A DNA stretch of 59,823 nucleotides, from the NCBI GenBank assembly GCA_017960525.1, contig JAGCZA010000090.1:1-59823 (forward strand), given 5' to 3'. This document shows, one piece after another, positions 1 through 59,823 of this stretch; within the stretch, counting starts at the first letter, position 1, and each line of letters begins with the position of its first letter. The stretch is from Prevotella sp. (GTDB lineage: Bacteria; Bacteroidota; Bacteroidia; Bacteroidales; Bacteroidaceae). A program made the translations under genes and the position numbers. The notes under the pieces were generated by a model that saw only the letters and a list, made by a program, of their open reading frames with translations, did no database searches and had not been told where the DNA came from.

Positions 1-19
1 ACAGATGTCAACCCCCTTA

Positions 20-131
<112 letters not shown>

Positions 132-138
132 TTTCTGG

Positions 139-176
139 AAGTCCTTTCACCAGCAATGGTGGGAGGGCTTTCTTCT
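139..176 (+). terminator. hairpin downstream of 5S
   Basis: An inverted repeat (aagtcctttcacca / tggtgggagggctt) around a GCAA loop, followed by a T-rich tail. Placed 8 bases after the 5S end, it probably ends the rrn transcript. Confidence 0.75.
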
Positions 177-179
177 AAT

Positions 180-211
180 GTCCTGAGTCTGAAAATGATT
201 CAGGACTTTTT
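180..211 (+). terminator. second rrn terminator
   Basis: A perfect 7-bp stem GTCCTGA/TCAGGAC with a 13-nt loop and a TTTTT run directly after it. It forms a tandem terminator with the preceding hairpin. Confidence 0.8.
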
Positions 212-346
212 CTGTATGATATTGAAGTAGTAGGAACTGGTGAAGATATCTTATCAACTTCTGGCTTCATTGTCATTGCAATTGCCACGGTTCAGGTCGG
301 AATTGTCGGAATTCTTCAAAAAAAGGAAAAAAATCTTGCCCTTTCC

Positions 347-377
347 TTTGCCATTTAATAAATAATGCGTATCTTCG
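347..377 (+). promoter_or_regulatory. Bacteroidetes-type promoter for the EEP-family gene
   Basis: A TTTG element at 347-350 and TATCTTCG (consensus TAnnTTTG) at 370-377 are 19 bp apart. Transcription would start near 383, 16 nt before the ATG at 399. Bases 212-346 show no other gene. Confidence 0.65.
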
Positions 378-398
378 CGCCATTAAAACCTAACGACT

Positions 399-1472
399 AT
401 GAACAGAAATCTCCTATTTATGCTCTTGCTGCTGCTTTGCACAACAACTGCCACCGCACAACAAAAGAAGTATTCACTCTACGGAATCGGCTTCTACAAT
501 CTGGAGAACCTCTTCGATACGTGCCACGACGTGGGAAAGAATGACTACCAGTTCCTGCCCGACGGGCCGAACAAGTGGACAGGCCTGAAGTACACGCACA
601 AGCTGCGCAATATGGCCCGCGTGCTCGCCGAAATGGGCACCGACCGTCTGCCCGGTCTGGGCTGCGCTGCCATTGGCGTGAGTGAAGTGGAAAATGCCAA
701 CTGTCTGAAAGACCTGTGCGAGCAGGAGCCGCTGAAGAAGCACGGCTTCCAGTTCTGCCATCGTGAGGGTCCTGACGCGCGCGGCGTGGACTGCGCCCTG
801 CTCTACAACCCCAGCCTGTTCAGGGTTCGCAACGTCAAACTGGTGCCCTACGTCTACATCAAGCCTGAAGACAAAGGACGCGCCACTCGCGGCTTCCTGG
901 TGGTCAGTGGCACAATGGCTGGCGAGCACGTCACCATCATCGTCAACCATCTGCCGTCGAGAGGAGCCGAGCCATTCTACCGCGACGAGGGCGGACGCCA
1001 GTTGAGAATCGTGAAAGACTCGCTGATGAAGGATGACCCTAACGTGAAACTCTTCATCATGGGCGATATGAACGATGACCCGCAGGACAAATCGATGTCG
1101 GAGAAACTGGGCGCCAAGCGTAAAATAAAAGATGTGGAGAAAGACGGCCTCTGGAACCCCTGGTGGGATGTGCTGGCCAGCGGCACGGGCACCCTGCAGT
1201 ACGACGGCAAATGGAATCTCTTCGACCAGATTATCCTCTCGCACTCACTGCTTGACAAGAAGGGTATGAAGAACGACAAATTCAAGCCCGAACAGATTGA
1301 CTGCAGCACGCTGAAGTATTACCGTCACCAGATATTCCGCCGCGACTATCTCTTCCAGAAAGAGGGCAAATACAAAGGAAACACGCTGCGCACCCATGCC
1401 GGCGGCACATGGCTCGACGGCTACAGCGACCACCTGCCCACTGTGGTCTATGTCATCAAGGAGACGCGGTGA
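399..1472 (+). CDS. secreted endonuclease/exonuclease/phosphatase family protein
   Basis: 357 aa with an N-terminal signal peptide (a run of leucines, cleavage near A20-Q21), so it acts in the periplasm or outside the cell. The fold is that of the EEP (DNase I-like) superfamily: NLENLF at residues 34-39, a SEVEN segment carrying the metal-binding Glu, NHLPSR in the middle, MGDMNDDP with the catalytic Asp/Asn, and a C-terminal SDHLP with the catalytic His near 345. Members hydrolyse phosphodiesters in nucleic acids or phospho-lipids and -sugars; the substrate here cannot be read. It has its own promoter and overlaps the next gene by 4 nt, suggesting coupled translation. Confidence 0.85.
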   Translation: MNRNLLFMLLLLLCTTTATAQQKKYSLYGIGFYNLENLFDTCHDVGKNDYQFLPDGPNKWTGLKYTHKLRNMARVLAEMGTDRLPGLGCAAIGVSEVENANCLKDLCEQEPLKKHGFQFCHREGPDARGVDCALLYNPSLFRVRNVKLVPYVYIKPEDKGRATRGFLVVSGTMAGEHVTIIVNHLPSRGAEPFYRDEGGRQLRIVKDSLMKDDPNVKLFIMGDMNDDPQDKSMSEKLGAKRKIKDVEKDGLWNPWWDVLASGTGTLQYDGKWNLFDQIILSHSLLDKKGMKNDKFKPEQIDCSTLKYYRHQIFRRDYLFQKEGKYKGNTLRTHAGGTWLDGYSDHLPTVVYVIKETR

Positions 1473-2041
1473 AGGTAGAGTGTCATCCTTTCCACCCTTT
1501 CCTCCCTGAAGGGGCGCGTGTGCTGATGCTGGGCACCTTTCCACCGGCAGAGAAGCGGTGGGCTATGCCTTTTTACTACCCCAATCTACAGAACGATATG
1601 TGGCGTATCGTGGGCCTCTGCTTTTTCAACGACAAGCAGCATTTCATCGCCCCCGACGGACGCTACTACCGGCAGCAGGAACTGGAGCGGTTTCTTGCCA
1701 TTCAGGGCATTGCCCTCTACGACACGTGTACAAAGGTGATTCGTACCACCGGCACCGCAAGCGACAAGGACCTTCAGGTGGTCGAGAAGACCGACCTGAA
1801 GGCCCTTGTCAGTCGTTTGCCCAAGTGCCGGGCCATTGCCACCACCGGTGCGCTGGCCACCACACTTGTCTGTGAGCAGTTGGGAGTGCAACAGGAACCA
1901 CCCTTGGGCGGTTATGCCACCGTGAATCTTGACGGTCGCGAACTGCGACTCTATCGTATGCCCAGCAGCAGCCGTGCCTATCCATTGCCCATTGAGCAGA
2001 AGGCGGCCCACTATCAGCGGCTTTTCAGCTATGTGGGTTAG
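1469..2041 (+). CDS. uracil-DNA glycosylase superfamily protein
   Basis: 190 aa from a GTG at 1469 that overlaps the upstream stop (GTGA). The frame is open further upstream to an ATG at 1409, but that would give a 64-nt overlap, so the GTG is preferred. The N-terminal block MLGTFPP..RW..PFYYPN with NDMW resembles the active-site region of the Mug/UDG superfamily. The C-terminal MPSSSRAY resembles the DNA-intercalating loop of the same group. It probably removes damaged bases, but the lesion is unknown. It meets the following minus-strand gene tail to tail with a 4-nt overlap. Confidence 0.72.
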   Translation: MKVECHPFHPFLPEGARVLMLGTFPPAEKRWAMPFYYPNLQNDMWRIVGLCFFNDKQHFIAPDGRYYRQQELERFLAIQGIALYDTCTKVIRTTGTASDKDLQVVEKTDLKALVSRLPKCRAIATTGALATTLVCEQLGVQQEPPLGGYATVNLDGRELRLYRMPSSSRAYPLPIEQKAAHYQRLFSYVG

Positions 2042-4104
2042 TTGTCTTTAGATTTGTTTTCTTCCGGATAGCTGATGCGTGTGTGGTAGATGGTCTTCAG
2101 CTTCTCAATGAGCACCGTCTTGGCATACTGGATGTCGCGGAAAGTGACGGGACACTCGCGGAAGTAGCCATCGTCCACCATTCCGTCGATAATGCGCCCC
2201 ACAAGGTTGCGGATAGACTGCTCTGTGTAGTTGGGTAGTGAGCGTGATGCGGCTTCGACGGCGTCGGCCATCATCAGCACGGCCTGCTCCTTGGTGAAGG
2301 GGTTGGGGCCGGGATAGGTGAAGAGAAGGTCGTCGACAGGCTCGTCGGGGTGCTCGTTCTTGTACTTGATGTAGAAGTATTTGGCCTTGCCCTGCCCGTG
2401 GTGGGTGGCAATAAGGTCGCGTATTTGCAGCGGAAGGTTGTACTTGTCGGCCAGTTTCAGTCCTTCAGTCACGTGGCTGATAATCAACTGCGCACTTTCT
2501 ATGTAGGAAAGCCGGTCGTGGGGGCTGATGCCGCCCGACTGGTTCTCGGTGAAGTAGATTGGGTTTTGTGTCTTTCCGATGTCATGGTAGAGAGCACCCG
2601 TGCGCACCAGCTGCGGGTTGGCCCCAATCTTGCGGGCGATTTCGGCAGCCAGGTTGCCCACCTGGATGCTATGCTGGAAAGTGCCAGGAGCCACTTCGCT
2701 CATCAGCCGGAGCGGCTCTTTGTTCATATCACTCAGTTCGATGAGCGTGATGTCGCTGATGAAGCCGAAGGACTTCTCAACCACATACAGGAGCGGGTAG
2801 CAGCAGAAGATGATGATGCCGCACAGCGTGAGATAGACAAATTCGCTGTGGTCGAGTCGCGAAAGGTCGTCGTTGCGGATGAGGAAGATGGCCAGATTGG
2901 TCATCATAGCTGCCGCCGTGGTGGCTATGGCCGTCCAGAACAGCTGCGAGCGGCTCGACAGCTCGCGCAGCGAGTAGATGGCTGTCAGACCGGCTACCAT
3001 CTCCACGACAATGAACTCCAGCGGACGCTGAAGGATGCATGAGCAGATGAGCACCACCGTGACGTGGGCCAGGAACGCTGTGCGCGAGTCCATAAACACA
3101 CGGATGAAGATGGGGACGATGGCAAAGGGGAGAATGTAGATGTGGAGCAGATTGTGACCCACGAGCAGCGAGGCCATCACCGTGCTAACGACGATGAGAC
3201 TGTAAATCATTCCCGTGGAGCGCATACGCTCGAAGTAGTCGCTTCGGTAGACGGAGAGATAGATGGTGAAGATGACGATGAGTATGAACACGTAGATGAC
3301 CTCGCCCACAACCGACATCGTCAGACCCGACTCCGACTGGTGGCGGCGCTCCATCTCCTTGAGATACGACTCAATGGCTTGGTAGGCTTGTGGTGTCACC
3401 ACTTCGCCCTGGCTGATGATTTTCTGCCCCCGCTGCACCACGCCGCTGGCCTGCGGCACACTGTTGAGCAAGTCGAGGCGGCTGCTTTCGCTGCGCTCCT
3501 CGTCGTAGATGAGGTTGGGTTCCAAGTAGTCGTTCAACCCTATCCGCGCCAGTGCGTCAGGGTAAAGGCCCAGGATGGGGTCTTTAGCCAGAGCCTCGTA
3601 TGCTTGCATAGGGGTGAGCACCTGGCTGGCCGTCAGGATGTAGACCTCCTTGTCGTCGATGCGGCGCAGACTGTGCACCGAGTCGGCATCGCCGCCCAGT
3701 GGCTCCTTTGTGTCGACGATGCCGTGCTGGTAAAGCTCGGCCAGGCGTTTCTTGGCCGTGTTGAGGAACTGGTAGCCCAGGCCCACATGCAGACGGCCTA
3801 TCTCGTCGGCAAAGCGCTGCTCCTGCCGGGGAGCCACCTCGTTGTCGTAGACGTAATAGGGTTGGAAACCGACCAGCACTTCGGCCTGCTCTCGCTGGAT
3901 GGTGGTATCGCTCTTGTAGACAGGGAAATCGAACTGGGCGGTCAGGTCGCTGTAGCGCCACACTTTGTTCGGCTCCACCTTGTAGTTCACTAGCGTGTCA
4001 CGAGGCATAAACCACACAATGGCAGCCACGGTGATTATGACAAGGGCTGTGCGCAGGGTCACGTCGTGCCAGGTGAGGTCTGTCTTCAGGTTCAAGTTTC
4101 TCAT
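2038..4104 (-). CDS. pgpH: 7TM-HD family cyclic-di-AMP phosphodiesterase (PgpH-like)
   Basis: 688 aa. One N-terminal membrane segment (about 15-33), a large extracytoplasmic 7TMR-HDED domain to about 260, seven hydrophobic segments (about 265-465) and a cytoplasmic HD hydrolase domain. The YHDIGK motif places the metal-binding His/Asp pair at 507-508; QHSIQVGNLA upstream and THHGQGK downstream complete the HD signature. PgpH-type enzymes cleave c-di-AMP to pApA, controlling osmolyte uptake and envelope homeostasis. It is the last gene of the minus-strand run, 7 nt after the AI-2E-type permease. Family assignment is firm; the c-di-AMP substrate is inferred from the family. Confidence 0.88.
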   Translation of the reverse strand: MRNLNLKTDLTWHDVTLRTALVIITVAAIVWFMPRDTLVNYKVEPNKVWRYSDLTAQFDFPVYKSDTTIQREQAEVLVGFQPYYVYDNEVAPRQEQRFADEIGRLHVGLGYQFLNTAKKRLAELYQHGIVDTKEPLGGDADSVHSLRRIDDKEVYILTASQVLTPMQAYEALAKDPILGLYPDALARIGLNDYLEPNLIYDEERSESSRLDLLNSVPQASGVVQRGQKIISQGEVVTPQAYQAIESYLKEMERRHQSESGLTMSVVGEVIYVFILIVIFTIYLSVYRSDYFERMRSTGMIYSLIVVSTVMASLLVGHNLLHIYILPFAIVPIFIRVFMDSRTAFLAHVTVVLICSCILQRPLEFIVVEMVAGLTAIYSLRELSSRSQLFWTAIATTAAAMMTNLAIFLIRNDDLSRLDHSEFVYLTLCGIIIFCCYPLLYVVEKSFGFISDITLIELSDMNKEPLRLMSEVAPGTFQHSIQVGNLAAEIARKIGANPQLVRTGALYHDIGKTQNPIYFTENQSGGISPHDRLSYIESAQLIISHVTEGLKLADKYNLPLQIRDLIATHHGQGKAKYFYIKYKNEHPDEPVDDLLFTYPGPNPFTKEQAVLMMADAVEAASRSLPNYTEQSIRNLVGRIIDGMVDDGYFRECPVTFRDIQYAKTVLIEKLKTIYHTRISYPEENKSKDN

Positions 4105-4111
4105 GGCTTTA

Positions 4112-5182
4112 TCATTCCTTCACTAAATAGCGCTGATAATAGGTTTGTATCAGTGTGGTCAGGGGCAAGGCGATGACCATACCCAGTATGCCCAGCAGCG
4201 AACCCCATACCGAGAGCGAGAGCAGAATAATGGCGGGGTACAGCCCCGTGGTCTTGCCCATAATGCGCGGCACGAGAATGGTGTCCTGGATCACCTGCAC
4301 CACGGCAAACACTACTAGTGCCATCAGCAACACCACCCAGAAGTTCTGGCCCGTATCGGCTGACTTGACAATGGCCAGCAGGATGGTGGGCAGGAGGCCC
4401 ACCGTCTGCAGATATGGCACCATATTGAGAAGGCCGATGAAAAGGCCGAGGCCGATTGCCAACGGGAAGCCGATGATGAGAAAGCCTATGCTGAATAGCA
4501 CACCCACGAGCAGGGCCACCAGTGCCTGACTGCGGAAATAGCAGTTCATACCGGTCGTTACGTCGCTGACCAATTGCTGCGCAAACCCGCGCCACCTCAA
4601 TGGCAGGAAGCGCAACCACCCCTCGCTGATCTCCTCGTAGTCAATGAGAATGAAGAGCGTGTAGAGCAGAATCATAGTCAGAGAGAACAGCCCCCACACC
4701 ATATTGACCGACTGCGTGATGAAGTCCCACAGACGGGGTGCCAGAGACTTCATTTCGCTGATGAAGCCTTCTTGCGTGACAATGGCTTTCATCTGCTCCA
4801 CATTCAGGTGGTCGTGGATGAACTGCTGGAGAGCACTGGGGATGCTGCTCAACATCGTATTGTTCTCGGCATAGGCCAGCATCAGGTCTTTCACCTTGAC
4901 GCCCTCGTCGATGAAAGGCGGCACAATGAGCATAAAGCCGCCCCACAGCACCAGGCCCACCACCGTGAAGGTGCAGAGGATGCCCACGATGCGGAAGCGC
5001 AGATGGCAGCGGTACTGGAAGAACTTGACCATCGGAAAGAGCAGATAGGCCAGCAGCCACGCCACAAAGAATGGCGTGAGCACGCCGCTCAACCGGCTCA
5101 ACAGCCATACCAGCCCCGCCAGCATGACAATGCCGATGAGGCCGCGCACGAAGCGGTCGAAGGTGATGGTCTCTCTCTGCAT
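4112..5182 (-). CDS. AI-2E transporter family membrane protein
   Basis: 356 aa, with about eight hydrophobic helices in the layout of the AI-2E/PerM family: paired N-terminal helices (about 12-50), a helix near 62-85, a soluble segment (about 95-155), then clustered C-terminal helices with the motif VVQVIQDTILVPRIMGKTTG and a final GS.LGI.GMVIALPL segment. Family members export small solutes or act as Na+/H+ antiporters; AI-2 itself is only one possibility. It lies 9 nt after carB and 7 nt before pgpH, so the three are probably cotranscribed. Typical length. Confidence 0.85.
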   Translation of the reverse strand: MQRETITFDRFVRGLIGIVMLAGLVWLLSRLSGVLTPFFVAWLLAYLLFPMVKFFQYRCHLRFRIVGILCTFTVVGLVLWGGFMLIVPPFIDEGVKVKDLMLAYAENNTMLSSIPSALQQFIHDHLNVEQMKAIVTQEGFISEMKSLAPRLWDFITQSVNMVWGLFSLTMILLYTLFILIDYEEISEGWLRFLPLRWRGFAQQLVSDVTTGMNCYFRSQALVALLVGVLFSIGFLIIGFPLAIGLGLFIGLLNMVPYLQTVGLLPTILLAIVKSADTGQNFWVVLLMALVVFAVVQVIQDTILVPRIMGKTTGLYPAIILLSLSVWGSLLGILGMVIALPLTTLIQTYYQRYLVKE

Positions 5183-5191
5183 AAAAATCGG

Positions 5192-8100
5192 CTATGCGTT
5201 GTACTCCTGCCAGCTCTTGATTTTGATGTCCTCCAGTTTGAGGGCGGTGAAGGCCTCGATGAACGCCTTGGCCAGACGGACGTTGGTCATCAGGGGGATG
5301 TTGTGGTCGATGGCGCCACGGCGGATGCGGTAGCCATTGGTCAGTTCGCGCTTAGTGTGGTTCTTAGGCACATTGATGATAAGGTCGAACTGGTGCTGGG
5401 CAATCATATCCATCACGTTGTTCTCGCCCTCCTCGTCAGGCCACAGCACGGGCGTTGCTGCAATGCCATTGTCGTTGAAGAAACGGGAGGTGCCGCCAGT
5501 GGCGTAGAGTTTATAGCCTTTCTTCACCAATTGCTGGGCTGGTTCCAGAAGCGAAACCTTGCCCTTGGCGCCGCCGCTGCTGATGAGGATGGCACGGCCA
5601 GGCTGTGGCAGACGGTAGCCCGTGGCGATGAGGGCATTGAGCATGGCCTCGTTCAGGTCGTCGCCCAAGCAGCCCACTTCGCCCGTCGACGACATATCTA
5701 CACCGAGTACGGGGTCTGCATTCTGCAAGCGTGCGAAGGAGAACTGGCTGGCCTTCACGCCGATGCGGTCGATGTCGAACTCTGAGCGGTCGGGTTTGCT
5801 ATAGGGTGCGTCAAGCATAATCTTAGTAGCTGTCTCGATGAAGTTGCGCTTCAGAATCTTGCTTACGAAGGGGAACGAGCGGCTGGCACGGAGGTTGCAC
5901 TCGATGACCTTCACTTCGCGGTTCTTGGCCAGGAACTGGATGTTGAACGGGCCGCTGATGTTCAGTTCTTTGGCAATGGCGCGGCTGATGTGCTTGATTT
6001 GGCGGATAGTGGAATAGTAGATGTGCTGGGCGGGGAAGACCATTGTGGCGTCGCCGCTGTGCACGCCGGCGTATTCAACGTGCTCGCTGATGGCGTATTC
6101 AACCACTTCGCCCTTGTCGGCCACAGCGTCGAACTCGATTTCCTTGGTCTCGGTCATAAACTTTGAAATGACCACGGGGAACTCCTTCGAGACTTCAGTA
6201 GCCAGGCCAAGGAAGCGGTGCAGCTCCTCCTCGTCGTAGCAGACGTTCATGGCAGCACCAGAAAGCACATACGACGGACGCACAAGGACGGGGTAGCCCA
6301 CCTGATTGACAAAGTCCTTGACATCCTCAAACGAGGTCAGCGCACGCCAGGCTGGCTGGTCGATGCCGAGCTTGTCGAGCATGGCAGAGAACTTGTCGCG
6401 GTTTTCGGCGCGGTCGATGTTGACAGGGCTGGTGCCCAGCACGGGCACACCTTGGCGGTGCAGCTTCATAGCGAGGTTGTTGGGAATCTGTCCACCCACG
6501 CTGACGATGACGCCACGCGGCTGCTCCAGGTCGATGACATCGAGGACGCGCTCCAACGAAAGCTCGTCGAAATAGAGGCGGTCGCACATATCGTAGTCGG
6601 TAGAGACGGTCTCTGGGTTGTAGTTGATCATGATGCTCTTGTAGCCCAGCTTACGGGCGGTATTGATGGCGTTTACCGAGCACCAGTCGAACTCAACGCT
6701 GGAGCCGATGCGGTAGGCGCCTGAACCGAGGACTATGACCGACTTCTCATTGTTATAATAATTGATGTCGTGGCTGGCCTTATACTGTTCGCCGTCTGCA
6801 TTGCCAAAGGCGGGAACGTGTGTGTAAGTGAAGTAGAGGTAGTTGGTCAGCTCTGGATGTTCGCTGGCCACCGTGGGTATGCGCTTCACCGATGGCAGGA
6901 TGCCATGCTCCTTGCGGTGGCGGCGCACTTCCAGGTTCTCTTTTTCCATATTGCCGCCTTGGGGCTTGAGCACAAACCGTGCAATCTGGAAGTCGGAGAA
7001 GCCGCAGCGCTTCACTTCGAGCAGGAACTCGTCGGGCAGGTCTTCCAGACGGTTGTACGCCTGCAACTGATGTTTCAGGTCTACGATATGCTTCAGTCTT
7101 TCGAGGAACCACACGTCAATCTTTGTCAGCTCTTCGATGCGCTCCACGGAGTAGCCTTCCTCCAAAGCCTGGGCGATGGCGAAGATGCGCAGGTCGGTGG
7201 GGTTGGCCAGTGCGTCGTCGAGGTCGGTGAACTTGGTGTGGTCGTTGCCCACGAATCCGTGCATGCCCTGGCCAATCATGCGCAAACCTTTCTGAATCAT
7301 CTCCTCGAAGGAGCGGCCGATGGACATAATCTCGCCGACAGACTTCATCGATGAGCCAATCTGACGGCTTACACCGGCGAATTTCGTCAGGTCCCAGCGA
7401 GGAATCTTGCAAATCATATAGTCGAGACTCGGAGCCACGTATGCTGACGAGGTGGTGCCCATCTCGCCAATCTGGTCGAGCGTGTAGCCCAAGGCAATCT
7501 TGGCGGCCACAAAGGCGAGAGGATAGCCCGTAGCCTTTGAGGCCAGTGCACTGGAGCGCGAGAGGCGGGCGTTGATTTCAATGATGCGATAGTCGTTGGT
7601 CTCGGCATTGAAGGCGAACTGGATGTTACATTCGCCGACAATGTTCAAATGGCGCACGCAACGGATGGTGATTTCCTGCAACATCTTCACCTGTTCCTCC
7701 TTCAGCGAACAGGTGGGAGCGACCACGATGCTCTCGCCAGTATGGATGCCCAACGGATCGAAGTTTTCCATTGAGGCGACGGTGAAGCAGTGGTCGTTGG
7801 CGTCGCGTATGCATTCGAACTCAATTTCCTTCCAGCCCTTGAGCGACTCTTCAACGAGAATCTGCGGGGCGAAGGTGAAGGCGCTCTCGGCCAGTTCGCG
7901 GAAAGCCTTCTCGTCGGGGCAAATGCCGCTGCCCAGACCTCCGAGGGCGTAGGCCGAGCGAATCATGATGGGGAAGCCTATCTCATGGGCGGCCTTCAGC
8001 GCGTCGTCCATATTCTCAACGGCGTGGCTCACAGGCACCTTCAGGCTGATTTCGCCGAGTTTCTTCACAAAGAGGTCGCGGTCCTCGGTGTTCATAATGG

Positions 8101-8461
8101 CCTCGACACTGGTGCCCAGCACTTTTACACCGTACTCCTTGAGCACGCCCGTCTGATAAAGTTCGGTGCCACAGTTCAGCGCCGTCTGGCCACCAAAGGC
8201 CAGCAGGATACCGTCGGGGCGCTCCTTTTTGATGATTTCGGTGACGAAGTGGGTGTTCACCGGCTGGAAATACACCTTGTCGGCAATACCGTCTGAGGTT
8301 TGGATGGTGGCGATGTTGGGGTTCACCAGCACGCTTTTGATACCCTCTTCGCGCAGCGCCTTCAGCGCCTGCGAGCCTGAGTAGTCAAATTCACCTGCCT
8401 GTCCGATTTTCAGAGCACCCGAACCGAGGACGAGTACCTTCTTGAGTTCTTTCTTTGTCAT
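5192..8461 (-). CDS. carB: carbamoyl-phosphate synthase large subunit
   Basis: 1089 aa, usual length. It makes carbamoyl phosphate from bicarbonate, two ATP and glutamine-derived ammonia for pyrimidine and arginine synthesis. The protein is an internal duplication: each half begins with a carbamoyl/carboxyphosphate ATP-grasp signature (LGSGALKIGQAGEFDYSG near 12; VLGSGAYRIGSSVEFDW near 560), and the C-terminal 140 residues form the MGS-like allosteric domain (SSGGAKGKVSLLEPAQQL, YATGGTSRFF). The small subunit carA is not adjacent. It heads a tight group with the AI-2E-type and pgpH genes. The 55 nt before its ATG show no clear promoter, so it probably depends on the upstream run. Confidence 0.98.
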   Translation of the reverse strand: MTKKELKKVLVLGSGALKIGQAGEFDYSGSQALKALREEGIKSVLVNPNIATIQTSDGIADKVYFQPVNTHFVTEIIKKERPDGILLAFGGQTALNCGTELYQTGVLKEYGVKVLGTSVEAIMNTEDRDLFVKKLGEISLKVPVSHAVENMDDALKAAHEIGFPIMIRSAYALGGLGSGICPDEKAFRELAESAFTFAPQILVEESLKGWKEIEFECIRDANDHCFTVASMENFDPLGIHTGESIVVAPTCSLKEEQVKMLQEITIRCVRHLNIVGECNIQFAFNAETNDYRIIEINARLSRSSALASKATGYPLAFVAAKIALGYTLDQIGEMGTTSSAYVAPSLDYMICKIPRWDLTKFAGVSRQIGSSMKSVGEIMSIGRSFEEMIQKGLRMIGQGMHGFVGNDHTKFTDLDDALANPTDLRIFAIAQALEEGYSVERIEELTKIDVWFLERLKHIVDLKHQLQAYNRLEDLPDEFLLEVKRCGFSDFQIARFVLKPQGGNMEKENLEVRRHRKEHGILPSVKRIPTVASEHPELTNYLYFTYTHVPAFGNADGEQYKASHDINYYNNEKSVIVLGSGAYRIGSSVEFDWCSVNAINTARKLGYKSIMINYNPETVSTDYDMCDRLYFDELSLERVLDVIDLEQPRGVIVSVGGQIPNNLAMKLHRQGVPVLGTSPVNIDRAENRDKFSAMLDKLGIDQPAWRALTSFEDVKDFVNQVGYPVLVRPSYVLSGAAMNVCYDEEELHRFLGLATEVSKEFPVVISKFMTETKEIEFDAVADKGEVVEYAISEHVEYAGVHSGDATMVFPAQHIYYSTIRQIKHISRAIAKELNISGPFNIQFLAKNREVKVIECNLRASRSFPFVSKILKRNFIETATKIMLDAPYSKPDRSEFDIDRIGVKASQFSFARLQNADPVLGVDMSSTGEVGCLGDDLNEAMLNALIATGYRLPQPGRAILISSGGAKGKVSLLEPAQQLVKKGYKLYATGGTSRFFNDNGIAATPVLWPDEEGENNVMDMIAQHQFDLIINVPKNHTKRELTNGYRIRRGAIDHNIPLMTNVRLAKAFIEAFTALKLEDIKIKSWQEYNA

Positions 8462-8516
8462 ACTTAGTTATCCTTTAGTTGGTTATTATTTTTTGTATTT
8501 GTGTTGAATGTACTTC

Positions 8517-9215
8517 CTATTCGTAGTCGTCTATGACAGCGTTGAGGAAGTCCATCATAGGCTTTGCTGCCTTGAAGATGCGCTCCATCTGGTTGAGCCA
8601 TGCGTCGCCCTCGAAGAATTGTTCTTCGACGCGGTGCCAGGCGCAGTAGTCCTTCAGCCGGAGGTATTTCATGTGCTCGTAGTCGCGTGGGAATCCGCTT
8701 GGGCACGTTTTCAGCTTAGCCAGTCCAAATCCTTGCGGGCTTTCCCAGCCGCTCTCTTCAGGAGCATCGAAAAAAGTCTTGAACTCCTTGCTTTCCACAC
8801 AACGGAGCCAGGCCTCTTGGTTGGCCATTATTTCGTTGCGGCACGAGGTGAGTATGTTGGTGGGCAGCCAGTAGTTGCCCACAGCCAGCAGACACCCGTC
8901 TGGCTCCAGGTGGATATAGTAGCCGCCCCGTAGTGCCTTCTTCCCGTGGGCATTCATATAGGCTCCGAAGTGGTTTTTGTAGGGCGACTTGTCTAGTGAG
9001 AAGCGCGTGTCGCGATAGAACCGGTATGTGCAGTCCTTCAGCGGCTGTTCTGCCACCGAAGGGTCGAATGTGATAATGCGTTTGCGGGCTTTCACTACGG
9101 CCTGTTCCCACTCCTCGCGAGCGGTGTCGTAGTCGGCCTTGTGGGCGTGGAACCACTCGCGGTTGTTGTTGGCCATGACCTGCCGGAGGAAGTTCATAAT
9201 CAGATGGATGTCCAT
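8517..9215 (-). CDS. DUF2461 family protein
   Basis: 232 aa, no signal peptide. It matches the DUF2461 (TIGR02453) pattern: an N-terminal FLRQVMANNNREWFHAHK, then YRDTRFSLDKSPYKNHFGAY, and GGYYIHLEPDGCLLAVGNYW in the middle. The function of the family is unknown; members are small cytoplasmic proteins found widely. It sits 8 nt after the preceding secreted-protein gene and 55 nt before carB in the minus-strand run, with no obvious link to either. Confidence 0.9.
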   Translation of the reverse strand: MDIHLIMNFLRQVMANNNREWFHAHKADYDTAREEWEQAVVKARKRIITFDPSVAEQPLKDCTYRFYRDTRFSLDKSPYKNHFGAYMNAHGKKALRGGYYIHLEPDGCLLAVGNYWLPTNILTSCRNEIMANQEAWLRCVESKEFKTFFDAPEESGWESPQGFGLAKLKTCPSGFPRDYEHMKYLRLKDYCAWHRVEEQFFEGDAWLNQMERIFKAAKPMMDFLNAVIDDYE

Positions 9216-9223
9216 AGCGCCGT

Positions 9224-9832
9224 CTATTGGTTGTAGAGCTGTAAGACCTTGCCGTCAACGGCGAGGCGTAGTTGCACTTCGTAGAGATTGTTGGGCAGTT
9301 GCCTGTAGATGCAGAGTACTGGGATGCAGTTTCTGAGCGACTGTTTGACGAGGGTCTGTATGCGTTGTTTGAATTCCGACTCTGAGGCGGCGTTGCCTCC
9401 GGCCAGTTCCTGGTTTTTCATACGCGCCTCCATTTGGCTTTTCACTTTCGTCTCAATCATGCCACCCAGCAATGCTTGTGCCTTTGCCCTGGCGGTGGCA
9501 TAGGCTGTAGTGTAGGCAGACGATGTCTGTATGGCCGTCTGCATCAGGAAGCGGCCTGTGAGTGTGTTGTCGGCTGTGGCCATCTGCTCTTGTGCGAGCA
9601 CCTGGCTTTCGTGTATTTGTTGGAGGATGCTCTTTTCGCCCTCTTGCGGTTTCCATCCTTCTTTTTCCAGTCGTTTGGCCTCGGCTTTGGCCTCTTTCGA
9701 GGGTTTGGCGTTGAGCATAGCCTGGAAGATTGAGTCGAGGCTTGCCTGCTGTGCTGCCAGTTCCTCCGGCGATTGTGCCGAGACTGAAACGGCGAGCAGG
9801 GCGGCGAGGCTCAGTAAGATGATTCTCTTCAT
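9224..9832 (-). CDS. secreted protein with an EKEGWKP motif
   Basis: 202 aa with a signal peptide (cleavage near VSA-QS, residue 19). After it come a charged helical stretch and EAKRLEKEGWKPQEGE, almost the same motif as in the gene at 10717-11268 (EAKKMEKEGWKP). An Ala-rich helical middle region (about 85-150) follows, and a C-terminal part ending in strands (YEVQLRLAVDGKVLQLYNQ). The layout suggests an LPP20-like fold, but I do not recognise a named family with certainty. It is the third of three adjacent small secreted-protein genes and is probably a periplasmic or outer-membrane partner of the other two. Confidence 0.75.
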   Translation of the reverse strand: MKRIILLSLAALLAVSVSAQSPEELAAQQASLDSIFQAMLNAKPSKEAKAEAKRLEKEGWKPQEGEKSILQQIHESQVLAQEQMATADNTLTGRFLMQTAIQTSSAYTTAYATARAKAQALLGGMIETKVKSQMEARMKNQELAGGNAASESEFKQRIQTLVKQSLRNCIPVLCIYRQLPNNLYEVQLRLAVDGKVLQLYNQ

Positions 9833-9851
9833 AATAATATTATGGTGTGGT

Positions 9852-10715
9852 TTATTCCTTTCTCGATACCTTGACGAGCATTTTCTCCAGCTGTAGCTTG
9901 GGGTCTTTGCGCAGTTTGCCCAGATACTTGTGGAAGTCCCTGAAGCTCAGTTCTGCCACGTGGCGCAGGTTGGCCTTGAGGTCTGAGTTGTCGCCTTTCA
10001 CTTTGGTGATGGGTGGGTGCATTTCGTTTGGCGAGAAGATGACGTAGAGCTGGTCGTACTCCACGCTTCGGTTTTCTGGTAGTGTGGCGACCCAGCTGCG
10101 GTCGGGGTCGTCGACGAGCAGTTTCACTTCGTTTCTCTTCACCGTGCAGTATTCCTCTCCTTCATCGGGCACGAGCAGATTGACGGTTTCCTTGTCGTCG
10201 GCCATGAATATCATCAGGTAGCCTGAGACCGGCGACTGGAATGAGATGTAGAAGTCGTCGTCGTCGTGCAGTTCCATTGCTTCGTATCGGTCTTCCTTTC
10301 CGTTGGCCAGCAGTTTCCATTTGAAGTCGACAGGGGCCTGCACCATTTCGCGTGCTTCTCCTTCTACCCAGGCCTCATAAACTGTGCGTCCGTCCACGAT
10401 GTGTGTTTCCACTCGTGGGTCTTTTGTGTCGCGCACCCAAGTTCCTCTGACGTCGCTTTCTCCGAGCATGAAGACGGAGGCGTTTGATGTTCCGTTTTCT
10501 TCGGTGATGAGCGAGATGTTGTTTTGCGAGATGTTTGCGCCGAACTGCTCTTTGATGGCTTCCAGTCGTGCTTGTTCTACCACTTTCCGTCGTGCTTCCG
10601 CCGGTGTGATATCTTCGTTGTGGTAGATGACGGCATGTCCTTCCACTTTAACTGTCTTCTGTGCTCCTGCCAAGATGCAAACCAGCAGAAACGCTGCCGT
10701 TAGGAGTTGTCTCAT
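9852..10715 (-). CDS. secreted DUF4384-type protein
   Basis: 287 aa with a signal peptide (cleavage after residue 18, LAGAQ). Residues about 20-125 contain ARRKVVEQARLEAIKEQFG, an LPP20/FlgT-like helix that recurs in envelope proteins, and RTVYEAWVEGEAR. The second half (about 150-245) has the DUF4384 pattern: FYISFQSPVSGYLMIFMADD, a VNLLVPDEGEEYCTVKRNE strand region and YDQLYVIFSPNEM. DUF4384 domains elsewhere accompany secretion or envelope-stress proteins. The start is 1 nt from the end of the preceding gene, so translation is likely coupled. Confidence 0.8.
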   Translation of the reverse strand: MRQLLTAAFLLVCILAGAQKTVKVEGHAVIYHNEDITPAEARRKVVEQARLEAIKEQFGANISQNNISLITEENGTSNASVFMLGESDVRGTWVRDTKDPRVETHIVDGRTVYEAWVEGEAREMVQAPVDFKWKLLANGKEDRYEAMELHDDDDFYISFQSPVSGYLMIFMADDKETVNLLVPDEGEEYCTVKRNEVKLLVDDPDRSWVATLPENRSVEYDQLYVIFSPNEMHPPITKVKGDNSDLKANLRHVAELSFRDFHKYLGKLRKDPKLQLEKMLVKVSRKE

Positions 10716-10716
10716 A

Positions 10717-11268
10717 TCATTGGTCTTTTAGGATTGCTTCCTTGTCGAGTGCGATGCTCACCTTCACCTCGATGTTGCCGCCTTCGGCGTCTCGGCAGAT
10801 TTCCATCAGGGTAGTGGTTTTTCCCACTCGCTGTATGGTTTTGACTCGGGTCTCGATGGTTGATGAGGAGTTGGAGGCGGTTTCTCCGCCCTGCATATTG
10901 TTGAGGTAATAGTCGGTGAGCAAGTTCACCTCTGCGTTCATTTGTGCTGCCAGTTCCTGCTTTGCCCTCTCGGTGGCCAATGTCTTTGCAATGTCGATGC
11001 TTCCGGCCTTTGCTGCTCCTGTGGCGATGAAGTATCGGGGCAGGTGGTCGCTGAGCCGCTCTTTGCGCAGGTCTGCCGAGCGTTGCAGCTGCTCGGCTAT
11101 GGGCTTTGCCAGTGGGAGTGGTTTCCATCCCTCTTTCTCCATTTTTTTTGCTTCTTTCTTGGTTTCCTTGGAGACGGGTTCGTCAGTTTGGCCGGCAAAG
11201 GCTGTGGTGGTGCATACCAGTGTCAGGATGGCTGTTGCGAGGAGGATGGCGGTCTTTGTCAGTTTCAT
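10717..11268 (-). CDS. secreted protein with an EKEGWKP motif (first copy)
   Basis: 183 aa from the ATG at 11268. The open frame extends much further upstream, but only across glsB in another frame, so this start is the real one: it is followed by a clean signal peptide (cleavage near AFA-GQ) and overlaps the glsB stop as ATGA. The mature part opens with KKEAKKMEKEGWKPLPLAKP, shared with the gene at 9224-9832, and continues with an LPP20-like helix-strand unit (AKTLATERAKQELAAQM, NIEVKVSIALDKEAIL). Precise function unknown. Coupling to glsB suggests an envelope role. Confidence 0.75.
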   Translation of the reverse strand: MKLTKTAILLATAILTLVCTTTAFAGQTDEPVSKETKKEAKKMEKEGWKPLPLAKPIAEQLQRSADLRKERLSDHLPRYFIATGAAKAGSIDIAKTLATERAKQELAAQMNAEVNLLTDYYLNNMQGGETASNSSSTIETRVKTIQRVGKTTTLMEICRDAEGGNIEVKVSIALDKEAILKDQ

Positions 11269-12269
11269 GCTGTTTCTTCTTTCTTTTCTTTGTAGATGAC
11301 TTTGTTGGCCCCGCTGGTGAGTCGTAGCGCTTCTGGATTTTCGCGTATGAAGGAGTCTATGTGGCGTACCTTTTTTTCCTCCAGCACTTCGTCCATTGCG
11401 ATGAGTATGCCGGTTTCCTCTACGTCGCCGAAGCCGTAGTTGATGGCTGTGCCGAAGAGGCGCATGGTTGGCGAGAGGCTCATATAGGCGTTCACGAGTG
11501 GCGGTATGTTGTAGCCCAGACGGCGTATTTCCCCGTTCAGTATGCGATAGTCGTCCTTGAAGTCCTTTCCGCAGAAGAGCTTTTCCAGTTCCTGCACGTC
11601 GGACTCGATTTTCAGCGGTTTCATCGGGATGACCAGTTTGTCTTTGTCGCTGAAGTGCTTTTGCAGGAAGTAGAGTATCATGTCGCGCCCTTCGCGGATG
11701 TAGCTGGGGTACATGGTCATTTTTCCGAAGAAGTACTTGACGTTTGGCATGATGACGGTGAGTGCTCCCAGTCCGTCCCAGAGGTTGTCGAGCGCGAAGA
11801 GGCTTTTTGCGCCCATTTTGGAGCTTTGGTATGGCAGGCTGACGAATGAGCGTCCCAGCTCGATGGTGTAGGGCATATAGTCGGAGAGGAACTTGTCTGA
11901 GAAGTGGAACATGTGGCTTGTGGCCAGTTTTGGCTGCCCTTTGTCGTCGAGTTCCCACTTTGTGCCTTCCAGGTATCGGTATCCTCCGATGATTTCATTC
12001 TCTTCTGGGTTCCAGACAATTAGCTGTTTGTAGCAGTTTTCGCAAGTGTCGAACTCGTCGATGTCGACTTCCTTGCCTGTGCCGCCGCCTGCCTCACGGA
12101 AGACGATTTCTCGCAGACGCCCTATTTCCTGCATCACGTTGGGCGCATTGTGCGCCGTGATGATATAAATCTTGTTGTGGCTCTTGTTGGTCATGCGGAG
12201 CTGCTTGTCGGGTGTGAGTTCCTGTTTGAGCACCTCCTTTGGGATGGGGTCGATGATGTTGTGTTCCAT
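11265..12269 (-). CDS. glsB: glycine-lipid N-acyltransferase (GlsB-like)
   Basis: 334 aa, no signal peptide. It has the acyl-homoserine-lactone-synthase/GNAT-like fold of the family that N-acylates glycine in Bacteroides: IGRLREIVFREAGGGTGKEVDIDEFD near 50-75, NEIIGGYRYLEG, and YTIELGRSFVSLPYQSS in the core. In B. thetaiotaomicron the GlsB type puts a beta-hydroxy fatty acid on glycine to form commendamide, which GlsA then O-acylates to the glycine lipid. The neighbouring acyltransferase 9 nt upstream, in glsA-glsB order, supports this. The C-terminal third (YNIPPLVNAYMSLSPTMRLFGTA) is usual for the family. Confidence 0.85.
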   Translation of the reverse strand: MEHNIIDPIPKEVLKQELTPDKQLRMTNKSHNKIYIITAHNAPNVMQEIGRLREIVFREAGGGTGKEVDIDEFDTCENCYKQLIVWNPEENEIIGGYRYLEGTKWELDDKGQPKLATSHMFHFSDKFLSDYMPYTIELGRSFVSLPYQSSKMGAKSLFALDNLWDGLGALTVIMPNVKYFFGKMTMYPSYIREGRDMILYFLQKHFSDKDKLVIPMKPLKIESDVQELEKLFCGKDFKDDYRILNGEIRRLGYNIPPLVNAYMSLSPTMRLFGTAINYGFGDVEETGILIAMDEVLEEKKVRHIDSFIRENPEALRLTSGANKVIYKEKKEETA

Positions 12270-12278
12270 TTCTAAAGT

Positions 12279-13112
12279 TTATAGTTTTAGGGCATAGACC
12301 TGTTCTTTGACGTATTCTGCCCATTGTGCGGGCGACTTGCTTTTGTCGAATGTCTGCCAGGGTATGGGTTTGCCTATCTTCACGGGGAAGGTGTTGCCGG
12401 TGTTCTTGTACATTTCGTCGACGAGGAAGAGCATGGCGATGTTCACTTTCTTCACATAGCGGTCACTGATGTTCGACAGCCGGTAGAAGAAGTTGCTGTT
12501 GTGGCCTCCGAAATGTATGGGGACTACGTCACGTTGTGTCTCAACGCTTTTTGTGATGAATGTTTTTTTCCACGGCAGGTCGCGTATTTCTCCGTTATGG
12601 CGGCGCGAGCATAGTCCGGCGGGGAACATCAGGATGTGGTAGTCGCCCTTGAATCCTGTCTCTACCATTGCAGGGAACGAGCGGCTCTGGTTGCCGGTCT
12701 TGTTGATGGGGATGCAGACTGGTGCCAAGCCTGGCAGGTTCATCAGCAGGTCGTTCACCAGATAGCGGAAGCGGTCGTCGTAATGCCGCCCGATGATGGA
12801 GCCGAGGGCCACGCCGTCGATGCCTCCCATAGGGTGGTTGCTCACAAAAGTGTAGAGCCGGCCGTCGTCTTTGGGCGGCAGATTCTCCATTCCCTCCACC
12901 TCCAGCTTGGTGTCGAGAAACTTCATGCAGGCTTCCAGCCAAGGCGTGCCTTTCAGGTCGCGGGCATCCCAAAGGAATTGGTTGCACTGGTCTTCGTGGA
13001 CGATGCGTTTCAGCCAATTGACGGCAAAGGCTGGCATCCGGCTCGCCTTTGCGCCCAGCTTGCTCCGGAGAATTTTTTCTATGTCAATGGTTTTCTCTGT
13101 GATAGCGTCCAT
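12279..13112 (-). CDS. glsA: glycine-lipid O-acyltransferase (GlsA-like)
   Basis: 277 aa from the ATG at 13112. An upstream in-frame ATG at 13202 is rejected because a -7 element lies between the two. It belongs to the PlsC-like acyltransferases. The His/Asp pair appears as NHPMGGIDG, H and D separated by five residues instead of the usual four, and a second block is FPAGLCSRR. With GlsB it would esterify the hydroxyl of N-acyl glycine to give glycine lipids of the envelope. First gene of the nine-gene minus-strand run; glsB follows after 9 nt. Confidence 0.85.
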   Translation of the reverse strand: MDAITEKTIDIEKILRSKLGAKASRMPAFAVNWLKRIVHEDQCNQFLWDARDLKGTPWLEACMKFLDTKLEVEGMENLPPKDDGRLYTFVSNHPMGGIDGVALGSIIGRHYDDRFRYLVNDLLMNLPGLAPVCIPINKTGNQSRSFPAMVETGFKGDYHILMFPAGLCSRRHNGEIRDLPWKKTFITKSVETQRDVVPIHFGGHNSNFFYRLSNISDRYVKKVNIAMLFLVDEMYKNTGNTFPVKIGKPIPWQTFDKSKSPAQWAEYVKEQVYALKL

Positions 13113-13138
13113 TTTTCCCCTGTCATACAATTGCGCTG

Positions 13139-13170
13139 CAAAATTAGGAAAAAAAGCCGATACCACCAAG
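13139..13170 (-). promoter_or_regulatory. promoter of the glsA run
   Basis: On the minus strand TAATTTTG (13146-13139) matches TAnnTTTG; a CTTG at 13170-13167 is a weak -33 element at 20-bp spacing. The start of transcription would be near 13133, about 20 nt before glsA. It fixes the glsA start. Confidence 0.6.
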
Positions 13171-13245
13171 CGATTTTCCCGTAAAATAGAAGAAAATAAC
13201 AAATTATAATGTATTCGTCAAAAAAACAGGCCGAACCTGTCTCAG

Positions 13246-13311
13246 AGTTTGGACGAACCAAACTATGACTTTGGACGAACCAAACTACCAGTTTGGACGA
13301 ACCAAACTTTT
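13246..13311 (+). repeat. 22-bp-period triplet repeat, locus 1
   Basis: Three units start at exactly 13246, 13268 and 13290. Each contains AGTTTGGACGAACCAAACT, a 7-bp inverted repeat around ACGAA, followed by a 3-nt variable spacer. The same triplet recurs at 38384 and 50314. It lies between the end of the O-methyltransferase gene and the glsA promoter. Confidence 0.9.
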
Positions 13312-13317
13312 TGGCCC

Positions 13318-13941
13318 CTACGTCCTCTTGCGGATGAGGGTGAGGCCGTCGCGGAGGGGGAGTATAACTTGCTCTACGCGGTTGTCGGCTACAAGATGGT
13401 CGTTGAATCGGCGTATGCCCTGCGTCTGCCGGTCGTGGTCGTAGGCGGGGTCGGTGACGTGGCCGTCCCATAACGTATTGTCGGCCAGGATGAATCCGCC
13501 TGGTCGGATGAGCTGGAGCACGGTCTCGTAGGTTTCGACGTAGGTGCGTTTGTCGCCGTCGATGAAAGCGAGGTCGAAGGTGATGCCGAGTTGTGGTGCG
13601 AGGGTGTTGGCGTCGCCGATGGTGAACACGATGCGGTTGGCGACTTCCGACTGTTCTATCCATTGTCGGGTGAAGTCTTCCAGCTCGTCGTCTATCTCGA
13701 AGGTGTAGACTTTTCCGCCCTCTTCCAGTCCTTCGGCCATACAGATGGCGCTGTAGCCGCTGAAGGTGCCTACTTCGAGAATGTTGCGCGGACGAATCAT
13801 CTGCACCAGCATCTTCAGCAGCCGTCCTTGCAGGTGTCCGCTGGCCATTCGGCCGTTGAGCAGATGAAGGTTGGTGGCTCGATAGAGTTGGTGGAGATAG
13901 GTCGGCTCTGGTGAGGAGTGTTGAAGGATGTATGATTCCAT
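13318..13941 (-). CDS. class I SAM-dependent O-methyltransferase
   Basis: 207 aa from the ATG at 13941. The open frame begins 7 codons earlier, but those codons are encoded by a TTGACCA-type repeat. It is an O-methyltransferase family 3 (catechol-type) protein: the SAM loop ILEVGTFSGYSAICMAEGL (about 47-66), FIDGDKRTYV with the metal-binding Asp, and FILADNTLWDGHV. Members methylate catechols or similar acceptors using Mg2+; the substrate is unknown. It follows aroQ, a frequent neighbour in Bacteroidales, with a repeat-filled gap of 45 nt. Confidence 0.88.
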   Translation of the reverse strand: MESYILQHSSPEPTYLHQLYRATNLHLLNGRMASGHLQGRLLKMLVQMIRPRNILEVGTFSGYSAICMAEGLEEGGKVYTFEIDDELEDFTRQWIEQSEVANRIVFTIGDANTLAPQLGITFDLAFIDGDKRTYVETYETVLQLIRPGGFILADNTLWDGHVTDPAYDHDRQTQGIRRFNDHLVADNRVEQVILPLRDGLTLIRKRT

Positions 13942-14000
13942 TGACCTTTGACCATTGACCATTGACCAGTTCAGACCCCCAACCCCCTAACTTAGGGGGC
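13939..14000. repeat. TTGACCA tandem repeat plus CCCCCTAACTTAGGGGG palindrome
   Basis: Copies of the 7-mer ccattga/ttgacca run from 13938 to 13966, followed by a palindrome at 13984-14000 that overlaps the aroQ stop codon. Related 7-mers occur at 14430-14457 and inside the coding sequence at 33532-33565. Confidence 0.7.
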
Positions 14001-14415
14001 TAGCAGTAAGTGCTTCTATGGCCAGCCGGTAAGAGTCGAGGCCGAAGCCGCAGATGACGCCTACGCAGGCGCAGGAAATGTAACTGTGATGACGGAACTC
14101 TTCGCGCCGGTGCACGTTGGAGATGTGCACTTCGACTACTGGCACGCGGAGGGAGCGGATGCAGTCTTGCAGGGCGATGCTGGTGTGGGTGTAGGCGCCG
14201 GCGTTGAGGACGATGCCGTCGCAACTGGTGTTTGCCTCCTGCATCTTGTCGATGAGGAATCCCTCTACGTTGCTCTGGTAGTAGTCAATCTCCACATCTG
14301 GGAAACGCTCGCGCAGACGGGGCAGGAAGGTGTCGAATGATGAACTGCCGTAGATGCCTGGCTCGCGCTGGCCAAGCATATTGAGGTTGGGGCCGTTGAT
14401 AATCAGGATTTTCAT
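13987..14415 (-). CDS. aroQ: 3-dehydroquinate dehydratase, type II
   Basis: 142 aa, normal length for the dodecameric class II enzyme of the shikimate pathway (3-dehydroquinate to 3-dehydroshikimate). Motifs in order: IINGPNLNMLGQREPGIYG with the catalytic Tyr near 22, NAGAYTHTSIALQDC (Ala where many have Pro), and EVHISNVHRREEFRHHSYIS with the catalytic His. The last codons (TASPLS) run into the CCCCCTAA palindrome, so the C-terminus looks reshaped by that repeat. The gap 14416-14621 upstream holds TTGACCA-type repeats and the promoter of the divergent DUF4254 gene. Confidence 0.96.
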   Translation of the reverse strand: MKILIINGPNLNMLGQREPGIYGSSSFDTFLPRLRERFPDVEIDYYQSNVEGFLIDKMQEANTSCDGIVLNAGAYTHTSIALQDCIRSLRVPVVEVHISNVHRREEFRHHSYISCACVGVICGFGLDSYRLAIEALTASPLS

Positions 14416-14526
14416 ATTTTACTGTTTATTGACCATTGGCTAATGGACATTGACCATTTATGGGGGCAAAAGTACGAAAATAAATTGAGTTGGCATTGCA
14501 AAAATGCTTAAAAATTTAGAAAAAGG

Positions 14527-14557
14527 TTGCGTGATTGGGAAAGTTATCGTAAATTTG
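14527..14557 (+). promoter_or_regulatory. promoter of the DUF4254/GT9 pair
   Basis: TAAATTTG at 14550-14557 with TTGC at 14527-14530 (19-bp spacing). Transcription would start near 14563, leaving a leader of about 60 nt. Confidence 0.55.
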
Positions 14558-14621
14558 CAAGCGGAGACGACGGATTGAACGGATTTAATCGAAAATCGAA
14601 AATTTGAAAATTGATAATAAA

Positions 14622-15224
14622 ATGACGTTTACAGAGCAAGCTAACAATATTTTCCGCCAGGCGATTCGTGACTATCACCTGACTGACGATGTGGACACCC
14701 CCATCAGAAATCCCTACCAGAGGGCCAGTATAGAGTACAGTCTCTACCTGAAGTGCTGGATTGACACTGTACAGTGGCACTTTGAGGACATCATCCGCGA
14801 CCCGCACATTGCGCCTGCCGACGCTCTGGCCCTGAAGCGAAGGATTGACAACTCGAACCAGGACCGCACCGACTTGGTGGAAGACATTGACTCTTATTTC
14901 CGCCAGTTGTTCAGCGAGGTGACTCCTCTGCCTGACGCAAGGCTGAACACGGAGAGTCCGGCTTGGGCTGTGGACAGGCTGTCGATTCTGGCGCTGAAGA
15001 TTTACCATATGCGTGAGCAGGTGGAGCGTGAGGATGCTTCTGAGGAGCACAAGGCCCGCTGCCAGGGGAAACTGTCTGTGCTGTTGGAGCAGCAGAAAGA
15101 CCTCTCGCTGGCCATCGACCAGTTGCTTGACGACTATCGGGAGGGCCGTAAGGTGATGAAGGTCTACAGGCAAATGAAGATGTACAACGACCCAACGACC
15201 AATCCCGTGCTTTACAAGAGTTGA
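14622..15224 (+). CDS. DUF4254 family protein
   Basis: 200 aa from the ATG at 14622; a TTG six codons earlier is encoded by an AAATCG-type repeat and is less likely. All-helical and acidic. It matches DUF4254 (NNIFRQAIRDYH, NPY..ASIEYSLYLKCWIDTVQWHFEDIIRDP, LALKRRIDNSNQDRTDLVEDID). Function unknown, but in Bacteroidetes the family is regularly next to a family 9 glycosyltransferase, as here, suggesting a role in LPS assembly. Cytoplasmic. Confidence 0.88.
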   Translation: MTFTEQANNIFRQAIRDYHLTDDVDTPIRNPYQRASIEYSLYLKCWIDTVQWHFEDIIRDPHIAPADALALKRRIDNSNQDRTDLVEDIDSYFRQLFSEVTPLPDARLNTESPAWAVDRLSILALKIYHMREQVEREDASEEHKARCQGKLSVLLEQQKDLSLAIDQLLDDYREGRKVMKVYRQMKMYNDPTTNPVLYKS

Positions 15225-15242
15225 GTGTTGAGAGTTGAGTGA
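15220..15242 (+). repeat. GTTGAGA-type tandem repeat
   Basis: gagttgagtgttgagagttg occupies almost the whole gap between the DUF4254 and GT9 genes. The same family lies in coding sequence at 18786, 28238 and 42150 (on either strand). Confidence 0.75.
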
Positions 15243-16307
15243 ATGAAAAAGCACATTCTTGTCATACGTTTCTCGGCCTTAGGCGATGTTGCAATGGCAG
15301 TGCCTGTGGTGTGGGCGTTGTCGCAGCAGTACCCTGATGTCCGTATCACGGTGTTGAGCCGGCCGTTTGCGCGTCCGCTTTTCGACGACCTCGCCCCCAA
15401 TGTCAACTTTATGGAGGCCGATGTCAAGGGCGAATACCGTGGGGTGAAGGGGCTGAATGCCCTCTACCGCCGTCTCACGGCCAAGCAGTTCACCCACGTG
15501 GCCGACCTGCATGCCGTGCTCCGCTCGGAATATCTGCGAATGAGGTTCAACCTGGGGCGGTTCAAGGTGCAGCACATCGACAAGCATCGCCGCCTGCGCC
15601 GCCAGTTGGTGGGCAAAAAAAAGAGCCGGCAGCAACTGCCGACTCCGTTTGAGAATTATATCGATGTGTTTGCCCGTCTCGGCTTCCCCATCGAAAAGAT
15701 TGACTTTCACTCCATTTTCCCTCCTGAGGGTGGAGATTTGGGACTCCTGCCCAAGGCCATCGGGCCGAAGCGCAACTGGGAGCACTGGATTGGCATTGCC
15801 CCCTTTGCCGCCCACAAGGGGAAAATCTATCCCAAGGAGAAGATGGAGACTGCTATCAGGCTTCTCTGCGAGAAGTACCCCCGTTGCCGCATTTTCCTCT
15901 TCGGTCGCGGCAAGGACGAAGATGCCACTTTCCCCCAATGGGAGCAGCAGATGCCCCAGTGCACTTACGTGGGCAAACACTTGGAGACGATGCACCAGGA
16001 ACTGATTCTGATGAGCCATTTGGACGCGATGCTTTCGATGGATTCGGCAAATATGCACTTGGCCTCGCTCTGTGGCGTCAAGGTTGTCTCCGTTTGGGGG
16101 GCCACCCATCCGATAGCCGGCTTTATGGGTTGGGGGCAGAAGCGGGAGAACGCCATCTGCCTCGACTTGGAGTGCCAACCGTGCAGCATCTTCGGCCAAA
16201 AGCCCTGCCGTTATGGAGACTATCGCTGCCTGAACGGCATTGCCCCTGAGACTATCGTGGAGCGGCTTGCCGCCATCCTACCACCTCAAGTGAATAGTGA
16301 TAATTGA
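15243..16307 (+). CDS. glycosyltransferase family 9 (heptosyltransferase-like)
   Basis: 354 aa, GT-B fold. The N-terminal MKKHILVIRFSALGDVAMAVPVV is the GT9 signature, and the C-terminal nucleotide-sugar site reads MDSANMHLASLCGVKVVSVWGATHP (near 260-285). It probably adds a heptose or related sugar to the LPS inner core on the cytoplasmic side of the inner membrane; the sugar donor is not deducible. The start ATG directly follows a GTTGAGA repeat and has no clear Shine-Dalgarno sequence. It is paired with the upstream DUF4254 gene. Confidence 0.92.
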   Translation: MKKHILVIRFSALGDVAMAVPVVWALSQQYPDVRITVLSRPFARPLFDDLAPNVNFMEADVKGEYRGVKGLNALYRRLTAKQFTHVADLHAVLRSEYLRMRFNLGRFKVQHIDKHRRLRRQLVGKKKSRQQLPTPFENYIDVFARLGFPIEKIDFHSIFPPEGGDLGLLPKAIGPKRNWEHWIGIAPFAAHKGKIYPKEKMETAIRLLCEKYPRCRIFLFGRGKDEDATFPQWEQQMPQCTYVGKHLETMHQELILMSHLDAMLSMDSANMHLASLCGVKVVSVWGATHPIAGFMGWGQKRENAICLDLECQPCSIFGQKPCRYGDYRCLNGIAPETIVERLAAILPPQVNSDN

Positions 16308-16337
16308 AATATTATTAACCCATTAACACAAAAGACT

Positions 16338-16496
16338 ATGAAAAAGTATGTATGCGACGTTTGCGGTTACGTCTACGACCCCGCAACAGGCGACCCTGAC
16401 AGCGGCATTGCCCCAGGCACAGCCTTTGAAGACATCCCTGAAGATTGGGTTTGCCCTATCTGTGGTGTTGGCAAGAGCGACTTCTCTGAAGAGTGA
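16338..16496 (+). CDS. rubredoxin
   Basis: 52 aa. The Fe(Cys)4 site is complete: C6 and C9 in CDVCG, C39 and C42 in CPICG, with the usual [20 protein letters not shown] and EDWVCP between. A small electron carrier, in anaerobes often linked to oxygen or peroxide detoxification. It ends in TGA overlapping the GTG start of the next gene (GTGA). Confidence 0.97.
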
Positions 16497-17026
16497 GGAA
16501 ACTTCGCACCATAGAGATGCAGCGGCTCACGCTGGAGCAGTACCGCCAGGCAGAGAAGTTGCCGCTGGTGGTGGTGCTTGATGACGTGCGCTCTATGCAT
16601 AACGTTGGAGCGGTGTTCCGCACGGCTGATGCCTTCCGTTTGGAGGCTGTCTGTCTGTGCGGCATAACGGGCTGTCCGCCACATATCGAGATACACAAAA
16701 CCGCCCTTGGAGCCGAGGACAGCGTGGAATGGCGCTACTACGACAATGCCCTTCAGGCTGTTGAGGCGCTGAAGGGCAAGGGTGTGGAGGTTCTGGCCGT
16801 GGAGCAAGCTGAAGGTTCTACCGTGCTTTCCAAATTTCACCCCCAGAAAGGGCGGCGTTATGCTGTCGTTTTAGGCAACGAAGTAAAAGGCGTCCACCAG
16901 GAAGTGGTGGACGCCTGTAGCGGATGCCTGGAAATACCACAACACGGCACTAAGCACTCGCTCAACGTGTCGGTGACGGCGGGCATCGTCATCTATCATT
17001 TTAGTGAAGGGATGAGGGGAAAGTGA
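16493..17026 (+). CDS. SpoU (TrmH) family RNA 2'-O-methyltransferase
   Basis: 177 aa. SPOUT-type knot motifs are present: [23 protein letters not shown] (motif 1, about 25-47), [12 protein letters not shown] (motif 2), and [23 protein letters not shown] (motif 3). It lacks the N-terminal RNA-binding extension of RlmB, so the tRNA or rRNA target is uncertain. GTG start overlapping the rubredoxin stop; an ATG at 16517 is an alternative that keeps all motifs. The codons around 16985-17025 run into short GTGATGAGT repeats. Confidence 0.88.
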
Positions 17027-17039
17027 ATAGTGATGAGTG

Positions 17040-18035
17040 ATGAGTAAGATGGAGGGTATACAGAGAATAGTGAAGGGTTTGTTTCCGCTGCTGCTCGGCG
17101 GAGCTATTCTCTACTGGATGTACCGCGACTTCGACTTCCAGCGCATCAGCCATGTGCTGTTACACGAAATGGACTGGACGTGGATGCTGCTCTCCTTTCC
17201 CTTCGGCATTCTGGCGCAGGCCCTTCGCGGCTGGCGCTGGCGTCAAACGCTAGCGCCAGTGGGTGAGGTGCCAAGGAAGAGTGTAGCCGTCTGCTCCATT
17301 TTTCTCAGCTATGCCGCTTCGCTGGTGGTGCCCCGTATCGGCGAGTTTACACGATGCGGCGTGTTGCGCAGATGGGACGGAGTATCCTTTCCCAAGGCGC
17401 TTGGCACGGTGGTTACCGAGCGGGTGGTTGACACGCTGGTGATGCTGCTTGTTACTGGTCTGACTCTGCTTTTCGAGATGAGCATCTTTGGGACGTTCTT
17501 CCGAAAGACGGGAACATCGTTTAACAGCATCCTGAGTGGCTTCTCGCTTGAAGGGTGGCTGGTCACAGTTGTCTGCGGTCTGGCTGTTGTTGTGCTGTTA
17601 TATTTCCTGTTGAAGCGACTTTCCATCTACAACCGGGTGAAAGACACGCTTCGTGGGGTGTGGGAGGGTGTTGTCTCGCTTCGCCACATCGGCAATATGC
17701 CGCTGTTCCTACTGATGACTTTGGGCATTTGGGCCAGTTATTTCCTGCACTATTATCTCACTTTCTTCTGCTTTTCGTTTACTGCAGATCTGGGCATAGG
17801 TTGTGCTTTGGTAACTTTCGTGGTGGGTTCGATAGCTGTCATTGTTCCCACGCCCAACGGAGCAGGGCCTTGGCACTTTGCTGTGAAGACTATGCTTATA
17901 CTATATGGTGTGGCCGACGAGCACGCTCTCTACTTCGTGCTCATCGTCCACACCGTGCAGACCATGCTGGTGGTGGTGCTTGGAATATTGGGATGGATCT
18001 GCCTGAACTTTATGAAGAGGAAAGCGTCTACTTGA
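17040..18035 (+). CDS. lysylphosphatidylglycerol synthase TM region/UPF0104 (YbhN-like) flippase family
   Basis: 331 aa, about eight membrane helices. Recognisable blocks are QALRGWRWRQTL near 60, YAASLVVPRIGEFTRCGVLRR (the conserved P-R-GE motif near 95), GTVVTERVVDTLVMLL, and TPNGAGPWHFAVKTML near the C-terminus. The family is proposed to move lipids or lipid-linked sugars across the inner membrane; the aminoacyl-transferase domain of full-length MprF is absent. A GTG one codon earlier is an alternative start. Converges on the following minus-strand gene with an 8-nt overlap. Confidence 0.85.
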   Translation: MSKMEGIQRIVKGLFPLLLGGAILYWMYRDFDFQRISHVLLHEMDWTWMLLSFPFGILAQALRGWRWRQTLAPVGEVPRKSVAVCSIFLSYAASLVVPRIGEFTRCGVLRRWDGVSFPKALGTVVTERVVDTLVMLLVTGLTLLFEMSIFGTFFRKTGTSFNSILSGFSLEGWLVTVVCGLAVVVLLYFLLKRLSIYNRVKDTLRGVWEGVVSLRHIGNMPLFLLMTLGIWASYFLHYYLTFFCFSFTADLGIGCALVTFVVGSIAVIVPTPNGAGPWHFAVKTMLILYGVADEHALYFVLIVHTVQTMLVVVLGILGWICLNFMKRKAST

Positions 18036-18849
18036 TCTTCGATGTCATCTCTGAGCGGACTCCCTCGTAGGAATTGAGGAATGCCTTTGCTGAGCCGAAG
18101 GAGAGGAACATGTCGAGTCGGACTGGTATGTGGTTCTGGTCGTCGGTGACGTAGAACCGGAGGAGTTCTTTTGTCTTGTTGTCTTCCCGCTCGTAGAAGG
18201 AGAAGACGAGGGTGCGGAATTTTTCTTTTGTTGTGCTGACTTTGAAGTTTTCTCTTCCGCGGAATTCCAGCCATGAGTTGATGAGGTGTTTGGCGTCGCT
18301 GATGGGGAGTGGTATGATGTCTCCTTTTTTGAGTGCGGATGGGTCGAAGTTTCGTGCGCGTAGGAAGATGCTCATCATGTCGTAGATGCAGGATGCGTAT
18401 TCTTTTTCCTGCCACTGGTGTTCTCCGTGGTGTGTGATTCGGTGCATTTTGAGGTGGCAGTTGCCGTGTGGGTATGTGTACCAGAGTTCGTCAACGTAGT
18501 ATCTTTTGCCTTCCAGTGCTCCTTTTCGGTGGTAGATTGGCTGTAGGTTGTCTTCTGTGCAGATGGATACGAGTGTGTCTCGCATCATGAAGACTCCGTC
18601 GAGCTTGCTGTTGCCGCGTGTGATGAGTGTGGCTTTGAGTGCGTTTTGTCCCTGGTAGTTGGTTTTGGTGGTGTGCATGGTGGCTGTTCCGACTTTTACC
18701 CATACGAACTGCCAGTTGAAGTAGAGTGTATAGTCGAGTTTCTCTCCTGGGTTGAATGCTTTGTTGTCTATGCCGCATTGGGCAAAGAGTTGAGTGTTGA
18801 GCATTGAGAGTTGAGAGATTATTGTTAATAATAATGCTATTCGTTTCAT
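18028..18849 (-). CDS. DUF3108 family secreted protein
   Basis: 273 aa from the ATG at 18849, which overlaps the stop of the preceding gene (ATGA). Signal peptide with cleavage after QLFAQ (about 22). The mature part is the DUF3108 pattern: NPGEKLDYTLYFNWQFVWVKVGTATM at its start, then LDGVFMMRDTLVSIC and the PVRLDMFLSFGSAKAFL strand at the end. Function unknown; probably an outer-membrane-facing periplasmic protein. Odd: the hydrophobic core of the signal peptide (ISQLSMLNTQLFA) is encoded by a GTTGAGA-type repeat that also occurs between genes. Confidence 0.85.
   Translation of the reverse strand: MKRIALLLTIISQLSMLNTQLFAQCGIDNKAFNPGEKLDYTLYFNWQFVWVKVGTATMHTTKTNYQGQNALKATLITRGNSKLDGVFMMRDTLVSICTEDNLQPIYHRKGALEGKRYYVDELWYTYPHGNCHLKMHRITHHGEHQWQEKEYASCIYDMMSIFLRARNFDPSALKKGDIIPLPISDAKHLINSWLEFRGRENFKVSTTKEKFRTLVFSFYEREDNKTKELLRFYVTDDQNHIPVRLDMFLSFGSAKAFLNSYEGVRSEMTSKIK
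18786..18822 (-). repeat. GTTGAGA-type repeat inside a signal peptide
   Basis: On the plus strand: gagttgagtgttgagcattg followed by agagttgagagatt. Read on the minus strand it encodes most of the signal peptide of the DUF3108 protein. The same family is intergenic at 15220. Confidence 0.75.
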
Positions 18850-20837
18850 AGATTGATTCCTGTTTGTTTGATGTATTCTTTGCCGAGTTCTTTGGCTCGT
18901 TGTAGGTTTCTGTTTTTGAGTTGTTTTTCCTTTTCTGGTTTTTGCTTGACGAGTTTGTTGGGTTTCTGGCGGTATGGTGGTGTGGCTTTGAGGTTCCACT
19001 GTCTTGTGACATCCCACTTTTCCTTACATTCAATTTCTTCGGGATGATAGTATACGGGTTCTGGTTGTAGTGCCTTGTCGTAGGCACCTGTATCCCAAAC
19101 GCCGTTGTTGTTGAGGTCTATGAAGGCTGAGAGGAAATATTTTCCTGGCTTGACGAATGTGAAAGCTGATTGAAGTGATAAGTTATAAGGGATGCTTTTT
19201 TGTCTGACGATGTTGCCTGAAGTGTCGAGGAGGCGCAGGACTACTGATGCTGTATCGCAGGTTTGTGGAATGTCGGAGAGTGTGATGGTCAGTGTGCTGT
19301 ATGCTTCCTGTGTGTTTACCTTTATTCCCTGTTTGATGGGTTTTGACGTTAGTCCGTAGATGCTTTGGAAGGCTGCGGAGTCGATTTCGAGACTGTATTC
19401 AAATCCCTCTTTCCATAGTGCCAGGAGTTCATATTTCCGTGTGCCTGTCTGCACCATTTCGTGGGGGCAGTTATACCAGACGGAGTCGATCATCTGGTAG
19501 AGATGGACGGCGGTGGTGTCGCATCGTTGTAGTGGTTCAGGCATTTCTATGCGAAACACGTCGAGCGGCGTCATTTGTCCGCTGATGCTCATCTTTGGTT
19601 GTAGGGGCTTTGATGGGTGTACGGAGTCGTATGGCTCGTCGCGTTTTTTCTTTTTCTCCTGTTCTTTTTGCCATTTCTCCAGCTCCTTGGCTTTTTCTTT
19701 CATACGTTTTTCGTATGGCTGTTTTGGCAATGCCTGGACGGTGTCGACCATTTCAAAGAGCTGTCCGAGGGTGTCAGTCATAAGGTAGGTACGTTCTATC
19801 TCGAGTGTGTCTTGGTTTATGAGTGTGGTGTCTCTGAGCCAGTAGCAGATGGTGTCCTTCTTAGCGGATGCTTCGATGACGAAGGCGCTGTCGCTCTGGA
19901 AGTTGAGTCCCCGGAGTCGTGGCAGAGAGTCGCATCCGTAGGTGAAGAAGAGTTCTATCTTTTGTGGCTCTTTCCGCTCCATCTTGATTAGTGAGCGGTC
20001 TGTGATTGTCTCTTGGAAGCAGAAGAGGGTGACATCGTCTGGTAGGAAGTGGGTATAGGGAACTCGTAGGATGTTGTCGATGTGTAGTGTGTCGCGCCAG
20101 ATGGTATCCTGTCGTGTGTCGGGTTTCCAGGAGGGTACGATGCTGTCTGTGTCGAATCCTATGGTTTCGCTTTTCTGCCCATAGACGAAGTCGCCGTCTG
20201 CATCGTTGAGGGCGAAGGCCCGGTATGCCCCTGGGGCCACGCCTTTGATGGTGAATTGTCCGCTGGTGTTAGTGCGTGAGACGCGCATCATAGGCTCTTT
20301 ATGGAAGATGCTGTCGCGGAGGGTGTCGCGCGGGTTCCAGTATGGGTATAGTCCGACTAAGATACCCTTGATGGGTTCGAGGTCTTCTGCGTTGAGGCAG
20401 TAGCCTGAGACCTGTAGGGTGTCTATGTGTGAGCCAGTTGAGAAGGAGAAGGTGTAGTTGCCCATTGGGTTTCCCTCGTTGTTGTCGCTGATGGCGTCGC
20501 TAAAGTCTATGGTGTATGTGGTGTTGGGCTTAAGGGAGTCTTTGAGGCTTACGATGATGCGTTTTCCCTGTGCCTTGATATCTGCTTGTTCGAGTTGTGG
20601 TGGTGAGACGATGACCTTGTTTTGTGCGTCCTCAATCTTAATGTACTCGTTGAAGTTGATGGTGACTTTCCTTCCCGTTTGGTTTATGCCCTTGTCGTCA
20701 GGTGTTGAGCTGACTACGTATGGGGGTGTCTCATCGTACCATCCTCCGTCGGGGCTGCCCATCCTGGCGCATGCGGCTAGGATGGGCACAAGTAGTAGAA
20801 CTGTGAGGCAGGTGTTGTTGGTTTGTTTTTTTATCAT
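18846..20837 (-). CDS. Ig-like domain lipoprotein
   Basis: 663 aa from the ATG at 20837. The open frame reaches 20897, but that part is repeat DNA. The lipoprotein signal has LAAC (Cys near 18). The first domain (about 30-115) is the bacterial Ig-like/SbsA type (YVVSSTPDDKGINQTGRKVTINFNEYI, ITYTIDFSDAISDNNEGNP-like). After it come a carboxypeptidase-regulatory-like segment (SGYCLNAEDLEPIKGILVGLYP) and a Lys/Glu-rich linker near 390-420 (KELEKWQKEQEKKKKRD). It is a common Bacteroidetes lipoprotein of unknown function, paired with DUF3108 by a 4-nt overlap. Confidence 0.82.
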   Translation of the reverse strand: MIKKQTNNTCLTVLLLVPILAACARMGSPDGGWYDETPPYVVSSTPDDKGINQTGRKVTINFNEYIKIEDAQNKVIVSPPQLEQADIKAQGKRIIVSLKDSLKPNTTYTIDFSDAISDNNEGNPMGNYTFSFSTGSHIDTLQVSGYCLNAEDLEPIKGILVGLYPYWNPRDTLRDSIFHKEPMMRVSRTNTSGQFTIKGVAPGAYRAFALNDADGDFVYGQKSETIGFDTDSIVPSWKPDTRQDTIWRDTLHIDNILRVPYTHFLPDDVTLFCFQETITDRSLIKMERKEPQKIELFFTYGCDSLPRLRGLNFQSDSAFVIEASAKKDTICYWLRDTTLINQDTLEIERTYLMTDTLGQLFEMVDTVQALPKQPYEKRMKEKAKELEKWQKEQEKKKKRDEPYDSVHPSKPLQPKMSISGQMTPLDVFRIEMPEPLQRCDTTAVHLYQMIDSVWYNCPHEMVQTGTRKYELLALWKEGFEYSLEIDSAAFQSIYGLTSKPIKQGIKVNTQEAYSTLTITLSDIPQTCDTASVVLRLLDTSGNIVRQKSIPYNLSLQSAFTFVKPGKYFLSAFIDLNNNGVWDTGAYDKALQPEPVYYHPEEIECKEKWDVTRQWNLKATPPYRQKPNKLVKQKPEKEKQLKNRNLQRAKELGKEYIKQTGINL

Positions 20838-20844
20838 CCTGTTT

Positions 20845-21024
20845 TTAAGGTATGTTCTATATTTTGAAGAAACAACTCGCAGCCGCTCCCCTCCCATAAA
20901 GGGTAGGGATTGGGGCTGTATTATCCTGTTTCAGAGAGGGATACTGTCCCCACCCCTAACCCCTCTCCCACAAGGGAGGGTAGGGGCTGCGCACATTTTA
21001 GCGAATTAATAGAAATCATCTTAA
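20845..21024. mobile_element. MITE-like palindromic element, copy 1
   Basis: 180 bp. Its ends are imperfect inverted repeats (TTAAGGTATGTTCTAT... and the complement of ...AGAAATCATCTTAA), and inside are CGCAGCC/GGGGCTGCG palindromes with G/C-rich CCCCTCCC tracts. A shorter copy with the same ends is at 38484-38581. The right end supplies the stop codon of the kinase gene, and the left end stops 8 bp before the lipoprotein ATG. Confidence 0.75.
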
Positions 21025-22682
21025 TAGGTAAATGAGGAGCCGCCGAGGAATTCCCTGAGTAGGGAAGTTGGTGGTATTTGTTCTTCTGGAATGGGTCGTA
21101 TGTATGCGAGGAATTTTCTGAGCCGGTATGCTTCTGTATATTCTGTGCAGTTTTCTGGGACTTGCTCCAACAATGCTTCTGCCTGTCGCTTGATGACTGC
21201 GAGTTCGAAAATCATAGCAGTATTGAACATCTGTTCTGCATTTTCCTGATAGGGGAAAATCCATCGGTTTTCCCCCCTGCGCACCGATGGCCACCGTCGT
21301 ATGGTCTCCTGTGCCGATATGCCCCGGTACTTATGGTCGCGTATGATTCGTCGCAACAACCTGTTGTCGGTAGTGGGCACATAGTTGTGGTTGTCGAGCA
21401 GGATTGTGGTGAGTGCCGAGGCATAAACGCGGTATTTCTTGTCTTCTGGGATTTGTGCCGTCAGTTCCGGGTTCAGGGCGTGTATGCCCTCGACCACCAG
21501 CATTTCATTGTCCTTGAGTCGCATCCGGCGCCCACTCATCTGTGAGGTGCCTGTGTGGAAGTCGTAGCGTGGCAGCTCCACCTCTTCACCCCTGAAGAGC
21601 GCATTGAGGTGCTCGTTGAGCAACGGCAGATTGAGGGCATGCAGATGCTCAAAGTCGTAGTCGCCCTTTTCATCGCGTGGTGTCTGTTCCCGGTCGAGGA
21701 AGTAGTCGTCGAGTGAGATGGGTATCGGCTTGATGCCATTGACCGCCAGTTGTACGCTCAGACGCATGCAGGTGGTAGTCTTGCCCGATGACGACGGTCC
21801 GGCTATGAGCACCATCCTTACACCTTTGTGTCGGCAGATGTCGTCGGCAATCTGTGAAATTTTCTTTTCCTGCAGGGCTTCGCTGATTTGTATGAGTTGC
21901 GATGTGAAGCCTTTGTCGATGACCTCATTCAGGTCTCCCACGGTTCTCAGTCCCAAGACATCCTGCCACTGGTGGTGCTCCTTGAATATGCCGAACATTT
22001 TGTCCTGCATGACCATTTCTTCCAGTTCGCCGGGACTGTTTCTTGAGGGCAGTCTCAGGAGCAGGCCGTCGTAGTATTTCTCCAGCCCGAAGAGGTATAT
22101 TTGGGAAGTGTTTGTGAGGAGTGCACCGTAGTAGTAGTCCTTATATCCGTCAAGGTCGTAATAGGTGGTGTAGAGTGTTCCCAAGGAGCGTAGCAGTTTC
22201 ACTTTCGAGTGGCTCTCGCTATTTTCAAACATCTTGATGGCCTCTTCTGTGGTTGTCTCATAGCGCCTTATGGGCAGAGCTTGGCTAATGAGCTCGTTCA
22301 TGCGCCTTCTCAGCATGCCCACGTCGTCGAGTGTCACGGGTCTCCCCAGTTGGAGGTCTACGTAGTAGCCGTTTGAGACAGGTATGTCGATGGTGACGCG
22401 ACAATTCTCAAACATCTCGTGTGCAGCCTTGCATAGTATGAAGAAGAGTGTTCGTGTGTATGCACGCAGACCTGAAGCAGATGTGATGTCGAAGAACTCC
22501 ACATCCTTGGCCTTGTAAAGTCTGTAGTGCATTCCCTCCACTTTGTTGTTCACTCGGGCGTTAATGGGACCGTACTCCATTATTAACCCCGTTTGCTGCC
22601 AGAGTTGTTCCAGTTTGCATCCGACGGGCACTTCATAATTTTTGTTGTTATTCTTACAACGTATTTTTACGGTTTGTTCCAT
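21021..22682 (-). CDS. nucleoside kinase: TGS-like N-terminus fused to uridine kinase
   Basis: 553 aa. Residues 1-60 resemble the TGS region of threonyl-tRNA synthetase (VKIRCKNNNKNYEVPVGCKLEQLWQQ). A ThrRS second-additional-domain-like section follows to about 200, and then a uridine-kinase/phosphoribulokinase P-loop domain: GPSSSGKTT (Walker A near 295), ISLDDYFLDREQTPRDEKGDYDF and VVEGIHALNP. It should phosphorylate uridine/cytidine or another nucleoside. This fusion is usual in Bacteroidetes. Its TAA lies inside the right arm of the MITE-like element, so the last residues may have been altered by insertion. Confidence 0.85.
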   Translation of the reverse strand: MEQTVKIRCKNNNKNYEVPVGCKLEQLWQQTGLIMEYGPINARVNNKVEGMHYRLYKAKDVEFFDITSASGLRAYTRTLFFILCKAAHEMFENCRVTIDIPVSNGYYVDLQLGRPVTLDDVGMLRRRMNELISQALPIRRYETTTEEAIKMFENSESHSKVKLLRSLGTLYTTYYDLDGYKDYYYGALLTNTSQIYLFGLEKYYDGLLLRLPSRNSPGELEEMVMQDKMFGIFKEHHQWQDVLGLRTVGDLNEVIDKGFTSQLIQISEALQEKKISQIADDICRHKGVRMVLIAGPSSSGKTTTCMRLSVQLAVNGIKPIPISLDDYFLDREQTPRDEKGDYDFEHLHALNLPLLNEHLNALFRGEEVELPRYDFHTGTSQMSGRRMRLKDNEMLVVEGIHALNPELTAQIPEDKKYRVYASALTTILLDNHNYVPTTDNRLLRRIIRDHKYRGISAQETIRRWPSVRRGENRWIFPYQENAEQMFNTAMIFELAVIKRQAEALLEQVPENCTEYTEAYRLRKFLAYIRPIPEEQIPPTSLLREFLGGSSFTY

Positions 22683-22724
22683 AAGGTTGTCTTTTTAATT
22701 AAACTTCAGTCAAAGTGTGCCGTG

Positions 22725-22755
22725 CAAAGGTAGACATTTTTTCCTTTGCGCCAAA
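22725..22755 (-). promoter_or_regulatory. promoter of the nucleoside kinase gene
   Basis: Minus strand: TTTG (22755-22752), 19 bp, TACCTTTG (22732-22725). Start of transcription near 22719, a leader of about 37 nt. Both elements match consensus. Confidence 0.75.
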
Positions 22756-22827
22756 ATATTTCCCTTTTTTTTAGCCTTTCTTCAGAAACGATAGATTATG
22801 ATGCCGACAAAATCCTTATAAATATGG

Positions 22828-22859
22828 ATTGCCAGACCCAGTAAATGTGAGTATCTTTG
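22828..22859 (+). promoter_or_regulatory. promoter of the TonB-dependent receptor gene
   Basis: TTGC at 22828-22831 and TATCTTTG at 22852-22859, 20 bp apart. Because transcription starts near 22865, an in-frame ATG at 22829 cannot be used and translation begins at 22886. Confidence 0.7.
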
Positions 22860-22885
22860 CACCCTCAAATCAATTATTTTTACGA

Positions 22886-25318
22886 ATGAACAGAATACTT
22901 ACTCTTGCCCTTTTGGCTTTCAATTCAGTCTGTTCCCTGGCTAATGGGGGCAGTATCACCATTCCTGCCGACACCAGCCGCGTGGTCGACCTCGACGAGG
23001 TCATCGTTGTGGCACAACCCAAGGAGCAGGTGCGCCTGCGCCAGCAGCCGTTGAGCAGCAACGCCTTCGGCGAAGGCGAGATGCGACAACTCAACATCCA
23101 CGACCTCAGCCAGTTGTCGCAGCATGTGCCATCGTTTGCTATGCCCGCATACGGCTCACGTCTCACATCGTCTATGTATGTTCGCGGCATTGGTTCTCGC
23201 ATCAACAACCCTGCTGTGGTGGTCTACTACGACAACATCCCCTTGATGTCGAAGGCCTCCTTCAACAACCATTTCTATATGCTCGACCGTGTTGATATTT
23301 TGCGTGGTCCGCAAGGCACGCTCTACGGTCTGAACGCCGAAGGCGGTTTGGTGCGTGTGTACTCAAAAAATCCGATGAGCTATCAGGGCACCGACATCAA
23401 CTTGGGCATAGGTACTGGCTTTTACCGCAATGTGGAGCTGGCACATTTCCACCGTCCCAGCGACAAACTTGCTTTCAGCTTGGCCGGCTTCTATAGTGGA
23501 CAGAACGGTTTCTTCGGCAACCAGAATTTCTCTGAAAAGAACGACAAAAGCAATGAGGCCGGCGGAAAGGGCCGCCTGATTTGGACGCCCACAGAGCATC
23601 TGAAGATAGACTGGACCACCGACTACCAATACGTTAATCAGAACGGCTTTGGCTACGGTGAGGCCCTGCTATCGGGTTCAGAACTACTGACACCTGCAGA
23701 CCCTGCCACCACCATTATGAACGGCTACACTCGTAATATGCTGAATACTGGCCTGGCTCTCTCAGCTGGTGTCGGGGGCGATTTGCAGACGGCTCCCTAC
23801 ATCTTTACCTCAACTACCAGCTACCAGTTTTTGAAAGACCAGATGCTGATGGATCAAGACTATATGATACCCGACTATCTGAGTTTGGAACAGCGTCAGA
23901 AGACCCACGCTTTGACCCAGGAGTTTGTGCTTCGCAGCCAGAATGGCAGTCGTTGGCAGCACGCCAGCGGTGTTTTCGGCAGTTACCAGTGGCTCCGTAC
24001 CGATGCCCCCGTCCATTTCGGCGATGCCATCACCGGCCCCATTAGCGATGCCATTACCAACGCTATGACTGGGGCCATGGAGCAGTCTATGTATCCGCGA
24101 ATCCTCCAGCAGATGCTTGGCCAGGGTATGCCACAGGCCGCCGCCGAGGCTGCTGCCAAGCAGGCTGTGCAACAGTCAATTGCAGGTGTGTCGATGACGG
24201 CAGAAATGGGTGTGCCGGGAGACTTCCACAACCAGCAGATGAACTATGCCCTCTTCCACGAGTCGAACATCCTGCTAGCCGACCGCCTGAAACTTACCCT
24301 CGGACTCAGGCTGAACCACGACATCATGAACTTCAAGTACCACGCGCTGGCCTATATGAATATGACGGGCGGCACGGCCCAGCGGCAGGCCACCTATCAT
24401 CTGACATCGCTCTTGGACGACGAGCGCTCGAAGTCCTACACGCAACTACTGCCAAAGTTTGGCCTTACCTTCACCCTCAACGACAATTACGGCAATGTCT
24501 ATGCCCTCGTCTCGAAGGGTGCGCGCTCAGGCGGCTACAACATACAGATGTTCACCGATATTCTCCAGGCCGACCTTAATGCTCACCAGCAGGATGCTAT
24601 GCGGGGCGACTACGACGTACAGCACACTCCCTTGGACTACGACAACATTGAGGACCGCATCAGTTATAAGCCTGAAGAGTCGTGGAACTTCGAGGTGGGT
24701 ACCCACCTGAACCTCTTCGGCGGTGCAGTCCATGCCGACCTGGCCCTCTACTATATGGACATCCGCAACCAGCAGGTGTCGAAGATGAGCCAAGTCTTCA
24801 ACTATGGCCGTATCATCGACAATGCCGGCAAGAGCCACTCTTTCGGTGCCGAGGCAACGCTGCGGGGAAAGGCTGTGAACAACCACCTTGACTGGGCCGT
24901 GAACTACGCCTACACTCTGGCTAAGTTTGGTGAATATGATGACTTCGAGCAGGCATCAAGAGGCGTGTACACGCCTGTCAGTTACAAGGACAACTATGTG
25001 CCTTTCATCCCACAGCATACGTTCAGCGCCATGGCCGACTACCATTTGGGCAAACTGACCATCGGCGCCAATGTTGCCGGACAGGGCAAAACCTGGTGGA
25101 ACGAGGCCAACACGTTCTATCAGAAAGCCTACATCACCCTGGGCGCCCATGCCGACTACGAACTGGGACCAGTAGTGGTTTCGCTGTGGGGACGCAACTT
25201 AACCAACACAAAATACAATACATTTGCCGTGGAAAGTTCTGCGGCAGGCTCACAGAAGTTCTTTGCGCAAAAGGCCAACCCCCTGCAACTGGGCTGCGAC
25301 TTACGCCTCCACTTCTGA
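22886..25318 (+). CDS. TonB-dependent outer-membrane receptor
   Basis: 810 aa with a signal peptide. The plug domain (about 45-160) contains MYVRGIGSRINNPAVVVYYDNIP and VDILRGPQGTLYGLNAEGGLVRV. The beta-barrel follows to the end, with an aromatic final strand (PLQLGCDLRLHF). No SusD gene and no N-terminal CarboxypepD domain, so it looks more like a cofactor or siderophore receptor than a SusC. An unusual Ala/Met/Gln-rich low-complexity loop lies near 385-435 (AITNAMTGAMEQS, AAAEAAAKQAVQQS). Ligand unknown. It has its own promoter and terminator. Confidence 0.92.
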   Translation: MNRILTLALLAFNSVCSLANGGSITIPADTSRVVDLDEVIVVAQPKEQVRLRQQPLSSNAFGEGEMRQLNIHDLSQLSQHVPSFAMPAYGSRLTSSMYVRGIGSRINNPAVVVYYDNIPLMSKASFNNHFYMLDRVDILRGPQGTLYGLNAEGGLVRVYSKNPMSYQGTDINLGIGTGFYRNVELAHFHRPSDKLAFSLAGFYSGQNGFFGNQNFSEKNDKSNEAGGKGRLIWTPTEHLKIDWTTDYQYVNQNGFGYGEALLSGSELLTPADPATTIMNGYTRNMLNTGLALSAGVGGDLQTAPYIFTSTTSYQFLKDQMLMDQDYMIPDYLSLEQRQKTHALTQEFVLRSQNGSRWQHASGVFGSYQWLRTDAPVHFGDAITGPISDAITNAMTGAMEQSMYPRILQQMLGQGMPQAAAEAAAKQAVQQSIAGVSMTAEMGVPGDFHNQQMNYALFHESNILLADRLKLTLGLRLNHDIMNFKYHALAYMNMTGGTAQRQATYHLTSLLDDERSKSYTQLLPKFGLTFTLNDNYGNVYALVSKGARSGGYNIQMFTDILQADLNAHQQDAMRGDYDVQHTPLDYDNIEDRISYKPEESWNFEVGTHLNLFGGAVHADLALYYMDIRNQQVSKMSQVFNYGRIIDNAGKSHSFGAEATLRGKAVNNHLDWAVNYAYTLAKFGEYDDFEQASRGVYTPVSYKDNYVPFIPQHTFSAMADYHLGKLTIGANVAGQGKTWWNEANTFYQKAYITLGAHADYELGPVVVSLWGRNLTNTKYNTFAVESSAAGSQKFFAQKANPLQLGCDLRLHF

Positions 25319-25336
25319 CCAGAGTTGCAAAAAAAG

Positions 25337-25366
25337 GCCGAAAGTTTTTGTGCTTTCGGCTTTTTT
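25337..25366 (+). terminator. terminator of the TonB receptor gene
   Basis: Perfect 8-bp stem GCCGAAAG/CTTTCGGC with an 8-nt loop and a TTTTTT tail, 18 nt after the stop codon. Confidence 0.88.
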
Positions 25367-25377
25367 GTGTATTTTTG
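25347..25377 (+). promoter_or_regulatory. rhaT promoter lying inside the terminator
   Basis: TTTG at 25347-25350 lies in the loop of the terminator hairpin and TATTTTTG at 25370-25377 follows the T-run, 19 bp apart. Start of transcription near 25383, 35 nt before rhaT. Confidence 0.7.
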
Positions 25378-25417
25378 CAGCCTACTAACGATATTATTAA
25401 TTTAATCACAATCAAAA

Positions 25418-26482
25418 ATGGAACTCTTTATCGGACTTATCATTATCGCCATTGGCGCGTTCTGCCAGAGCAGTTGTTACGTACCCATCAACAAAATAAA
25501 GGACTGGAGTTGGGAAAGTTTCTGGCTCACCCAGGGTCTTTTCGCCTACGCCCTCTTCCCACTCGTGGGAGCCTGTCTGGCCGTGCCTGAGGGCGAGTCG
25601 CTCTTCGCCCTTATCGGCAGCCATTCGCGGGAAGCGTGGCTCACACTCTTCTTCGGTATGCTCTGGGGTGTCGGCGGTCTCACCTTCGGACTGTCTATGC
25701 GCTATCTGGGCGTGGCTCTCGGCCAGTCGCTGGCGCTGGGCACTTGTGCCGGCCTGGGTGTCATCCTGCCGCCGTTCATCAAGCCCCTCTTTGGTAAGGC
25801 CCTCAGCGAGTCCGACCATATCACTGTGGCCGTCCTCGTCGGCGTCATCGTCACCCTCATCGGCATCGCCGTCATCGGCATTGCCGGAGCAATGAAGTCG
25901 GCATCCCTCAGCGAGGAGGAGAAGCGCGAGGCTGTCAAGGACTTCAACTTCCCCAAAGGCATCGCCATCGCCCTGCTGGCCGGCTTTATGAGCGGCTGCT
26001 TCGCCATCGGCCTCTCAATGGGCGACAGCATCCGTTTCGACAACTCCGACCCCTTGTTCGCCTCGTTGCCCGCCACGCTGGTGGTCACCTTCGGCGGATT
26101 CCTGGTAAACGCCGCCTACTGCCTCTTCCAGAACCAGAAGAACAAGACCTGGGGCGACTACGGCAAGACAAGCCTCTATGCCAACAACATCTTCTTCTGC
26201 GCCCTGGCCGGTCTGCTGTGGTACAGCCAGTTCTTCGGACTGAGCGTTGGTAAGGGCTTCCTCCAGGAGTCAGCCACCCTGCTGGCCTTCTCGTGGTGCA
26301 TACTGATGGCACTCAACGTCACCTTCAGCAATGTCTGGGGCATCATCCTCAAGGAGTGGAAAGGCTGTAAGCAGAATGTCATCACGGTGCTCATCATCGG
26401 CCTCATCATCCTCATTGCTTCCTGCTTCCTGCCGCAAGTGCTGCGTGAGGCTGGCGATGTTTTCCTGAAAGTTCTGGTTTAG
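25418..26482 (+). CDS. rhaT: L-rhamnose/proton symporter family protein
   Basis: 354 aa, ten hydrophobic helices in the RhaT (drug/metabolite superfamily) arrangement. Characteristic blocks are IGAFCQSSCYVPINKIKDWSWESFW at the start, FGLSMRYLGVALGQSLALGTCAGLG, the helix GFMSGCFAIGLSMG, and LWYSQFFGLSVGKGF. It should import L-rhamnose with H+ across the inner membrane. No other rhamnose genes are near; instead a GH31 gene begins 4 nt downstream, so the real substrate may be the sugar released by that enzyme or its partners. Confidence 0.88.
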   Translation: MELFIGLIIIAIGAFCQSSCYVPINKIKDWSWESFWLTQGLFAYALFPLVGACLAVPEGESLFALIGSHSREAWLTLFFGMLWGVGGLTFGLSMRYLGVALGQSLALGTCAGLGVILPPFIKPLFGKALSESDHITVAVLVGVIVTLIGIAVIGIAGAMKSASLSEEEKREAVKDFNFPKGIAIALLAGFMSGCFAIGLSMGDSIRFDNSDPLFASLPATLVVTFGGFLVNAAYCLFQNQKNKTWGDYGKTSLYANNIFFCALAGLLWYSQFFGLSVGKGFLQESATLLAFSWCILMALNVTFSNVWGIILKEWKGCKQNVITVLIIGLIILIASCFLPQVLREAGDVFLKVLV

Positions 26483-26486
26483 TGAT

Positions 26487-29400
26487 ATGAAGAGAATCCT
26501 GTTTTTAGCCCTTGTGCTGTCAGTGACAGGGGTTATATATGCTGCCACAGTCGAGACGCAGGGACAATATGTCACCATCCGCCCCGACTGGGGGGAGGCC
26601 CGCATCGTCCGCCTTCAGGTGGTGGGCGACCGCATCATCCGTGTGCAGGCCACCAGCGAGGAGCAATTGCCGCAGAAGCAGCCCTCGCTGATGATTGTCC
26701 CGCAGACGGCCAAGCCTGCATTCACAGTCGATGAAGACGCGCAAAGCATAGTGGTGAAAGCCGCTGGTGTTCAGGCCGTGGTCAGCAAACAGACAGGTGC
26801 CCTGCAGTTTAAGGATGGCAGCGGCAAGCAACTGTTGGCCGAAGCCACGGGTGGCAAACGCTTCTGGCCCTTCACCGTGCCTGACCGCGAACTGGGCATC
26901 AAGGGCGGAGCGCAACCCACCGAGGCGATGAAGCACGGCCTGCAATGGCAGATGCTGTTCGACAGTCCCGACGACGAGGCTTTCTACGGACTGGGCCAGC
27001 ACCAGAGCGAGGAACTCAATATGAAGGGCAAAAACGAGGACCTCTTCCAGTACAACACGAAGGTCTCCATTCCTTTCGTCCTCTCCACCAAGGGCTATGG
27101 CCTGCTCTGGGACTCCTACTCCTTCTGCCGCTTCGGCAAGCCCGATGATTACCTTCAGTTGAACCGCGTTTTCCGCCTCTACGACCGCCAAGGCCGTCCG
27201 GGCAGCCTCACGGGCACCTACACCGACCGCAACGGCCAGACGGTGGTGCGTGGCGAAGACAGCATCTACTACGAATACGACACGCCCGAGAAGTCGGAGA
27301 TTGCCCGTCGTACCGACCAGGGAGGCATCCGCAACCTGCCCCAGGGCTTCCGTCTCGACGGAGCCAATGTCGTCTACGAGGGATACATAGAGCCTCTCGA
27401 AACCCAACTCCACCAGTTCATCCTCTACTATGCAGGCTATGTCCGCGTCTTTATCGGCGGACAGGAAGTGGTGCCTGAACGCTGGCGCACGGCCTGGAAC
27501 CCCAACGCCTATAAGTTTGCCGTGCCTCTGAAGGCGGGTGAGCGCACCCAACTGCGCATAGAGTGGAAGCCCGACGGCGGCGAGAGTTATATCGGCCTGC
27601 GGGTGGCCCCACCACGTAGTGAGAAGGAGCGCGGCCAACTCTCCATCTGGAGCGAGATGGCCCGCGATATGGACTACTACTTCATTGCCGGACGCACTTT
27701 CGACGAGGTCATTTCCGGCTACCGCACGCTTACCGGCAAGGCCAGCCTCTATCCTAAGTGGGCTTTGGGCTTCTGGCAGAGCCGCGAGCGCTACAAGACC
27801 TCGCAGGAACTCTTGCAGACGCTGGCCGAGTTCCGCCAACGCCACATCCCCATCGACAACATTGTCCAGGACTGGAACTACTGGCCCGAAGACCAGTGGG
27901 GCAGCCACCGTTTCGAGGCCTCGCGCTACCCCGACCCGCAGGCGATGGTCGACTGCGTCCACCAGATGCACGGGCGTTTTATGATCAGCGTATGGCCTAA
28001 GTTCTACGTGAACACCGATAACTACAAGGAACTTGATGCCCACGGCTGGATGTATAACCAAAGCCCTACCGACGACATCCACGACTGGGTCGGCCCAGGC
28101 TACAAGAACGGTTTTTACGACGCTTACGACCCCGATGCCCGCAAGATGTTCTGGCAGCAGATGGACAACGCCCTCTACACTAGGTTAAGGGTTCAGAGTT
28201 CAAAGTTCAGAGACGTTAGTTTTGAGGCACCAGGAGTAAAGTCTCTCAACTCTCAATCCTCAACACTTAACTCAATGGTAGACGCCTGGTGGATGGACGC
28301 CAGCGAGCCTAACGTGCGCGACTGCACCCCGATGTGGTACCGCAAGGCACTCTGCGGCCCCACCGCCCTCGGCACCTCCACGGAATACTTCAACGCTTAT
28401 TCGCTGGTCAATGCGATGGCCATCTACGACGGACAGCGCAGCACTTGGAAAAACATAAAAAAGAAGGAGGGCGAACCCCGTGTGTTCCTGCTCACCCGCA
28501 GCGGTTTTGCCGGACAGCAGCGTTACTCCACGGCCACTTGGAGCGGCGACATAGGCACGCGGTGGGAAGATATGCGGGCACAGATGTCGGCCGGTCTCAA
28601 CTTCTCCCTGTCAGGCATCCCCTTCTGGGGTATGGACCAGGGAGGCTTCTGCGTGGAGCGTCGCTACGAGGCAGCACAGCGCACCTTCGACAAGACGGGC
28701 GTGGAGACCGAAGACCTGCGCGAGTGGCGCGAACTGCAGACGCGCTGGAACCAGTTCGGCACCTTCATCCCCATCTTCCGCAGCCACGGCCAGTGGCCCC
28801 TGCGCGAAATCTGGAACATCGCCCCCGACGGCCATCCGGCCTACCGCTCATTTGTCTACTACGACCGCCTGCGCTACCACCTTATGCCCTACCTCTATTC
28901 GCTGGCCGCGTGGGCCCATTTCCGCGACTACACGATGATGCGGGCATTGGTGATGGACTTCTGTGACGACCGACAGGTGCACGACATTGCCGACCAGTGG
29001 ATGTTCGGCCCGGCACTGATGGCCTGCCCCGTGGGCTACTACAAGGCACGCAACCGTGCCGTCTATTTCCCCTGCCAGTGCGGCTGGTACAACCTCTACA
29101 CCGGCGAGAAAGTCATCAACGGCGAAAAGGAAATCGTAAATAGTAAATCGTCCAATCGTAAATTAATTGTCGACGCTCCCTACGAGCAGATTCCCGTCTT
29201 CGTGCGCGAGGGCAGCATCATTCCCTTCGGGCCGCAGATGGAATGGAGCGACGAGAAACCCGCCGAACTCATCAACCTATATATATATAGTGGTGCCGAC
29301 GCCTCGTTCCAACTCTACGAGGACGAGGGCACCAACTATAACTACGAGCGCGGCCTCTTTGCGACCATCGACATCGCTTACGACGACCGCACGCGCACGG

Positions 29401-29570
29401 TCCGCTTCTCCCGTCGTCAGGGAAGTTTCCCAGGTATGCTCAAGCAGCGGCGCTTCAACGTGGTGCTCGTCACTCCCGACACCCCCCGTCCACTCAACCT
29501 TGACAACCCCGAAGGCCAGACAGTGCTCTACACAGGAAAGGAAGTCTCCCTGACCTTACAAGACCACTAA
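26487..29570 (+). CDS. GH31 family glycosidase with inserted PA14 domain (alpha-xylosidase-like)
   Basis: 1027 aa with a signal peptide (cleavage near YAA-TV). It has the N-terminal GH31 beta-sandwich, with a PA14 module at about 260-380 (FRLDGANVVYEGYIEPLETQL, YVRVFIGGQEVV) as in xyloglucan alpha-xylosidases of Bacteroides. A (beta/alpha)8 barrel follows (QDWNYWPEDQWG, nucleophile D604 in DAWWMDASEPN, probable acid/base D688 in SGDIGTRWEDM), then C-terminal sandwich domains. Odd: about 33 codons (564-596) just before the nucleophile strand and about 13 codons near 882-894 are translated intergenic-type repeats. If catalysis survives, the inserts must form surface loops. The last codons (QDH-stop) also belong to a repeat. 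Cotranscribed with rhaT. Confidence 0.9.
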   Translation: MKRILFLALVLSVTGVIYAATVETQGQYVTIRPDWGEARIVRLQVVGDRIIRVQATSEEQLPQKQPSLMIVPQTAKPAFTVDEDAQSIVVKAAGVQAVVSKQTGALQFKDGSGKQLLAEATGGKRFWPFTVPDRELGIKGGAQPTEAMKHGLQWQMLFDSPDDEAFYGLGQHQSEELNMKGKNEDLFQYNTKVSIPFVLSTKGYGLLWDSYSFCRFGKPDDYLQLNRVFRLYDRQGRPGSLTGTYTDRNGQTVVRGEDSIYYEYDTPEKSEIARRTDQGGIRNLPQGFRLDGANVVYEGYIEPLETQLHQFILYYAGYVRVFIGGQEVVPERWRTAWNPNAYKFAVPLKAGERTQLRIEWKPDGGESYIGLRVAPPRSEKERGQLSIWSEMARDMDYYFIAGRTFDEVISGYRTLTGKASLYPKWALGFWQSRERYKTSQELLQTLAEFRQRHIPIDNIVQDWNYWPEDQWGSHRFEASRYPDPQAMVDCVHQMHGRFMISVWPKFYVNTDNYKELDAHGWMYNQSPTDDIHDWVGPGYKNGFYDAYDPDARKMFWQQMDNALYTRLRVQSSKFRDVSFEAPGVKSLNSQSSTLNSMVDAWWMDASEPNVRDCTPMWYRKALCGPTALGTSTEYFNAYSLVNAMAIYDGQRSTWKNIKKKEGEPRVFLLTRSGFAGQQRYSTATWSGDIGTRWEDMRAQMSAGLNFSLSGIPFWGMDQGGFCVERRYEAAQRTFDKTGVETEDLREWRELQTRWNQFGTFIPIFRSHGQWPLREIWNIAPDGHPAYRSFVYYDRLRYHLMPYLYSLAAWAHFRDYTMMRALVMDFCDDRQVHDIADQWMFGPALMACPVGYYKARNRAVYFPCQCGWYNLYTGEKVINGEKEIVNSKSSNRKLIVDAPYEQIPVFVREGSIIPFGPQMEWSDEKPAELINLYIYSGADASFQLYEDEGTNYNYERGLFATIDIAYDDRTRTVRFSRRQGSFPGMLKQRRFNVVLVTPDTPRPLNLDNPEGQTVLYTGKEVSLTLQDH
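28177..28274 (+). repeat. in-frame repeat insertion in the GH31 gene (barrel)
   Basis: ggttcagagttcaaagttcagagac followed by ctctcaactctcaatcctcaacactt-type sequence, in frame and without stops, giving LNSQSSTLNS. It contains TTCAGAG and CTCTCAA families seen elsewhere between genes, and interrupts a helix-strand connection that is short in GH31 relatives. Confidence 0.75.
29131..29167 (+). repeat. in-frame AAATCGTAAAT repeat in the GH31 gene (C-terminal part)
   Basis: aatcgtaaatagtaaatcgt and a third partial unit encode IVNSKSSNRK between TGEKV and VDAPYEQIP, normally adjacent in the family. The same repeat is intergenic at 44986-45023. Confidence 0.7.
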
Positions 29571-29778
29571 TTACGCGAATTGAACTAATTTGCGGCAGTA
29601 CAGTTATAAGACCACGAATTACACGAATTGAACTAATTGGACCTGACTCTATGAGACCACTAATTACGCTAATTACACAAATTGGCGGCGCCACCAAATT
29701 CGTGCAATTAGCGTAATTCGTGGTACTTTACACTATAATTCGAGAAATTAGCGTAATTAGCGGTCTGTAATTCGTGGT
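29561..29778. repeat. CGAATTACAC-type repeat cluster
   Basis: Three direct units of the type agaccacnaattacncgaatt begin at 29561, 29610 and 29660, with two inverted copies at about 29695-29725 and 29745-29778. The third direct unit and its inverted partner pair over about 30 bp. The first unit supplies the last three codons and the stop of the GH31 gene. Related sequences occur at 38336 and 42919. No gene is visible in this gap. Confidence 0.8.
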
Positions 29779-29880
29779 TTATCTGCACGCAGTCACGCCA
29801 AGGGCGGTGAGCAGTGCCGTCAGGGCGGCTATGAGGGCCTGAATGCCCAGTTTCAGGAGTTGTTTCTTGTAGTCGTTCAT
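29779..29880 (-). CDS. smalltalk peptide
   Basis: 33 aa: MNDYKKQLLKLGIQALIAAL followed by TALLTALGVTACR. A strong Shine-Dalgarno (GGAGGTGAA) precedes the ATG. It matches the very small Bacteroidales family called smalltalk protein: a charged N-terminus, one hydrophobic helix and a C-terminal G-V-T-x-C. Always next to an HU-HIG gene in the examples I know, as here (12 nt after it). Function unknown; probably membrane-bound. Confidence 0.88.
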   Translation of the reverse strand: MNDYKKQLLKLGIQALIAALTALLTALGVTACR

Positions 29881-29892
29881 AGTTCACCTCCT

Positions 29893-30381
29893 TTACTCCT
29901 CAGTACCATAGTCCACCAACTGGCCGTCGACCACCTTCTTGGGCTTGCCGTTCTTGTCGAAGATCAGACGCTGCTTCATAGGCACCTGCTTCTTGAAGAC
30001 GCGGCTGGTGAGTTTCTCTTCGCCGGCACCCTCAGGACGGAAGCGGATGTGGATGCCCTGCAGATAACTCTCCAGGTTGTAGTTCACGGGTGTCTCAGCA
30101 CCCTTCGACTCCAGCGTGGGATAGAACGTGCCCAGGCCGTCGAGCTTCACGCCGATTCCCTGCGATACCAGCTCGACCAGGCAGTCGCGGAACTTCGTGA
30201 TCACGCCCAGCACCACGTCCTGGGTGTACACCGAGCCGTGGTCTTTGATGTGGTTGGCCAGGCCTTTGAGGTTGAGCGTCGACAGCTGTACCGCACGGGG
30301 GTACCACTTGCCAAAGGCTGTGCTGTCTTCGTTACTGTTCTGATAGATGTCATACTGCATTCCAATTTTTGTTGTTGCCAT
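29893..30381 (-). CDS. HU-HIG family DNA-binding protein
   Basis: 162 aa. Its HU-like core has LKGLANHIKDHGSVYTQDVVLGVITKFRDCLVELVSQGIGVKLDGLGTFYPTL-type organisation: a dimerisation helix pair (about 38-75), then the strand region GVKLDGLGTFYP and the IHIRFRPEG arm. Unlike canonical 90-aa HU it has a longer C-terminus (VFKKQVPMKQRLIFDKNGKPKKVV). This is the Bacteroidetes HU-HIG family, DNA-binding by homology. It lies between the M15 peptidase gene (74 nt) and the smalltalk gene (12 nt). Confidence 0.9.
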   Translation of the reverse strand: MATTKIGMQYDIYQNSNEDSTAFGKWYPRAVQLSTLNLKGLANHIKDHGSVYTQDVVLGVITKFRDCLVELVSQGIGVKLDGLGTFYPTLESKGAETPVNYNLESYLQGIHIRFRPEGAGEEKLTSRVFKKQVPMKQRLIFDKNGKPKKVVDGQLVDYGTEE

Positions 30382-30455
30382 AGTTGTTGTTTGTTTTTTA
30401 AAGGGTTAAACTTGTTCTTGTTTTATAATCATCTCGGCCAAGATTCTTTTGATAC

Positions 30456-30899
30456 TTAATATTCTTTCATTGCGAAGACGGGCGCTTTCTTGTCGTCGGG
30501 CAGGCGCAGGGCCACGTGCAGCCAATAGTGCAGGCCGCGCTTTGAGACGATGGCCTCCACCACCGGCAGCGACAGCCGCTTGCAGTAGATAGCCAGTTGC
30601 ATAGCCTTCAGTGCGTCGCTGCCACAGTCGATGTCGGCAGCCAGTCCGCGCAGATGATAACTGTTACGGGCGCCACGCACCCGGATGTTCACGAGCAGCG
30701 ACCGGTAGCCGCTGTTCACCTTCAGTTTGTCGCCCCACGCATTCCGCAGGGGCTGCAGCACCAGACGAGCCAGCGACCTGAGATTTTCCGTTTCCTTCTC
30801 ATCAGGTTCGTTCAGGCAGTCCTCGTGGTTCGTTCTTGTCAACTCCAGGAGCGAAAAATGCTCCGAGAGCATCACCATTTCCTCATCTTCCATATTCAA
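30456..30899 (-). CDS. M15 family D-Ala-D-Ala carboxypeptidase-like protein
   Basis: 147 aa, no signal peptide. It matches the phage-endolysin-like Peptidase_M15_3 pattern: FSLLELTRT at the start, VNSGYRSLLVN, SYHLRGLAADID with metal-binding His and Asp, and HYWLHVAL with the last His. It may act on peptidoglycan cross-bridges, but without a secretion signal its access is unclear. In Bacteroidales this gene commonly stands with HU-HIG and smalltalk genes. An in-frame ATG two codons later is an alternative start. Confidence 0.85.
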   Translation of the reverse strand: MNMEDEEMVMLSEHFSLLELTRTNHEDCLNEPDEKETENLRSLARLVLQPLRNAWGDKLKVNSGYRSLLVNIRVRGARNSYHLRGLAADIDCGSDALKAMQLAIYCKRLSLPVVEAIVSKRGLHYWLHVALRLPDDKKAPVFAMKEY

Positions 30900-30910
30900 T
30901 TATAATTAGT

Positions 30911-31080
30911 TAATTCAACTTTCGCTAACTCCCCAATGTAGGGGCAGGCCCGTGCCAGCCCGAACCGCCATTAGGCGGTATGTGTGTGCCGATAACATAC
31001 GCCGTGACCGGCGTGCGGGCTGGCCAGGGCCTGCCCCTACAATCAACAGTTTGGAACTTGCGAAACTTGTATAAGTTAAT
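30911..31080. mobile_element. TGTAGGGGC palindromic element, copy 1
   Basis: About 170 bp. The inner arms TGTAGGGGCAGGCCCGTGCC (30937) and GGCCAGGGCCTGCCCCTACA (ending 31041) are inverted, with AGCCCG/CGGGCT and ACCGCC...GGCGGT palindromes inside. The outer ends (attcaactttcgc; gcgaaacttg...agttaat) are diverged inverted repeats. A second copy is at 37162-37360. No reading frame. Confidence 0.8.
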
Positions 31081-31590
31081 AATACTTCATACCTCCCACA
31101 TTGTACCTCTCAATTGTATCACTAAGTCAAAGATCGCGTGTTTTGTCTGATTGACGATGCAAAGGTACAGACAAAAAGCCGCCATCCGAAGAAAAGCGGC
31201 CCAGGGTGGGAGTTTTGGAGAGTTTCGGGTAGAGTTTTGCCCTCTTTCCCTTTTCGGTGGAGCGTTTTCTCCCGCCAAGTGCAGAGTTTTACACACTTCG
31301 GGGAAGAGTTAGCAGACAGAATAGCAACAGACAGACGAATGAAGACAGAATAACAAAAGAACAAAGGACAGAGTGACAGAACGAGAGATCAAGACAGAAT
31401 AACAAAAGAACAAAGGACAGAGCAGTAGACAGACGAATGAAGACAAAATAACAGAATAACAAAGGAGGACAGAGGGACAGAGCGAAGGCCTTGTTTGTTC
31501 TTTTGTTATTCTGTCTTCAGCCTTTTTGAAACTGAAAACTGCTCAAACGGACAAAATTTTCCCCGTTTCAGCAGTTTTCAACCTTGAAAC
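31081..31590. other. gene-free region with a minus-strand -7 element and AGACAGAATAAC tandem repeats
   Basis: A minus-strand TACCTTTG (31167-31160) is a probable -7 element for the M15/HU/smalltalk run; the -33 element is not clear. At 31326-31475 agacagaataacaaaagaac and variants repeat four times, with aaggacagag between, and at 31496-31518 an inverted copy occurs. The same 20-mer is at 53326-53345. Short frames here have no family features. Confidence 0.65.
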
Positions 31591-31621
31591 TTGCTGAAAT
31601 GAGATGTTTTTACTACCTTTG
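31591..31621 (+). promoter_or_regulatory. promoter of the DUF234-type ATPase gene
   Basis: TTGC 31591-31594 and TACCTTTG 31614-31621, 19 bp apart. The promoter is embedded in three copies of GCAGTTTTCAA or its complement (31530-31640), which could be operator half-sites. Confidence 0.55.
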
Positions 31622-31653
31622 CAGCAGTTTTCAACTTTAAGGACAATGAGATT

Positions 31654-33075
31654 ATGAAGCAGACACTTGTAGGAAGAGAGCAGGAAACAGGGCTGTTGCG
31701 AGAGTATCTGAACACAGAGAAGTCGGAGTTCATAGCCGTCTATGGCCGTAGGCGTGTAGGCAAAACGTTCTTCATCAGACAGATTATCGGCAACGATGCC
31801 TGTTTCTCGATGACAGGAATGGAAAATGCAGACATGGATGACCAATTGGCAAACTTCTATTTCACCCTGCGCAGAGTTTGCCCCTCTGTCTCGCAGCCGC
31901 AATCGTGGATAGAGGCTTTCGACCAACTCCAAAACTATTTAGAGACCCTCCCCAAAGGCCGGAAAATCGTTTTCATCGACGAACTGCCGTGGTTAGACAC
32001 AGTACGCTCCAAGTTCGTTGCCGCCTTAGAGCGGTTCTGGAACGGATGGGCGGATGGGCGCGACGACATCAAACTCATTGTGTGCGGCTCGGCCACCTCA
32101 TGGATGATTGACCATATTATCAACAACAGAGGCGGGCTGCACAATCGCAAGACCCACCAGATTTATATAGCACCATTCACCTTGGAGGAAAGCCGCAAAT
32201 ATTTCAAGGCATACGGCTTCGGCTATCGGGAAAAAGAAATAGCAGAGTGCTATATGGTGATGGGGGGAGTGGCCTACTACTACTCGCTGATGAGCACCAA
32301 AGAAAGCGTGGCACAGAACATAGACCGCCTGTTCTTCGCTCATAATGGGGAACTAAAAAACGAGTTTGAGAATCTCTACCGTTCCCTGTTCAAGAAGGCG
32401 GGCGACCATATTGCCATTGTCACGGCACTCTCCAGAAAAACAAAAGGGCTGACACGTAAGCAAATACTGGTACAGACTGGCCTCAACAACAACAGCAAGT
32501 ACACAAAGACCTTGGAAGAACTCGAAAAGTGTGGCTTCATACGCAGTTATATCCCTTTTGGAGAGACGAAACGGGACATCCTTTTCCAACTGACAGACGC
32601 TTTCACGCTCTTCCATTTCCACTATACCACAGAGAACAAATACCAAGACGAGGCTTTTTGGACCAACTCGCTCAACAGCGGGAAATATCGTGCCTGGAGC
32701 GGTTACGCATTCGAGATTCTGTGCTTGAACCATATCGTGCAGATAAAGCAGGCACTGGGCATCGCAGGCATACAGAGCCGCGCCTGCTGCTGGGTCAGCA
32801 AGCCAGAAGAGGGCCAGAAAGGCGCGCAAATCGACCTGATTATCGACCGTGCCGACCAGACCATCAACATCTGCGAAATGAAATTCTCACGGACAGAATA
32901 TGAGATAACCAAGGCCGACGACCAGGATCTGGACAATAAGATAAACGCTTTCCTACGCCAGACCAATACACGAAAATCGTTGATACTGACACTCATCACC
33001 AGTTTCGGGATGAAAACAGGCAAATACAGCGGACATATTCAACGACAACTCACACTCGACGACCTGTTTAAGTAG
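31654..33075 (+). CDS. ATP-binding protein, archaeal-type ATPase with DUF234 C-terminus
   Basis: 473 aa, cytoplasmic. The N-terminal P-loop GRRRVGKT (31-38) and Walker B KIVFIDELPW (near 104-113) belong to the STAND/AAA-like archaeal ATPase family. A winged-helix-like middle follows (TRKQILVQTGLNNNSKYTKT). The C-terminal DUF234 region is nuclease-like (EILCLNHI near 355, QIDLIIDR...CEMKFS near 395-415, a D...E-x-K pattern). The function is unproved; these proteins are accessory, patchily distributed and often placed near selfish or defence genes. It is flanked by repeats on the left and a strong terminator on the right. Confidence 0.85.
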   Translation: MKQTLVGREQETGLLREYLNTEKSEFIAVYGRRRVGKTFFIRQIIGNDACFSMTGMENADMDDQLANFYFTLRRVCPSVSQPQSWIEAFDQLQNYLETLPKGRKIVFIDELPWLDTVRSKFVAALERFWNGWADGRDDIKLIVCGSATSWMIDHIINNRGGLHNRKTHQIYIAPFTLEESRKYFKAYGFGYREKEIAECYMVMGGVAYYYSLMSTKESVAQNIDRLFFAHNGELKNEFENLYRSLFKKAGDHIAIVTALSRKTKGLTRKQILVQTGLNNNSKYTKTLEELEKCGFIRSYIPFGETKRDILFQLTDAFTLFHFHYTTENKYQDEAFWTNSLNSGKYRAWSGYAFEILCLNHIVQIKQALGIAGIQSRACCWVSKPEEGQKGAQIDLIIDRADQTINICEMKFSRTEYEITKADDQDLDNKINAFLRQTNTRKSLILTLITSFGMKTGKYSGHIQRQLTLDDLFK

Positions 33076-33084
33076 GCAACAAAA

Positions 33085-33117
33085 AGCCCGCTGACGCTCT
33101 CGCACCAGCGGGTTTTT
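33085..33117 (+). terminator. terminator after the ATPase gene
   Basis: Stem CCCGCTG/CAGCGGG, 12-nt loop, TTTTT tail; A-rich on the other side, so it can work in both directions. Confidence 0.85.
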
Positions 33118-33170
33118 CTCAGGCGGCTGACTGAAGACCTTTTAATCTTCCTGTCAGTGCCGGTTAAAGG

Positions 33171-33350
33171 TTATTCCTCGTCCTCGTCGTCGCCCCAGAC
33201 GTTGAAGCTAAGGCGGGAGGCGTCATTGTTGTCGCCAATTACGTTACCACCACTCTTTCCCAATTGGTCAGGAGTTGGGCTGCTAACCATTATCTTCTGA
33301 GTTTCAACGCGTGTAATGTTGCAGGCGGGCTGAATATATGTTTTCTTCAT
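33171..33350 (-). CDS. short peptide of the MKKTYIQP type
   Basis: 59 aa. A second ATG (33350) is 8 nt from AGGAA and preferred over the one at 33356. Sequence features: basic MKKTYIQPACNITRVETQKI start, then IMVSSP, a flexible middle with Gly/Asn and an acidic tail WGDDEDEE. Such short peptides (MKK.YI.P...., then I-M-x-S-S, then an acidic end) are frequent in Prevotella and Bacteroides, and their role is unknown. No signal peptide. The layout is compatible with a leader peptide or a small regulatory protein. It follows the large secreted gene after 95 nt. Confidence 0.72.
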   Translation of the reverse strand: MKKTYIQPACNITRVETQKIMVSSPTPDQLGKSGGNVIGDNNDASRLSFNVWGDDEDEE

Positions 33351-33445
33351 AATCATTGTTCCTTTCTTTATTTCTATGATTAATATTATTTACAAGGAGT
33401 TTAGGAGTGAGGGAGTTGCCTCCCTCGATTCCTAAAAACCAAAGT

Positions 33446-36361
33446 TTACTTCACGAGAACCTTCTTGCCGTTCACGATGTACAGACCCTTCTTCGGGCTG
33501 TCCACGCGCTGGCCGTTCAGGTTGTAGACAGAATTGTCAATGGTCAATGATGAATGGTCAATGGTGCTGATGCCGGTGGCCTCGTCGAAGCCGAAGATGT
33601 CGGCCATACGTGCGCCAGCGCCGAAGGTCAGCTCATTATCCACAGCCACGTAAGCCTTGTGGGCACTCACGGTGAAGGCTTCACCATTAGCAGCACCCCA
33701 GTAGAAACCGATGGTCGAGGGGTCGTTGTTCTTAGTGGTCAGACGATAGTAGACGGTGCCGCCAGTCGTAGTGGAGGCCACATCGAAGCCGCGCAGCACG
33801 TTGTTTACGTCCTTTGTACCATTGGTAGCAGTCACGTTCATCTTATAGCCGCCAGCAGCACCATAGAGAACCACAGCCTGGTCCTTGGCAACTGTCTCAC
33901 CAGCAGCAATCGTCTGGCTAATCTCCAACTGATTAGAATTGTTTACCTTGAAGGTGTAAGCGGTCAGGCCAGTGGGGACCACCAAAGCCTTGTCGCTGTA
34001 ATAGACAGAAGTAAACTTCGAGGCACCAACCGTGACGGCAATCACGTCTTCAGGAACGGTGGTGCAGTAGTCGCTATAGGTGTCAGGAGTGCTGACAGTC
34101 CAAGTAATCTCAATCTTGTTGAGGAACAAGGCGCCATTATTGGAGCGAATACCAATAAACTCATAATCGCCATCAATGTTCAGCTCTGTAGTGGTGACAT
34201 TGCTAACTTTATAATTGAGACTTCCAAGTTTTGTTCCCTGGTTTGTACTACCGTAAAGATTTGTTGCAGCCTCGTATGCAGTATTTTTACCATAGATGTC
34301 CAGCGTTCTATCAGCTGAAGTGTTGCTGTTCCACTCCACCACAACTTTTGTAACTTTGCCTCCAGAAGTCGTAGTAACGATGCCGCTAGAACTGTTAGTA
34401 GTGCGAAGTTGAATTGATAAGTTGCCACCAGCACTTGCACCAGCATAGACTGCAGATGAGTTGGATTTTTTATCCTTCCAAGTCTCATAGGAAGTACCAG
34501 TTACTCCTGTAAAAGCTCTATCCAGCTCGTCAGTCACCAAAGTAGATGCTCCTGGGCTGCGGAGAGCGAATACTGCATAGAAGGTTTTGTCCGCATTGCC
34601 CATGTTAGCAGCTTTGGTAAGGTCTGTGGGAGTAGTGGCCTGTGCAGCAGAAAGTTCTGTTTCAGTCCAGCCAACAAATGCATAACCATTTATGCTGGCA
34701 GGATCGCTGGGGAAGGTGATTGCATCGCCCTCGTAAACCAGAATGTCGCTGCCAAGCTGAGTGCCATTGACATAGAATCTTGCCGTATGCTTGGCATCCT
34801 CTGTAAAGTTGGCAGTCAGAGTGACGGCATTTGTGGGCATCGTGAAGGTCAATGGATTAGCTGTATTATCAGCAAGTGTCACACCTGTAGCAGTCCAAGA
34901 TGTAAATGTGTAATGCTCGGCGGGAGTGGCAGTAGCCTCTACGCTTGCGTTTTTAGAAACTTGGCATTTTCCATCACTATCCAATGTCTTGCCAGTTATC
35001 TCCACACTACCGTTTGTAGCACTAACGGTAAGGGTCTGGGGAGCTGCAACAAATTCCTCAACACTTTCCATCATAACGGTGAAAGTTGACGAGCTGAATC
35101 CTGCGAAGTATCCTTTTACACGTACTGTTTTACCTACAAGAGCACTGAGTGCGGTTGTTTGAGCCGAGGTTGGATAGGAGATTCTTGCAGTTGCTGTACC
35201 TACTGTGATGTTATAATAAGTAGTAGTACTGCCAGAAGTACTCAGAGTGCCTTCGAGCTGCACATAATCACTCAACTGATAGTCAGAGTTGTATGCAGCT
35301 ATTGCTGTAGCATCAACAACAGTTACAGCAGGGGTTCCATCATAATTGGAAGTCGTAGACGTCGCTATTGAAGCCGAATTGGTAAACTGGAGGATATGGC
35401 CGTATGATCCGGTTGTACCAGAAATGGTGACCTTATCGCCTATGGATTGTGATGGAGCACTATTAAGGTATGTATAGACATATCCTGTTCCGTCACCGAT
35501 GACAAAGCCACGGCTATTGGTGGCAACCACAGTACCCTTTACTTTGTATGAGCTGCCCAATTCAGTAATGTCTGTGATATCATTAAACTTGCCTGCCTGC
35601 GTGATTTCTACATTCTTGGTAACGGTTAGGTTTTCCCCGTATGTGTAGGTCAGCGTGACGGTCACTGTGCGCTCAGTCGTTCCATTATTGGCCGAGCAAG
35701 TGAAAGGAACGGCAGTTGAAGTAGCAGTGCCAGGTGTCAGCCAGCTGCCATCAGGAACCGAGGCACTAACCGAACCACCTGTAACTCCATTGATAATAGT
35801 ATAGCTGATAGAACCAGAGGTTTCATCGTAATCGATATCTATATCGTCGGCATCGATGGATGGAGTAGTTTGACCACCTCCAGATGGAGTGTAAGTAATA
35901 TCAACAGAGCCAAAACACAATTGGCCAGCCTTAGAACTACCATCTGAGCCATAATCAGCTTGGTTACCTACTGTAAATGTTACACTTGCAGCATCACCTG
36001 ACCAAGTTACAGTTTCATCACCTTTGGCTTGCGTGGCGATAGTGCCGACTGAAGCTGTTATGGGTGCCAACCTTTTCAAACCTTGTGCAGATAGATTGAA
36101 AACTATTGTGGTCATATTACCGCCTGTGGATGCCACAACAACTGTACCTTTTGCATACAAACGTATATCCCCGCCACTAGAATTGTATGTTGGTTCGGTT
36201 GAACCATTATTTTTTGCAAATGTGAGAGTAAATGGTGAATCTGTTAAAACGCCACTTGACAAAGCACCAGCAGTAATAGTTTTTTTTGCGGCCCACACAC
36301 TCGAATTTCCTACTACCAGGGCGCATAGCAGGAACAACGATTTAAGTAAAGTTTTTCTCAT
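33446..36361 (-). CDS. large secreted multidomain protein (BACON-like, OB-like and InlB-type repeats)
   Basis: 971 aa with a signal peptide (cleavage near VWA-AK). Parts in order: a beta-rich N-terminal domain (about 30-155), a BACON-like domain (about 165-255, SGSISYTIINGVTGGSVSAS), an OB-fold nucleic-acid-binding-like domain (about 258-440, YKVKGTVVATNSRGFVIGDGTG), divergent InlB B-repeat-like segments (about 445-600, HYTFTSWTATGV and GYAFVGWTETEL), another beta domain and a tail YNLNGQRVDSPKKGLYIV. The tail is a Prevotella-type C-terminal signal, perhaps for T9SS. A TTGACCA-type repeat encodes the linker TIDHSSLTIDNS just before it. Probably a surface protein of unknown ligand. Confidence 0.82.
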   Translation of the reverse strand: MRKTLLKSLFLLCALVVGNSSVWAAKKTITAGALSSGVLTDSPFTLTFAKNNGSTEPTYNSSGGDIRLYAKGTVVVASTGGNMTTIVFNLSAQGLKRLAPITASVGTIATQAKGDETVTWSGDAASVTFTVGNQADYGSDGSSKAGQLCFGSVDITYTPSGGGQTTPSIDADDIDIDYDETSGSISYTIINGVTGGSVSASVPDGSWLTPGTATSTAVPFTCSANNGTTERTVTVTLTYTYGENLTVTKNVEITQAGKFNDITDITELGSSYKVKGTVVATNSRGFVIGDGTGYVYTYLNSAPSQSIGDKVTISGTTGSYGHILQFTNSASIATSTTSNYDGTPAVTVVDATAIAAYNSDYQLSDYVQLEGTLSTSGSTTTYYNITVGTATARISYPTSAQTTALSALVGKTVRVKGYFAGFSSSTFTVMMESVEEFVAAPQTLTVSATNGSVEITGKTLDSDGKCQVSKNASVEATATPAEHYTFTSWTATGVTLADNTANPLTFTMPTNAVTLTANFTEDAKHTARFYVNGTQLGSDILVYEGDAITFPSDPASINGYAFVGWTETELSAAQATTPTDLTKAANMGNADKTFYAVFALRSPGASTLVTDELDRAFTGVTGTSYETWKDKKSNSSAVYAGASAGGNLSIQLRTTNSSSGIVTTTSGGKVTKVVVEWNSNTSADRTLDIYGKNTAYEAATNLYGSTNQGTKLGSLNYKVSNVTTTELNIDGDYEFIGIRSNNGALFLNKIEITWTVSTPDTYSDYCTTVPEDVIAVTVGASKFTSVYYSDKALVVPTGLTAYTFKVNNSNQLEISQTIAAGETVAKDQAVVLYGAAGGYKMNVTATNGTKDVNNVLRGFDVASTTTGGTVYYRLTTKNNDPSTIGFYWGAANGEAFTVSAHKAYVAVDNELTFGAGARMADIFGFDEATGISTIDHSSLTIDNSVYNLNGQRVDSPKKGLYIVNGKKVLVK
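33532..33565 (-). repeat. in-frame TTGACCA repeat before the C-terminal signal
   Basis: On the plus strand aattgtcaatggtcaatgat and gaatggtcaatggt; in translation TIDHSSLTIDNS. Same family as 13939-13966 and 14430-14457. Confidence 0.75.
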
Positions 36362-36413
36362 AATGTTTATTTATTAAGTTAATACTAAAAAACTGTTTTC
36401 GTGAATTCGAGTG

Positions 36414-36491
36414 CAAAGTTACATACTTATTTTGTAATGACCAAAGAAAAAGCCGAAAAAAGTTTCATCGCTGAACTTTTCCGGCTAATTT
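36414..36491 (-). promoter_or_regulatory. promoter/terminator block, copy 1
   Basis: Minus strand: TTTG (36445-36442), 20 bp, TAACTTTG (36421-36414), which drives the large secreted gene. Adjacent is a hairpin AGCCG...CCGGCT (36451-36486) that can end transcription arriving from either side. The block is repeated with high identity at 37044-37157 and 38164-38277. Confidence 0.78.
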
Positions 36492-36531
36492 AAAACTTTC
36501 GCCTTTGTCTGCGCAAGACTTGCTCGCGACT

Positions 36532-36843
36532 TTATTTCACTCTTTTAGTCAAAAAGGCAGGATTCCTTCTTCTGTCCCAAATGTCTACTATCCAGATGTA
36601 GGTTTTAGCTACGTAATAAATGACACGGTAATTCTCGTTAATAGACTTTGCACGATAAAGTCTTTTGCGCTCTTTCAGCAAAGGCTCGGGGTGGCCAGCG
36701 AAAGGGAATTTGTTTAGTAGACTGCCAATGTCTGTTACTTTGTCTATGAATGTTTGTGCATATCTCTGCCCTGCATATTCGGTGAAGACATCCACTATCC
36801 TAAAAAACTCTATTCGTGCTTGTCTGGTGAACCGCACTTTCAT
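36532..36843 (-). CDS. RelE/ParE family toxin
   Basis: 103 aa. The RelE/ParE fold is clear: MKVRFTRQARIEFFRIVDVFTEYAG, helix YAQTFIDKVTDIGSLLNKFPFAGHPEP, then strands KRLYRAKSINENYRVIYYVAKTYIWIVDIWDRRRNP, which hold the conserved Arg/Tyr positions. Members cut mRNA on the ribosome (RelE) or poison gyrase (ParE); I cannot tell which. The start overlaps the antitoxin stop (ATGA). Placed after a promoter block shared with the GNAT module. Confidence 0.9.
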   Translation of the reverse strand: MKVRFTRQARIEFFRIVDVFTEYAGQRYAQTFIDKVTDIGSLLNKFPFAGHPEPLLKERKRLYRAKSINENYRVIYYVAKTYIWIVDIWDRRRNPAFLTKRVK

Positions 36844-37031
36844 ACGCCAACCCTTTTCCTTGCTTCTGCAATCACATCCTCTAACTCATAGCCATATCCC
36901 TTGGCGATGTCTTTTTCAGACATTTCAATACGGGCAATTGCCTCCTCCATAGTTGAAGGCCCGGCGTATGGCATGAAGGATTGTGTTCTCCTCGTGCTGC
37001 TTGTTTGACGGTTTAAGTTGTAGTTCCTCAT
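36840..37031 (-). CDS. antitoxin of the RelE/ParE pair
   Basis: 63 aa from the ATG at 37031; ten more codons are open upstream. N-terminus basic and disordered (NLNRQTSSTRRTQSF), C-terminus helical and acidic (STMEEAIARIEMSEKDIAKGYGYELEDVIAEARKRVGV). No recognisable RHH or HTH domain, so the family is unclear; the assignment rests on the overlap with the toxin and on size. The C-terminal helix probably wraps the toxin. Confidence 0.72.
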   Translation of the reverse strand: MRNYNLNRQTSSTRRTQSFMPYAGPSTMEEAIARIEMSEKDIAKGYGYELEDVIAEARKRVGV

Positions 37032-37043
37032 AAATGTGTGTGG

Positions 37044-37157
37044 TTTGTCTGCTGTCCGCAAGTCTTTTCTAGCGAACTGTGGTGCAAAGTTACGGACTTA
37101 TTTTGTAATGACCAAAGAAAAAGCCGAAAAAAGTTTCATTGCTGAAATTTTCCGGCT
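37044..37157 (-). promoter_or_regulatory. promoter/terminator block, copy 2 (toxin-antitoxin)
   Basis: Minus strand: TTTG (37116-37113), 20 bp, TAACTTTG (37092-37085). The hairpin AGCCG...CCGGCT (37122-37157) is followed by TTTT on the plus strand. It differs from copy 3 at six of 114 positions by eye. Confidence 0.82.
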
Positions 37158-37161
37158 TTTT

Positions 37162-37360
37162 ATAAATAATTCAACTTCCGCAAGATTAGCTTGTTCTTTG
37201 TGAATCGACATTCCGCCAGTGTAGGGGCAGGCCCCGTGCCAGCCCGAACCGCCATAGGCGGTGTGTCAGTTTGGGGAAGAACGCCGTTCCGGCGTGCGGG
37301 CTGGCACGGGGCCAGCCCCTACAGTCGGCGGTTTCAGAACTTGCGGAAGTTGAATAAATA
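37162..37360. mobile_element. TGTAGGGGC palindromic element, copy 2
   Basis: About 199 bp with perfect 15-bp terminal inverted repeats (ttcaacttccgcaag at 37170-37184; complement at 37340-37354). The inner palindrome 37220-37323 starts TGTAGGGGCAGGCCCCGTGC and ends GGGGCCAGCCCCTACA. Same family as 30911-31080. No coding capacity. Confidence 0.85.
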
Positions 37361-37382
37361 ATTGAGTCCGCTTTTTTTATTG

Positions 37383-37982
37383 TCAATCCAGTTCTTCATC
37401 CTCGTTTGTATAAAGTGTGCGGAACATACGCAATGTGTCTTTATAGGGCTTGCGCACCTCGTTGGCTGTAAAGCCGCAGCGGGAATAGAATCCCACAGCA
37501 CTATATTCGCTCGTTGCAAGTGCCTCTACTGTGAGAAACTGACAACCGGCAAATGTCTGTGAGCGGGCCTTTTCTGCAATCTGTGAAATCAGATATTGCC
37601 CAATGTGCTTGCCTCTCCATTTTTCTTGAACAGCCAAATAGGCAATGTCAAGTGCCGGGTAACGGGGTTTGCTATAGAAGGTGTCTTTGTAGTTCCAGTC
37701 AATATTTGGCGTACCCGTAGAGGCGAAACCTGATGCCAGCTCATCTTTGTCATCAGAATCCAGGTCTAACGAATCGAAACTCAAAGCGAACACGGCAACA
37801 ATCTCATCCTGAAACTTTGCAACGTATGCTGTGCAATAATGATTCTCGATGCTCAGCCTGAAGTCGCTCCGTATGAAAATATCCATTGACTCAACGCCCG
37901 AGCAGAACGTTTTGAGGCAATGGAAATCTTCAAGTGGCTCAATGACTATCTGTCCGACAAGCGGGGTTATTTCGCTATCCAT
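37383..37982 (-). CDS. GNAT family N-acetyltransferase
   Basis: 199 aa from ATG 37982, or 203 aa from 37994; both overlap the small upstream gene. The acetyl-CoA site is ALDIAYLAVQEKWRGKHIGQYLI (the R/Q-x-x-G-x-G/A type motif as EKWRGKHIGQ, near 110-125), followed by FLTVEALATSEYSAVGFYSRCGF. It resembles the YhbS/TacT-like class in which some members are tRNA-acetylating toxins. The preceding 56-aa ORF overlaps it, and their promoter region is nearly the same as that of the neighbouring RelE-type module, so a toxin role is plausible but not shown. Confidence 0.85.
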   Translation of the reverse strand: MDSEITPLVGQIVIEPLEDFHCLKTFCSGVESMDIFIRSDFRLSIENHYCTAYVAKFQDEIVAVFALSFDSLDLDSDDKDELASGFASTGTPNIDWNYKDTFYSKPRYPALDIAYLAVQEKWRGKHIGQYLISQIAEKARSQTFAGCQFLTVEALATSEYSAVGFYSRCGFTANEVRKPYKDTLRMFRTLYTNEDEELD

Positions 37983-38137
37983 TCTCCTTTCCATCTTTTT
38001 ATGGCTTCACGCTCCCTGCGCAAAACCTCTTTTTCCCTTTCATTGAGGTTGCCTGTATTTGCCCGCCACAAGGCCGCACGGATTTCCCTTGAAAATTCTG
38101 GGGTGATAGGCTCTCTTGGTGAATACACTCCTAACAT
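37967..38137 (-). CDS. small protein upstream of the GNAT gene (possible antitoxin)
   Basis: 56 aa, too short for ordinary gene calling. It begins MLGVYSPREPITPEFSREIR and continues with charged helical sequence (NLNEREKEVLRREREAIKRW) to KGEWIAK. AAAGGAA precedes the ATG. It overlaps the GNAT start by 16 or 28 nt. No known family recognised; it lacks the RHH fold of DUF1778 antitoxins that usually accompany GNAT toxins. Position, size and the shared promoter block are those of an antitoxin. Confidence 0.65.
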   Translation of the reverse strand: MLGVYSPREPITPEFSREIRAALWRANTGNLNEREKEVLRREREAIKRWKGEWIAK

Positions 38138-38163
38138 AACTCAGTTCCTTTCTGTTTGATTGT

Positions 38164-38277
38164 TTTGTCTGCTGTCCGCAAGTCTTTTCCCGCGAACTGT
38201 GATGCAAAGTTACGGACTTATTTTGTAATAACCAAGGAAAAAGCCGAAAAAAGTTTCATTGCTGAACTTTTCCGGCT
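38164..38277 (-). promoter_or_regulatory. promoter/terminator block, copy 3 (GNAT module)
   Basis: Minus strand TAACTTTG (38212-38205) with CTTG (38236-38233) 20 bp away; hairpin AGCCG...CCGGCT at 38242-38277. Same 114-bp block as 37044-37157. Confidence 0.8.
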
Positions 38278-38383
38278 AATTTATAAAATAAGGTGTAGAA
38301 AAAACCGCAAAGGATTTTCGCGATTTTTGTTCTAAATTTCGCGTAATTCGTGTAATTCGTGGTACCCCTATAGGCCATCGGAA

Positions 38384-38446
38384 AGTTTGGACGAACCAAA
38401 CTGTGGGTTTGGACGAACCAAACCAGGAGTTTGGACGAACCAAAAC
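38384..38446 (+). repeat. 22-bp-period triplet repeat, locus 2
   Basis: Units start at 38384, 38406 and 38428, each a variant of AGTTTGGACGAACCAAACT with a 3-nt spacer. In the gene-free stretch 38278-38677, which also contains CGTAATTCG repeats (38336-38362), GGATTAAAC repeats (38453-38480 and 38580-38655) and a MITE-like copy. No gene seen there. Confidence 0.9.
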
Positions 38447-38483
38447 CCAACAACGGATTAAACGGATTAAACGGATTTGACAA

Positions 38484-38581
38484 TTAAGGTGTGTTCTATA
38501 AATTGAAGAAACAACGCGCAGCCCCTCCCATCAAGGGAAGTGGCTGCGCACAATTAAGCGAATTAATAGAAATCATCTTAA
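38484..38581. mobile_element. MITE-like palindromic element, copy 2
   Basis: 98 bp. Ends TTAAGGTGTGTTCTATAAAT and the complement of ATTAATAGAAATCATCTTAA form imperfect terminal inverted repeats; core GCGCAGCCCCTCCC...GGCTGCGC. The outer 35 bp on each side match 20845-21024, the middle is shorter. GGATTAAAC-type repeats lie on both flanks. Confidence 0.75.
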
Positions 38582-38677
38582 ACGGATTTGACGGATTAAA
38601 AACCACTTGCTAATCAATAGAGGTTTTTATCCGTTAAATCCGTTAAATCCGTTGTTTAAGAATTGTTGTTCTGTCAT

Positions 38678-39652
38678 TTATTTCCCCACCACTTTGCGGG
38701 TTTGTCCACCGCGTCTGACGACGTAGATGCCTTTGGCAGGAGACTCTGCACGGCGTCCGGCGAGGTCGAAGACGGCGGTGGCGGGTGTGTCGGCCATTAC
38801 GCTGTCGCTGATGCCAGAGATGGCGTTCTCCAGGACGTCGGCGGAGTTGAAGTTGCGGGTGCCGCCGGTGTAGCTGATGGTGCCGTCGGCCTTGATGGCC
38901 AGTACGCCGTAGCTGCTGATGGCGAGAGTGCCGTCGAGCATGTAGAAGTTGCCGGTGTCCTCGTCTTCGTGGTCGTAGAGAATGCCTGTCGAGACGGTGC
39001 CGTCCAGCTCCACCTGTATGCCGTCGTCGCCCGTGCCGCTGATGTTCAGCACGCCGCTCTCCATCATGAAGTACTGCTTGCAGTGGATGCCGTCTTTCTG
39101 TGCTGCAGTGATGTTGAGCGTGAGGTTCTTCACCTGTACGTACTCCTTGCTGTAGACGGCGTGCCTTGAGTTGCCCGCCACGTTGAGCGTGCCTTTGCCT
39201 CTGAACTCGGTGTGGCCCTTGACGTGGATGCAGCCGTTGTAGTCTTCATTGGCCCCGTCGGCCAGGGTGTTCACGGTGCCGCTGCTGGCAGTCAGCTTGA
39301 TGCGCTTGCCGTTCTGGATGTTGATGGCCGGGCCGTTGGGATTGGTCAGGGTGAGGCCCTTGAGCGTGACCGAGCACTTGTAGGAGCCGTCGAGGTAGAA
39401 CTCGCCATCGGTCGATGTGCCTGAGAGCACGTATGTGATTTCGCCATTGGCGTTGCCGGCAAATGCCGCCGACTGCATGAGCCGCACGTGGGAGCCGCTG
39501 CTGACGTTGGTGACGATGCTGCTGATGTTCGAAGCGATGGTGACAGTGGCCGATGTGCCGCTGTAGACGATTTCCACCGTGTTGGCGTCGATGGCCATAG
39601 CCCCTGTTGCACCTATAGCGAGCAGGATGAGGCTGAGAAGTGACTTCTTCAT
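38678..39652 (-). CDS. secreted carbohydrate-binding (Cthe_2159-like) protein
   Basis: 324 aa from the ATG at 39652 (ATGAAGAAG; another ATG lies 3 codons earlier). Signal peptide with cleavage near AMA-ID. The body is a right-handed beta-helix-like repeat with HVKGHTEFRGKGTLNVAG, QKDGIHCKQYFMMESGVLNISGTGDDGIQVE: the DUF4353/Cthe_2159 pattern of carbohydrate-binding, pectate-lyase-like folds without known catalysis. It ends in VFDLAGRRAESPAKGIYVV, the same type of C-terminal signal as the 971-aa protein. Probably cell-surface polysaccharide binding. It follows the lipoprotein gene after 13 nt. Confidence 0.83.
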   Translation of the reverse strand: MKKSLLSLILLAIGATGAMAIDANTVEIVYSGTSATVTIASNISSIVTNVSSGSHVRLMQSAAFAGNANGEITYVLSGTSTDGEFYLDGSYKCSVTLKGLTLTNPNGPAINIQNGKRIKLTASSGTVNTLADGANEDYNGCIHVKGHTEFRGKGTLNVAGNSRHAVYSKEYVQVKNLTLNITAAQKDGIHCKQYFMMESGVLNISGTGDDGIQVELDGTVSTGILYDHEDEDTGNFYMLDGTLAISSYGVLAIKADGTISYTGGTRNFNSADVLENAISGISDSVMADTPATAVFDLAGRRAESPAKGIYVVRRGGQTRKVVGK

Positions 39653-39665
39653 ATCTGGCAAACGG

Positions 39666-40247
39666 CTATTTCAAACCCGCCTCCTTGAGCAGTTGGTTGG
39701 CACCCTCGTTGATTTTCTCGTTGACGTTCTCCACCGCCTCATTGACTTTCTCGTTCACCTTTTCCTTGGCGTCCTCAACCGCTTCGTTCACTTTCTCTTC
39801 AGCGGCTTGGCTGATGGCGTTCTGGGTACTGTCGGCCGACTGTTGCAGCAGGCTGGCAGCCTCTTTGGCCTTGTCGGCGAGGGTCTGCCCGCCGGCCAGT
39901 GCGCTCACCACCACGTCGGCAGGGGCGTTCACCAGTGTGGTCACGATGCCCTGCGCCGTAACATTGTCGCCCACCAGGGCCACCACCTTTTCGCTGTTGG
40001 CCTTGAGGAACTCCTGCACCTTGGCCACGTAGGTCTTGGCGGTCTCAGGGTCTTTGGCCACCAGCTCCGAAATCTTGTCCTGTACTGTCTCCAGCGCACC
40101 CTGCAGGGCGGTGGCGTCGCCAGCCTCCAGCTGGGTCTTCAGGTTTTCAACCATAGCGACCACGTCGTCGCCCTTTTGAGTGCCCTCGCTGCACGAGGCG
40201 AAGCCGATGGCAAGTGCTGCCAGGGCTATTGCAAATAATTTCTTCAT
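39666..40247 (-). CDS. small helical lipoprotein
   Basis: 193 aa with a lipoprotein signal (FASCS, Cys19). The rest is helical and rich in Ala, Glu, Lys and Val. Its C-terminal third has near-heptad repeats (AAEEKVNEAVEDAKEKVNEK, AVENVNEKINEG), a probable coiled coil of the Lpp/apolipoprotein kind. No enzyme motif. It may be a periplasmic spacer or envelope-stabilising protein. First gene of the pair with the Cthe_2159-like protein. Confidence 0.75.
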   Translation of the reverse strand: MKKLFAIALAALAIGFASCSEGTQKGDDVVAMVENLKTQLEAGDATALQGALETVQDKISELVAKDPETAKTYVAKVQEFLKANSEKVVALVGDNVTAQGIVTTLVNAPADVVVSALAGGQTLADKAKEAASLLQQSADSTQNAISQAAEEKVNEAVEDAKEKVNEKVNEAVENVNEKINEGANQLLKEAGLK

Positions 40248-40296
40248 TGGGTTTGGCTTTTTGTTAATAAAAATAGAATAAACATTAAATCGGCTG

Positions 40297-40376
40297 CAAA
40301 ATTATGAAATATTTGGGAGAAAAGAAAAAAAAATCAACAAATTCTTTGGTTGTTAAATAAAAAATAGCTATTTTTG
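40297..40376. promoter_or_regulatory. divergent promoters between lipoprotein and ROK genes
   Basis: Minus strand: TAATTTTG (40304-40297) for the lipoprotein gene. Plus strand: TTTG (40345-40348), 20 bp, TATTTTTG (40369-40376) for the ROK gene, transcription starting near 40382. Confidence 0.7.
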
Positions 40377-40402
40377 CCCCGCCTTTAACATAAAAGCCAA
40401 CT

Positions 40403-41386
40403 ATGATACAGAACAGCACCATCAAAACACGGGTTGTGGGCGTCGATATCAGCTTGGAAGTCACCAAGTATGCCATCGTCGACGTGAGGGGTAATATCAT
40501 TGCCAAGTCATCGTTTTCCACCGCTCAGTTTCCGACGGTAAACGATTTCGTGGCCTACCTCTCAGAGATAATCATCGCCCTGGTCGAGGAAAACGGGGGC
40601 TATGAGACCATCCGCTCGGTGGGCATCAGCTCGCCCAGCGGCAATTTCCTTACTGGATGTATGGAGAATGCACCCAATATGCCGTGGAAGGGGAAGATTC
40701 CCTTGGCAGCTATGCTGCGCGACCAGTTGGGCCTGGCCGTGGCGCTGGGCAACGATGTGCACGCCCGTGCCCTGGGCGAATATGTCTATGGCGCCGCCCA
40801 CGGTATGAAAGATTTCATCGTGGTGAACTTGGGTCATGGTGTGGGAAGTTGCGTCTTCTCCAACGGAAAGGCACATCTGGGCGTCAATGGCTTTGCCGGC
40901 GAGATTGGCCACACCTGCGTGGAGCACAACGGTCGCGTCTGTGGATGCGGCAACAGGGGCTGTTTGGAGGCTTACGCTGGAGCGAAGGGCGTGGTGCAGA
41001 CTGTGGAAGAGGTGCTGGCTGAAGACAGCCGCCCGTCGCTGCTCAGGGATATTAAAGACCTGACACCGAAGGATGTGACCGAGTGTTGTGATAAGGGCGA
41101 CGAGCTGGCCATTGAGGTGTATCGCCGCACGGGATTCATCCTGGGCCTGAGTCTGGCCAACTATGCCTCGGTGCTCAACCCGGAGGCCATCGTCATCTGC
41201 GGCGGACTGTCACATGCCGGAAAATGGCTGCTGGAACCCACCAACGACTCTTTCGAGGAGCATGTGTTCCACAATGTCAAGGGGAAGGTGAAGCTGATGA
41301 CATCGAACCTGGACGACGCCGACCGCGATGTGCTGGGAGCCAGTGCATTGGCGTGGAACGTGAAGGAGTATTCACTGTTCGTCTGA
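40403..41386 (+). CDS. ROK family sugar kinase (glucokinase-like)
   Basis: 327 aa, cytoplasmic. ATP-binding start VVGVDISLEVTKYAIVDVRG, sugar-binding GNDVHARALGEYVYGAA with the catalytic Asp near 132, the zinc motif GHTCVEHNGRVCGCGNRGCLEAY (CxCGxxGCxE, near 170-190), and VICGGLSHAGKWLL in the C-terminal lobe. Probably phosphorylates glucose or an amino sugar. Separate from the nqr operon: a long hairpin terminator and a new promoter follow. Confidence 0.9.
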   Translation: MIQNSTIKTRVVGVDISLEVTKYAIVDVRGNIIAKSSFSTAQFPTVNDFVAYLSEIIIALVEENGGYETIRSVGISSPSGNFLTGCMENAPNMPWKGKIPLAAMLRDQLGLAVALGNDVHARALGEYVYGAAHGMKDFIVVNLGHGVGSCVFSNGKAHLGVNGFAGEIGHTCVEHNGRVCGCGNRGCLEAYAGAKGVVQTVEEVLAEDSRPSLLRDIKDLTPKDVTECCDKGDELAIEVYRRTGFILGLSLANYASVLNPEAIVICGGLSHAGKWLLEPTNDSFEEHVFHNVKGKVKLMTSNLDDADRDVLGASALAWNVKEYSLFV

Positions 41387-41435
41387 CATCCGTCGGAGTA
41401 GCAAGAACAACGGGAAAACCTGTCTTTTTTGCATA

Positions 41436-41501
41436 ACAGCGAAAAAAAGAAGCAAATATCTTTCTTTTTTTCGCTGTTCTCACTTTTTTTTATTACTTTT
41501 G
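41436..41501 (+). terminator. terminator hairpin followed by the nqr promoter
   Basis: A stem ACAGCGAAAAAAAGAAG / CTTTCTTTTTTTCGCTGT (41436-41477) ends the ROK transcript. TACTTTTG at 41494-41501 is the -7 element of the nqr operon; its -33 element is not clear. Confidence 0.7.
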
Positions 41502-41538
41502 CAGGCGCAAATCTAGATTTACATTCAAAGTTGTTTAT

Positions 41539-42915
41539 ATGGCAAATGTTATTAAGCTACGCAAAGGCTTAGACATTCACCTGCAAGGCAAGGCCGAGGA
41601 GACCAAACTCACGCTGAAGTCTAACGGGCGCTATGCGCTGGTGCCCGACGATTTCGAGGGAGTGACGCCCAAGGTCGTTGTCCGTGAGGGTGACACTGTC
41701 AAGGCCGGGGATGCGCTGTTCGTCAACAAGCAGTATCCCGAAGTGAGGTTCGCCTCGCCCGTCAGCGGCAAGGTGACTGCCGTGGAACGCGGAGACCGTC
41801 GCAAGGTGCTCTGCGTCAGGGTGGAGGCCGACAAGGAGCAGCAGTATGCCGACTTTGGCCGCCACGACGTGGCCACGATGGACGGCCAGGCCGTCAAGGA
41901 GTTGTTGCTCAAGGCCGGACTTTTTGGTTACATCAATCAGTTGCCTTATGCCGTGTCTGCCAATCCGGAGACCGAGCCGAAGGCAATTTTCGTGTCGGCA
42001 CTGCGCGACAAGCCGCTGGCCGCCAGTTTCGACTATGAGGTGAAAGGCCAGGAGCAGGACTTCCTGACCGGCCTGCAAGCCCTGTCGAAGATGGCAAAGA
42101 CCTATGTTGGTGTAGGAACTAATTCGATTCTTGTAGAGAAACTACAGTCTCTCAACACTCAACCCTCAACTCTCAACAACATCGAGGTGACTATTTTTGA
42201 CGGCCCCTGCCCCGCAGGCAATGTGGGTGTGCAGGTGAACCACATTGATCCGGTGAACAAGGGCGAGGTGGTGTGGACCATTGGCGATCCAACGGTGGTG
42301 CTCTTCATCGGTCGTCTATTCAATACGGGCCGAGTAAACCTGAGGCGCACCGTGGCCCTCTGTGGCAGCGAGGTGAAGAAGCCCTGCTATGTGGATATGC
42401 TCGTGGGCGAGGAACTGTCGACGCTGCTCTCCAACAGCTACGATGCCGGCCACAGCGTGCGCATCATCAACGGCAATGTGCTGACGGGCCGCGTCACCAC
42501 GAAGGATGGTTATCTGGGTGCACACTCATCGGAGATTACGGTCATCCCCGAAGGCGACGATGCCGACGAGATGCTGGGCTGGATTATGCCGCGCTTCAAG
42601 CAGTTCTCTGTGAACCGCAGTTACTTCTCATGGCTCTGCGGCAAGAAGGCCTACGCGCTGGATGCCCGTGTGAAGGGTGGTGAACGCCACATCATCATGA
42701 GCGGCGAGTACGACCGCGTGCTGCCTATGGACATCTATGGCGAGTATCTCATCAAGGCCATCATTACTGGCGACATTGACCGTCAGGAGGCTCTTGGCAT
42801 CTACGAGGTCAGTCCTGAAGACTTCGCCCTGGCCGAGTTCGTGGACTCGTCGAAACTCGAACTGCAACGCATCGTGCGTGAAGGACTGAACATTTTACGA
42901 AAAGAAAACGCATAG
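41539..42915 (+). CDS. nqrA: Na+-translocating NADH:quinone reductase subunit A
   Basis: 458 aa. NqrA of the sodium-pumping NADH dehydrogenase: KLRKGLDIHLQGKAE at the N-terminus, the RnfC-like barrel-sandwich segments (VVREGDTVKAGDALFVNK, PEVRFASPVSGKV), FDGPCPAGNVGVQVNHIDPV and RVVLPMDIYGE-like VLPMDIYGEYL near the end. Membrane-attached, no own redox centre. Odd: residues about 202-214 (KLQSLNTQPSTLNN) are encoded by CTCTCAACA repeats placed in frame between VGTNSILVE and IEVTIFDGP. The insertion must be tolerated, as the gene is otherwise intact. Confidence 0.95.
   Translation: MANVIKLRKGLDIHLQGKAEETKLTLKSNGRYALVPDDFEGVTPKVVVREGDTVKAGDALFVNKQYPEVRFASPVSGKVTAVERGDRRKVLCVRVEADKEQQYADFGRHDVATMDGQAVKELLLKAGLFGYINQLPYAVSANPETEPKAIFVSALRDKPLAASFDYEVKGQEQDFLTGLQALSKMAKTYVGVGTNSILVEKLQSLNTQPSTLNNIEVTIFDGPCPAGNVGVQVNHIDPVNKGEVVWTIGDPTVVLFIGRLFNTGRVNLRRTVALCGSEVKKPCYVDMLVGEELSTLLSNSYDAGHSVRIINGNVLTGRVTTKDGYLGAHSSEITVIPEGDDADEMLGWIMPRFKQFSVNRSYFSWLCGKKAYALDARVKGGERHIIMSGEYDRVLPMDIYGEYLIKAIITGDIDRQEALGIYEVSPEDFALAEFVDSSKLELQRIVREGLNILRKENA
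42141..42180 (+). repeat. in-frame CTCTCAACA repeat in nqrA
   Basis: ctctcaacactcaaccctca and actctcaac; translation SLNTQPSTLNN, close to SLNSQSSTLNS in the GH31 insertion. Intergenic relative at 15220. Confidence 0.78.
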
Positions 42916-42918
42916 TAA

Positions 42919-42982
42919 TACACCACGAATTACACAAATTAATCGAATTATAATTTGTGAAATTTGAGAAATTCGTGGTCAA
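42919..42982. repeat. CACGAATTAC inverted repeat between nqrA and nqrB
   Basis: accacgaattacacaaatta at 42921 and the complementary ...gaaattcgtggt ending 42979 can pair, placing a hairpin in the operon mRNA. Same family as 29561-29778. Confidence 0.7.
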
Positions 42983-42995
42983 AAGAATAAGAAGT

Positions 42996-44180
42996 ATGAG
43001 TTTTTTAAGGAGTTATTTAAATAAGATCAAGCCGAACTTCGAGGAGGGCGGAAAACTGCATGCGTTCCGCTCGGTGTTCGACGGCTTCGAGACGTTCCTC
43101 TACGTGCCCAACGACACGGCGAAGACGGGCGTTCATGTTCACGACGCCATCGACTCGAAGCGCATCATGAGCATGGTGGTCATCGCACTGATGCCGGCCA
43201 TGCTGTTCGGCATGTACAATGTGGGCTACCAGAACGCCCTGGCCGCCAATGCGCTGGCTTCGACGGGCTTCTGGGAAATGTTCTTCTTCGGCTTCCTCGC
43301 CGTGCTGCCCAAGATTCTCGTCTCCTACATCGTAGGCCTCGGCATCGAGTTTGCCTGGGCACAGTGGAAGGGCGAGGAGATTCAGGAAGGATTCCTCGTT
43401 TCGGGTATCCTCATCCCGCTGATTATCCCTGTGGAGTGCCCGCTGTGGATTCTTGCCATCGCCGTCGCCTTTGCCGTCATCATCGGCAAAGAGATTTTCG
43501 GCGGTACAGGTATGAACATCTTCAACCCCGCGCTCCTCTGCCGCGCCTTTCTCTTCTTCGCCTATCCGTCGAAGATGTCGGGCGACCAGGTATGGGTGGC
43601 ACAGGACAGCATCTTCGGACTGGGCCAGACGCTGCCCGACGGCTTCACGATGGCCACGCCCCTCGGGCAGATGGGCCAGGGGGTACATCCTGATGCTTCT
43701 TTATGCGACATGATTTGCGGTTTCATACCCGGCTCTATCGGTGAGACCAGCGTCATCGCCATCGCCATTGGTGCTGTTATTCTGTTGTGGACGGGAATAG
43801 CTTCATGGCGTACTATGTTGAGTGTATTTATTGGTGGAGGCTTGATGGCATTTATTTTTGAGAAGACAGGAAACTTCACCTTTGGGTGCCAAATAGTGCC
43901 TTGGTATGTTCAGTTTGTGATGGGCGGATTCGCCTTCGGTGCTGTGTTCATGGCAACTGACCCTGTTACCTCCTGCCGTACCCAATGCGGTCAGTATATC
44001 TATGGCTTCATCATCGGTGCAATGGCCATCATCATCCGTGTGATGAACCCCGGTTATCCCGAGGGCATGATGCTCGCCATCCTGCTGATGAATATGTTTG
44101 CTCCTACCATCGACCACTTTGTGGTGGAAAGGAATATCAGTAAACGAATGAAAAGGACTAACAGGAGTGCAGGAGTGTAG
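42996..44180 (+). CDS. nqrB: Na+-NQR subunit B
   Basis: 394 aa from the ATG at 42996. The frame is open 13 codons earlier, but through a repeat. Integral membrane subunit with about ten helices. The flavinylation-type motif DGFTMAT (D-G-x-T-x-A-T, about residue 222) should carry covalent FMN; further blocks are FGGTGMNIFNPALLCRAFLFFAYP and VTSCRTQCGQYIYGFIIG. The last six codons (NRSAGV) belong to a GGAGTTCAG-type repeat, so the C-terminus was probably changed by it. Confidence 0.95.
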   Translation: MSFLRSYLNKIKPNFEEGGKLHAFRSVFDGFETFLYVPNDTAKTGVHVHDAIDSKRIMSMVVIALMPAMLFGMYNVGYQNALAANALASTGFWEMFFFGFLAVLPKILVSYIVGLGIEFAWAQWKGEEIQEGFLVSGILIPLIIPVECPLWILAIAVAFAVIIGKEIFGGTGMNIFNPALLCRAFLFFAYPSKMSGDQVWVAQDSIFGLGQTLPDGFTMATPLGQMGQGVHPDASLCDMICGFIPGSIGETSVIAIAIGAVILLWTGIASWRTMLSVFIGGGLMAFIFEKTGNFTFGCQIVPWYVQFVMGGFAFGAVFMATDPVTSCRTQCGQYIYGFIIGAMAIIIRVMNPGYPEGMMLAILLMNMFAPTIDHFVVERNISKRMKRTNRSAGV

Positions 44181-44270
44181 GGGTTCAGGAGTTCAGACAA
44201 TAGTTTATTGCCAAAGACTCCGCGAAAATACTAACGTCTGAACTCCCGAACTCCTGAACTCCTGAACTCC
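44164..44270. repeat. GGAGTTCAGG inverted repeat without ORF, between nqrB and nqrC
   Basis: Left arm aggagtgcag...ggttcaggagttcagaca (44164-44199), right arm gtctgaactcccgaactcct and gaactcctgaactcc (44236-44270), with a 36-nt loop. Same arms as around the IVP pseudogene at 48837-49377. Confidence 0.8.
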
Positions 44271-44285
44271 AATAACAAAGGAACT

Positions 44286-44987
44286 ATGGGAAAGTTAAAT
44301 ACAAATTCGAACTCGTACATTATTATATATAGTGCGATACTGGTGGTCATCGTGGCCTTCCTGCTGGCTTTCATCTTCAAGGCACTGAAGCCGATGCAGG
44401 ATGCCAACGTTGCCCTCGACATTAAGAAGCAGATACTCTACTCGCTGAACATCCGTGATCTCGACGGTGCTGCCGCAGAGGCCAAGTACGCCGAGGTGGT
44501 GAAGAACGAGGGCGAGATTGACGGCCAGAAATACTACGCCTGCGAGATTGACGGTGAGGACATCCTCGTGGTCTCCCTGAAGGGTATGGGACTCTGGGGC
44601 GGCATCAGCGGCTATATTTCCATCCACGGCGATGAGGTTCCCGTTGTCTATGGTGCTTATTTCAACCACGAGAGCGAGACCGCCGGCCTGGGGGCCGAGA
44701 TCAAGGACTCGCAGGCTTGGCAGGAGAAGTTCATCGGCAAGAAGGTCTTCGTCGACCCAGCCGACGGTAGCGAAGTGGCTCTCGCCGTGGTCAAGAACGT
44801 GGAAGACCCTGAGACGCAGGTGGACTGTGTGACGGGGGCCACGCTGACCTCCAACGGTGTGAACGACATGATCAAGGCAGGATTGAAGGATGCCGGCAAG
44901 CGCTTCGTTCAGCTGTTTGTGACCATGCAGTGCGTGAAGGACCCTGAGCCTTGTGAGGCAGACTCAACAGCCATCGAAGCAGAGTAA
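44286..44987 (+). CDS. nqrC: Na+-NQR subunit C
   Basis: 233 aa, one N-terminal membrane anchor (about 10-33), then a periplasmic FMN-binding domain. The flavinylated Thr is in DCVTGATLTSNGVND (S/T-G-A-T motif near 182). Other family blocks are GMGLWGGISGYI and HESETAGLGAEI. The tail after 215 is acidic and Cys-containing (CVKDPEPCEAD), longer than usual. It follows the inverted-repeat gap with a short spacing of 15 nt. Confidence 0.95.
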   Translation: MGKLNTNSNSYIIIYSAILVVIVAFLLAFIFKALKPMQDANVALDIKKQILYSLNIRDLDGAAAEAKYAEVVKNEGEIDGQKYYACEIDGEDILVVSLKGMGLWGGISGYISIHGDEVPVVYGAYFNHESETAGLGAEIKDSQAWQEKFIGKKVFVDPADGSEVALAVVKNVEDPETQVDCVTGATLTSNGVNDMIKAGLKDAGKRFVQLFVTMQCVKDPEPCEADSTAIEAE

Positions 44988-45023
44988 TAAATCGTAAATC
45001 GAAAATTAGTAAATCGTAAATTA
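44986..45023 (+). repeat. AAATCGTAAAT repeat between nqrC and nqrD
   Basis: taataaatcgtaaatcgaaa and attagtaaatcgtaaatta fill the whole 38-nt gap. The same words are in frame in the GH31 gene at 29131-29167 and partly at 14590. Confidence 0.75.
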
Positions 45024-45025
45024 CT

Positions 45026-45646
45026 ATGGCATTATTCAGTAAACAAAACAAGGAGGTCTTCACCAACCCGTTGAACCTCGACCACCCCATTCTCGGCCAG
45101 GTACTCGGTATCTGTTCGGCTCTGGCTGTGACTTCGCAGCTGAAGCCCGCCATCGTCATGGGTATTGCCGTGACGGTGATTACGGCCTTCGCCAATGTGA
45201 TTATCTCGCTCATCCGCAACACCATCCCCAACCGCATCCGCATCGTGGTGCAGCTCGTTGTGGTGGCAGCGCTGGTGACCATCGTCTCGCAAATCCTGAA
45301 GGCCTACGTCTATGATGTAAGTGTTCAGCTGAGCGTCTACGTGGGACTTATCATCACCAACTGTATTCTCATGGGCCGTCTGGAGGCCTTCGCCATGCAG
45401 AACAAGCCCTGGCCCTCGTTCCTCGATGGTTTGGGTAACGGCATCGGCTACGCCATGATTCTTATCATCGTGGGTGCTGTGCGCGAGTTCTTCGGACGCG
45501 GCTCGCTGCTTGGCTTCCAGATTCTGCCCGATGCCGTCTATGAGGCCGGCTACATCAACAATGGTATGATGACCATGCCCGCTATGGCGCTCATCCTCGT
45601 TGGTATTGTGATTTGGGTACACAGAGCATACTTTTATAAAAAATAA
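45026..45646 (+). CDS. nqrD: Na+-NQR subunit D
   Basis: 206 aa, six helices of the NqrD/RnfE type. Conserved stretches: NPLNLDHPILGQVLGICSALAVT, IRIVVQLVVVAALVTIVSQILKAY, ITNCILMGRLEAFAMQNKPWPSFLDGLGNGIGY and VREFFGRGSLLG. With NqrE it forms the antiparallel pair that binds the intramembrane iron centre (conserved Cys in TNCI). Its end runs into an A-rich arm that starts the IVP cassette. Confidence 0.96.
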   Translation: MALFSKQNKEVFTNPLNLDHPILGQVLGICSALAVTSQLKPAIVMGIAVTVITAFANVIISLIRNTIPNRIRIVVQLVVVAALVTIVSQILKAYVYDVSVQLSVYVGLIITNCILMGRLEAFAMQNKPWPSFLDGLGNGIGYAMILIIVGAVREFFGRGSLLGFQILPDAVYEAGYINNGMMTMPAMALILVGIVIWVHRAYFYKK

Positions 45647-46078
45647 AAAATTAAAAAAATAAAAAAATATAAAAGTTATGCAGAACGATAATGTTATGGA
45701 ACAGCTAACGATTAAGTTCGCTTTGCGCATTATTAAACTCTATAAGTATCTTATTTCGGATAAAAAAGAGTTTGTAATGTCAAAACAGATATATCGTAGC
45801 GGTACCAGCATTGGGGCTAACGTAGCTGAAAGCAAGACCGCACAAAGCGATGCAGACTTTATTAGTAAGCTTAGCATAGCATTGAAAGAGGCAAACGAAA
45901 CAAAGTATTGGCTCGTATTACTGCATGAGTCTGAAACAATCAATGATGATGAATTTAAGTCTATTGAGAATGATATAAACACTATCATCGGAACTCTTAT
46001 TATCATTATCAAGAAGAAAAAAGGGTTACAGTAAAATGCAGGCGCAGCTTTTTTTATTTTTTTATTTTTTTATTGTTT
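45640..46078. repeat. A-rich/T-rich inverted arms around an IVP-family gene
   Basis: Left arm ataaaaaattaaaaaaataa continuing to 45675; right arm from 46050, tttttttatttttttatttt, to 46078. They pair over about 26 nt, with the four-helix-bundle gene in the loop between nqrD and nqrE. Confidence 0.7.
45678..46034 (+). CDS. four-helix-bundle protein, 23S rRNA IVP family, inside the nqr operon
   Basis: 118 aa. The family pattern is clear: FALRIIKLYKYLI, then KEFVMSKQIYRSGTSIGANVAESKTAQSDADFISKLSIALKEANETKYWLVLLHES (R-S-x-x-S-I-x-A-N-x-x-E, then ALKE..E..YWL), and a last helix INTIIGTLIIIIKKKKG. Related proteins are encoded in intervening sequences of 23S rRNA genes and in DGR accessory (Avd) genes, and they bind nucleic acid. 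Its place between nqrD and nqrE is foreign to the operon, and the gene is much richer in A/T than its neighbours. An ATG at 45696 (MEQLT) is an alternative start. Confidence 0.9.
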   Translation: MQNDNVMEQLTIKFALRIIKLYKYLISDKKEFVMSKQIYRSGTSIGANVAESKTAQSDADFISKLSIALKEANETKYWLVLLHESETINDDEFKSIENDINTIIGTLIIIIKKKKGLQ

Positions 46079-46091
46079 AAACTTTCAAACT

Positions 46092-46718
46092 ATGGAACAT
46101 ATAATTAGTCTATTCTTCAGGTCCATCTTTGTGGACAACATGATATTTGCCTTCTTCCTCGGCATGTGCTCCTACCTTGCTGTGTCGAAGACGGTGAAGA
46201 CCTCCTTGGGGCTTGGCTTGGCTGTGACCTTCGTGCTCACCGTCACCGTGCCCGTGAACTATCTGCTACAGACGAAGGTGCTGGGCGACGGCTGCCTCGC
46301 TGAGGGTGTCGACTTGAGCTACCTCTCGTTCATCCTCTTCATTGGTGTCATCGCCGGTATGGTGCAGCTCGTCGAGATGACGGTTGAGAAGTACTCGCCC
46401 TCGCTCTATGCAGCCTTGGGCATCTTCCTGCCGCTGATTGCCGTGAACTGCGCCATCATGGGTGCGTCGCTCTTCATGCAGCAGCGCATACTGATGGAAC
46501 CCGACAACACGCAGGCCATCACCTCCGTATGGGATGCCGTCGTCTATGGCTTCGGGTCCGGCATCGGTTGGACGCTGGCCATTGTCTCGCTCGGTGCCAT
46601 CCGTGAGAAAATGCAGTACTGCGACGTGCCGCGCCCGTTGCAAGGATTAGGTATTACGTTCATCGTCGTGGGCCTCATGGCTATGGCAATGATGTGTTTT
46701 TCTGGATTAAATATTTAA
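46092..46718 (+). CDS. nqrE: Na+-NQR subunit E
   Basis: 208 aa, six helices, NqrE/RnfA type: [34 protein letters not shown] at the start (conserved Cys in GMCS for the intramembrane iron site), [40 protein letters not shown] and [20 protein letters not shown]. It is translated from an ATG 13 nt beyond the T-rich right arm of the IVP cassette. Confidence 0.96.
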
Positions 46719-46724
46719 GGAAGT

Positions 46725-47993
46725 ATGGCACAGTTTATAGCATATAGCATTGGAGTATTCCTGACGGTTATACTTCTTTTGGTGATAATTTTGCTGGTGG
46801 CCAAAAAGTATTTGAGTCCATCGGGCAATGTGAATATTGTGGTGAATGGCGACCGCACGCTCTCCGTGGCGCAGGGAAATAACTTGATGGCCACGCTCAA
46901 CGAGAACGGCATCTTCCTGCCCTCGGCCTGCGGCGGAAAGGCCAGTTGCGGACAGTGCAAGGTGCAGGTCTTAGAGGGTGGGGGAGAGATTCTCGACTCT
47001 GAGAAGAGCCATTTCACCCGCAAGCAAATCAAGGACCACTGGCGTCTGGGCTGCCAGACGAAGGTGAAGGGCGACCTGAAGATTCATGTCGACGAGTCGA
47101 TTCTCGGCGTGAAGGAGTACGAGTGCACCGTTATCTCGAACAAGAACGTGGCCACGTTCATCAAGGAGTTCAAGGTGCAGCTGCCTCCGGGTGAGCACAT
47201 GGACTTCCTGCCTGGCTCCTACGCCCAAATCAAGATTCCACAGTTTGACTGCATCGACTACGACACCGACTTCGACAAGAACCTCATTGGCGAGGAATAT
47301 CTGCCCTCGTGGGTGAAGTTCGGCCTGTTCCCGCTGAAGTGCAAGAACCCGGAACCCACCATCCGCGCCTACTCGATGGCCAACTATCCGGCTGAGGGCG
47401 ACGTGTTCATGCTCACCGTGCGTATCGCCACGCCGCCGTTCAAGCCCGACAAGAGTGGCTTTATGGAGGTGAACCCCGGCATAGCCTCGTCGTACATCTT
47501 CTCGCTGAAGCCCGGCGACAAGGTGATTATGAGCGGTCCCTTCGGTGACTTCCACCCGCACTTCGACTCGAAGAAGGAAATGATTTGGGTGGGCGGTGGT
47601 GCCGGTATGGCCCCGTTGCGTGCACAAATTATGCACATGACGAAGACGCTGAACACCCGCGACCGTGAGATGCACTACTTCTATGGTGCACGCGCCCTGA
47701 ACGAGGTCTTCTACCTTGACGACTTCCTCGGCCTGGAGAAGGAGTTCCCCAACTTCCACTTCCACCTGGCCCTCGACCGTCCCGACCCCGCCGCCGATGC
47801 TGCTGGTGTGAAGTACACGCCGGGCTTTGTCCATCAGGTGATGCTCAACACCTACCTGAAGGACCACGAGGCTCCCGAGGACGTGGAATACTATATGTGC
47901 GGTCCCGGCCCCATGTCGGCTGCCGTCGTCTCCATGCTCGACAGCCTCGGCGTTGACCCGGAAAGCATTATGTACGACAACTTCGGAGGATAA
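46725..47993 (+). CDS. nqrF: Na+-NQR subunit F (NADH-oxidising)
   Basis: 422 aa. One membrane anchor (about 4-27), a [2Fe-2S] ferredoxin domain with C69, C75, C78 and C110, an FAD domain (PTIRAYSMANYP, about 208; GIASSYIFSLKPGDKV) and an NADH domain (MIWVGGGAGMAPLRAQIMH, VEYYMCGPGPM). It feeds electrons from NADH into the sodium pump. Its TAA overlaps the ATG of kduI by one base. Confidence 0.97.
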   Translation: MAQFIAYSIGVFLTVILLLVIILLVAKKYLSPSGNVNIVVNGDRTLSVAQGNNLMATLNENGIFLPSACGGKASCGQCKVQVLEGGGEILDSEKSHFTRKQIKDHWRLGCQTKVKGDLKIHVDESILGVKEYECTVISNKNVATFIKEFKVQLPPGEHMDFLPGSYAQIKIPQFDCIDYDTDFDKNLIGEEYLPSWVKFGLFPLKCKNPEPTIRAYSMANYPAEGDVFMLTVRIATPPFKPDKSGFMEVNPGIASSYIFSLKPGDKVIMSGPFGDFHPHFDSKKEMIWVGGGAGMAPLRAQIMHMTKTLNTRDREMHYFYGARALNEVFYLDDFLGLEKEFPNFHFHLALDRPDPAADAAGVKYTPGFVHQVMLNTYLKDHEAPEDVEYYMCGPGPMSAAVVSMLDSLGVDPESIMYDNFGG

Positions 47994-48838
47994 TGAAGAC
48001 GAACTACGAACTGCGCTATGCAGCCCATCCCGAGGATGCCCGCCGCTACGACACGGCACGCCTGCGCCGCGACTTCCTGATAGAGACGCTCTTCACCCCT
48101 GACGAGGTGAATATGGTCTACTCCATGTACGACCGTATGGTGGTGGGCGGCGCTATGCCCGTGGCCGAGGCACTGCCTTTGGAGGCTATCGACCCGCTGT
48201 GCGCCCCCTATTTCACCACGCGCCGCGAGGTGGGCATCTACAACGTGGGAGGCCCTGGCCTGGTGCATATCGTAGGCGAGGCTTCTTACGAAGTGAATTT
48301 CAAGGAGGCAATCTATATTGGCAAGGGTGACCGCGAGGTGACCTTTGCCTCTACAGACCCGCAGCAGCCCGCCAAGTTCTACTTCTGTTCCACCCCTGCC
48401 CATCAGGAATATCCCACCCGTGTCGTCACCAAGGCCGAAGCCGTGGTGGCCCACATGGGCGCGATGGAGACCAGCAACGAGCGCAACATCAACAAGATGC
48501 TCGTCAACCAGGTGTTGCCAACCTGTCAACTCCAGATGGGTATGACGGAGTTGGCGCCGGGAAGTGTGTGGAACACGATGCCGGCGCATACCCATAGCCG
48601 TCGTATGGAGGCCTACTTCTACTTCGACTTGCCCGACGACCAGGCTGTCTGCCACTTTATGGGCGAGCCGCAGGAGACGCGCCACATCTGGCTACGCAAC
48701 GAGCAGGCTGTCCTCTCGCCCGAATGGAGCATCCACAGCGCCGCCGCCACACACAATTACACCTTCATCTGGGGCATGGGAGGCGAGAACTTGGACTATT
48801 CAGACCAGAATTTCACTAAAATCATAGATTTGCGTTAG
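47993..48838 (+). CDS. kduI: 5-dehydro-4-deoxy-D-glucuronate isomerase
   Basis: 281 aa, cupin fold. Family motifs: REVGIYNVGGPGLVHIVGEASYEV, EAIYIGKGDREVTF, PAHTHSRRMEAYFYFDLP with the Zn-binding His-x-His and Glu, and WSIHSAAATHNYTFIWGMGGEN. It converts the 5-keto-4-deoxyuronate released by polysaccharide lyases to 2,5-diketo-3-deoxygluconate. kduD, the next enzyme, follows beyond the IVP remnant. The ATG overlaps the nqrF stop by one base (TAATG), tying uronate catabolism to the sodium pump operon. Confidence 0.96.
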   Translation: MKTNYELRYAAHPEDARRYDTARLRRDFLIETLFTPDEVNMVYSMYDRMVVGGAMPVAEALPLEAIDPLCAPYFTTRREVGIYNVGGPGLVHIVGEASYEVNFKEAIYIGKGDREVTFASTDPQQPAKFYFCSTPAHQEYPTRVVTKAEAVVAHMGAMETSNERNINKMLVNQVLPTCQLQMGMTELAPGSVWNTMPAHTHSRRMEAYFYFDLPDDQAVCHFMGEPQETRHIWLRNEQAVLSPEWSIHSAAATHNYTFIWGMGGENLDYSDQNFTKIIDLR

Positions 48839-49377
48839 GAGTTCTGGAGTTTCTGGAGTTCAGGAGTTCAGACGATAGCTTTGGAATTCAGAAAGTCGAT
48901 AATAATTAAAATCAAAATAGATGACACCTTCATTTTCATTTGAACAAGTTGTTGCATGGCAAAAAGCACATAGTTTTACTATCATTGCCTACCAAATAAC
49001 AAGGTCTTTTCCTAAAGATGAATTATTCGGCCTTACTTCTCAATTTCGTAGGGCTGCTATTTCTATTGAAGCAAATATTGCTGAAGGCTATAGAAACAAG
49101 AAAAATTAAGATTCCTGAATATTTCTGAAGGTAGTCTGGCAGAATGTAGAAATTATATTATCCTTTCACGAGATTTGGAATATATCAACGAAGCTCAATA
49201 CTCTCAATTATACTATTCGATAGAAGAAACAAGTAAACTGTTAACAGCTTATAGCATAGGTATTATTAATAACAATGGAATTAAGGACTGAAGGTCGTCA
49301 AAGATGTTGAGAGAGATAATGCGAAGATGCAAGTACTATCGTCTGAACTCCTGAAACTCCTGAACTCCTGAACTCCT
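48837..49377. repeat. 42-nt inverted arms around an IVP pseudogene
   Basis: Left arm 48837-48878 (aggagttctggag...cagacgatag) and right arm 49336-49377 (ctatcgtctgaac...gaactcct) are inverted copies, differing at only a few of 42 positions. The 457-nt loop contains the IVP remnant. The left arm overlaps the kduI stop codon. Confidence 0.88.
48921..49291 (+). pseudogene. four-helix-bundle (23S IVP family) gene, frameshifted
   Basis: The N-terminal part reads FEQVVAWQKAHSFTIIAYQI, then RRAAISIEANIAEGYRNKKN and stop at 49107-49109. A second frame, from about 49100, continues the family sequence: EKLRFLNISEGSLAECRNYI, then LSRDLEYINEAQYSQL and a tail to the TGA at 49289-49291. R-R-A-x-x-S-I-x-x-N-I-A-E-G and SLAEC are the family hallmarks. 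The frames are joined by a single-base-type frameshift at the AAAAA of 49101-49105. A programmed shift is not excluded, but a dead gene is simpler. Confidence 0.85.
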
Positions 49378-49393
49378 CTAAAAACAACTAACT

Positions 49394-50194
49394 ATGACAA
49401 ACATTTTTTCATTAGAAGGCAAGAATGCCTGGATTACCGGCGCATCGTACGGTATCGGTTTCAACATCGCCAAGGCTTTTGTGGCTGCTGGTGCGAAGAC
49501 CATCATCTTCAATGACATCAACGAGGCTGCCCTGCAGCGCGGTCTGGACAACTACAAGGAGGCTGGCATCGAGAACGTCAAGGGCTACGTCTGCGACGTC
49601 ACCAAGGAGGACGACGTGAAGGCCCTCGTGGAGACCATCCACAAGGAAGTGGGCCAGATTGACATCCTCGTGAATAATGCCGGCATCATCAAGCGCATCC
49701 CTATGCACGAGATGAAGCGCGCCGAGTTCCAGCAGGTCATCGACATCGACCTCGTCGGCCCGTTCATCTGCTCCAGCGCCGTCATCCCTGAGATGATGGA
49801 GCGTCGCGAGGGCAAGATTATCAATATCTGCTCGATGATGTCGGAGTTGGGCCGTGAGACCGTTTCGGCCTACGCTGCCGCCAAGGGTGGACTGAAGATG
49901 CTCACCCGCAACATCTGCTCGGAGTATGGCGAGTACAACATCCAGTGCAACGGCATCGGCCCGGGCTATATCGCCACGCCTCAGACCGCCCCGCTGCGCG
50001 AGCGTCAGCCCGACGGCAGCCGTCACCCCTTCGACTCGTTCATTTGCGCCAAAACGCCCGCCGGACGCTGGCTCGACCCCAGTGAGCTGGGTGGCCCCGC
50101 TGTGTTCCTGGCCTCTCACGCCTCCGATGCCGTCAATGGCCACGTCCTCTACGTCGACGGTGGCATCCTCGCCTACATCGGCAAGCAGCCCTGA
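49394..50194 (+). CDS. kduD: 2-dehydro-3-deoxy-D-gluconate 5-dehydrogenase (SDR)
   Basis: 266 aa, short-chain dehydrogenase. NAD(P) loop TGASYGIGFNIA (15-26), NNAGI, catalytic S-Y-K as ICSMMSELGRE...YAAAKGG (about 153-169), and NGIGPGYIATP. The gluconate 5-dehydrogenase name is often given to this subfamily, but next to kduI the KduD reaction (2,5-diketo-3-deoxygluconate to KDG) is more likely. It starts 16 nt after the right arm of the 42-nt inverted repeat and is followed by a strong terminator. Confidence 0.9.
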   Translation: MTNIFSLEGKNAWITGASYGIGFNIAKAFVAAGAKTIIFNDINEAALQRGLDNYKEAGIENVKGYVCDVTKEDDVKALVETIHKEVGQIDILVNNAGIIKRIPMHEMKRAEFQQVIDIDLVGPFICSSAVIPEMMERREGKIINICSMMSELGRETVSAYAAAKGGLKMLTRNICSEYGEYNIQCNGIGPGYIATPQTAPLRERQPDGSRHPFDSFICAKTPAGRWLDPSELGGPAVFLASHASDAVNGHVLYVDGGILAYIGKQP

Positions 50195-50233
50195 TAGCCC
50201 GCATAGTTTGAGTAGGTGAGGTTATATCATACC

Positions 50234-50277
50234 TTTCAGCCTCGGCATATTCTCCAAAAGATAAGCCGAGGCTGAAA
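50234..50277 (+). terminator. terminator after kduD
   Basis: Perfect 13-bp stem TTTCAGCCTCGGC/GCCGAGGCTGAAA with an 18-nt loop, then TATTTTAT. It marks the end of the nqr-kdu transcript. Confidence 0.88.
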
Positions 50278-50285
50278 TATTTTAT

Positions 50286-50408
50286 CCCAAATCGGCCATT
50301 AGGGTAGTTTAAAAGTTTGGACGAACCAAAGTCATAGTTTGGACGGAGCAAACTGGTAGTTTGGACGAACCAATTTTTTTGGACCTTTTTACTAATGACC
50401 GATTTGGG
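50286..50408. repeat. 22-bp-period triplet repeat, locus 3, with inverted ends
   Basis: Units at 50314, 50336 and 50358 (AGTTTGGACGAACCAAAGT and variants) lie inside a pair of 17-bp inverted ends: CCCAAATCGGCCATTAG (50286-50302) and CTAATGACCGATTTGGG (50392-50408), one mismatch. It sits between converging genes. Confidence 0.9.
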
Positions 50409-50426
50409 TTTATTCCCCCACTAAGT

Positions 50427-51233
50427 TTATTCCCAGACGAAGGTGTAAATAGAAGAAAACTTATCGATGCATCTTGTTACCACACCATCGGTAATGGTGT
50501 AGTCATACGTTCCTGTTGAAGAATTTCCAAAGGCATCAATTGTCGTCTCACTTGCAATCAGATTCCTACAGAGTTTTCCGAAATATCCTTGCATCGCTAA
50601 CACGCTTGGAATGTCAGGAATGCCAAAATAAGGCAGCGCAGAAATTGAATAGTCTGAATACTCATACGCTGTTTCTGTATTGTCGTAACTGCTGCTTCTT
50701 GATACCTTTGTGACATTCCCATTAGCCCAAGTATATATAGTTGTATCGAATACATCATAGGAGGTTTCGTCTTCATCCCCATTCTTGTAATAAGAAACCA
50801 CTTTGATGAGGCATCCATTGCTGTCGTATTCATAAGTGTTTTCATAAGTAGAAGTAACTTCTCCATAAGAATAATATACAGATGATGACCTGACAATCCG
50901 GCCTTTAGAAAGAGTATAAGTAGTATTAGTGGTAGAGAACATACTGCGTACAGTAATAGTCGAATCTGTGTAGGTATAGTATGTGGTATTGCTGCTATTT
51001 GTTTTATCATCAACTCTGATGATTTGACCTTTAGAATTGTATTCAAAAACGTCAGTATAAACTTGATGACCGCCTTTGTCCTTCGTCATTGACACAAGGC
51101 GTTTGCCATTGGGTGGTGGAGGGGGAACAGTACCAGAATCATCGGGATCAGGGTTAGGGTCACATGCCGTTAAAGCTAAACAAACGACCAACAGGCCAGC
51201 CAAGCGGTTCAGATGAAGAAAATGCTTTTTCAT
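50427..51233 (-). CDS. lipoprotein, DUF4595-like
   Basis: 268 aa from the ATG at 51233; the frame extends 11 codons further without support. Lipoprotein signal with LTAC (Cys24), followed by a Pro/Asp-rich spacer (DPNPDPDDSGTVPPPPP). The rest has YD-repeat-like strand motifs: FEYNSKGQIIRVDD, YEYDSNGCLIKVVSY, IYTWANGNVTKVSR, typical of DUF4595-type surface lipoproteins. No enzymatic residues. Its 340-nt leader is unusually long and structured. Confidence 0.78.
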   Translation of the reverse strand: MKKHFLHLNRLAGLLVVCLALTACDPNPDPDDSGTVPPPPPNGKRLVSMTKDKGGHQVYTDVFEYNSKGQIIRVDDKTNSSNTTYYTYTDSTITVRSMFSTTNTTYTLSKGRIVRSSSVYYSYGEVTSTYENTYEYDSNGCLIKVVSYYKNGDEDETSYDVFDTTIYTWANGNVTKVSRSSSYDNTETAYEYSDYSISALPYFGIPDIPSVLAMQGYFGKLCRNLIASETTIDAFGNSSTGTYDYTITDGVVTRCIDKFSSIYTFVWE

Positions 51234-51239
51234 ATTTAC

Positions 51240-51575
51240 TTTTTCTTTTATGCCTCCAGCTCCCAAATTCGGCGGTTAATAATAATAATTGTGGTATGCG
51301 CCTTATAAAACGCGAAAGACGTGGGAGTTCCTACTTATTGCCTATCCCGTATGTGGGCTCTCGCATTGCCTTGACAAGGATAAGCAACTTGAGATAGCCC
51401 ACGCCGTGAGATATTGTAACATAAAAGTACAATACACCCAACGCAGACGCTCCGTTGCGTATCTTCCTGTCTTTGAATTTGCGAGATTCACATACAGAAG
51501 ATAACGTCCGTAAACGTCCTATAACCAATATGTCTTTGATTCCATCCTTCCTTACGGACTTTCTGGAACCGACTG
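51240..51575 (-). ncRNA. candidate structured 5' leader of the lipoprotein gene
   Basis: Between a consensus minus-strand promoter and the ATG lie about 340 nt without a convincing gene but with nested complementarity: GTGGGCT/AGCCCAC (51353-51359 with 51396-51402), inside it TTGC/GCAA and the perfect hairpin CCTTGACAAGG (51369-51379), and a separate ACGCA/TGCGT pair (51441-51460). The mRNA leader probably folds into a multi-stem structure that could regulate translation or bind a ligand. Confidence 0.5.
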
Positions 51576-51606
51576 CAAAGTTAGTAATTTTTCTGCTAAC
51601 GCCAAA
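51576..51606 (-). promoter_or_regulatory. promoter of the leader/lipoprotein transcript
   Basis: Minus strand TTTG (51606-51603), 19 bp, TAACTTTG (51583-51576). The nearest gene start downstream is 51233. Confidence 0.75.
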
Positions 51607-51724
51607 CTTTTTGTGGGAAAAAATGACAGAAAATGCCAACCCCTTCCTTTTGTTACCACATTTGACTCTGTAAGAAAGGAAAGGGAAGGAATAACGGGGA
51701 AAGAACGAAGGCTGCTGAAGACTT

Positions 51725-51803
51725 TAGTCGTCGAGCGCGTAGGTGACGGTAGTCACCACCCTCAGTTTCTTGATGTAGGGGGATGTTCTGGTTATGCGTC
51801 TTC
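51725..51803 (-). repeat. decayed duplicate of the SIMPL gene 3' end
   Basis: About 75 bp matching 52397-52472, including codons for [17 protein letters not shown] and the stop, but with an extra C that breaks the frame. It begins where the PemK/MazF toxin gene ends, so the toxin module lies between two copies of the same 3' end. Confidence 0.85.
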
Positions 51804-52143
51804 AGAAAATCGACTCAATGATTTTGTCCACAATCTCGTTGAAGTATTGCGCCTTGATGGCTCCCAGTCTGCGATTGATGTCGCGTTCAATGTAGCCTGC
51901 GATTATCTGGCATTTCACTACGCTTGGCTTGGCCAACTTGTGGGAAATGAGCATATCGTCGTTCAAGGGGTAGGAATACTGTGGGTTGATGGTGTCGTTT
52001 GATGTTATCAGCACCAGATACATAGTGCCGTCCTCGTTCTCCTGCAATTTGTCGTTGGATACGATGATGGCAGGATGTGGCTTGAACGTGCCGTCAGGGA
52101 AGAGGAAACTTACCTCCACAATGTCTCGCTGCTTGTATTTCAT
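51802..52143 (-). CDS. PemK/MazF family toxin
   Basis: 113 aa. PemK/MazF barrel pattern: KQRDIVEVSFLFPDGTFKPHPAIIVSN at the start (R-D-I-V-x-V..P-x-x-x-x-x-K-x-H-P-x-V/I-V-V/I), MYLVLITSN, and KPSVVKCQIIAGYIERDINRRLG with the conserved Ser and K. A likely sequence-specific endoribonuclease. The ATG overlaps the upstream antitoxin stop (ATGA). The stop lies in the duplicated SIMPL 3' end. Confidence 0.9.
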   Translation of the reverse strand: MKYKQRDIVEVSFLFPDGTFKPHPAIIVSNDKLQENEDGTMYLVLITSNDTINPQYSYPLNDDMLISHKLAKPSVVKCQIIAGYIERDINRRLGAIKAQYFNEIVDKIIESIF

Positions 52144-52346
52144 AGATGCTTGGCGATGATATGTGACATACTGCGTTTAGAAGCCTCAAGAAATGCATCC
52201 CTTGTCTCTTGATGCTCATGAAGCGCTACTGCGTCATCCGGCATCGGTTCTGTCAGCTGGATGAACAAGCCAGAACTTAGCAGGGCTGCGAGTTTGCGTC
52301 TTGCTAATGCGCTGTTTTGATTATAAGAAAGAGTTACTGTGCACAT
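52140..52346 (-). CDS. antitoxin of the PemK/MazF pair
   Basis: 68 aa from the ATG at 52346 (nine further codons open upstream, beyond the -7 element). It starts MCTVTLSYNQNSALARRKLA, has a helical middle and ends in EHQETRDAFLEASKRSMSHI. The first strand and helix (T-V-T-L-S-Y-N) recall short DNA-binding or beta-strand antitoxins found in Bacteroidales, but I cannot name the family. Role inferred from the overlap with the toxin gene. Confidence 0.78.
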   Translation of the reverse strand: MCTVTLSYNQNSALARRKLAALLSSGLFIQLTEPMPDDAVALHEHQETRDAFLEASKRSMSHIIAKHL

Positions 52347-52370
52347 ATTGTCTTTTTTTGTTTGATGTTG

Positions 52371-52378
52371 CAAAGATA
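52371..52378 (-). promoter_or_regulatory. -7 element of the PemK/MazF module
   Basis: TATCTTTG on the minus strand, 25 nt before the antitoxin ATG. It lies 16 bp from the stop of the SIMPL gene; no clear -33 element. Confidence 0.55.
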
Positions 52379-52393
52379 ATATTTCTGCTAACG

Positions 52394-53080
52394 TCAGTCG
52401 TCGAGCGCGTAGGTCACGGTGGTCACCACCCGCAGCTTCTTGATGTAGGGCGTGTTCTGGTCGCGGTCTTCAATCTCAAACTGGCCCTGGCCGGCCGACT
52501 GTATCTTGCCCAGTTCCGAGTCGCTGGCACTGGCAAACTGCTCCGCCGTCTTCTGCGCGTTCTTGATGGCCTCCTCCATCATTTCCGGCTTCATCTGCTG
52601 GAACGACACATATTCGTAATCCGGATAGCTGCCCTCCACGGCCACGCCCTGCTTCAGCAGCTCGGCCTGCTTGAAGATGGCGTTGTTCACCAGGTCAACC
52701 TTCTGAGTGCACACGGTCAGCGTGGTGTTGATGATGTAGCGGAAGTTGCGGCGGTTCTCGCTCCACGTGTTCGACTCCAGGTCGTTCACCGACGGCGGGT
52801 TCACCGTCACCTCGTTGTCATCAATGCCACACTGTTTCAGGAAAGCCTTAATCTTCCCCGTCTTCAAGTTGACACTTTCGTAGAGTGTGGGCAGGTCGTT
52901 GCCCATCTCGTTGGTAGTGATGCTCCATGTCACCTTGTCGGCCTTCACTTCACGCTCGGCCAGACCCTTAACGGTCACTTTGCGGTCTTTGTTCGAGAAG
53001 TTGTCGATGCCGCTTTTGATACACCATCCCATCACGGCCATGCCAATGGCCAGGATGGCAGCTTCAGCGATTCTGTTCAT
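52394..53080 (-). CDS. SIMPL (DUF541) domain protein
   Basis: 228 aa. N-terminal membrane anchor or signal (about 5-22), then the SIMPL domain: [66 protein letters not shown] and the final strand [12 protein letters not shown]. The family is found in the periplasm or on the surface of many bacteria; function largely unknown. Promoter -7 TATCTTTG at 53142-53135. Its last 25 codons are duplicated beyond the toxin module. Confidence 0.9.
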
Positions 53081-53134
53081 AGCTCTTTCCTTTTTTCGTT
53101 AGTACATTTGCAGTGCACAAGCACTTTCACGCCG

Positions 53135-53142
53135 CAAAGATA
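53135..53142 (-). promoter_or_regulatory. -7 element of the SIMPL gene
   Basis: TATCTTTG on the minus strand, 55 nt before the ATG; -33 element weak (GTTG near 53167-53164). Confidence 0.6.
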
Positions 53143-53243
53143 CAACTTTCTGACGAAACCTCCCAACATTTCCACATTTATTTTTACCTTGAGAAACCAA
53201 AAATATTTACATTCCCAAAAGGGTGGACGGAGCGGACTCAGAG

Positions 53244-53275
53244 ATAAGTGGCACTTATCTTTTGAGGGGGTTTTT
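53244..53275. repeat. palindrome AGATAAGTG-G-CACTTATCT
   Basis: A perfect 9-bp inverted repeat with a single central base (53250-53268), extended by CTCA/TGAG on each side. It lies in the gap 53143-53454 upstream of the TPR regulator gene, where it could be an operator or part of a terminator. The gap also holds an AGACAGAATAAC repeat at 53326 and is otherwise empty. Confidence 0.55.
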
Positions 53276-53382
53276 CCGGTGTGGAGAAAAAAACAGAATG
53301 AGGAAGACAAAAGAACGGAGTTTAAAGACAGAATAACAAAAGAACACACTTGTATGGAAGAGGGCACTTTCCCACGGAAAAG

Positions 53383-53414
53383 TTTGGCGCTTCAACAAAT
53401 AATCCGTACTTTTG
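53383..53414 (+). promoter_or_regulatory. promoter of the TPR regulator gene
   Basis: TTTG (53383-53386), 20 bp, TACTTTTG (53407-53414). Start of transcription near 53420, 35 nt before the ATG at 53455. Confidence 0.75.
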
Positions 53415-53454
53415 CAGATCGAAACCCGTCATCCCCTACCCGAAACCGACAGCT

Positions 53455-55191
53455 ATGAACCGCATATCCCTCCATTTGGCCCGCCTCATCCTCCCCCTCC
53501 TGCTCCTCCTGACCGCATGCCATCCGGGGCGCCACGCCCGCATGCAGGCCGAGCTGGCCCAGCTGCAGGCTCTCAACCAGGCCGACTCGCTACTCACCAA
53601 CGACTCCTTGGCACAAGCACTCGCCCTCTACTTCGACAACCACGGCACCCCCAACGAGCAGATGGAGGCCCACTACCTCCTTGGCCGCACCTACGCCGAC
53701 CGAGGCGAGGCCCCCGCCGCCATCGCCGCCTACCACGATGCCATCGACCGTGCCGACACCACCGCCGCCGACTGCAACTACAGCCAGCTGTGGCGAGTTT
53801 ATTCACAAATGGCAGACGTCTTTTATTACCAAAATCTTATTGATGACCAAGCACGATGCCTGAATCAGTCTGTAAATTACGCTTTTAAGGCTGGCGACAG
53901 CATAATGGCATTGAACCAGTATGCCCAGAAAATGGCAGTTTATATCAGAATGCAAGAACACGATTCCACAATTGCTGTTTTTTACAATGTCTATGAAAAG
54001 TTTACAGAACTTGGCTATGAAAACATTGCTTCACGTTACTTTAGTGGTGCTTTCGGAAGCATGCTTGAAAAGAAAGACTATCTGTCTCCAATGCGCTTTA
54101 TGGAAAAGTACGAGCGCTTGTCGGGCTACTTCGATGCAATTGGTAATATAGAGGCAGGAAGGGAGATATACTACTACTATAAAGGTCTCTACTATCTTGA
54201 CACCCAACAATACGACTCCGCCCAATTCTATTTCCGAAAAGAGCTGAAAGACGGCAAGGACTTCAACAACCAAAACGCCGCGTCCAGAGGTCTTGCACTA
54301 CTCTACCAGCAAATCCATATGCCTGACTCCGCCACCAAGTATGCCATTTATAGCTACGACATGAATGATTCCGTCTATGCCCGTATGGCAACGGCAGAAG
54401 TGGAGAATGCACATAATATGTATAACTATACTCGTCATAGGCAAATCGCTATAAGTGAAAAAGCCAGGGCTGACCAAGAAAGCAGAAAAGTCATTGTTTT
54501 TGCTTCTGTTTCAGCCTGTTTGCTAATCCTGTTTATAGCCATCACCCTTGTATTCAGAGCTAGAAGAAGGCATGAGAAGGTATTATATCAAGAGCAATTG
54601 GAAAAAATGGCAGAAACTCAGACGGAGATAACTCTTCTAAAAGAACAAATCATTGAAAATGAAAGCTTTATTGAAGAATACCATAATAATCAACAGCTAT
54701 TGTCGCTTCTTAATAATAAGATGATTCTATTGGAATCTCAAAACATGACATTGGCAGAAAGACTTATAGAAAAGGAAAATGCCTTACAAAAAGCGAAGGA
54801 TGCTCTGAACAAATTTTCAAAGGTGAAAAACCGTTCCCTTAAAAAGGCCAATGAAAGACTCAAAAAGTCAGAGGTCTATGCCGAACTTTTATCTGCTATA
54901 GGCAAAAGGGAGCAGATAACAGAAATTATGTGGCAAAAAGTGCACAAGATGGTTATTATACTTTTTCCAGGGTTCTATGAACTCATATCCTCCAAGGCTC
55001 AATTCTTGAACAAGAACGAATACCGTTGCTGCTTTTTATTGCGGTTGAATGTCAGCGCATCAGAAATCAGCACTTTGCTTGGTGTCGTTCCATCGTATAT
55101 TTCCAAGATGAACAATAAGATTTCAAGGATTTATTTCGATGAAGAATGTAATTCCAAAGAGCTTAGCGAAAAATTTTCCGATTTTTACTAA
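53455..55191 (+). CDS. membrane-anchored TPR regulator with C-terminal HTH
   Basis: 578 aa from the ATG at 53455; earlier in-frame codons lie upstream of the transcription start. Lipoprotein-type signal (LTAC, Cys22), TPR repeats in the periplasm (about 30-330: AHYLLGRTYADRGEAPAAIAAY, YYYYKGLYYLDTQQYDSAQFYF), one membrane helix (VFASVSACLLILFIAITLVF, about 345-365), a long coiled coil (375-480) and a C-terminal HTH-like domain (NKNEYRCCFLLRLNVSASEI, then STLLGVVPSYISKMNNKI). This architecture is common in Prevotella and probably senses envelope signals and controls neighbouring genes. The first 115 codons are markedly GC-rich, the rest AT-rich. Confidence 0.82.
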   Translation: MNRISLHLARLILPLLLLLTACHPGRHARMQAELAQLQALNQADSLLTNDSLAQALALYFDNHGTPNEQMEAHYLLGRTYADRGEAPAAIAAYHDAIDRADTTAADCNYSQLWRVYSQMADVFYYQNLIDDQARCLNQSVNYAFKAGDSIMALNQYAQKMAVYIRMQEHDSTIAVFYNVYEKFTELGYENIASRYFSGAFGSMLEKKDYLSPMRFMEKYERLSGYFDAIGNIEAGREIYYYYKGLYYLDTQQYDSAQFYFRKELKDGKDFNNQNAASRGLALLYQQIHMPDSATKYAIYSYDMNDSVYARMATAEVENAHNMYNYTRHRQIAISEKARADQESRKVIVFASVSACLLILFIAITLVFRARRRHEKVLYQEQLEKMAETQTEITLLKEQIIENESFIEEYHNNQQLLSLLNNKMILLESQNMTLAERLIEKENALQKAKDALNKFSKVKNRSLKKANERLKKSEVYAELLSAIGKREQITEIMWQKVHKMVIILFPGFYELISSKAQFLNKNEYRCCFLLRLNVSASEISTLLGVVPSYISKMNNKISRIYFDEECNSKELSEKFSDFY

Positions 55192-55335
55192 TCACAAAAA
55201 CACGATGAAATGGGCAGAAATTAAACAGTTATCATTAGGTAAAAAAAGAGCAACTCTTGCAAATTTCTGTCATTTAGCCTGTTATAAAGTTTTCGTAGAG
55301 GTGAAAAACGGGTGAAACGAAAATATCAGGAAATG

Positions 55336-55368
55336 TTTGGAGACAACTTCACAAAATAGTTAATTTTG
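55336..55368 (+). promoter_or_regulatory. promoter of the DUF3244 gene
   Basis: TTTG (55336-55339), 21 bp, TAATTTTG (55361-55368). Transcription starts near 55374, 50 nt before the ATG. Bases 55192-55335 hold no gene. Confidence 0.7.
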
Positions 55369-55423
55369 CCTCCACTGATAAACATTTCTTCTTATTTTCG
55401 TTTAACTTTTAATTTTTCTATCT

Positions 55424-55780
55424 ATGAAAAAGAGAACATTTTTGATTTCGGCCCTATTGTTGTTAGGACTTGTTAAATCGTCTGCAGCCAAAGTTGACCT
55501 GAACGTAAACATTATCGACCCCAAACCAGGATGGCCTGGCTCTGGCAAAGGGCCAGTTTTGACTCCATACGTCGACCTTGACGGCAATGTGCTTACCTTT
55601 GATACAGGACACGACGATTACACTTTGTGCCTTTTGGACGAAGATGGCCAGCTGGTCTACTCCGCCTTTGTACCCTCCGCTATGACCACCGCCATCCTGC
55701 CTTCATGGTTCAGCGGCGACTATGAGATTCAACTTCTCACCGGAGGCAACTACTACTTCTTTGGCACGATTAGCCTCTAA
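55424..55780 (+). CDS. DUF3244 family secreted protein
   Basis: 118 aa with a signal peptide (cleavage near SSA-AK). The mature part is an Ig-like beta-sandwich of the DUF3244 type: PVLTPYVDLDGNVLTFDTGHDDYTLCLLDEDGQLVYSA and FSGDYEIQLLTGGNYYFFGTISL. In Bacteroidales such small proteins accompany secreted cysteine peptidases and may act as inhibitors or chaperones; here a C25 peptidase is two genes away. Followed by a 10-bp stem hairpin. Confidence 0.88.
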   Translation: MKKRTFLISALLLLGLVKSSAAKVDLNVNIIDPKPGWPGSGKGPVLTPYVDLDGNVLTFDTGHDDYTLCLLDEDGQLVYSAFVPSAMTTAILPSWFSGDYEIQLLTGGNYYFFGTISL

Positions 55781-55832
55781 CTACTGCCACAATCTTCAAT
55801 TAAAATACTTTAAACAAATAATCCCGAGCAGT

Positions 55833-55874
55833 CCTTTTGCCGCTTGCCTTATATATAATAGGAACGGCAAAAGG
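55833..55874 (+). terminator. hairpin between the DUF3244 and T9SS genes
   Basis: Perfect inverted repeat CCTTTTGCCG/CGGCAAAAGG with a 22-nt AT-rich loop, extended by CAGT/ACTG with one bulge. No T-run, so it may be a mRNA-stabilising or attenuating hairpin more than a terminator. Confidence 0.55.
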
Positions 55875-55902
55875 AAACTGCAAGAAAAAAACACCAACAA
55901 TT

Positions 55903-57219
55903 ATGAAAAAGATTATTTCTTTGGCACTCTGCCTCATCTGCGCAGCTGCAACAGCCAGTGCACAGTTCAAGATACACAGTAACGGTTATTTGTCATTTAT
56001 GAGGAGTGACACCAGTCTACCGGTGTCTCCCATATCCCTTGCCGATGGCAGCAACTCAAAGTACTTCGTTTCGTATCAAAGCGAGAGAAATGGCATATTG
56101 TCTAAAGTTGTGGACGAGGCGCAGGCCATTAGTGGAAAAAACTACTCTGGCGATTTCTGGTGCAATGGCATATATTCAGAAACGAATATAGGGGTAAGGG
56201 GACTCAGCAGTTCGAACATCTCATCATCCCTGAACAACAATCCCGGATGCATCGGACTTTGGGGCGAGTGTTTCACTTCAGAAACAGATGAGAAATATGG
56301 CTATGGGGTGTTTGGCAAGGCTTCTGGAACTGAAAACTCTGTGGGTGTATGCGGAATGGCCAGAGGCAGTTCCGCAAGCGATGCCATTCCTAACGACAGT
56401 TATGCCGGCCTTTTCGTGGGGAAAACCAAGGTGGTGGGCCCCCTTATCGTCACCGGAACCATCAACGGTATTACTTTGGGGCAGCAGGCCCTATCTTCAC
56501 ATAGTAGTGAACTGGTTTCTGAAAAGGGAGTACAGGTGACCAACATGATGATGGGGCTAAATGCACGCTCGTTCCGTCAAGAACCTACTGCAAAGCAATC
56601 TGAGGCTGTACCCACCTTCTTGGAGCGTAGTGAGGAAGAAAAGGAGGAATTGGCAAAGATGGGTATCAACGTGTTCAACCTGAATGAGTCAGTAGAAGAA
56701 GATGTCTTTGCCAGGCAAATACAGGAAAAACAGCACTACGGTCTCTCAGCTGACGAACTGGAAAAAATCTTCCCCGACCTGGTCTATGAGGACAAGGACG
56801 GCTCGAAGAAGGTGAACTACGTGGAAATGGTGCCCCTGCTGGTGCAGTGTATCAACGAGTTGAATGCCCGCCTTTCGGCTATGGACGGCGGAAACGCAAA
56901 GTCTGAAGCCCGCGCAACTCGTGCTGGTTTGACTGCCATTGATAGTACACCCGCCAAGACAAAGGCCGTGCTCTACCAGAACACCCCCAACCCCTTCAAC
57001 GCCCAGACCGAAATCCGCTTCTCCCTGCCTGATGACGCCCCACAGGCCTACATTTACATCTTCGATATGACGGGCAAGATGCAGAAGCAGATTCCCGTAG
57101 ACCCCAGTCAGCAGAGCGTCACCATCAACGGCTACGAGCTTCAGGCCGGCATCTACCTCTACTCCCTCGTGGTCGGTGGCCAGGAGATTGACACCAAGAG
57201 GATGATATTGTCGAAATAA
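55903..57219 (+). CDS. secreted S74-chaperone-like protein with T9SS sorting domain
   Basis: 438 aa from the ATG at 55903, signal peptide (cleavage ASA-QF). N-terminal Gly/Ser-rich tail-fibre-like strands (IGVRGLSSSN, IGLWGECF, YGVFGKASG, GVCGMA). At about 275-335 is an intramolecular-chaperone (peptidase S74-like) segment, HYGLSADELEKIFPDLVYED then KVNYVEMVPLLVQCINEL. The last 75 residues are a type A T9SS sorting domain (NTPNPFNAQTEIRFSLPDD, IFDMTGKMQKQ, GIYLYSLVVGGQ, TKRMILSK). It should be exported by the type IX system to the cell surface. Gene 13 nt before the C25 peptidase gene. Confidence 0.85.
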   Translation: MKKIISLALCLICAAATASAQFKIHSNGYLSFMRSDTSLPVSPISLADGSNSKYFVSYQSERNGILSKVVDEAQAISGKNYSGDFWCNGIYSETNIGVRGLSSSNISSSLNNNPGCIGLWGECFTSETDEKYGYGVFGKASGTENSVGVCGMARGSSASDAIPNDSYAGLFVGKTKVVGPLIVTGTINGITLGQQALSSHSSELVSEKGVQVTNMMMGLNARSFRQEPTAKQSEAVPTFLERSEEEKEELAKMGINVFNLNESVEEDVFARQIQEKQHYGLSADELEKIFPDLVYEDKDGSKKVNYVEMVPLLVQCINELNARLSAMDGGNAKSEARATRAGLTAIDSTPAKTKAVLYQNTPNPFNAQTEIRFSLPDDAPQAYIYIFDMTGKMQKQIPVDPSQQSVTINGYELQAGIYLYSLVVGGQEIDTKRMILSK

Positions 57220-57232
57220 AAATGAAAAAGAA

Positions 57233-58747
57233 ATGAAAGATATTTGTTCTCTGATAACTATTTGCATCTTGTCTATCAGTTTGTCAACTCACTGTATTGC
57301 ACAAGCACTTCATTCTGATCAGTCATATAATGCTGACAGCCTTTTAGATGGGAGTTGCTTTCAAATAGACAATATAATGCTTAATGCAGTATATCCCGAA
57401 GCTTCAATGAAGACGAATTATATCAATAATAGCAGGGACAGCTATACTCATACTTTACGATTATTCTATACGCCCAAGACCTCCAGTCATCTATATTATT
57501 TGATAATAACCACAAATTCACTTTACAATTCATTGAGAAAAGAAATAACTAGATATGCAGAAGATGTCCATGCAATCTATGGATACGGAATTTTCGTGGA
57601 GTCTACGGAAAACGCAACTCATGTCCAACTTAAAACGCTTATTCAAAATTATCAAAATAATTTAGCTGGTACGCTCTTTATAGGAGATGTAGAAGAGGCT
57701 ATGTTTGAAATAGATAACGATTATGGACATGATGGATATAGAAAATGGCCGTGTGATTTGTACTTTATGGATTTGAACGGGAATTGGATTGACAATGATG
57801 GGAATGGGATTTTTGATGGACATACAGGTCATATCAAACCAGAGATTTTTTTGGGACGGCTTTCAGGAAAAGGACTTTCTTCTATAGGAAACGAAGTGGA
57901 AATTATCAGGAGACAGTTACAAAAATCACATAATTATTGGTGGAAATCATCATTTCACAATAACTACAAAGTATTAAACTATATAAACCATGACTGGACA
58001 GATATTTTTGATGCTAGTGAGCTTTCCACCATTTTCTCTACATACTATGTTGATGATATCAGATACGGAACTTCCACTCTTTCACCAATTGATTACCTTG
58101 ATAGAATAAATTATGGCGGTTATGGATTCACACAGTTAGCTGCACATTCAACTCCAATAAGCCATGAAATAGGTAGTGGAGATGTTTATGCGTCGACAAT
58201 AAAAAACGTGGATTCTAGCAATTATGCATATAACCTATTTTGCTGTTCTGCCTGTAATTGGCTGGCAAGCAATTCTTGTTATTTAGGAGGTGCATATCTC
58301 TTCAACAATGGCCAGACGCTTGCTGTAGTTGGTACGACTAAAACGGGGGGAATGAAGGGAACATATAGCTTTTATTCCAATTTGTCAAATCAGCATATAG
58401 GAAAAGCTTTTTTAGAATGGTGGAAATCTTTTGACGGATATTTAAGTCTTAATGATAGAATTAGTTGGAGTTATGGAATGACATTACTTGGCGATCCGAC
58501 TATTTATTTAAAGCACCAGGTAAGCGACTATTGCGTTCCCCATCTTCAACTAAATTCATTCCCCCAAGGAGACTATTCTAATTTAATTCTTCAAAAGGCA
58601 GAGAGCAGTATTACAACTTCTCAAAATTTTGTAATACCGCAAGACGTAAATGTCATATTTGATGCCCCAGAGATAACTATTGGGTCTGGGTTCTATTGTC
58701 CAGTAGGTTCTACATTTGAGACTCGTCCAGAAGGGTGTGAATTATAA
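57233..58747 (+). CDS. C25 (gingipain-type) cysteine peptidase
   Basis: 504 aa, signal peptide (cleavage near CIA-QA). It resembles the gingipain/C25 catalytic domain: YYLIITTNSLYNSLRKEI, AGTLFIGDVEEAMFEID, YFMDLNGNWIDNDGNG, EIFLGRLSG. The probable catalytic dyad is H305 (LAAHST; gingipains have GHGS-type) and C341 (CCSACNWL), with GMTLLGDPTIYLK at the end of the domain. A short C-terminal strand module follows (VIFDAPEITIGSGFYCPVGSTF). It lacks the full T9SS C-terminal domain. The HGS-type motif is altered, so activity needs testing. AT-rich compared with most of the window. Confidence 0.8.
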   Translation: MKDICSLITICILSISLSTHCIAQALHSDQSYNADSLLDGSCFQIDNIMLNAVYPEASMKTNYINNSRDSYTHTLRLFYTPKTSSHLYYLIITTNSLYNSLRKEITRYAEDVHAIYGYGIFVESTENATHVQLKTLIQNYQNNLAGTLFIGDVEEAMFEIDNDYGHDGYRKWPCDLYFMDLNGNWIDNDGNGIFDGHTGHIKPEIFLGRLSGKGLSSIGNEVEIIRRQLQKSHNYWWKSSFHNNYKVLNYINHDWTDIFDASELSTIFSTYYVDDIRYGTSTLSPIDYLDRINYGGYGFTQLAAHSTPISHEIGSGDVYASTIKNVDSSNYAYNLFCCSACNWLASNSCYLGGAYLFNNGQTLAVVGTTKTGGMKGTYSFYSNLSNQHIGKAFLEWWKSFDGYLSLNDRISWSYGMTLLGDPTIYLKHQVSDYCVPHLQLNSFPQGDYSNLILQKAESSITTSQNFVIPQDVNVIFDAPEITIGSGFYCPVGSTFETRPEGCEL

Positions 58748-58785
58748 TTTAACACTTCTAACAACAGTTTTTAAATAATTATTCG

Positions 58786-58793
58786 TATCTTTG
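58786..58793 (+). promoter_or_regulatory. -7 element before the last gene
   Basis: TATCTTTG, 50 nt before the ATG at 58843. Transcription starts near 58800, so the earlier in-frame codon at 58813 is possible but less likely. Confidence 0.65.
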
Positions 58794-58842
58794 CGCCGAC
58801 ATTAAAGAAACTTTGACCATCTATTTAAAAATAGTAAAAAGA

Positions 58843-59619
58843 ATGAAAAGAATAATATTTTTAATTACAAGCATATTTGCTTTGTTTCTTGGCTCAAATG
58901 CTCAAGAAAACAAGTTGATGTTCCCGACAGGGATGGTGTGGAAAGAAGCGATGGTGGAACGTGATATGCCTTTCGACTCCACGAGTGCTGTGACATACGA
59001 AGTGGGGGCAGACATACAGATAAACGGCATATTGTATAAACAAATACTGAAAGATGGCGTTACGGAAGATTATTTCATCCGTGAGGCCGATAACTGCGTG
59101 TGGCTGCTGGCCAAAGAATACAGTAACGAAATAAAACTATATGACTTTAATTGGGATATAGAAACGCCTCTGCGCACAGAATATCTGAAAGAGAGCGAAA
59201 ACGGCCCAGTTTTATGCACAGAAAAGCTGAATCCGTTAATGAGTGAGACGGTAACTATTGAAGGCAATACGTATCAATACATCAGTCAGCGTTCAAGTAC
59301 AACCATCTGCCGAATAGGAAACATCACGCAATTAAACCGCTTCAAAAGTCTGCTTGGATACAAGGAACCGGTTGTTATTTTGCCTGGATTAATCTACAGA
59401 AAGGTACTTTGGATTGAAAGGGACGGAAAGCGTGTGTTTCAGTCTACCTCGCCAGAAGAATGGATATCCTACATACCGGAAACGAACAGTATATCCAGCG
59501 CAAATGACGCATATCCAACAGACAACTCTGAATTTCGCGACCTCCAGGGCCGCAGCGTTACTGGCACGCCCCGCCCCGGCATCTATATCCAGCAGGGCCG
59601 CAAGCGGGTGGTGAAATAA
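58843..59619 (+). CDS. secreted protein with Prevotella-type C-terminal signal
   Basis: 258 aa from the ATG at 58843, signal peptide (cleavage SNA-QE). The middle is beta-rich (MVWKEAMVERDMPFDSTSAV, VTIEGNTYQYISQRSSTTIC) and unlike any family I know. The end, FRDLQGRSVTGTPRPGIYIQQGRKRVVK, is the short C-terminal signal shared with the proteins at 33446 and 38678. The same frame continues past the TAA for 49 codons resembling another C-terminal module. Confidence 0.75.
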   Translation: MKRIIFLITSIFALFLGSNAQENKLMFPTGMVWKEAMVERDMPFDSTSAVTYEVGADIQINGILYKQILKDGVTEDYFIREADNCVWLLAKEYSNEIKLYDFNWDIETPLRTEYLKESENGPVLCTEKLNPLMSETVTIEGNTYQYISQRSSTTICRIGNITQLNRFKSLLGYKEPVVILPGLIYRKVLWIERDGKRVFQSTSPEEWISYIPETNSISSANDAYPTDNSEFRDLQGRSVTGTPRPGIYIQQGRKRVVK

Positions 59620-59769
59620 GGAAAGGCAGGAGCCGTTCCCCGAACAACCAGCCTATTACGCATTGCAAATGCTGATACTCAGGGCGTGCGAATTGCAAAT
59701 CCGCACGAACAGGTAACCATTAAGAATGACTTTGAAGTTAAAACAGGAGCAATTTTTGAAATCAAGTGA
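59620..59769 (+). pseudogene. remnant of a C-terminal strand module
   Basis: In the same frame as the preceding gene, after its stop, 49 sense codons and a TGA: ...LRIANADTQGVRIANPHEQV then TIKNDFEVKTGAIFEIK. It resembles the strand module ending the C25 peptidase (IT.GSGF..PVGSTFE). No start codon or RBS of its own; probably left by a lost or truncated gene. Confidence 0.5.
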
Positions 59770-59809
59770 CAAAAAGAGTTAATTGTTTTTACAGTATTAA
59801 TACTTTTGT

Positions 59810-59817
59810 TATCTTTG
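59810..59817 (+). promoter_or_regulatory. -7 element of a gene beyond the window
   Basis: TATCTTTG at the right edge, typical -7 sequence; T-rich upstream without a clear TTTG. The gene it serves is not in the window. Confidence 0.6.
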
Positions 59818-59823
59818 CATAAA

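Follow-up and report, generated by a model that had tools for sequence, protein, structure and literature searches.

Introduction

The intervening sequence (IVS) of Coxiella 23S rRNA is 428–444 nt long, contains an open reading frame for an IVP within a 28-bp terminal stem, and was cut by RNase III in vitro (PMC4990558). In the available text of the same report, the function and origin of IVSs are still called unclear. Among repeat systems, the REPIN/RAYT system is described in the accessible part of PMC3116915 as a gene that resides close to inverted repeats, other copies of the repeat being scattered through the genome as short gene-less hairpins or singlets. Heptameric SSRs of Xanthomonas and Nostoc are intergenic, with 70 inverted pairs in X. 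campestris and a role still to be elucidated; the available text adds that heptameric repeats are over-represented in many bacterial genomes and lack detailed study (PMC4692102). The BrickBuilt MITE of Porphyromonas carries a 23-nt tandem unit between IS-like ends, according to the text available for PMC4596501. A literature search that reached a minority of the subscription papers found no description of IVP genes between repeat arms outside rRNA. In the window (the whole stretch of 59,823 nt that was analysed), an IVP gene remnant is located between inverted arms in a protein operon.

Structure of the kdu element

The element was composed of two inverted arms and an IVP remnant, and was flanked by two protein genes.

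47993-48838, + strand: kduI (5-dehydro-4-deoxy-D-glucuronate isomerase), stop overlapping the arm start
48837-48878, + strand: left inverted arm, tandem units of about 8 nt (AGGAGTTC), inner end GACGATAG
48921-49109, + strand: IVP (PF05635) remnant, N-terminal piece, 62 aa
49094-49291, + strand: IVP remnant, C-terminal piece, in another frame
49336-49377, + strand: right inverted arm, reverse complement of the left arm
49394-50194, + strand: gene 3' of the element, gluconate 5-dehydrogenase/KduD-type SDR

The arms were 42 nt each and lay where the earlier note had placed them, but they were 83% complementary when aligned without gaps, and its term "near-perfect" was somewhat strong. The gapped local score of the arms was 31, compared with a best score of 14.5 among 200 shuffles. 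The frameshifted IVP-family gene claimed for the loop was confirmed. The 62-residue piece matched PF05635 in Pfam with an E value of 2.5e-18 (piece residues 9–61), and the profile matches formed two rows in different frames (48945-49130 and 49085-49246), with the frame break at about 49094-49109. The C-terminal piece as given (38 aa) had no Pfam match.

The gene 5' of the element was of the KduI type (NF002091, 421 bits; cut-off 250), as had been claimed. The gene 3' of the element scored 466 bits with the gluconate 5-dehydrogenase model NF005488 (cut-off 369) but 202 bits with the KduD model TIGR01832, under the cut-off of 338.85, so that its earlier name "kduD" is approximate. The RNA of 48830-49385 was predicted to fold with -148.2 kcal/mol (z -5.2), and 0 of 100 shuffles were as low, which agrees with the long stem that the arms had been expected to give. 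On balance, we regard 48837-49377 as the decayed representative of a composite element that is widespread and in which an IVP gene lies between inverted arms. Upstream genes often had their stops within the first repeat unit or at its edge, for example kduI (48837) and nqrB (44180).

Other structures in the window

The window contained three such structures, namely the kdu remnant, an intact IVP element between nqrD and nqrE, and, in the nqrB-nqrC gap, a hairpin that lacks an IVP.

44164-44270, no strand assigned: IVP-less hairpin, nqrB-nqrC, arms 44164-44204 and 44230-44270
45637-45667, + strand: left arm of the second element, AAAAAAT units
45678-46034, + strand: intact IVP gene of the second subfamily (RSGTSIGAN type), between nqrD and nqrE
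46049-46079, + strand: right arm of the second element

The latter two structures were absent from the earlier note, as were the tandem-repeat nature of the arms with their locus-specific unit and the dispersed IVP-less hairpins described below. The nqrB-nqrC hairpin shared its arm unit and inner motif with the kdu element, and the arms of the nqrD-nqrE element differed from the kdu arms. An Rfam search of window positions 44000-52000 gave three weak "mir" matches, all on the 44164-44270 hairpin and below the gathering scores.

The nqr junctions were compared in 29 relatives, fetched from the 30 best nqrC matches (own genome included; a match was present in 52 of 60 genomes). The nqrD-nqrE gap was 3 nt in 21 of the 29 relatives and no longer than 46 nt in all of them. 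The nqrB-nqrC gap ranged from -7 to 20 nt in 28 relatives and was 89 nt in L281. Because of these short gaps, both nqr structures of the window look like insertions. A single tandem array was present within the short nqrB-nqrC gap of L277, L283, L284, and L294. One in-frame TAA each was seen inside the nqrC match of L301 and L302.

Inverted arms of AACGGATTA-type tandem units were also found at 38449-38476 and 38629-38656, about 150 nt apart; this pair is too close for an IVP gene and is possibly another short form. More inverted repeats were located at 29654-29766, 30937-31041, 37220-37323, and 31340-31519, and their types included TAATTACGC-type arms, TGTAGGGGCAGGCCC-type pairs (twice), and TGAAGACAGAATAACAAAAGAACAAA.

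Occurrence of inverted arms around IVP genes

In the genome of the window, all 10 IVP genes scored above their shuffles, the weakest being L006 (score 19), with hardly tandem arms. A threshold of 15 for the inverted-arm score was applied to the wider samples. IVP matches were present in 52 of 60 genomes of the genus, and arms at or above the threshold flanked 112 of 120 IVP genes, compared with 4 of 600 windows placed at random in these loci. The genus sample comprised 29 new loci (L012-L040) and 80 stretches taken from a longer list, with places near contig ends mostly skipped; three partial rows, L011, L041 (the gene already counted as L009), and L148, were excluded, as was one of the remaining 121 genes, which was near a contig end. 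Of 135 small genes other than IVP, taken from 1.2 Mb of four genomes, 3 had such arms, and the two IVP genes met there scored 11.0 and 10.5. The median size of the element in the genus was 500 nt. The search for IVP genes between inverted arms outside rRNA, which the earlier note had proposed for this genus, thus found them to be common.

Arms were also frequent beyond the genus. In the phylum sample, where 157 of 198 genomes had IVP matches, arms scored at least 15 at 17 of 30 loci and in 1 of 150 control windows; among named relatives, which were ranked by similarity rather than sampled at random, the corresponding values were 59 of 82 and 5 of 410. Genes near an end were skipped in both counts. 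When the 75 named-relative loci with both flanking genes were sorted by phylum, at least one copy had arms in 12 of the 13 ranked phyla, from 10 of 10 copies in Acidobacteriota to 0 of 1 in Nitrospirota. Eight genomes from outside Bacteroidota gave 29 rows, of which 25 reached the threshold (2 of 145 controls); after L467 and L472 were counted as one gene and 8 genes already among the named relatives were removed, 17 of the 20 new genes had arms. In the class of Thiohalocapsa, which we take to be Gammaproteobacteria, 77 of 369 sampled genomes had IVP matches, and arms were present at 22 of 29 new loci (2 of 145 controls). Four of five cyanobacterial plasmid copies scored at least 15, two of them near-identical. 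Copies with scores under 15 made up 8 of 120 in the genus and 13 of 30 in the phylum sample.

A search of the IVP loci for 23S and 16S signatures found none. Since this search lacked a positive control, 60 loci including L009 were submitted to Rfam, and rRNA was found in none at the gathering scores. The pattern is a class that recurs in many phyla and not a single curiosity.

Tandem units and matching of the arms

The arms consisted mostly of tandem units of 7–8 nt, which differed between loci yet matched across one element. Among arms scoring at least 15, a period of 6–10 nt was significant in 93 of 103 in the genus (57 with period 7 and 26 with period 8), in 13 of 17 in the phylum sample, and in 53 of 53 in the named sample (48 with period 7). 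At five of six junctions, the two arms of one element matched each other better than did arms of different elements located there; the normalised within-element and between-element scores were 0.53 and 0.18 for sdhA-sdhB and 0.65 and 0.24 for kdu, respectively. The exception was serC-serA (0.77 within and 0.76 between). This comparison used elements scoring at least 15, which favours the within-element scores, and two IVP subfamilies were pooled in the sets for kdu and pta-ackA.

If an RNA stem were seen by selection between rounds of copying, G.U-type mismatches should prevail. The mismatches of the arms were 138 of the G.U type and 137 of the A.C type, and in codirectional hosts 147 and 154, respectively. 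A G.U bias as proof of RNA selection on the arms was therefore rejected, and the lack of a G.U excess was read as arm-to-arm copying; we infer that one arm is copied onto the other at the DNA level, which would most simply keep the two matched while the unit changes.

A small GC-rich hairpin, such as GGCTTCGCC, was seen at the equal place in both arms of L131, L118, L150, L125, and L077. Very long arms were found in L232 (Planctomycetota), with more than 250 nt of GGTGGAC type per side, and in L228 (Acidobacteriota), with 155 matched nt of AGTTCTC units per side; both lengths may have been truncated, as the search window was 350 nt.

Position, orientation, and history

When the two neighbouring genes were codirectional, the IVP gene was read in the sense direction in 93 of 93 cases in the genus, with 0 antisense, and in 26 of 26 in the phylum sample; in the named sample, 49 were sense and 5 antisense. 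Genes were called as open frames for these counts, and the broken copy of the window and genes lacking two flanking frames were left out. The gene upstream of the IVP was codirectional with it in 108 of 111 cases in the genus. The outer arm began 2 nt after the upstream stop and ended 10 nt before the next start in the genus medians, and the medians of the named sample were 22 and 14 nt, respectively. Two of the five cyanobacterial plasmid copies (L263 and L265) were antisense to both neighbours.

The IVP genes were grouped by junction, with 22 changes in a quick tree of 214 rows compared with 61 when shuffled. In a 37-row tree, all 18 IVP copies at sdhA-sdhB fell into one clade together with one other row (support 99). 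The 18 copies range over this genus, Capnocytophaga, other Flavobacteriaceae, and Mucilaginibacter; the gene names at the junction were checked for L012 and L252, and the label needed 4 changes in the wide 214-row tree. Arm scores were below 15 in four Flavobacteriaceae copies at this junction. The insertion at sdhA-sdhB looks old. Both IVP subfamilies were present at kduI-kduD and at pta-ackA, which means that each of these junctions was settled at least twice.

The kdu junction was compared among the 30 best kduI matches of the genus, of which 27 hold both genes. Six junctions, including that of the window, had an IVP element (gap of 508–579 nt). The other 21 comprised 17 gaps of 7–77 nt and four of 120–181 nt (L068, L053, L061, and L062). 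Read by eye, the gap of L068 holds an IVP-less hairpin in the style of IVP elements, and that of L053 a lone right arm with the inner motif. The median dN/dS of the IVP gene was 0.105, with all 16 pairs, which overlap, below 1. Judged from these ratios, the IVP protein is under purifying selection.

Gene-less hairpins and single arms

The unit of the kdu element occurred in its own genome in two other hairpins whose arms enclose no IVP (window 44164-44270 and contig C38) and in a few weaker single matches (C21, C32, and C139). The GAATTGAA unit, carried by the IVP elements L099, L100, and L111 of G001, G035, and G022, matched 237, 102, and 76 times in these genomes, respectively, and the GGAGTTCA unit, carried by the kdu element L028 of G009, matched 216 times in G009. 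These values are overlapping matches and not separate loci, and the control, the pattern read backwards, is a tandem repeat too and itself matched up to 45 times (G053) in one count and a few times in another. Two predictions were set beforehand. GGTACGG was expected to be most frequent in G034 and was found there 132 times and in none of the other 59 genomes. TTGAACG, expected to be most frequent in G033, was second there (73) behind G059 (122), and this prediction was half met.

G034 had at least 15 hairpins without an IVP: of 19 fetched non-IVP stretches, 15 were hairpins, most of them about 125 nt long. Their alignment ran from one arm to the other through the inner motif, with flanks that mostly differed, and the IVP copy of this genome shared these arms and this motif. 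The 20 stretches were not a random set: 12 were chosen for two close matches, one was the IVP copy, and the other seven, exact matches with no listed partner, were three hairpins and four single arms. For two other units, the distinct matches were 18 single arms, 3 hairpins, and 1 IVP element (n = 22) and 15, 10, and 1 (n = 26), respectively.

Dispersed arrays amounted to 15.5 and 6.5 per 100 kb in G009 and G001, which have IVP, and to 6.5 and 1.0 in G010 and G024, in which no PF05635 match was found. An inverted partner was present for 7 of 62 arrays in G009, 4 of 26 in G001, 2 of 13 in G010, 2 of 2 in G024, and 6 of 7 in the window. A rule that arrays need an IVP was rejected, as G010 has arrays and no PF05635 match.

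Comparison with known systems

By gene, the nearest relative of the element is the rRNA IVS, and by organisation the nearest pattern is REPIN/RAYT, as far as the available text of PMC3116915 describes it. Like the IVS, the element has terminal inverted repeats, predicted to form a stem, with an IVP-family frame in the loop; this frame is broken in the kdu copy. The sizes are also similar (a genus median of 500 nt, with the Coxiella length taken from the available part of PMC4990558). It differs in that the window copy lies between protein genes and not inside an rRNA gene, in that the arms are mostly arrays of 7–8-nt units that change with the locus, and in having related IVP-less hairpins. 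Gene-less inverted doublets of the REPIN kind were dispersed in the own genome (two) and in G034 (at least 15), and other units were found mostly as single arms. Unlike the RAYT transposase, however, the gene here encodes a four-helix-bundle protein, and the kdu N-terminal piece and the nqr IVP matched PF05635 alone in Pfam; the arms are also tandem arrays.

The intergenic heptamer arrays and inverted pairs of Xanthomonas and Nostoc resemble the arms, but the available text of PMC4692102 names no gene for them, whereas an IVP gene lies inside the arrays here. X. campestris XCC0516 is an IVP (PDB code 2gsc), and the solved IVP relatives, 2gsc and 2rld, have five chains each. L498, the nearer of two copies tried, is identical to 2gsc at 56 of 102 residues and has 17-nt AGGGAAT-type arms. 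BrickBuilt likewise combines a tandem repeat with a small inverted-repeat element in a Bacteroidota genome, but its unit is 23 nt, its ends are IS-like, and the term "four helix" is absent from the paper (PMC4596501).

Avd of diversity-generating retroelements (DGRs) belongs to a related four-helix-bundle family. The kdu IVP piece matched NF033474 weakly (E 0.0035), but its 17.6 bits are far from the cut-off of 80, and the nqr IVP gave no match. Read by eye, ten similar copies in the 1.5-Mb genome G589 (L503-L512) resemble DGR Avd genes, and at L503 the Avd-like frame has an RT-like frame behind it and a variable-repeat-like frame before it.

Proposed explanation and alternatives

We consider it somewhat probable that these structures form a repeat-element family that is carried in mRNAs and has the IVP as its resident gene. 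The long form would carry the IVP, and the short forms would be IVP-less hairpins or single arms. The inverted arms are mostly arrays of 7–8-nt units, often with a short shared inner motif, and the element is typically located directly after a stop codon, between codirectional genes and reading with them. From this placement, the IVP is probably expressed from the message of the host operon. The arms are predicted to form a long hairpin in that message, and a double-strand RNase may cut the stem. By analogy with RAYT and REPINs, the IVP protein probably acts on the hairpins, which is the weakest step. The IVP core had a near-zero charge (median net charges of -1 and +1), and a basic protein was rejected on this ground; we know of no catalytic site in IVP. 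Several further findings count against this reading. Arrays occur in G010 at 6.5 per 100 kb with no PF05635 match, most arrays in G009, G001, and G010 have no inverted partner, and single arms outnumber hairpins for two units. The TTGAACG prediction was half met, part of each sample has no arms, including the four Flavobacteriaceae copies at sdhA-sdhB, and two of five cyanobacterial plasmid copies are antisense to both neighbours.

RNase III does not need a tandem-repeat arm. This, together with arm mismatches that show no G.U bias, argues against an mRNA intervening sequence, in which RNase III would cut the predicted stem, release the IVP RNA, and separate the flanking messages, with selection keeping the stem. 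Position, sense orientation, and strong predicted folding agree with this idea, which the earlier note had put forward, and a Coxiella rRNA IVS with a stem and an IVP frame is cut by RNase III in vitro (PMC4990558, available text); we nevertheless judge it unlikely. The arrays might instead arise from slippage between genes, with IVP elements sitting in or copying local repeats and the IVP having no role. Arrays in a genome with no PF05635 match, and the many single dispersed arrays, would suit such a passenger. It is made very unlikely by inverted arms at 112 of 120 IVP genes compared with 3 of 135 other small genes, and by the 15 IVP-less copies of G034, which align over both arms and the inner motif although their flanks mostly differ. 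Least probable of all is an operon device kept at certain junctions for tuning the ratio of the two flanking gene products. The reuse of kduI-kduD and pta-ackA by both subfamilies, the single sdhA-sdhB clade of 18 copies (support 99, 37-row tree), and the grouping by junction (22 changes compared with 61) are in its favour, but 21 of 27 kdu junctions have no IVP element, no nqrD-nqrE gap exceeds 46 nt in 29 relatives, and a protein under selection would be needless for hairpin tuning.

The comparison as a whole points to a widespread, little-described repeat element with intact copies in many phyla, usually between genes that are read together. The analysis links IVP genes with inverted heptamer or octamer arrays in many phyla, mostly in the sense direction between codirectional genes and accompanied by gene-less copies of these arms. 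More tentatively, and with doubt prevailing, IVP genes may be the resident genes of a bacterial repeat system that propagates such arrays as RAYTs go with REPINs; this would account for a considerable share of the heptameric repeats that still lack an explanation in bacterial genomes, and rRNA IVSs would be a side branch that landed in rRNA. Through the link between IVP and arrays, the questions of IVS function and origin and of the heptameric repeats become testable with one element family in culturable Bacteroidota.
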